From a bacterium (GTDB taxonomy: Bacteria > JAMCPX01): a stretch of 15,584 nucleotides of DNA. The position numbers were made by a program, and so were the translations under genes. The stretch is from assembly GCA_021789095.1 (NCBI GenBank), contig JAJYJX010000041.1:1-15584 (forward strand). The letters are read 5' to 3'. The notes under the pieces were generated by a model, which had not been told where the DNA came from, made no database searches, and worked only from the letters and a program-made list of their open reading frames with translations. Shown here piece after piece: positions 1 to 15,584 of the stretch (within the stretch, counting starts at the first letter, position 1; each line of letters opens with the position of its first letter).

Positions 1-416
1 CGCAAGTAAGCATTTATTGTTGCAGGGTAGAGCATAAAAATTACAAAAAAAATAAGACTTATTCTCCAGTCTTTAAAAAATCTTTCGCTAATTTTTACTA
101 ATAAAAAAGCAGCTATGCTGGCAAAAATAATTGAAAGAACAATTAAAGTAAAAGCGTTTTGAAAAAGTAGATATATTGGGGCAAAAACGAGCACAATAGG
201 CCTAAAGTGATCATCCCCAAAAGAATTTTTGAAATGGTATATACTTGCATCAAGGCTGAAATGATGTACAAAATTATATATCAATTGATTAAGCAATCCC
301 ACATCTTCAGGCCAGCCGCAGTTAAAAGTCCTATATGCCCCATAATATAAAATAATAAAGAAAAGGGTCATGCCGATTAACGATATCCTAAAAATCCAGT
401 TCTTACTCAGTTCCAT
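1..416 (-). CDS. DUF2079 family membrane protein, N-terminal part (3' end outside window)
   Basis: This is a partial gene running off the left edge of the window, with about 138 codons visible. The ATG at 416-414 is preceded by an AAAGGAA ribosome binding site, and an in-frame stop lies a short way upstream, so the start is well supported. Residues 8-24 form a first membrane helix. They are followed by a segment with GWPEDVGLLNQLIYNF and then FGDDHFRPIVLVFAPIYLLF, the acidic and histidine pattern seen after the first helix in DUF2079 proteins. Two further hydrophobic helices follow. DUF2079 proteins are polytopic inner-membrane proteins related to GT-C glycosyltransferases, and their substrates are mostly unknown. 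The GT2 genes to the right fit a surface-glycan setting. The region is strongly AT-rich. The family call is by motif memory, and the specific function is not known. Confidence 0.75.
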   Translation of the reverse strand, partial: MELSKNWIFRISLIGMTLFFIILYYGAYRTFNCGWPEDVGLLNQLIYNFVHHFSLDASIYHFKNSFGDDHFRPIVLVFAPIYLLFQNAFTLIVLSIIFASIAAFLLVKISERFFKDWRISLIFFVIFMLYPATINAYL

Positions 417-1019
417 TGCTTTCCTTTTTTGTGAATCAATATCATATATGTTTGATTTTTTCTACTTCCCTGTTCCCTGTTTTCACGAGGACGGCTTTTT
501 CAGATGCATTTTGGGGTTAACCTTATTTATAAGGTGTGCACTTTTAAAATTTACCCACCATAGTTTTCTGGACTACGACAGTCTTAAGCTATATAGCCTT
601 GCATAAAAATAACACCAAGTCATTGCAAGCGGAGAACCCATTCAAAGAATGGGTCAGCGAAGCAATCTTTCTATACACCGACAGATTACTTCGTCGTTTC
701 ACTCCTCGTAATGACGCTTTAATTATGTAAGGCTATATATCATTTTCTTCCCTTAAATACTATACTCCCAGAGCAGTGCTCCAACCATAACAAAAAATAT
801 TATTCCCGAGAGGAAAATCCTCTCTGGAAAGTGAAATAATAGATGCTAATGCGACCATGTTTCCGAGCTCGTGGTATAACCTGATAAGAGATGTTGCATG
901 CTTCGGAAGGATTATCATTGAGAATAAGTGTGGCACTTTTTTAATGCGGAATACATTTTTCCTTATCCATATCGCATTTTCATTGAAAGTCAGATTATTT
1001 TATATTACAGATTTTACAT
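417..1019. other. Intergenic region of about 600 bases between divergent genes
   Basis: I find no convincing gene between the DUF2079 start and the first GT2 start. The stretch contains a MITE-like repeat (619-715) and a small perfect hairpin GAGAGGA-AAA-TCCTCTC at 808-824 that is not followed by a T-run in the plus direction. It also has a short palindrome GAGCAGTGCTC at 771-781. The open frame beginning at 857 has no ribosome binding site, runs through the GT2 start in another frame and resembles no family I know. Promoters for both divergent genes should lie here, but I see no clear -35/-10 pair. Confidence 0.6.
619..715. repeat. MITE-like inverted repeat, 'gtcattgc' type
   Basis: The element starts GTCATTGCAAGC and ends CCTCGTAATGAC, so its ends are imperfect terminal inverted repeats (GTCATTgCaAG against GTCATTaCgAG). 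Inside lies a second inverted pair, GCGAAGCAATCT at 658-669 and AGATTACTTCGT. The left arm also carries a perfect 8-bp hairpin ACCCATTC-AAA-GAATGGGT at 636-654. Many anaerobic and deltaproteobacterial genomes carry dispersed non-coding elements of this kind. No open frame is present, and only one copy is seen in the window. Confidence 0.7.
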
Positions 1020-2012
1020 ATGCAAAAACAAGAAAATCCGCTGCTTTCAATAATTATAGTAAATTACAATGTAAAAGAGGAACTTCTGAACTGCATTCAA
1101 TCCATTAAAGATACTATCGACTCCGATGATCATACTGTTTCTTATGAGGTAATCATCTCTGATAATGGCTCAGTGGATGGCAGTGTTAAGGCTGTACAAG
1201 AAAGATTCCCATGGGTTATAATTGTTAAAAACAATGATAATCTTGGTTTTGGCAAAGCAAACAACATCGGAGCAAAACAATCAAAAGGCAGAATCTTATG
1301 TTTTCTTAATCCGGACACCCTGGTTAAAGATGGAATAAAAAATATGATCCAATATCTGTTAACCAATCCAGAAGTTGGGCTTGTCAGTCCGTTAGTTTAC
1401 GAAGCTGACGGTAAAACAATAGCATATCTGTATAAACCGGTCTATTTTCATTTTATGCTTCAGCTCCTCGATCTTTTTTTTACACCCATAGTGAGAACCT
1501 TGTATACCTACAAAAGGTACAACCAAAAAAAGAACATCCTGAAAAAGAAACCGTTTGAGGCAGAGCTAATCCATGGGTGCATTATGCTGCTGAGAAAAGA
1601 GGTTTTTAATCAGATAGGCGGGTTTGATGACAATATTTTTATGTATGGAGAGGAAACTGATATGTGGTTTAAGCTCAAGAAATTGAAATATAAGATCATG
1701 ATTTATCCGAATGCGTCGATACTTCATTTGGGGAGCAAGGCTGTGGGCAAAATTCCCAAGATCTTTACTGAAACAAGGGGTGCCCAGGCTTTAAAGTATT
1801 TATTTAAAAAGTATTTTCCTTTTACGTGGTATATACGATATTTTATAGAGTTGCTGAGCCAGGGAAGACAAATACTAAGCGCTTATACGACTGCGGGATT
1901 ATATTTTATTCTTAAAAAAAATTACACACAATGCTTATTCAATGCGAAAAAACATACAATTAAATTCAATACCTTTTATAAGGTATTAACAAACAAGACG
2001 TTAACAGGCTAA
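1020..2012 (+). CDS. Glycosyltransferase family 2 (rhamnosyltransferase/WbbL-like)
   Basis: This 330-residue GT-A fold glycosyltransferase would transfer a nucleotide-activated sugar to a growing surface glycan at the cytoplasmic face of the membrane. The beginning, LSIIIVNYNVKEEL (residues 9-22), is the usual GT2 first strand. SDNGSVDGS (47-55) and NLGFGKANNIG (74-84) contact the nucleotide. FLNPDT (95-100) is the DXD-equivalent metal site. HGCIMLLRKEVFNQIGGFDD (185-204) and GEETDMWFK (210-218) supply the acceptor and catalytic-base region, followed by a conserved His-Leu-Gly at 236-238. The pattern is that of COG1216. The C-terminal 70 residues contain amphipathic helices that may attach to the membrane. 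The ATG has no good Shine-Dalgarno sequence. The gene is AT-rich (about 35% G+C in one counted line) and converges on another GT2 gene 33 bases away. Donor and acceptor cannot be told from sequence. Confidence 0.9.
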   Translation: MQKQENPLLSIIIVNYNVKEELLNCIQSIKDTIDSDDHTVSYEVIISDNGSVDGSVKAVQERFPWVIIVKNNDNLGFGKANNIGAKQSKGRILCFLNPDTLVKDGIKNMIQYLLTNPEVGLVSPLVYEADGKTIAYLYKPVYFHFMLQLLDLFFTPIVRTLYTYKRYNQKKNILKKKPFEAELIHGCIMLLRKEVFNQIGGFDDNIFMYGEETDMWFKLKKLKYKIMIYPNASILHLGSKAVGKIPKIFTETRGAQALKYLFKKYFPFTWYIRYFIELLSQGRQILSAYTTAGLYFILKKNYTQCLFNAKKHTIKFNTFYKVLTNKTLTG

Positions 2013-2045
2013 GCTTGCAACATACTGGGTTATTTACAATATGAA

Positions 2046-2978
2046 TCATGTGCATTTTTTGTATCTTTGATATAATTTTATCCCGATAAGCAGTTTAAAC
2101 ATATTCTCGACCGCGATGGATGACAGTAAAGAGAGAGGATCGTGCCTGGCTGCACGCGACAGGTACATCCCGGCCTTTTCAAAATCACCGATGGATATGA
2201 ATGCCCTTGAAAGCCTTAGTGCCCTTTTGGCGGCGATCTTGTTATCGATCTGTACCCTGTATTTACCGGCGGATACGGTTATGCTGTTCCATGCAGCTTC
2301 TGTAGCATTGACCCATTGAGCTTTATTTTTCGAATAGCTTCCGGAATGCACATATATATGCACAGTAGATTTATCTATGAAACCAATGCCGCCTGCCATG
2401 GCGCATTTCGAGAAAAGTTCCCAGTCTTCACGGGGAGGCAGGCTAACGTTAAACCCGCCTGTTTGCTCCAAAAGGGCAGTTCTTGCAATACACGTTGATG
2501 GATACCCTATCATTGCACGCAGCATAAGCTTAAAATATGGATCACCCGTGCCTGTTTTAACTCCTTTGATACCGGGTTTTCTCCCTTGTTTTTGTTCGTC
2601 TATCATAACCCAGTTTGAAAAAGCTATCCCAATATTTTTGTGTTCGTTCATAAAACTATTCAGTGAATGAAGATGCTCTGGCAGCCAGTAATCATCATCA
2701 TCAAGGAAGGCAATAAGCCCTGCTTGTGCGAGCTTTATGCCGGTGTTCCTGCAGACGGATCGTCCCTGATTCTTTTCATTGCGGATGTACCTTAGGACAC
2801 CTTTTTCTATTTCTGCTTTAAATCCTCTTTGCAGCCGCTCACCGGTATTATCTGTTGACGCATCATCAATAACAATAATCTCAAAATTTTTAAAGCCTTG
2901 AGAAAATACACTATTTAATGCCCTCTCAAGCATTTCAAACCTGTTGTAGGTGGGTATCACAACACTTATCTCAGGCAT
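2046..2978 (-). CDS. Glycosyltransferase family 2
   Basis: The product is a 310-residue GT2 enzyme. It opens with EISVVIPTYNRFEMLERALN (residues 3-22), then IIVIDDASTDNT (34-45) for the nucleotide, a QGRSVCRNTGI segment (71-81), and the metal-binding FLDDDDYWLP (91-100). The REDWELFSK segment (183-191) carries the catalytic acid pair typical of inverting GT2 enzymes. Residues 249-280 look like one TPR-type helical pair (alternating Ala/Leu, then GDFEKAGMYLSRAARHDP), an extension found in several GT2 subfamilies. The start is an ATG at 2978 with a weak GGGA site upstream. It is transcribed toward the GT2 at 1020-2012 and may share a transcript with the ATPase gene upstream, from which it is about 90 bases distant. 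Donor and acceptor are unknown. A role in cell-surface glycan or glycoprotein assembly is inferred from the family. Confidence 0.9.
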   Translation of the reverse strand: MPEISVVIPTYNRFEMLERALNSVFSQGFKNFEIIVIDDASTDNTGERLQRGFKAEIEKGVLRYIRNEKNQGRSVCRNTGIKLAQAGLIAFLDDDDYWLPEHLHSLNSFMNEHKNIGIAFSNWVMIDEQKQGRKPGIKGVKTGTGDPYFKLMLRAMIGYPSTCIARTALLEQTGGFNVSLPPREDWELFSKCAMAGGIGFIDKSTVHIYVHSGSYSKNKAQWVNATEAAWNSITVSAGKYRVQIDNKIAAKRALRLSRAFISIGDFEKAGMYLSRAARHDPLSLLSSIAVENMFKLLIGIKLYQRYKKCT

Positions 2979-3067
2979 ACTGTCTATCCCGTTCGAAAAT
3001 CATTTTAATCATTGAACATAACGTACATATACGGTCAAAGCATGGCAGCTATTGTTCATAAATATTT

Positions 3068-4240
3068 TTATATATAAAACCTGTACGCATCTGTGCTGTC
3101 GACTATCATTCCTTTGCCTGGAAAACTTTTGGTAAACTTGTGGTTCTTTTTATTCCAAGCGACTTCTATACCGGTTACCGTGTCATTGCTCAAGACTATA
3201 TCAACCTCTTTTCCTTCATAATTTCGCCAATAAAAGAGTTCGTAGCGCTTTTTTTCATAATCAATCCTTCGTTTCAGGCCCAAAGCAACAGCATTTTCAA
3301 GCAACAGTCCTTTATCATCCCTTTGATCAAGCAGATTGAAGTTACCGATAACGGCATTGCGGATCCCGAGGTCGTAAAAATAGACTTTGAATTTCTTTTT
3401 CATAACATTCCTGAGATTTCTGTCATAAGGATAAACCCTGAAAACAATGAAAAACCGTTCCAAAAGATCAATATAATTCAGAACGGTACTGCGTGAGATA
3501 CCGATCTGAGTTGCAATCTCATGCGGATTGACCAAATTTCCGATTTGGAATGCCAAAAGCTTCGTCAGTTCAACAATGATCCTTGGTTTTTTCATGCCCT
3601 CAAGCATGAGCAGATCCTTGAAAAGGTATGAATCAACGATCTCCTTCAGTTTCGCCGTTCTGTCCTGTAATGATTCAAGAAGATACATTTCCGGATAAGA
3701 GCCGGTGAGCAGAACCCCTTTGAGGGCTTCACCCAGTTTCTCGGCGAGAACAGGTTTTTCCTCGAACCGCCAGAAATCATTGGGAGATTTGTCCGTTGTT
3801 TCCTCAAGCGATAAAGCATAGAGGGGGAATATCTTTTTTCTGCCTGCAAGACTGTCTCCTATATCGTGCAGGAAAAGAAAAGAGGAAGAACCGGTAGCTA
3901 TTATTTTTACACCCGGGAAGTGATCATAGAATAATTTGAAAAGTAAGCCGATGTTATTCAAGTACTGAATTTCATCAAAAAAGAGGAGACCATTATCGTT
4001 TTGCATCCCAAGATCATGAAGAACAACCTTAATCTTTTCCTGAGAAAAATTTTGCCATAATCGTATAATGGCCGGATCTGTAAAATCAAAATAAGCTGTT
4101 TTCCTGTCTGTAATCCTGGTTTTTAGAATTTTAAGAAGGGTGGTTTTCCCGACCCGTCGTGGGCCATTTATAATGATTATTTCCGGTGTGTTAAGGTCTT
4201 TGAGGATATCTGCTTCTATAAATCTTTTAAATATTTGCAT
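3068..4240 (-). CDS. AAA_14/DUF4143 family ATP-binding protein
   Basis: This is a STAND/AAA-like ATPase of the common 'AAA_14 plus DUF4143' architecture. Counted from the ATG at 4240, the Walker A motif NGPRRVGKTT is at residues 25-34, the Walker B LLFFDEIQ at 85-92, and the sensor ATGSSSFLF at 115-123. The middle holds a winged-helix-like stretch (NPHEIATQIGISRSTVLNYI, about 238-257). The C-terminus has the PD-(D/E)XK-like pattern: E315, then GKEVDIV with D347, then GIEVAW with E359. The usual Lys after that Glu (as in EVK) is missing or displaced. Length fits the family (about 380-400). A GTG at 4258 could add six residues but lacks a ribosome binding site, and family members normally begin near the ATG chosen here. 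The biological role of these ATPases is largely unknown; defence or toxin-like roles are speculation. It lies in the AT-rich part of the window. Confidence 0.88.
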   Translation of the reverse strand: MQIFKRFIEADILKDLNTPEIIIINGPRRVGKTTLLKILKTRITDRKTAYFDFTDPAIIRLWQNFSQEKIKVVLHDLGMQNDNGLLFFDEIQYLNNIGLLFKLFYDHFPGVKIIATGSSSFLFLHDIGDSLAGRKKIFPLYALSLEETTDKSPNDFWRFEEKPVLAEKLGEALKGVLLTGSYPEMYLLESLQDRTAKLKEIVDSYLFKDLLMLEGMKKPRIIVELTKLLAFQIGNLVNPHEIATQIGISRSTVLNYIDLLERFFIVFRVYPYDRNLRNVMKKKFKVYFYDLGIRNAVIGNFNLLDQRDDKGLLLENAVALGLKRRIDYEKKRYELFYWRNYEGKEVDIVLSNDTVTGIEVAWNKKNHKFTKSFPGKGMIVDSTDAYRFYI

Positions 4241-4405
4241 GCAAATAGGGTAAATCACCTAAAAAGAAAAGTCAAGTATCAAAATTATGCATAATTTTGT
4301 TAAATAACTATAAATTTTTCGTTTAAGCGTTTTTCGTTTTTGATCTTGTGTTATTCGATATTGTTTAGAATTTAATTTTTATATGATACATGCTATCAAT
4401 CGCTT

Positions 4406-5038
4406 ATGGGACTGACAGGCATATTTATAAGCTCTTTTATCATCGCCTTTTCGGGCGCCATGATGCCGGGCCCGATGTTTACAGCCACAATGCTGATGAG
4501 CAGCAAAAGGGGTTTCACGTCAGGGCCTGTCATAGTCATGGGGCATGGCACGCTCGAAGCCCTGCTCGTAATACTGCTCTATCTTGGGTTTGGCGAGCTG
4601 CTCAAGGACCATATGGTGATGGGCAGTATCGGCGTCATAGGTGGTATAACACTCCTGTGGATGGCTTATGAAGCATTCGGGTTTTCGGGCAATGCTTTAA
4701 CAGAGAACAGAGGGAGGCTGGTCAACGGCTCCGCATATATCGCAGGCATTCTTACATCCCTGTCAAACCCCTACTGGATCATTTGGTGGGTGACAATAGG
4801 ACTGAGCTACATTGTGTTATCATTCAAATACGGTATCATTGGAATTGTGGTATTTTATACAGGTCATATACTCGCAGACCTTGTCTGGTACAGTATAGTA
4901 GCGCTTTCTTTCGGCTATATGAAAAGGTTCATCTCATCAAAGGGGTTCAGGGCGATTACCGTTATAAGCGGGATTATATTTGCAGGATTCTCTGCTTACT
5001 TTGTATGGTACGGGATAAATAGTCTGATTAAATCTTAA
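4406..5038 (+). CDS. LysE/RhtB family amino-acid exporter
   Basis: This 210-residue integral membrane protein has the size and motifs of LysE-type translocators, which export amino acids or similar small molecules. It has about six hydrophobic helices. Helix 1 contains GAMMPGPMFTATM (residues 17-29), the family's PGP signature. GPVIVMGHGTLEALLV (40-55) is the second conserved segment. SNPYWIIWW (120-128) is the diagnostic Asn-Pro before helix 4, and GHILADLVWYS (153-163) is a late conserved block. The region ahead of it (4259-4405) is AT-rich and the ATG has no clear Shine-Dalgarno sequence. The next gene on the strand follows after about 60 bases, so co-transcription with the receiver gene is possible. 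The exported substrate cannot be inferred. Confidence 0.88.
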   Translation: MGLTGIFISSFIIAFSGAMMPGPMFTATMLMSSKRGFTSGPVIVMGHGTLEALLVILLYLGFGELLKDHMVMGSIGVIGGITLLWMAYEAFGFSGNALTENRGRLVNGSAYIAGILTSLSNPYWIIWWVTIGLSYIVLSFKYGIIGIVVFYTGHILADLVWYSIVALSFGYMKRFISSKGFRAITVISGIIFAGFSAYFVWYGINSLIKS

Positions 5039-5088
5039 GCCCCAAAAGCTATTGCAGATTGGGTAAAAATGTATTATTCATGCAATGC

Positions 5089-5095
5089 AGGAGGG
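5089..5095 (+). promoter_or_regulatory. Strong ribosome binding site fixing the receiver start
   Basis: AGGAGGG lies three bases before the ATG at 5099. This decides between that ATG and an in-frame ATG ten codons upstream at 5069, which has no such site and would add a Cys-rich stretch not expected of a receiver domain. Confidence 0.8.
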
Positions 5096-5098
5096 TGC

Positions 5099-5476
5099 AT
5101 GGCGGAAAAGGAAAAAATCGTTATCGCCGATGACATGGATACGGTTCTTATGCTCGAAGAGATCCTTCTCAAGAAAACAGGTTACGAGATTATAAAGGCA
5201 CGAACGGGAACAGAAGCGTTAAAAAAGATTCAAACGATCAAACCAAAGATTGTACTGCTCGATCTTTCCATGCCCGAAATGAACGGTGATGCCATCTGCA
5301 GGTTTATTAAGAGCAGTAATGATCTTAAACACATTAAGGTGGCAATTATAACGTCTCATGGTAAGCCGGAAGACAAAGACAGGGCAATAAGAAGCGGATG
5401 TGATTTTTTTCTGACAAAACCGGTGAACAGCAGGCAACTGCTTGAAATAGTTTTAAAGGATTCACAGGGAAGGTGA
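5099..5476 (+). CDS. Stand-alone response regulator receiver domain (CheY-like)
   Basis: This 125-residue single-domain receiver would be phosphorylated by a sensor kinase and pass the signal by protein contact, since it has no DNA-binding output. All the expected residues are present: the acidic pair D11-D12 in VIADDMD, phospho-acceptor D55 in VLLDLSMPEMNG, the Thr/Ser at 85-86 in IITSHG, and K107 in FLTKPV. The start at 5099 is set by the AGGAGGG site. No histidine kinase is encoded nearby. The downstream HEAT-repeat gene follows at once on the same strand, and its open frame continues in the same reading frame right after this gene's TGA. The HEAT protein is therefore the likely partner or effector, by inference from gene order only. 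Confidence 0.92.
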   Translation: MAEKEKIVIADDMDTVLMLEEILLKKTGYEIIKARTGTEALKKIQTIKPKIVLLDLSMPEMNGDAICRFIKSSNDLKHIKVAIITSHGKPEDKDRAIRSGCDFFLTKPVNSRQLLEIVLKDSQGR

Positions 5477-5575
5477 AGTCTTAAAGATGGGGTAAACGAA
5501 GAAGCAATCAATACTGCAGGACAGCAAAAGCTAAGGGACGATTTAACAGCTTTTACTTTTTCACTGATCCAGGCG

Positions 5576-7606
5576 TTGCTTAAAACAGGATATTACGCGC
5601 CGGAACACCCTTCATCTTTACAGGCAAAAACAGGCCTTTATGAGGAATTCGGCAGGCTCCTTGAAAACAGGGACGAGATTACCTATATAAAGTTTGTTCA
5701 GCCTGACAGGACCGATGTGCTGGTAGAAGGTGTTATTGATGAGCAGTTCAGTCTCAGGTCCGGCATGTCAGGCGGCATGGCGGAACTTTTCATACCGCGT
5801 TTCATAGAGTATTTTATAAGACACAACCTTGCAAGTTTTTCTATTAAAAAGAACATAAACAAACAGGCATTTGAGGCATTTCTTGAACTCATGAGCAAGC
5901 CCTATGCTGACAGGGGTGGAGGCAAGGATGATTTTCTCGAAAAACTGCTGGAGCACAATATATCATCTGTATCCGTAATATTTGATGTTGATCTGCTTGG
6001 TGAGTTGAAGTCCCTGCCGTGGCGGGTAAAACTTGCACTTGCGAGATTTGTAAAGGACTTAAGGCTCCTGCCCATCTTTAAAGACAGCTCGGCTGGAAAG
6101 ATCGCAGCAGCGAAAAAAGAGCTTATAAAAGAGATTATAAGGCCTTTGAAAGATCCTGCGCTGTTAAAGGACATCGTATTCAACAGCGATCTTGTTGCCA
6201 AACACATGCAGGATTCAGGGAGTATCGATCTTGATGAAACGGTTGTCTCCAGCATGCCTGAACCACTCGTTATAAAGGCCGGCGGGCTTATGCTGAATGA
6301 ATTTAATGCATTCATGAAATCAAAACAAGAAAAAAAAGACGGGGTTTACGCAAGGAAGGAATCGAGATACTTTTCAGGGATAAGCAGTATTGCCTTCAGG
6401 CTGATAAAAGACAACAGTGCCCAAGGCGACGATCTGCTGGAAGAGATCCACAGTAAAAACCTCATTACCTATGAGTCGCTGCCGGAAAGGATAAAAAAGG
6501 CTATCAGGGTTAAGGAGTTTGCCGGAAAACTGGCAGCCAAACCGAACCTGTACCTCAACCATATCCTGGAACACGCATACATAGAGGGGAATAATACCCT
6601 TGCTGATATGGCCGCACTTGCGTTGCCGGAGTTATTGAAGCAGGAAAAACTTGAACTCGTATCTGACATTGCCGGGATCTTTGAAAAAAACAAGGCAGCA
6701 TCCAAGATCATCCAGAAAGCGCTTATCCAGTTAGAATCCGGTGATATTCTTGATGAATTGGAACAGAAGCTCATGACAGCACAACCCGATGCCGCCAACA
6801 GCATACTGGACATATTCAGGCTGGCAGGTAAAAATGCTGTACCGCACCTTATGAACATACTTTTGAAAATAGAGAATATCAGCATAAGGCGCAGGGTCAT
6901 CAATGCCCTGATAGCGATGAAGGCGAACTCCGAGCCGGCACTTTTAAAGGAACTGCGCAAAAAAGGACATCCATGGTTCATGCTCAGGAATATCGTTTTT
7001 ATACTCGGTGAGATAAAATCCCAAACAGCGCCTGAACTGTTCTCTGAACTCTGGCAGCATGAACATCCGCGTGTCAGGGAAGAAATTCTGTCATCCACGT
7101 ACAAGATCTTCGGCAAAGACGGCGAAGGAATATTTATAGAAGCACTCGAAGACAAGGACAATGATGTGAAGAAAAAGGCCATATACTATCTCGGCATGAT
7201 CAGGAGTGTTGATAAAAATGTAATTTTGCATCTCACCAATCTTGTCAAAAAGCGGCCGGCAGATGATAAAGAGCTCGCCGACCATTTGCAGGTACAGGCA
7301 GCAATCTCGCTCGGGCTTATCGGTAATCAGTCAAAAGAGTTTCATGATGTAATAGAGCAGACCCTGATAAATGCAGTAACCCATGAACGCAAGGGACTGC
7401 TTGGCATCGGGAAGACAGGCATGCGCGAGAAGTCCGACATGGTGAAGATCGCTGTTTGCGGCGCACTTGCCATGCTCGGTTCAAAAAATGCCTTGCCGGT
7501 CCTTAAAAATTTGAGTGCGTCAAAAAATGATGAACTGAAAAAAGCGTCCGAAGATGCAATACAGAAGATAGAATCAGTGCCCGAGGTTATCCCACCGCCT
7601 CAATGA
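5576..7606 (+). CDS. HEAT-repeat protein (start uncertain, probably upstream near 5487)
   Basis: From a TTG at 5576 this gives 676 residues, but the coding frame is clearly open and protein-like back to the receiver's stop at 5476 (it encodes DDLTAFTFSLIQALLKTG just across the TTG). The N-terminal part (about 1-240) is a helical region with GYYAPEHPSS near its start and a segment FIRHNLASFSIKKNINKQAF. From about residue 340 to the end there are repeated helix pairs of the HEAT/PBS-lyase type, for example around AVPHLMNILLK, SIRRRVINALIAM, HPRVREEILSS, DNDVKKKAIYYLGMI, LQVQAAISLGLIG and SDMVKIAVCGALAMLGS. Such solenoids bind other proteins; no enzyme motif is visible. The neighbouring receiver suggests a signalling output or scaffold. 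An ATG at 5487 with a good upstream AGGTGA would be the natural start but is out of frame by one G (see findings). The 3' end overlaps the minus-strand C26 hydrolase by 33 bases. Confidence 0.88.
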   Translation: MLKTGYYAPEHPSSLQAKTGLYEEFGRLLENRDEITYIKFVQPDRTDVLVEGVIDEQFSLRSGMSGGMAELFIPRFIEYFIRHNLASFSIKKNINKQAFEAFLELMSKPYADRGGGKDDFLEKLLEHNISSVSVIFDVDLLGELKSLPWRVKLALARFVKDLRLLPIFKDSSAGKIAAAKKELIKEIIRPLKDPALLKDIVFNSDLVAKHMQDSGSIDLDETVVSSMPEPLVIKAGGLMLNEFNAFMKSKQEKKDGVYARKESRYFSGISSIAFRLIKDNSAQGDDLLEEIHSKNLITYESLPERIKKAIRVKEFAGKLAAKPNLYLNHILEHAYIEGNNTLADMAALALPELLKQEKLELVSDIAGIFEKNKAASKIIQKALIQLESGDILDELEQKLMTAQPDAANSILDIFRLAGKNAVPHLMNILLKIENISIRRRVINALIAMKANSEPALLKELRKKGHPWFMLRNIVFILGEIKSQTAPELFSELWQHEHPRVREEILSSTYKIFGKDGEGIFIEALEDKDNDVKKKAIYYLGMIRSVDKNVILHLTNLVKKRPADDKELADHLQVQAAISLGLIGNQSKEFHDVIEQTLINAVTHERKGLLGIGKTGMREKSDMVKIAVCGALAMLGSKNALPVLKNLSASKNDELKKASEDAIQKIESVPEVIPPPQ

Positions 7607-8296
7607 TTGCTCTATAAGCCACCTGTATAGGGACAGCATTCCCTGATCCATTCTTTCCGGATGCCACTGTACGCCCAGCACATTTGGGAAATCTTTCAGT
7701 TCTATTGCCTCTGCAATCCCGTCTTCCGATCTTGCACAAACGATCACGCCCTTGCCCGGCTCTTTTACAGCCTGATGGTGGCTTGTATTTATGGTTGTTT
7801 TGTCCTGTTTTATAATGCCCTTCAGTAGTGTATTCGATTCTAAAATAATCCCATGGCTGCCTTTTGAATGATCAATCTGATAGCCGGGGCTTGTATGCAC
7901 CTGGGTTTTTATATCCTGGTACAGTGAACCTCCTGCTATAACATTCATGAGCTGCATGCCTCCGCACACACCCAGCACAGGTATGCCCCTTTTTAATGAT
8001 TCTATATAAACCGCTGATTCGAAAGCTGTCCGTTCCGGCATTGTCTTAAGCTGCATAACAGGCTGTTCGCCGTACATTGCAGGGGGAATGTCAAAGTCCC
8101 CGCCCGTGATAACCAGACCGTCCAGCCTGTCTGCAAGGAATTTTATGCCGGCCGTATGTGTCAGCAGGACGGGTATGCCTTTACATTGATCTACTGCGTC
8201 TGCATAAGCACGATAAACAAAATATGCGCTTCTACCGTTGATTTCACCGGAATCCGCAGTTATGCCTATAAAGGGCATTCGCTGTTCATTTTTCAT
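7574..8296 (-). CDS. Gamma-glutamyl-gamma-aminobutyrate hydrolase-like peptidase C26 (class I GATase fold)
   Basis: This 240-residue protein of the PuuD/C26 family hydrolyses gamma-glutamyl amide bonds. The best-known member cleaves gamma-glutamyl-GABA in putrescine breakdown. It begins MPFIGITADSGE (from residue 7) as these proteins do. It has the oxyanion segment LVITGGDFDIPP (61-72), the nucleophile C111 in GVCGGMQLMNV, a conserved SHHQAVK (172-178), and the catalytic H212 and E214 in GVQWHPE. Length and motif order are complete, so it should be active. No other putrescine-pathway genes are in the window, and the real substrate could be another gamma-glutamyl compound. The ATG at 8296 has only a distant AAAAAGG. 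Met7 is an alternative start. The gene is divergent from the membrane protein at 8366 and overlaps the HEAT gene end. Confidence 0.9.
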   Translation of the reverse strand: MKNEQRMPFIGITADSGEINGRSAYFVYRAYADAVDQCKGIPVLLTHTAGIKFLADRLDGLVITGGDFDIPPAMYGEQPVMQLKTMPERTAFESAVYIESLKRGIPVLGVCGGMQLMNVIAGGSLYQDIKTQVHTSPGYQIDHSKGSHGIILESNTLLKGIIKQDKTTINTSHHQAVKEPGKGVIVCARSEDGIAEAIELKDFPNVLGVQWHPERMDQGMLSLYRWLIEQSLRRWDNLGH

Positions 8297-8302
8297 AATG
8301 GA

Positions 8303-8332
8303 TTTATAAACCTTTTTGCCAGGCTATTGCAA
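8303..8332 (-). promoter_or_regulatory. Possible sigma-70-type promoter for the C26 hydrolase
   Basis: On the minus strand TTGCAA (8332-8327) and TATAAA (8308-8303) are 18 bases apart in the 69-base divergent gap. Transcription would start almost at the ATG at 8296, giving a leaderless or very short leader, or favouring the second in-frame Met. The match is modest and is offered only as a candidate. Confidence 0.28.
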
Positions 8333-8365
8333 ATTATTTTATCTGTATTAGCTTATATTAGTTTT

Positions 8366-9214
8366 ATGAATCCAATTATAGCAGTTACATACTCATTTCT
8401 GTTCGGGCTGCTGCACGGCATACTGCCCGACGAACATACATGGCCCATAACATTCAGCTATGCTATCGGCGGGGGGAGCGGCAAAGAGGGTATGAAAGCA
8501 GGGCTGTACTTTTCACTTGCATTCACATTCCAGCGCGCAATGATTTCGGAACTCTCTTATCTTGCACTTGCACCTTTCGTGTTCAGCATCAACAGATATA
8601 TATACCTTATTGTTGGTGGTGTAATGTTTATTGCAGGCGTGATAGTGCTTAAAAGAAATATCTATCCCCACCTTCATATACTGGGACATCATCACATGGA
8701 TTCCAAGAACATGGAAAAAAGTTATAAGATATTAAGTACCGAATGCGATGGATGCGATCCGCAGACCAGTGCACCCCCTGTTCAATGGACGCTCATCCAT
8801 GGATTCATAGCCGGTTTCGGGTTTGGCGGGTTCGCATTGTTTGTAAATACTGTTGCTGCTCCGATAATGCCGGACGCATGGTTTGGATTCCTGCCCGGAC
8901 TTGTATTCGGTCTTGGAACGATGCTTATGCTGGTCATCATAGGGGCATTGTTCGGCATGTCCCTTAAATGGTTCGGTTCTCTTACAGAGAATGATATTAA
9001 AAAAATCGGCAGCGAGACGGGCGGGCGGACTTTATTTTTCGGGGGTTTGCTGTTCATAATAGCGGGATTCCTGACTATGATGGGTATTGATATCAGGCTG
9101 CCGTTTATTTCAGACTACACGCTCATTTCATTTTTTATGATAGGCGTAGCTATCCCCGCATTTGTATACTCATACAGGCAGGTTATTAAAACAAAGAGAC
9201 AAAAGCAGCAGTAA
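8366..9214 (+). CDS. Polytopic membrane transporter, NicO/TauE-SafE-like, with H-x4-D-E-H motif
   Basis: The product has 282 residues from the ATG at 8366. Starts further upstream in this frame would overlap the divergent hydrolase and add a non-membrane leader. About seven hydrophobic segments are visible. Helix 1 ends in FGLLHGILPDEHTWPITF (residues 13-30), where H17 and D22-E23-H24 resemble the H-x4-D-H metal site of nickel/cobalt permeases. The second half has LIHGFIAGFGFGGFA (143-157), which resembles the HG-AGFG motif shared by NicO and sulfite-exporter (TauE/SafE) proteins. It suggests a two-fold pseudo-repeat. The loop between the halves is rich in metal ligands: HLHILGHHH (102-110) and CDGCD (127-131). 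Possible roles are export or uptake of a transition metal, or an anion exporter. The family call is moderate. It ends six bases from the convergent LarA-like gene. Confidence 0.65.
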   Translation: MNPIIAVTYSFLFGLLHGILPDEHTWPITFSYAIGGGSGKEGMKAGLYFSLAFTFQRAMISELSYLALAPFVFSINRYIYLIVGGVMFIAGVIVLKRNIYPHLHILGHHHMDSKNMEKSYKILSTECDGCDPQTSAPPVQWTLIHGFIAGFGFGGFALFVNTVAAPIMPDAWFGFLPGLVFGLGTMLMLVIIGALFGMSLKWFGSLTENDIKKIGSETGGRTLFFGGLLFIIAGFLTMMGIDIRLPFISDYTLISFFMIGVAIPAFVYSYRQVIKTKRQKQQ

Positions 9215-9220
9215 GTGTGG

Positions 9221-10606
9221 CTATTGTCTGTTAAATGCAGCAGGGTTCTGAATAAATGCAATGCTTGCGTCTTTCCCGTGTGTCTTCTGTGCCGATGCTA
9301 TTGCTTCTTCCACAGTCTTCTTATATTCGAAACCAAGATGTTCAACAAGTGCCGGGTTCTCCGCACCTGCCACGAATATCCTGCCTGCATGGTTCAGTCT
9401 TTTCAAAGGCTGTGTTGCAAGCAGGCCGTGCACAGGATGGAAACCAAAATTGTGGCGGTATGCATCTATATATTCCTTCCTGCTGATAAATTCATTCCCG
9501 TATTTGTCCATGATTTTGTAGGGGTTCTTCAGATCCGCCAGCACCCTGTACCAGACTTCTTTGTAGGACGGATGATGTACTTCATCCCATTGATCTTTGC
9601 ACGGTGTTGCCATGATTACACTGCACCCGGACCTGCCGACGGCCTGGATCATGCCGCCGAGATAGCCGAGGCCTGTTGAGACGAGCGTAAGCAGGGGATT
9701 CATTAATGAGAATACGGCATAAGGGCTCCAGTCCGGTATGCCGTAACACACGATATCGGCTTTCTTTTCCAGTAATTCGTGCCGTGGTTTTTGCCTGCCT
9801 TTCAGCACCTCGAGTACCGCAGCGCGTGTGGCATCTACACTGCCTGCCCAGATGCGGGCGGCCTGCACAGGGTTGGCAAGCAGTGTCTCTACCTTAAAAA
9901 ATTTATTCCTCCCGAGTTTGTCTGTAACGACCTTCCCCATTTTATCCAGGATCTCGTGCAGCCTGTTATGACCGAGTGACATGCTCATAACATCAGGCGT
10001 GTGGTGCCATTTTATGGAGCGCCATGTCGAAAGACCCACGCATAGGGATTTCCATCCGCCGTTGAAGCCCGTGGAGTATGCGTTCAGGTAGATCGTGAGA
10101 TCGCTATCTGTTGCAAGCCTGTTCAGCTCCACATCATAGCCTTCTTTCGTTTTGCCGATGCAGGATATGTTGTCTTTATCCTCCGCATCATGACACAACA
10201 ATCGATCTGAAAAAGTCTTTGTGATTGGTTCACCGATTATCTTTTCCAGCTCTTTGTGCGTGAACTGCCGGTGCAGTGCGTTTGCGCACAGAAGGGTTAT
10301 GTCCTTGTCCCGTACACCCGCATGATGCAGCTCTTCTATAATGACCGGCAGGGCGGTTTCCCACACAGGGGCAAGCGACGGAACAGTGGGATCATCGAAT
10401 GCGATGGTTACTCTTTGTCCCGGGCGCACCAGTTCGCGCAAGGGTTTTGTGTCAAGGGGATGAAGCAGTGTGTCCTGTACCGCCTGAGCAAGATCGGATA
10501 CCGGCTTAAGCGGCAGGCTCACGTTCACGCTCGGCGGCAGCAGCGTGGTATGGTCAGGCAGATCGACCGTTATCCAGTCGCTTCCGAAGATCATTTCCTT
10601 TTGCAT
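9221..10606 (-). CDS. LarA-like (DUF2088) protein, probable nickel-pincer-dependent 2-hydroxyacid racemase/epimerase homologue
   Basis: This 461-residue protein matches the LarA fold in length and motif order. LarA racemises lactate with a covalently held nickel-pincer nucleotide. Numbering from the ATG at 10606, D72 lies in AFDDPTVPS (LarA D72-I-T-R-P), H112 in NALHRQFT (LarA H108), the cofactor-tethering Lys is K186 in GFNGGWKSL (LarA K184), and H202 in IKWHHTPD matches the Ni ligand H200. Two active-site residues differ: R75 is V75 here and the second catalytic base H174 is A176. I therefore infer a different substrate or chemistry from lactate racemisation. The start is fixed by a perfect TAAGGAGG six bases upstream; a TTG two codons earlier abuts that site and is unlikely. 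No larB, larC or larE cofactor genes are in the window. It faces the MmgE/ComA-like operon across a decayed vapBC. Confidence 0.85.
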   Translation of the reverse strand: MQKEMIFGSDWITVDLPDHTTLLPPSVNVSLPLKPVSDLAQAVQDTLLHPLDTKPLRELVRPGQRVTIAFDDPTVPSLAPVWETALPVIIEELHHAGVRDKDITLLCANALHRQFTHKELEKIIGEPITKTFSDRLLCHDAEDKDNISCIGKTKEGYDVELNRLATDSDLTIYLNAYSTGFNGGWKSLCVGLSTWRSIKWHHTPDVMSMSLGHNRLHEILDKMGKVVTDKLGRNKFFKVETLLANPVQAARIWAGSVDATRAAVLEVLKGRQKPRHELLEKKADIVCYGIPDWSPYAVFSLMNPLLTLVSTGLGYLGGMIQAVGRSGCSVIMATPCKDQWDEVHHPSYKEVWYRVLADLKNPYKIMDKYGNEFISRKEYIDAYRHNFGFHPVHGLLATQPLKRLNHAGRIFVAGAENPALVEHLGFEYKKTVEEAIASAQKTHGKDASIAFIQNPAAFNRQ

Positions 10607-10612
10607 TCTCAA

Positions 10613-10620
10613 CCTCCTTA
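10613..10620 (-). promoter_or_regulatory. Near-perfect ribosome binding site of the LarA-like gene
   Basis: On the minus strand TAAGGAGG is followed by TTGAGA and then the ATG at 10606. This is ideal spacing and fixes the start. It suggests strong translation of the LarA-like protein. Confidence 0.85.
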
Positions 10621-10639
10621 TGCCGTATCAGTAAACCCC

Positions 10640-10823
10640 GTGAGAAAGGACATGGCTTTAGACCGCGCTCTTCTTATACAAATATCATTTACCATGATAG
10701 TTTTCAACAGAAGCCACCACCTTCGGACTTGAAGCATTGATCGCAAGGAAAAACAGCAAAAGACTGGCAAAGTTAGGCGGGACCGAAAAAAAACTAATAC
10801 TGGTTCCGCGCAGAAGGTCATAG
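10640..10823 (+). pseudogene. Decayed vapB-type antitoxin gene (frameshifted)
   Basis: Two frames joined by a one-base shift reproduce a VapB antitoxin. From a GTG at 10640 the frame reads MRKDMALDRALLIQIS (initial GTG read as Met), like the start of VapB proteins. From about 10701 the frame one base over reads STEATTFGLEALIARKNS, then KRLAKLGGTEKK and ends VPRRRS before TAG at 10821-10823. That is the usual VapB tail (GLxALIARxxxxRLAxLGG...PRRR). The total of 184 bases equals 61 codons plus one base, a normal vapB length with a net one-base indel between about 10688 and 10713. The stop directly abuts the vapC start, the standard vapBC arrangement. The product would not be made intact. Confidence 0.7.
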
Positions 10824-10958
10824 GTGGTTCTCGTTGATACCTCGGTGTGGGTCGAACACCTGCGGAACGGGAAAATCGGGCTTGACATGCTCCTTGAGAA
10901 CGGTGAAGTTGTCTGTCATTCCTTTATCATCGGTGAGCTTGCCTGCGGGAATCTTTAG
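10824..10958 (+). pseudogene. Truncated vapC toxin (PIN domain) remnant
   Basis: A GTG at 10824, six bases after GAAGG, opens a 44-codon frame ending in TAG at 10956-10958. It begins VVLVDTSVWVEHLRNG and ends CHSFIIGELACGNL, which is the N-terminal third of a VapC PIN-domain RNase. The first two catalytic acids (D5 and E38) are present. VapC toxins are about 130 residues long. The remaining acidic residues and about 85 residues are absent, and nothing recognisable continues downstream, so the toxin should be inactive. It lies between the LarA-like gene and the MmgE/PrpD operon. The start, ribosome binding site and junction with vapB are intact, so the decay is probably recent. Confidence 0.8.
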
Positions 10959-11028
10959 ATATTAATAGAATTGTACCTTGATACATCTTTGATCGAGTAA
11001 TACCTTATACCATAAGGAGTCGTTATTT

Positions 11029-12405
11029 ATGACGTATGCCGAGGAGCTTGCAGGCTTCGTTACAAGGGCATCATACAACGACCTTTCAGCATCTGCTGTC
11101 AATGCACTCAAGATAAGGATCCTCGATGCGCTCGGTTGTGCTATCGGGGCAATAGGCGGGGGACCGGTGGAGGCGATAGCCGGGCAGAACGAGGACTTCG
11201 GGGGCAGGGGCATATGTACAACGATCGGCGGCGGTGCAACATCGCCTGACAGGGCTGCCCTTTACAACAGTGCGCTTGTCCGTTACCTGGACTTCAATGA
11301 CAGCTATCTTGCAAAGGGTGAGACCTGCCATCCGAGCGACAACCTCGGTGCAGTGCTTGCAGGATCAGAGTACTCGGGTGCTGACGGCAGGACACTGCTG
11401 ACATCCCTTGCAATAGCCTATCAGGTACAGTGCAGGCTGAGCGATGTCGCACCCGTACGGGCCAAAGGGTTCGATCACACGACCCAGGGCTCATACGCTT
11501 TGGCTTCGGGTGTTTCAAAGGCACTCGGGCTTGATCAGAAGAAAACAGCCAACGCAATAGCCATAACCGGGACCGCATTCAATGCACTCAGGGTTACGCG
11601 TACCGGGATATTGTCCAACTGGAAGGGCCTTGCTTACCCCAACGCGGCTTTTTGTGCAACGCACTCCGCTTTCCTTGCAATGAGGGGAATAACAGGACCG
11701 ATCGAAGTTTTTGAAGGCAACAAGGGATTCATGGATGCTATTGCCGGGAAATTCGAGCTCGACTGGTCAAAGGAAAACCTGGAGCGCGTGACAAGGACAA
11801 TCGTGAAGCGCTACAATGCAGAGATCCACTCACAATCGGCCATTGAGGGAATCCTGGAACTGAAGCGTGAACATGGCTTTAGTCCTGATGATGTAAAAGC
11901 AATTGAGATCGAAATATTCGATGTTGCGTATAACATCATAGGCGGTGGAGAGGAAGGCGACAAACATATCGTTGAGAAAAAAGAGCAGGCCGACCACAGC
12001 ATACCTTACCTTGTTTCAGCCGCAATACTGGACAACGAAGTAATGCCCGGGCAGTACCTGCCTGAACGCATAAAACGCAGCGACATCCAGACGCTTTTAA
12101 GAAGGGTCAGCGTAAAGCCGTCTAAAAAATACAGCAGGCGTTTTCCCGGAGAGATGCCGTGCATGATAAGAGTCGAGCTCGAACAGGGCAGCGTATTGAC
12201 GAAGGAAAAAACGGACTACGAGGGCTTTCACACGAAGCCCATGAAGTGGGAAACTGTTTCAGAGAAGTTCAGGAAGCTTTCGCACGGCCGCACAGAACCA
12301 TCGCTCCAAAATGATATAATTGATTCGGTGGACAGGCTTGAATCCATAAAGGTCAAAGACCTCATGGATCTGCTCTCAAAGGTAAGACAGAAAGGAGGAA
12401 TATAA
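11029..12405 (+). CDS. MmgE/PrpD family protein (2-methylcitrate dehydratase-like)
   Basis: This 458-residue protein has the full length of the MmgE/PrpD family, whose members dehydrate 2-methylcitrate, decarboxylate cis-aconitate, or epimerise iminodisuccinate. Family landmarks are in order: RYLDFNDSYLAKGETCHPSD (residues 85-104) with conserved D91, H101, S103 and D104; GFDHTTQGSYALASG (147-161) with H150; NWKGLAYPNAAFCA (197-210) with K199; then KEQADHSIPYLVSAAILD, and late FPGEMPC. The ATG follows AAGGAG with nine bases of spacing. The stop is one base before the ATG of the ComA-like gene, whose ribosome binding site lies inside this gene's last codons, so the two are translationally coupled. 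No prpB, prpC or acnD genes are nearby, so a methylcitrate cycle is not supported here. The substrate is unknown, probably a hydroxy-di/tricarboxylate. Confidence 0.9.
   Translation: MTYAEELAGFVTRASYNDLSASAVNALKIRILDALGCAIGAIGGGPVEAIAGQNEDFGGRGICTTIGGGATSPDRAALYNSALVRYLDFNDSYLAKGETCHPSDNLGAVLAGSEYSGADGRTLLTSLAIAYQVQCRLSDVAPVRAKGFDHTTQGSYALASGVSKALGLDQKKTANAIAITGTAFNALRVTRTGILSNWKGLAYPNAAFCATHSAFLAMRGITGPIEVFEGNKGFMDAIAGKFELDWSKENLERVTRTIVKRYNAEIHSQSAIEGILELKREHGFSPDDVKAIEIEIFDVAYNIIGGGEEGDKHIVEKKEQADHSIPYLVSAAILDNEVMPGQYLPERIKRSDIQTLLRRVSVKPSKKYSRRFPGEMPCMIRVELEQGSVLTKEKTDYEGFHTKPMKWETVSEKFRKLSHGRTEPSLQNDIIDSVDRLESIKVKDLMDLLSKVRQKGGI
12391..12398 (+). promoter_or_regulatory. Ribosome binding site of the ComA-like gene, inside the MmgE/PrpD gene
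   Basis: AAAGGAGG is embedded in the final codons of the upstream gene, eight bases before the ATG at 12407. This supports tight translational coupling of the two proteins. Confidence 0.8.
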
Positions 12406-12406
12406 A

Positions 12407-13243
12407 ATGTCAAACACAGGAGAAAATGAAAGAGGGTTTAAGTTCCTCAGGATGAACGATCTACCGAAGAAGCCGCGTAAAACAGGCGTGACGGAAATCA
12501 GAGGTCCATACTATACGCCTATGGGTAAGCGCTACCTTGAGGACATCCTTGAAACAATGGGAGAATACGTTGATATCCTCAAGTTCGCGGGCGGCTCTTT
12601 CAGTCTTATGCCAAAGAAGGCGGTGAGGGAACTCATAGAGCTGTGCCACAAGCATGATGTCAAGGTCGATACAGGCGGGTTCATGGAATACGTCGTAACG
12701 CAGGGACGCGACGCGGTATCTGCATACATCAAGGAGTGCAAGGACCTCGGGTTTGATATAATCGAGGTTTCGAGCGGGTTTATAACAATCCCAACGGACG
12801 ACTGGCTCAGGCTCATAGAAAAGGTCAAAAAGGCTGGGCTAAAGGTAAAACCGGAGATCGGAATACAGTTCGGTGCAGGCGGAGCTACATCCCCGGAAGA
12901 GCTGGAAGCAGAGGGCACCCGGGACCCGGAACACGCAATAGAGCAGGCGAAGAAGTTTCTGGACGCAGGCGCATATATGATCATGATAGAGTCAGAGGGC
13001 ATAACAGAGAACGTGAAGACATGGAGGACCGACGTTCCGCCGAAGTTCGTGAATGCACTGGAAGTAGAGAACGTGATGTTCGAGGCCGCTGATCCTGAGG
13101 TCTTTGCGTGGTACATCAAGAACTACGGAGCAGAGGTGAACGTTTTCGTAGACCACAGCCAGATTGTCCAGCTCCAGTGCCTCAGGTCCGGGATCTGGGG
13201 AACAAAGAGCCTGTGGGGAAAAGTCATAACGTACAAAGGCTGA
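12407..13243 (+). CDS. ComA/phosphosulfolactate synthase family TIM-barrel protein, HSA32-like
   Basis: The 278-residue protein is related to phosphosulfolactate synthase (ComA), which joins sulfite to phosphoenolpyruvate on the way to coenzyme M, and to the plant heat-stress protein HSA32. Family features seen: VDILKFAGGSFSLMP (residues 55-69, K59), VDTGGFMEYV (87-96), LGFDIIEVSSGFITIP (114-129), KPEIGIQF (148-155, E150), IMIESEGITENV (192-203, E195), VMFEAADPEVFAWYIKNYG (223-241, E226), and VNVFVDHSQIVQLQCLR (244-260). The canonical ComA KFGWGT is KFAGGS here, and the GRESG stretch is replaced. The segments after residue 190 are closer to what I recall of HSA32. No comB or comC is present. 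I infer an enzyme acting with the MmgE/PrpD protein; sulfite addition is possible but not shown. Confidence 0.82.
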   Translation: MSNTGENERGFKFLRMNDLPKKPRKTGVTEIRGPYYTPMGKRYLEDILETMGEYVDILKFAGGSFSLMPKKAVRELIELCHKHDVKVDTGGFMEYVVTQGRDAVSAYIKECKDLGFDIIEVSSGFITIPTDDWLRLIEKVKKAGLKVKPEIGIQFGAGGATSPEELEAEGTRDPEHAIEQAKKFLDAGAYMIMIESEGITENVKTWRTDVPPKFVNALEVENVMFEAADPEVFAWYIKNYGAEVNVFVDHSQIVQLQCLRSGIWGTKSLWGKVITYKG

Positions 13244-13268
13244 ACTGCCTTCGCCAAAAGCGGCAGCT
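13244..13268 (+). terminator. Weak hairpin after the ComA-like gene
   Basis: AACTGCC and GGCAGCTT flank a 10-12 base centre directly after the stop, making an imperfect stem without a following T-run. It could be an end-of-operon structure, but it is not a convincing intrinsic terminator. The palindromic repeat just downstream may do that job. Confidence 0.25.
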
Positions 13269-13289
13269 TCTGACAAACAAATGCATTAT

Positions 13290-13355
13290 GTCATTCCGCA
13301 CTTGATGCGGAATCCAGTCTTTTTTACTCTGGATTCCTGCTTTCGCAGGAATGAC
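13290..13355. repeat. Palindromic MITE-like repeat, 'gtcattcc...ggaatgac', copy 1
   Basis: The 66-base element begins GTCATTCC and ends GGAATGAC (perfect 8-base terminal inverted repeats). An inner perfect 9-base pair, GGAATCCAG and CTGGATTCC, flanks a T-rich centre. Each arm can also fold alone: ATTCCGCA-CTTGA-TGCGGAAT on the left and ATTCCTGC-TTTC-GCAGGAAT on the right, each with 8-bp stems. It is non-coding. A second, more diverged copy lies at 14553-14636, on the other side of the GT4 gene. Confidence 0.85.
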
Positions 13356-13428
13356 AAACCAATAGCTCACTCCACAAACTTCCATATTCACTTGTAAAAG
13401 GTTCGCGGTCTGTGGTTAATAAGGTGAT

Positions 13429-14544
13429 ATGAAGATCGCATTCATGGGCATAAGGGGCATACCCGCAAGTTACAGCGGTTTTGAAACATTCGTTGAAGGC
13501 ATATCAACAAGGCTTGTAGAGAAAGGACACGATGTCACGGTTTACAACCGCTCAACGCATGTAAAGTATAAAGGTGATTCTTACAAAGGCGTAAAGCTCG
13601 TAAGCCTGCCGACAATACCTACAAAACATCTTGATACAATAACGCATACTTTTCTCTCTGTGATGCACGGTATATTCAAAAGATACGACATTGTTTATAT
13701 ATGCGGTGTCGGAAACAGCCTGCCGTCATGCATGCTCAGGATTGCCGGAACAAAAGTGGTGTTGAATGTCGACGGAGCGGACTGGGAAAGAAAGAAATGG
13801 GGATGGTTTGCACGATGGTTTTTACGGGCAAGCGAAAGAATGGCAACTGTTTTTCCGGACGTTGTTATAGCGGATTCCATGGCTGTAAAACATTATTACA
13901 TGGATCATTACAACAGGGAGAGCCTGTTCATTCCTTACGGCACAGAGCTCGATCAGCGCACTGCAGGTGATAAAAAGGCACTAAAAAAATACGAACTTGA
14001 GCCGGATGATTACATACTCTACGTTGGAAGGCTTGTGCCTGAAAACAATGCCCATCAATTGATAAAGGCTTATAAAAGGGTCACGACAAATAAAAAACTT
14101 GTAATCGTAGGTGATGCACCTTATGCAGATGCATACAAGGCAGAACTAAAAACACTGTCCGGCAACGATGAAAAAATTGTGTTTACGGGGTATGTATTTG
14201 GAGAGGACTATAAATGCCTTATGAGGAACACATACATCTATGTGCTTGCATCAGAAGTCGGCGGTACACATCCGGTACTTATCGAAGCGCTTGCAGCAGG
14301 CAATGCAGTGATCGTGAATAATATACCTGCCAGTGTTGAGGTCGTAGCAGATGCAGGCATAGCGTATGACGGTACAATAGGCGAACCGGAGCTTTCAAAA
14401 AAACTTTCCCTATTGCTGAACGATAAAGGACTGCACGCATCGCTGAAGGAAAAAGCCCAGGGCCGTATCAGGGCTGCTTACCTGTGGGACAAGGTCACGG
14501 ACGATTACATAAAGCTGTTCGAATCCCTTACTCATCCTGCATAA
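13429..14544 (+). CDS. GT4 glycosyltransferase with DUF1972 N-terminal domain
   Basis: This 371-residue retaining glycosyltransferase has a GT-B fold. It begins KIAFMGIRGIPASYSGFET (residues 2-20), the DUF1972 hallmark of rhamnosyl- and related transferases in exopolysaccharide and O-antigen synthesis. The donor domain starts near YILYVGRLVPENN (195-207) with the GR motif (200-201), followed by KLVIVGDAPY (223-232). SEVGGTHPVLIEALAAG (275-291) is the nucleotide-sugar site. The second Glu of the EX7E motif is E286, while the first is a Gly (278), as is usual in this subfamily where the block reads VGGTNPSLLEA. AAGGTG stands just before the ATG. The gene sits alone between two copies of one palindromic repeat, far from the GT2 genes at the other end of the window. 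Donor and acceptor sugars are unknown. Confidence 0.92.
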   Translation: MKIAFMGIRGIPASYSGFETFVEGISTRLVEKGHDVTVYNRSTHVKYKGDSYKGVKLVSLPTIPTKHLDTITHTFLSVMHGIFKRYDIVYICGVGNSLPSCMLRIAGTKVVLNVDGADWERKKWGWFARWFLRASERMATVFPDVVIADSMAVKHYYMDHYNRESLFIPYGTELDQRTAGDKKALKKYELEPDDYILYVGRLVPENNAHQLIKAYKRVTTNKKLVIVGDAPYADAYKAELKTLSGNDEKIVFTGYVFGEDYKCLMRNTYIYVLASEVGGTHPVLIEALAAGNAVIVNNIPASVEVVADAGIAYDGTIGEPELSKKLSLLLNDKGLHASLKEKAQGRIRAAYLWDKVTDDYIKLFESLTHPA

Positions 14545-14552
14545 GCAGCTGC

Positions 14553-14636
14553 GTCATTCACATGATGCGGAATCCATGGGGTAGTTCTTTGTTTTCATAG
14601 TGGCAGTCTCTGGATTCCAGCTTTCACGGGAATGAC
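14553..14636. repeat. Palindromic MITE-like repeat, copy 2 (diverged)
   Basis: This copy begins GTCATTCACATGATGCGGAA and ends CACGGGAATGAC. The inner pair GGAATCCA and TGGATTCC (8 bases, perfect) flanks a longer centre of about 37 bases. The left arm has lost part of its hairpin, so the copy is older or less constrained than copy 1. It begins eight bases after the GT4 stop and may act as a 3' stem-loop for that gene. Confidence 0.8.
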
Positions 14637-14697
14637 AGAAATAAATGGATCTTAGGATTAAATGAATGAAGGAACTTCTCTTATTGCATTTTTCAGG

Positions 14698-15584
14698 TTA
14701 ATGTTTATCCTTGTTCTTTGAATGTTCATGATCTTCTTTCTCATGCCCCTTTGTTTTGCCTCCAAGCCTGTCTATCAGATACTCTGTGTTGTATTTGAGC
14801 AGTGCATAAGCCTCTGAGGTCAGGTGGCTTTTGTCGCAGTGTCCATGCCCATATCCTTTGTTATTACGATCCATCTTAGATGGAGGAGTAATTCCTTGTT
14901 CGTGTATCTTGTCTTTGTTATCTTTATCATTGCTATCTTTGTCCCCATCATGCTCCTCATGCTCTTTGCAAACATTGTATAAACCTTCAACCTCACCCAT
15001 AAAAGCATAGAGAATATTTACAGTCTGTTTCGCATTTCCGGTTTGCAACTCTGTCATTGCATGGTTAAGCTTTGTATCAAGACTTTGCATAATGCCCATT
15101 TCTTTGTCTTTATCGTCTTCGTCTTTCTCTTCCCCTTTATCTTTCTTATACTCACCTACGGCTTTCTGTACAATCCACCCGAGTTGATAGGACTGCTGCT
15201 TTAAAGAAATAATGTAGTTGAGGAATGTTGTAGCACTAAAGGAGGCTGGCGGAGCTTTGGGCCCTATTGTTTTCCCATGCCATGCGATATTATTATAAAA
15301 CTCTTCTATGTACTCGGGATTGGTAGCCTCTTCCTCAGGAATATCATCCTTTGTCATGATATAGGCTGACTCTGCTTTTGCATATCTTATGGCTGGCAAG
15401 GCTGGAGATGATAATATGAAATCATCAAGGCATTTGCCTGGCAGAAGTCCCTTTACAGGCTCTGCGGGCCATTCGCCATAAGCAGGTGACATAACATTCG
15501 TTTTCTCCCAGAATAAAAAACCTATTGTCCAGCGAGTTGTGACATCAATCGGGAAATATGATTCTTCTGGCATACGTTCTATGC
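14698..15584 (-). CDS. Secreted-type hypothetical protein with split FIMAH-like C-terminal domain (5' end outside window)
   Basis: The open frame continues past the right edge, so only the C-terminal part (295 codons) is visible. A Met at 15573 is probably internal. Numbered from that Met, residues 42-63 (GLLPGKCLDDF, then SSPALPAIR) look like a motif seen in secreted proteins with beta-sandwich anchors. GPKAPPASFSATTFLNYI (104-121) precedes a helix ending LGWI. The C-terminus resembles a FIMAH domain: LDTKLNHAMTELQTGNAKQT (165-184), ILYAFMGEVEGLYN (187-200), then after a long insert LTSEAYALLKYNTEYLIDRL (251-270). The insert (about 201-250) and two other stretches (142-158, 271-291) are Asp/Lys/Glu/His-rich low complexity. 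FIMAH-type domains occur in extracellular enzymes and surface proteins. I cannot name the N-terminal function. Expression signals are outside the window. Confidence 0.65.
   Translation of the reverse strand, partial: IERMPEESYFPIDVTTRWTIGFLFWEKTNVMSPAYGEWPAEPVKGLLPGKCLDDFILSSPALPAIRYAKAESAYIMTKDDIPEEEATNPEYIEEFYNNIAWHGKTIGPKAPPASFSATTFLNYIISLKQQSYQLGWIVQKAVGEYKKDKGEEKDEDDKDKEMGIMQSLDTKLNHAMTELQTGNAKQTVNILYAFMGEVEGLYNVCKEHEEHDGDKDSNDKDNKDKIHEQGITPPSKMDRNNKGYGHGHCDKSHLTSEAYALLKYNTEYLIDRLGGKTKGHEKEDHEHSKNKDKH

Follow-up and report, generated by a model that had tools for sequence, protein, structure and literature searches.

An MmgE/PrpD-family gene and an HSA32-like TIM-barrel gene form a conserved pair with a putative role in citrate-type acid metabolism

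Gene layout in the window

The window, by which we mean the whole 15,584-nt stretch of DNA that was analysed, carries two genes on its forward strand whose families were assigned from Pfam matches, structure models and trees: an MmgE/PrpD-family gene at 11029-12405 (protein P0001, 458 amino acids) and a gene for an HSA32-like TIM-barrel protein of the ComA fold at 12407-13243 (protein P0002, 278 amino acids). A single base, the A at 12406, lies between the TAA of the PrpD-like gene and the ATG of the HSA32-like gene. The Shine-Dalgarno sequence of the latter, AAAGGAGG (12391-12398, forward strand), is located inside the end of the PrpD-like gene, 8 nt before the ATG at 12407. This spacing and the embedded Shine-Dalgarno had been described in an initial annotation of the same DNA, and the coordinates are exact. 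The PrpD-like gene itself is preceded by a Shine-Dalgarno-like AAGGAG in the sequence (11014-11019, forward strand). A stem-loop followed by a T-rich stretch at 13293-13313 (forward strand) is a possible but weak terminator, as the region has fewer such sites than its shuffles. In a whole-genome search, the genome of the window (G000) yields one ComA-family gene and one MmgE/PrpD gene; no comB/comC or coenzyme M genes are present within the 15,584 nt. The name "HSA32-like" serves purely as a label, the tree and alignments having been built from bacterial and archaeal sequences.

Divergent from the pair is a nickel-pincer-type LarA homologue (9221-10612, reverse strand), for which the best model, that of the LarAH14/15/16 hydroxyacid isomerases, scores 318 bits, below its cut-off of 740. 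It is absent beside the pair in the related genomes examined. In the window this gene sits between the pair and a membrane protein gene (8156-9214, forward strand) with a weak DsbD_2 match, counterparts of which (77-83% identical) are found directly upstream of the pair in two related genomes (L014, 4096-5019; L015, 7801-8661). A dispersed intergenic repeat, CTGGATTCCTGCTTTCGCAGGAATGAC, has copies at 13329-13355 and 14610-14636 that differ by 3 mismatches, with none expected by chance. In two relatives of the window (L029, 7331-7858; L032, 10908-11435), the HSA32-like gene is closely followed by a gene for a 175-residue protein that, by eye, resembles a macro domain.

Identity of the two proteins

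Both Pfam domains of the PrpD-like protein place it in the MmgE/PrpD family (PF03972, MmgE_PrpD_N, E 1.5e-68, 231 bits; PF19305, MmgE_PrpD_C, E 1.1e-40, 140 bits; gathering cut-off 32). The structures matched by its AlphaFold model (pLDDT 94) are all MmgE/PrpD enzymes, among them cis-aconitate decarboxylase and 2-methylcitrate dehydratase. A profile of 59 orthologs gives its top score among solved structures to 2-methylcitrate dehydratases (138 bits, E 3.9e-39), with 129 bits to cis-aconitate decarboxylase and 80 to IDS epimerase. Seven residues, Asp88, Asp91, His101, His150, Lys199, Lys260 and His267, are invariant in the 59 sequences; His101 aligns with the HPSDN motif of 5mux, and the invariant residues include positions described for the MmgE/PrpD family (PMC12290011). 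The protein thus keeps the fold and family catalytic residues of PrpD and MmgE (1szq, 5mux), but it is ~20-22% identical to the solved enzymes and ~39% identical to the prpBC-linked PrpD of Verrucomicrobia, and it scores 89, 116 and 149 bits on curated PrpD equivalogs whose cut-offs are 458, 575 and 950. With cis-aconitate decarboxylase (IRG1/ACOD1) it shares family and fold (TM 0.84, 22% identity), that enzyme being a single mouse row with a long branch and an unsure tree position.

On the tree, one label change suffices to set off the paired PrpDs of bacteria and archaea, although the branch that joins the two has weak support (57) and the long branch of the mouse decarboxylase lies next to it. 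The subfamily stands apart from all solved enzymes, and E. coli PrpD, B. subtilis MmgE and the prpB/prpC-linked PrpDs of Verrucomicrobia likewise fall outside it. To judge from this tree, the PrpD-like protein belongs to a distinct subfamily that is specific to the pairing and is not a methylcitrate-cycle enzyme.

The HSA32-like protein matches Pfam ComA (PF02679) with an E-value of 4.8e-86; Pfam therefore bears out both of the families proposed in the initial annotation, which was also correct in seeing the KFGWGT of ComA replaced by KFAGGS (residues 59-64). The best fold match of its AlphaFold model (pLDDT 86) is 1qwg (Z 27.7, rmsd 2.1 over 241 residues), and the phosphosulfolactate (PSL) synthase of B. 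subtilis gives Z 25.7. The next structural neighbours are at ~14-15, and pyruvate carboxylase, PEP mutase, methylisocitrate lyase and OMP decarboxylase were set aside, a Z of 14-15 being treated as a sign of the generic barrel fold. Several residues are common to the protein and the PSL synthases (Lys59, Glu94, Glu120, Ser122, Glu150, Glu195, Glu226 and Arg260). Across 79 HSA32-like sequences 68 alignment columns are invariant, the shared acidic residues among them; we take this acidic cluster to bind a metal, as is general for the fold.

Three basic residues of the PSL synthases, Lys137, Arg170 and Arg244 in M. jannaschii numbering, are instead Gln154, Glu197 and Trp264 in the HSA32-like protein of the window and in all 79 aligned relatives. 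The PSL-type comparison set comprised four sequences (M. jannaschii, B. subtilis, the Xanthobacter cluster enzyme and a genomic ComA-like sequence, L023), with rows L022, L024 and L025 left out as mis-read ORFs. Loss of the three basic groups would speak against PEP and sulfite, both anionic, as co-substrates. On NCBIfam arch_ComA, a model built for archaeal ComA, the protein scores 108.4 bits against a curated cut-off of 280. The tree called for in the initial annotation places it outside true ComA: all 81 HSA32-like rows fall apart from the PSL synthases, which are long branches, with support of 100/100. (A single separate clade for HSA32-like genes that lack a partner is ruled out by 14 label changes on the same tree.) Compared with the PSL synthases (ComA, 1qwg; B. 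subtilis, 1u83; Xanthobacter, Xaut_4872), the protein has the same barrel but is ~25% identical, contains an extra GAGG-type stretch after Gln154 and has different gene neighbours, the Xanthobacter enzyme adjoining coenzyme M genes whereas HSA32-like loci are without com-like neighbours. This is a PSL-synthase fold without the PSL-synthase residues, and tree, curated score and active-site residues all indicate that the protein is not a PSL synthase. From this comparison, the annotation "phosphosulfolactate synthase" would seem to be wrong for a large group of proteins that now carry it.

Recurrence of the pair and the distribution of PrpB

A scan with two peptide patterns, taking one genome per species, returned 151 close relatives of the HSA32-like protein, of which the best 80 were kept; since only two patterns were scanned, the sample favours close relatives. 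In 57 of these 80 (best 80 of 151), a PrpD ortholog in the same orientation lies upstream with its end less than 700 bases away, and adjacent genes often overlap or are separated by a few bases. In the same best 80, one pair is divergent (L097) and one locus has no room upstream (L063). Among the 22 loci that lack an adjacent PrpD ortholog, six carry one elsewhere in the genome (58-69% identical); in G386 the ortholog is ~30 kb from the HSA32-like gene on the same contig. The best 80 of the 151 span Chloroflexota, Acidobacteriota, Armatimonadota, Planctomycetota, Nitrospirota, Verrucomicrobiota, Balneolota, Chlamydiota, Bdellovibrionota, Calditrichota and others. Closer to the window, every member of its genome's family with a ComA-fold gene has an adjoining PrpD gene, and the barrels are ~90% identical.

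The two genes also go together in two genome sets that were not picked for carrying the pair. Among 247 Acidobacteriota, an HSA32-like protein above 440 bits occurs in four genomes, and PrpD above 740 bits occurs in the same four and no other (next best 340), a co-occurrence with a hypergeometric p of ~7e-9 that ignores relatedness. Among 146 Rhodothermia, 23 carry the HSA32-like gene and 17 the PrpD ortholog, all 17 falling within the 23 and the genes being adjacent by 31-172 bases. The centre genomes of the two sets (G386 and G406) are HSA32-like carriers themselves. In both sets dependence is one-sided: the PrpD-like gene is never seen without the HSA32-like gene, which can stand alone. One Rhodothermia genome, G751, holds two complete pairs (C1:218937-221189 and 487879-490132). 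On plasmids, 20 records have an HSA32-like gene at at least 55% identity, and in 19 of the 20 an MmgE/PrpD gene accompanies it on that plasmid, mostly no more than a few kb away; on the Natrinema halophilum plasmid the MmgE/PrpD is only a partial match. Plasmid-borne pairs are found in Salinibacter, Methylosinus, Methylocystis and many haloarchaea (L227-L233, L235, L236). The plasmid HSA32-like copies are annotated "phosphosulfolactate synthase", a name that is probably wrong.

The distance matrices of the paired proteins correlate (r 0.50), with none of 2000 permutations as high. A survey of gene neighbourhoods for MmgE/PrpD partners, as the initial annotation had suggested, finds the pairing in related genera and across phyla, and this recurrence puts the arrangement far beyond chance. 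The PrpD-like and HSA32-like genes form a conserved, co-inherited functional unit, and the pairing is ancient. The bacterial HSA32-like proteins have a dedicated enzyme partner, as their repeated co-inheritance shows. The enzyme families are known, but a search largely confined to freely accessible literature gave no description of the two-gene module or of its role, and no paper that joins HSA32 or PSL synthase with MmgE/PrpD; one paper mentions PSL synthase and methylcitrate, once each.

Neighbour clustering in the 80 loci identifies the PrpD-like and HSA32-like genes as the only generally conserved ones. A longer operon was rejected: the next clusters either consist of spurious antisense ORFs or are confined to particular lineages, examples of the latter being IclR in Thermogemmatispora, hemerythrin-type/HTH genes in Balneolota and an alpha/beta hydrolase in Verrucomicrobia.

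PrpB is methylisocitrate lyase, the lyase of the methylcitrate cycle. It was not found by whole-genome search in the genome of the window or in five genomes of its family, and a methylcitrate cycle in the window's genome was rejected for lack of it. The initial annotation's statement that prp, com and coenzyme M genes are absent stands for PrpB genome-wide and for com and coenzyme M genes in the window. PrpB exceeds its curated cut-off in 16 of 21 HSA32-like genomes without a PrpD ortholog compared with 3 of 54 adjacent-pair genomes (and 1 of 46 without the HSA32-like gene), an association that spans few independent lineages, by count ~7 positive and 4 or 5 negative, with the Verrucomicrobia rows being close relatives and the Rhodothermus rows likewise. 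Within Rhodothermia alone, PrpB is found in 5 of 6 HSA32-only, 0 of 17 paired and 1 of 45 HSA32-free genomes. Many HSA32-only genomes have a PrpD gene adjoining prpB, as if the methylcitrate-cycle PrpD stands in for the partner; in contrast to 2-methylcitrate dehydratase systems, most paired genomes are without PrpB. A simple reading is that the HSA32-like protein needs a 2-methylcitrate-dehydratase-type activity, which may come from its own partner or from the methylcitrate cycle. Some genomes are exceptions (G392, G393, G395, G396 and G689), carrying the HSA32-like gene with neither partner nor PrpB above the cut-off. Together with the pairing, the PrpB link in partner-less genomes shortens the list of candidate substrates to a few citrate-type acids. 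Of 50 genomes, 48 carry aconitase-family genes, and the other two are small assemblies of 1.2-1.4 Mb. The pair as an obligatory aconitase replacement was rejected, nearly all paired genomes tested having aconitase-family genes.

Possible chemistry of the pair

We tentatively propose, with a probability of roughly one in three, that the pair is a two-enzyme metabolic module catalysing consecutive steps on a small di- or tricarboxylate resembling citrate or methylcitrate, the substrate being putative. In the first step the PrpD-like enzyme, by taking the C2 proton from a 1,4-dicarboxylate, would dehydrate (or hydrate) an acid of the citrate or 2-methylcitrate type. The HSA32-like barrel, with a metal ion held on its acidic cluster, would then add to or eliminate from the resulting enoate, or might cleave it. 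It is expected that water or another neutral nucleophile would replace sulfite in this step. The most economical version would be either an iron-sulfur-free dehydration and rehydration, similar to those of aconitase or methylaconitase, or a disposal route for 2-methylcitrate arising from a side reaction. This proposal is based on the pairing in 57 of 80 loci (best 80 of 151), the phyletic match, the plasmids, the correlation of r 0.50, the PrpB pattern and the invariant and shared residues. Against the proposal speak the near-universal aconitase-family genes, the genomes that do not fit the PrpB pattern and the few independent lineages behind it. The initial annotation had expected the pairing to reveal the reaction of HSA32-like proteins; what it provides is a real functional unit and a testable clue to the substrate and chemistry of HSA32-type proteins, and not the reaction itself.

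A degradative route is possible but unlikely. In it the PrpD-like enzyme would add water to an unsaturated dicarboxylate, and the barrel would split the product in a metal-assisted reaction of the retro-aldol type, as PrpB splits 2-methylisocitrate. The absence of PrpB from most paired genomes, as if the lyase step were done otherwise, would suit such a route, and the barrels of methylisocitrate lyase and PEP mutase do follow ComA among the structural neighbours of the HSA32-like protein. Their Z of ~14, however, is common to many unrelated TIM barrels, pyruvate carboxylase and OMP decarboxylase included, and genomes with PrpB still retain the HSA32-like gene. We consider it unlikely, too, that the PrpD-like enzyme isomerises or epimerises a substituted succinate and feeds one stereoisomer to the barrel. 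Among the characterised family members, (S)-(R)-methylsuccinate isomerase and IDS epimerase do carry these conserved residues (PMC12290011), and the paired subfamily is separate from every solved enzyme, yet the ortholog profile scores 138 bits to 2-methylcitrate dehydratases and 80 to IDS epimerase, the PrpB association points to citrate-type acids, and no other catabolic enzyme recurs next to the pair in the 80 loci.

An ordinary PSL synthase of the ComA/YitD type, serving coenzyme M or sulfolactate formation beside an incidental PrpD gene, is very improbable. Its Pfam match, its fold and the plasmid annotations would be accounted for; however, the protein lies in a separate clade (100/100), reaches 108 bits where 280 is the cut-off, has Gln, Glu and Trp in place of the Lys, Arg and Arg of all four PSL-type sequences and is without the com-like neighbours of the Xanthobacter cluster, and co-occurrence shows that the PrpD neighbour is not incidental. 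That the HSA32-like protein is chiefly a non-catalytic stress-protection protein, with the PrpD-like enzyme loosely linked to it, appears improbable as well. It would be in line with plant HSA32, which is reported to inhibit HSP101 degradation and thereby to stabilise it (PMC11840417), and with stress-flavoured neighbours: DUF488 in 11 loci and hemerythrin-type genes in 9, both raw counts uncalibrated against background, and Dps near the pair in Salinibacter. The neighbourhoods are suggestive of stress in this sense, but the 68 invariant columns, which include the acidic residues of PSL synthases, are typical of an enzyme, and the co-inheritance with the PrpD-like enzyme is tight. As an observation on the same neighbourhoods, likewise uncalibrated, DUF488, hemerythrin-type, OsmC, CMD-type and Crp-type regulator genes recur less than 10 kb from the HSA32-like gene in Balneolota, Acidobacteriota and Chloroflexota (L068, L080, L085, L087, L093, L095, L099; L034, L048, L052, L066, L072).

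Returning to the citrate-type module, a bolder version is speculative and quite unlikely. Here the pair would be an iron-sulfur-free (methyl)aconitase-like system: citrate or 2-methylcitrate would lose water on the PrpD-like enzyme, and the barrel would act as a metal-dependent hydratase or lyase of a new kind. Carried on plasmids and near stress genes, such a system might act as a stress-resistant bypass or in methylcitrate disposal, and plant HSA32 would have kept the same reaction class. We know of no metal-dependent hydratase or lyase chemistry for the ComA fold.

The papers found give no biochemical reaction for HSA32, which is required for long-term heat acclimation in plants (PMC11840417); a stress association is common to plant HSA32 and, suggestively, the bacterial HSA32-like genes. 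Because plants are reported to be without MmgE/PrpD proteins (PMC12290011), plant HSA32 must act without a PrpD-like partner, and some bacteria also carry an HSA32-like gene without one. In a tomato listing, plant HSA32 reads "phosphosulfolactate synthase-related protein" (PMC3162933).
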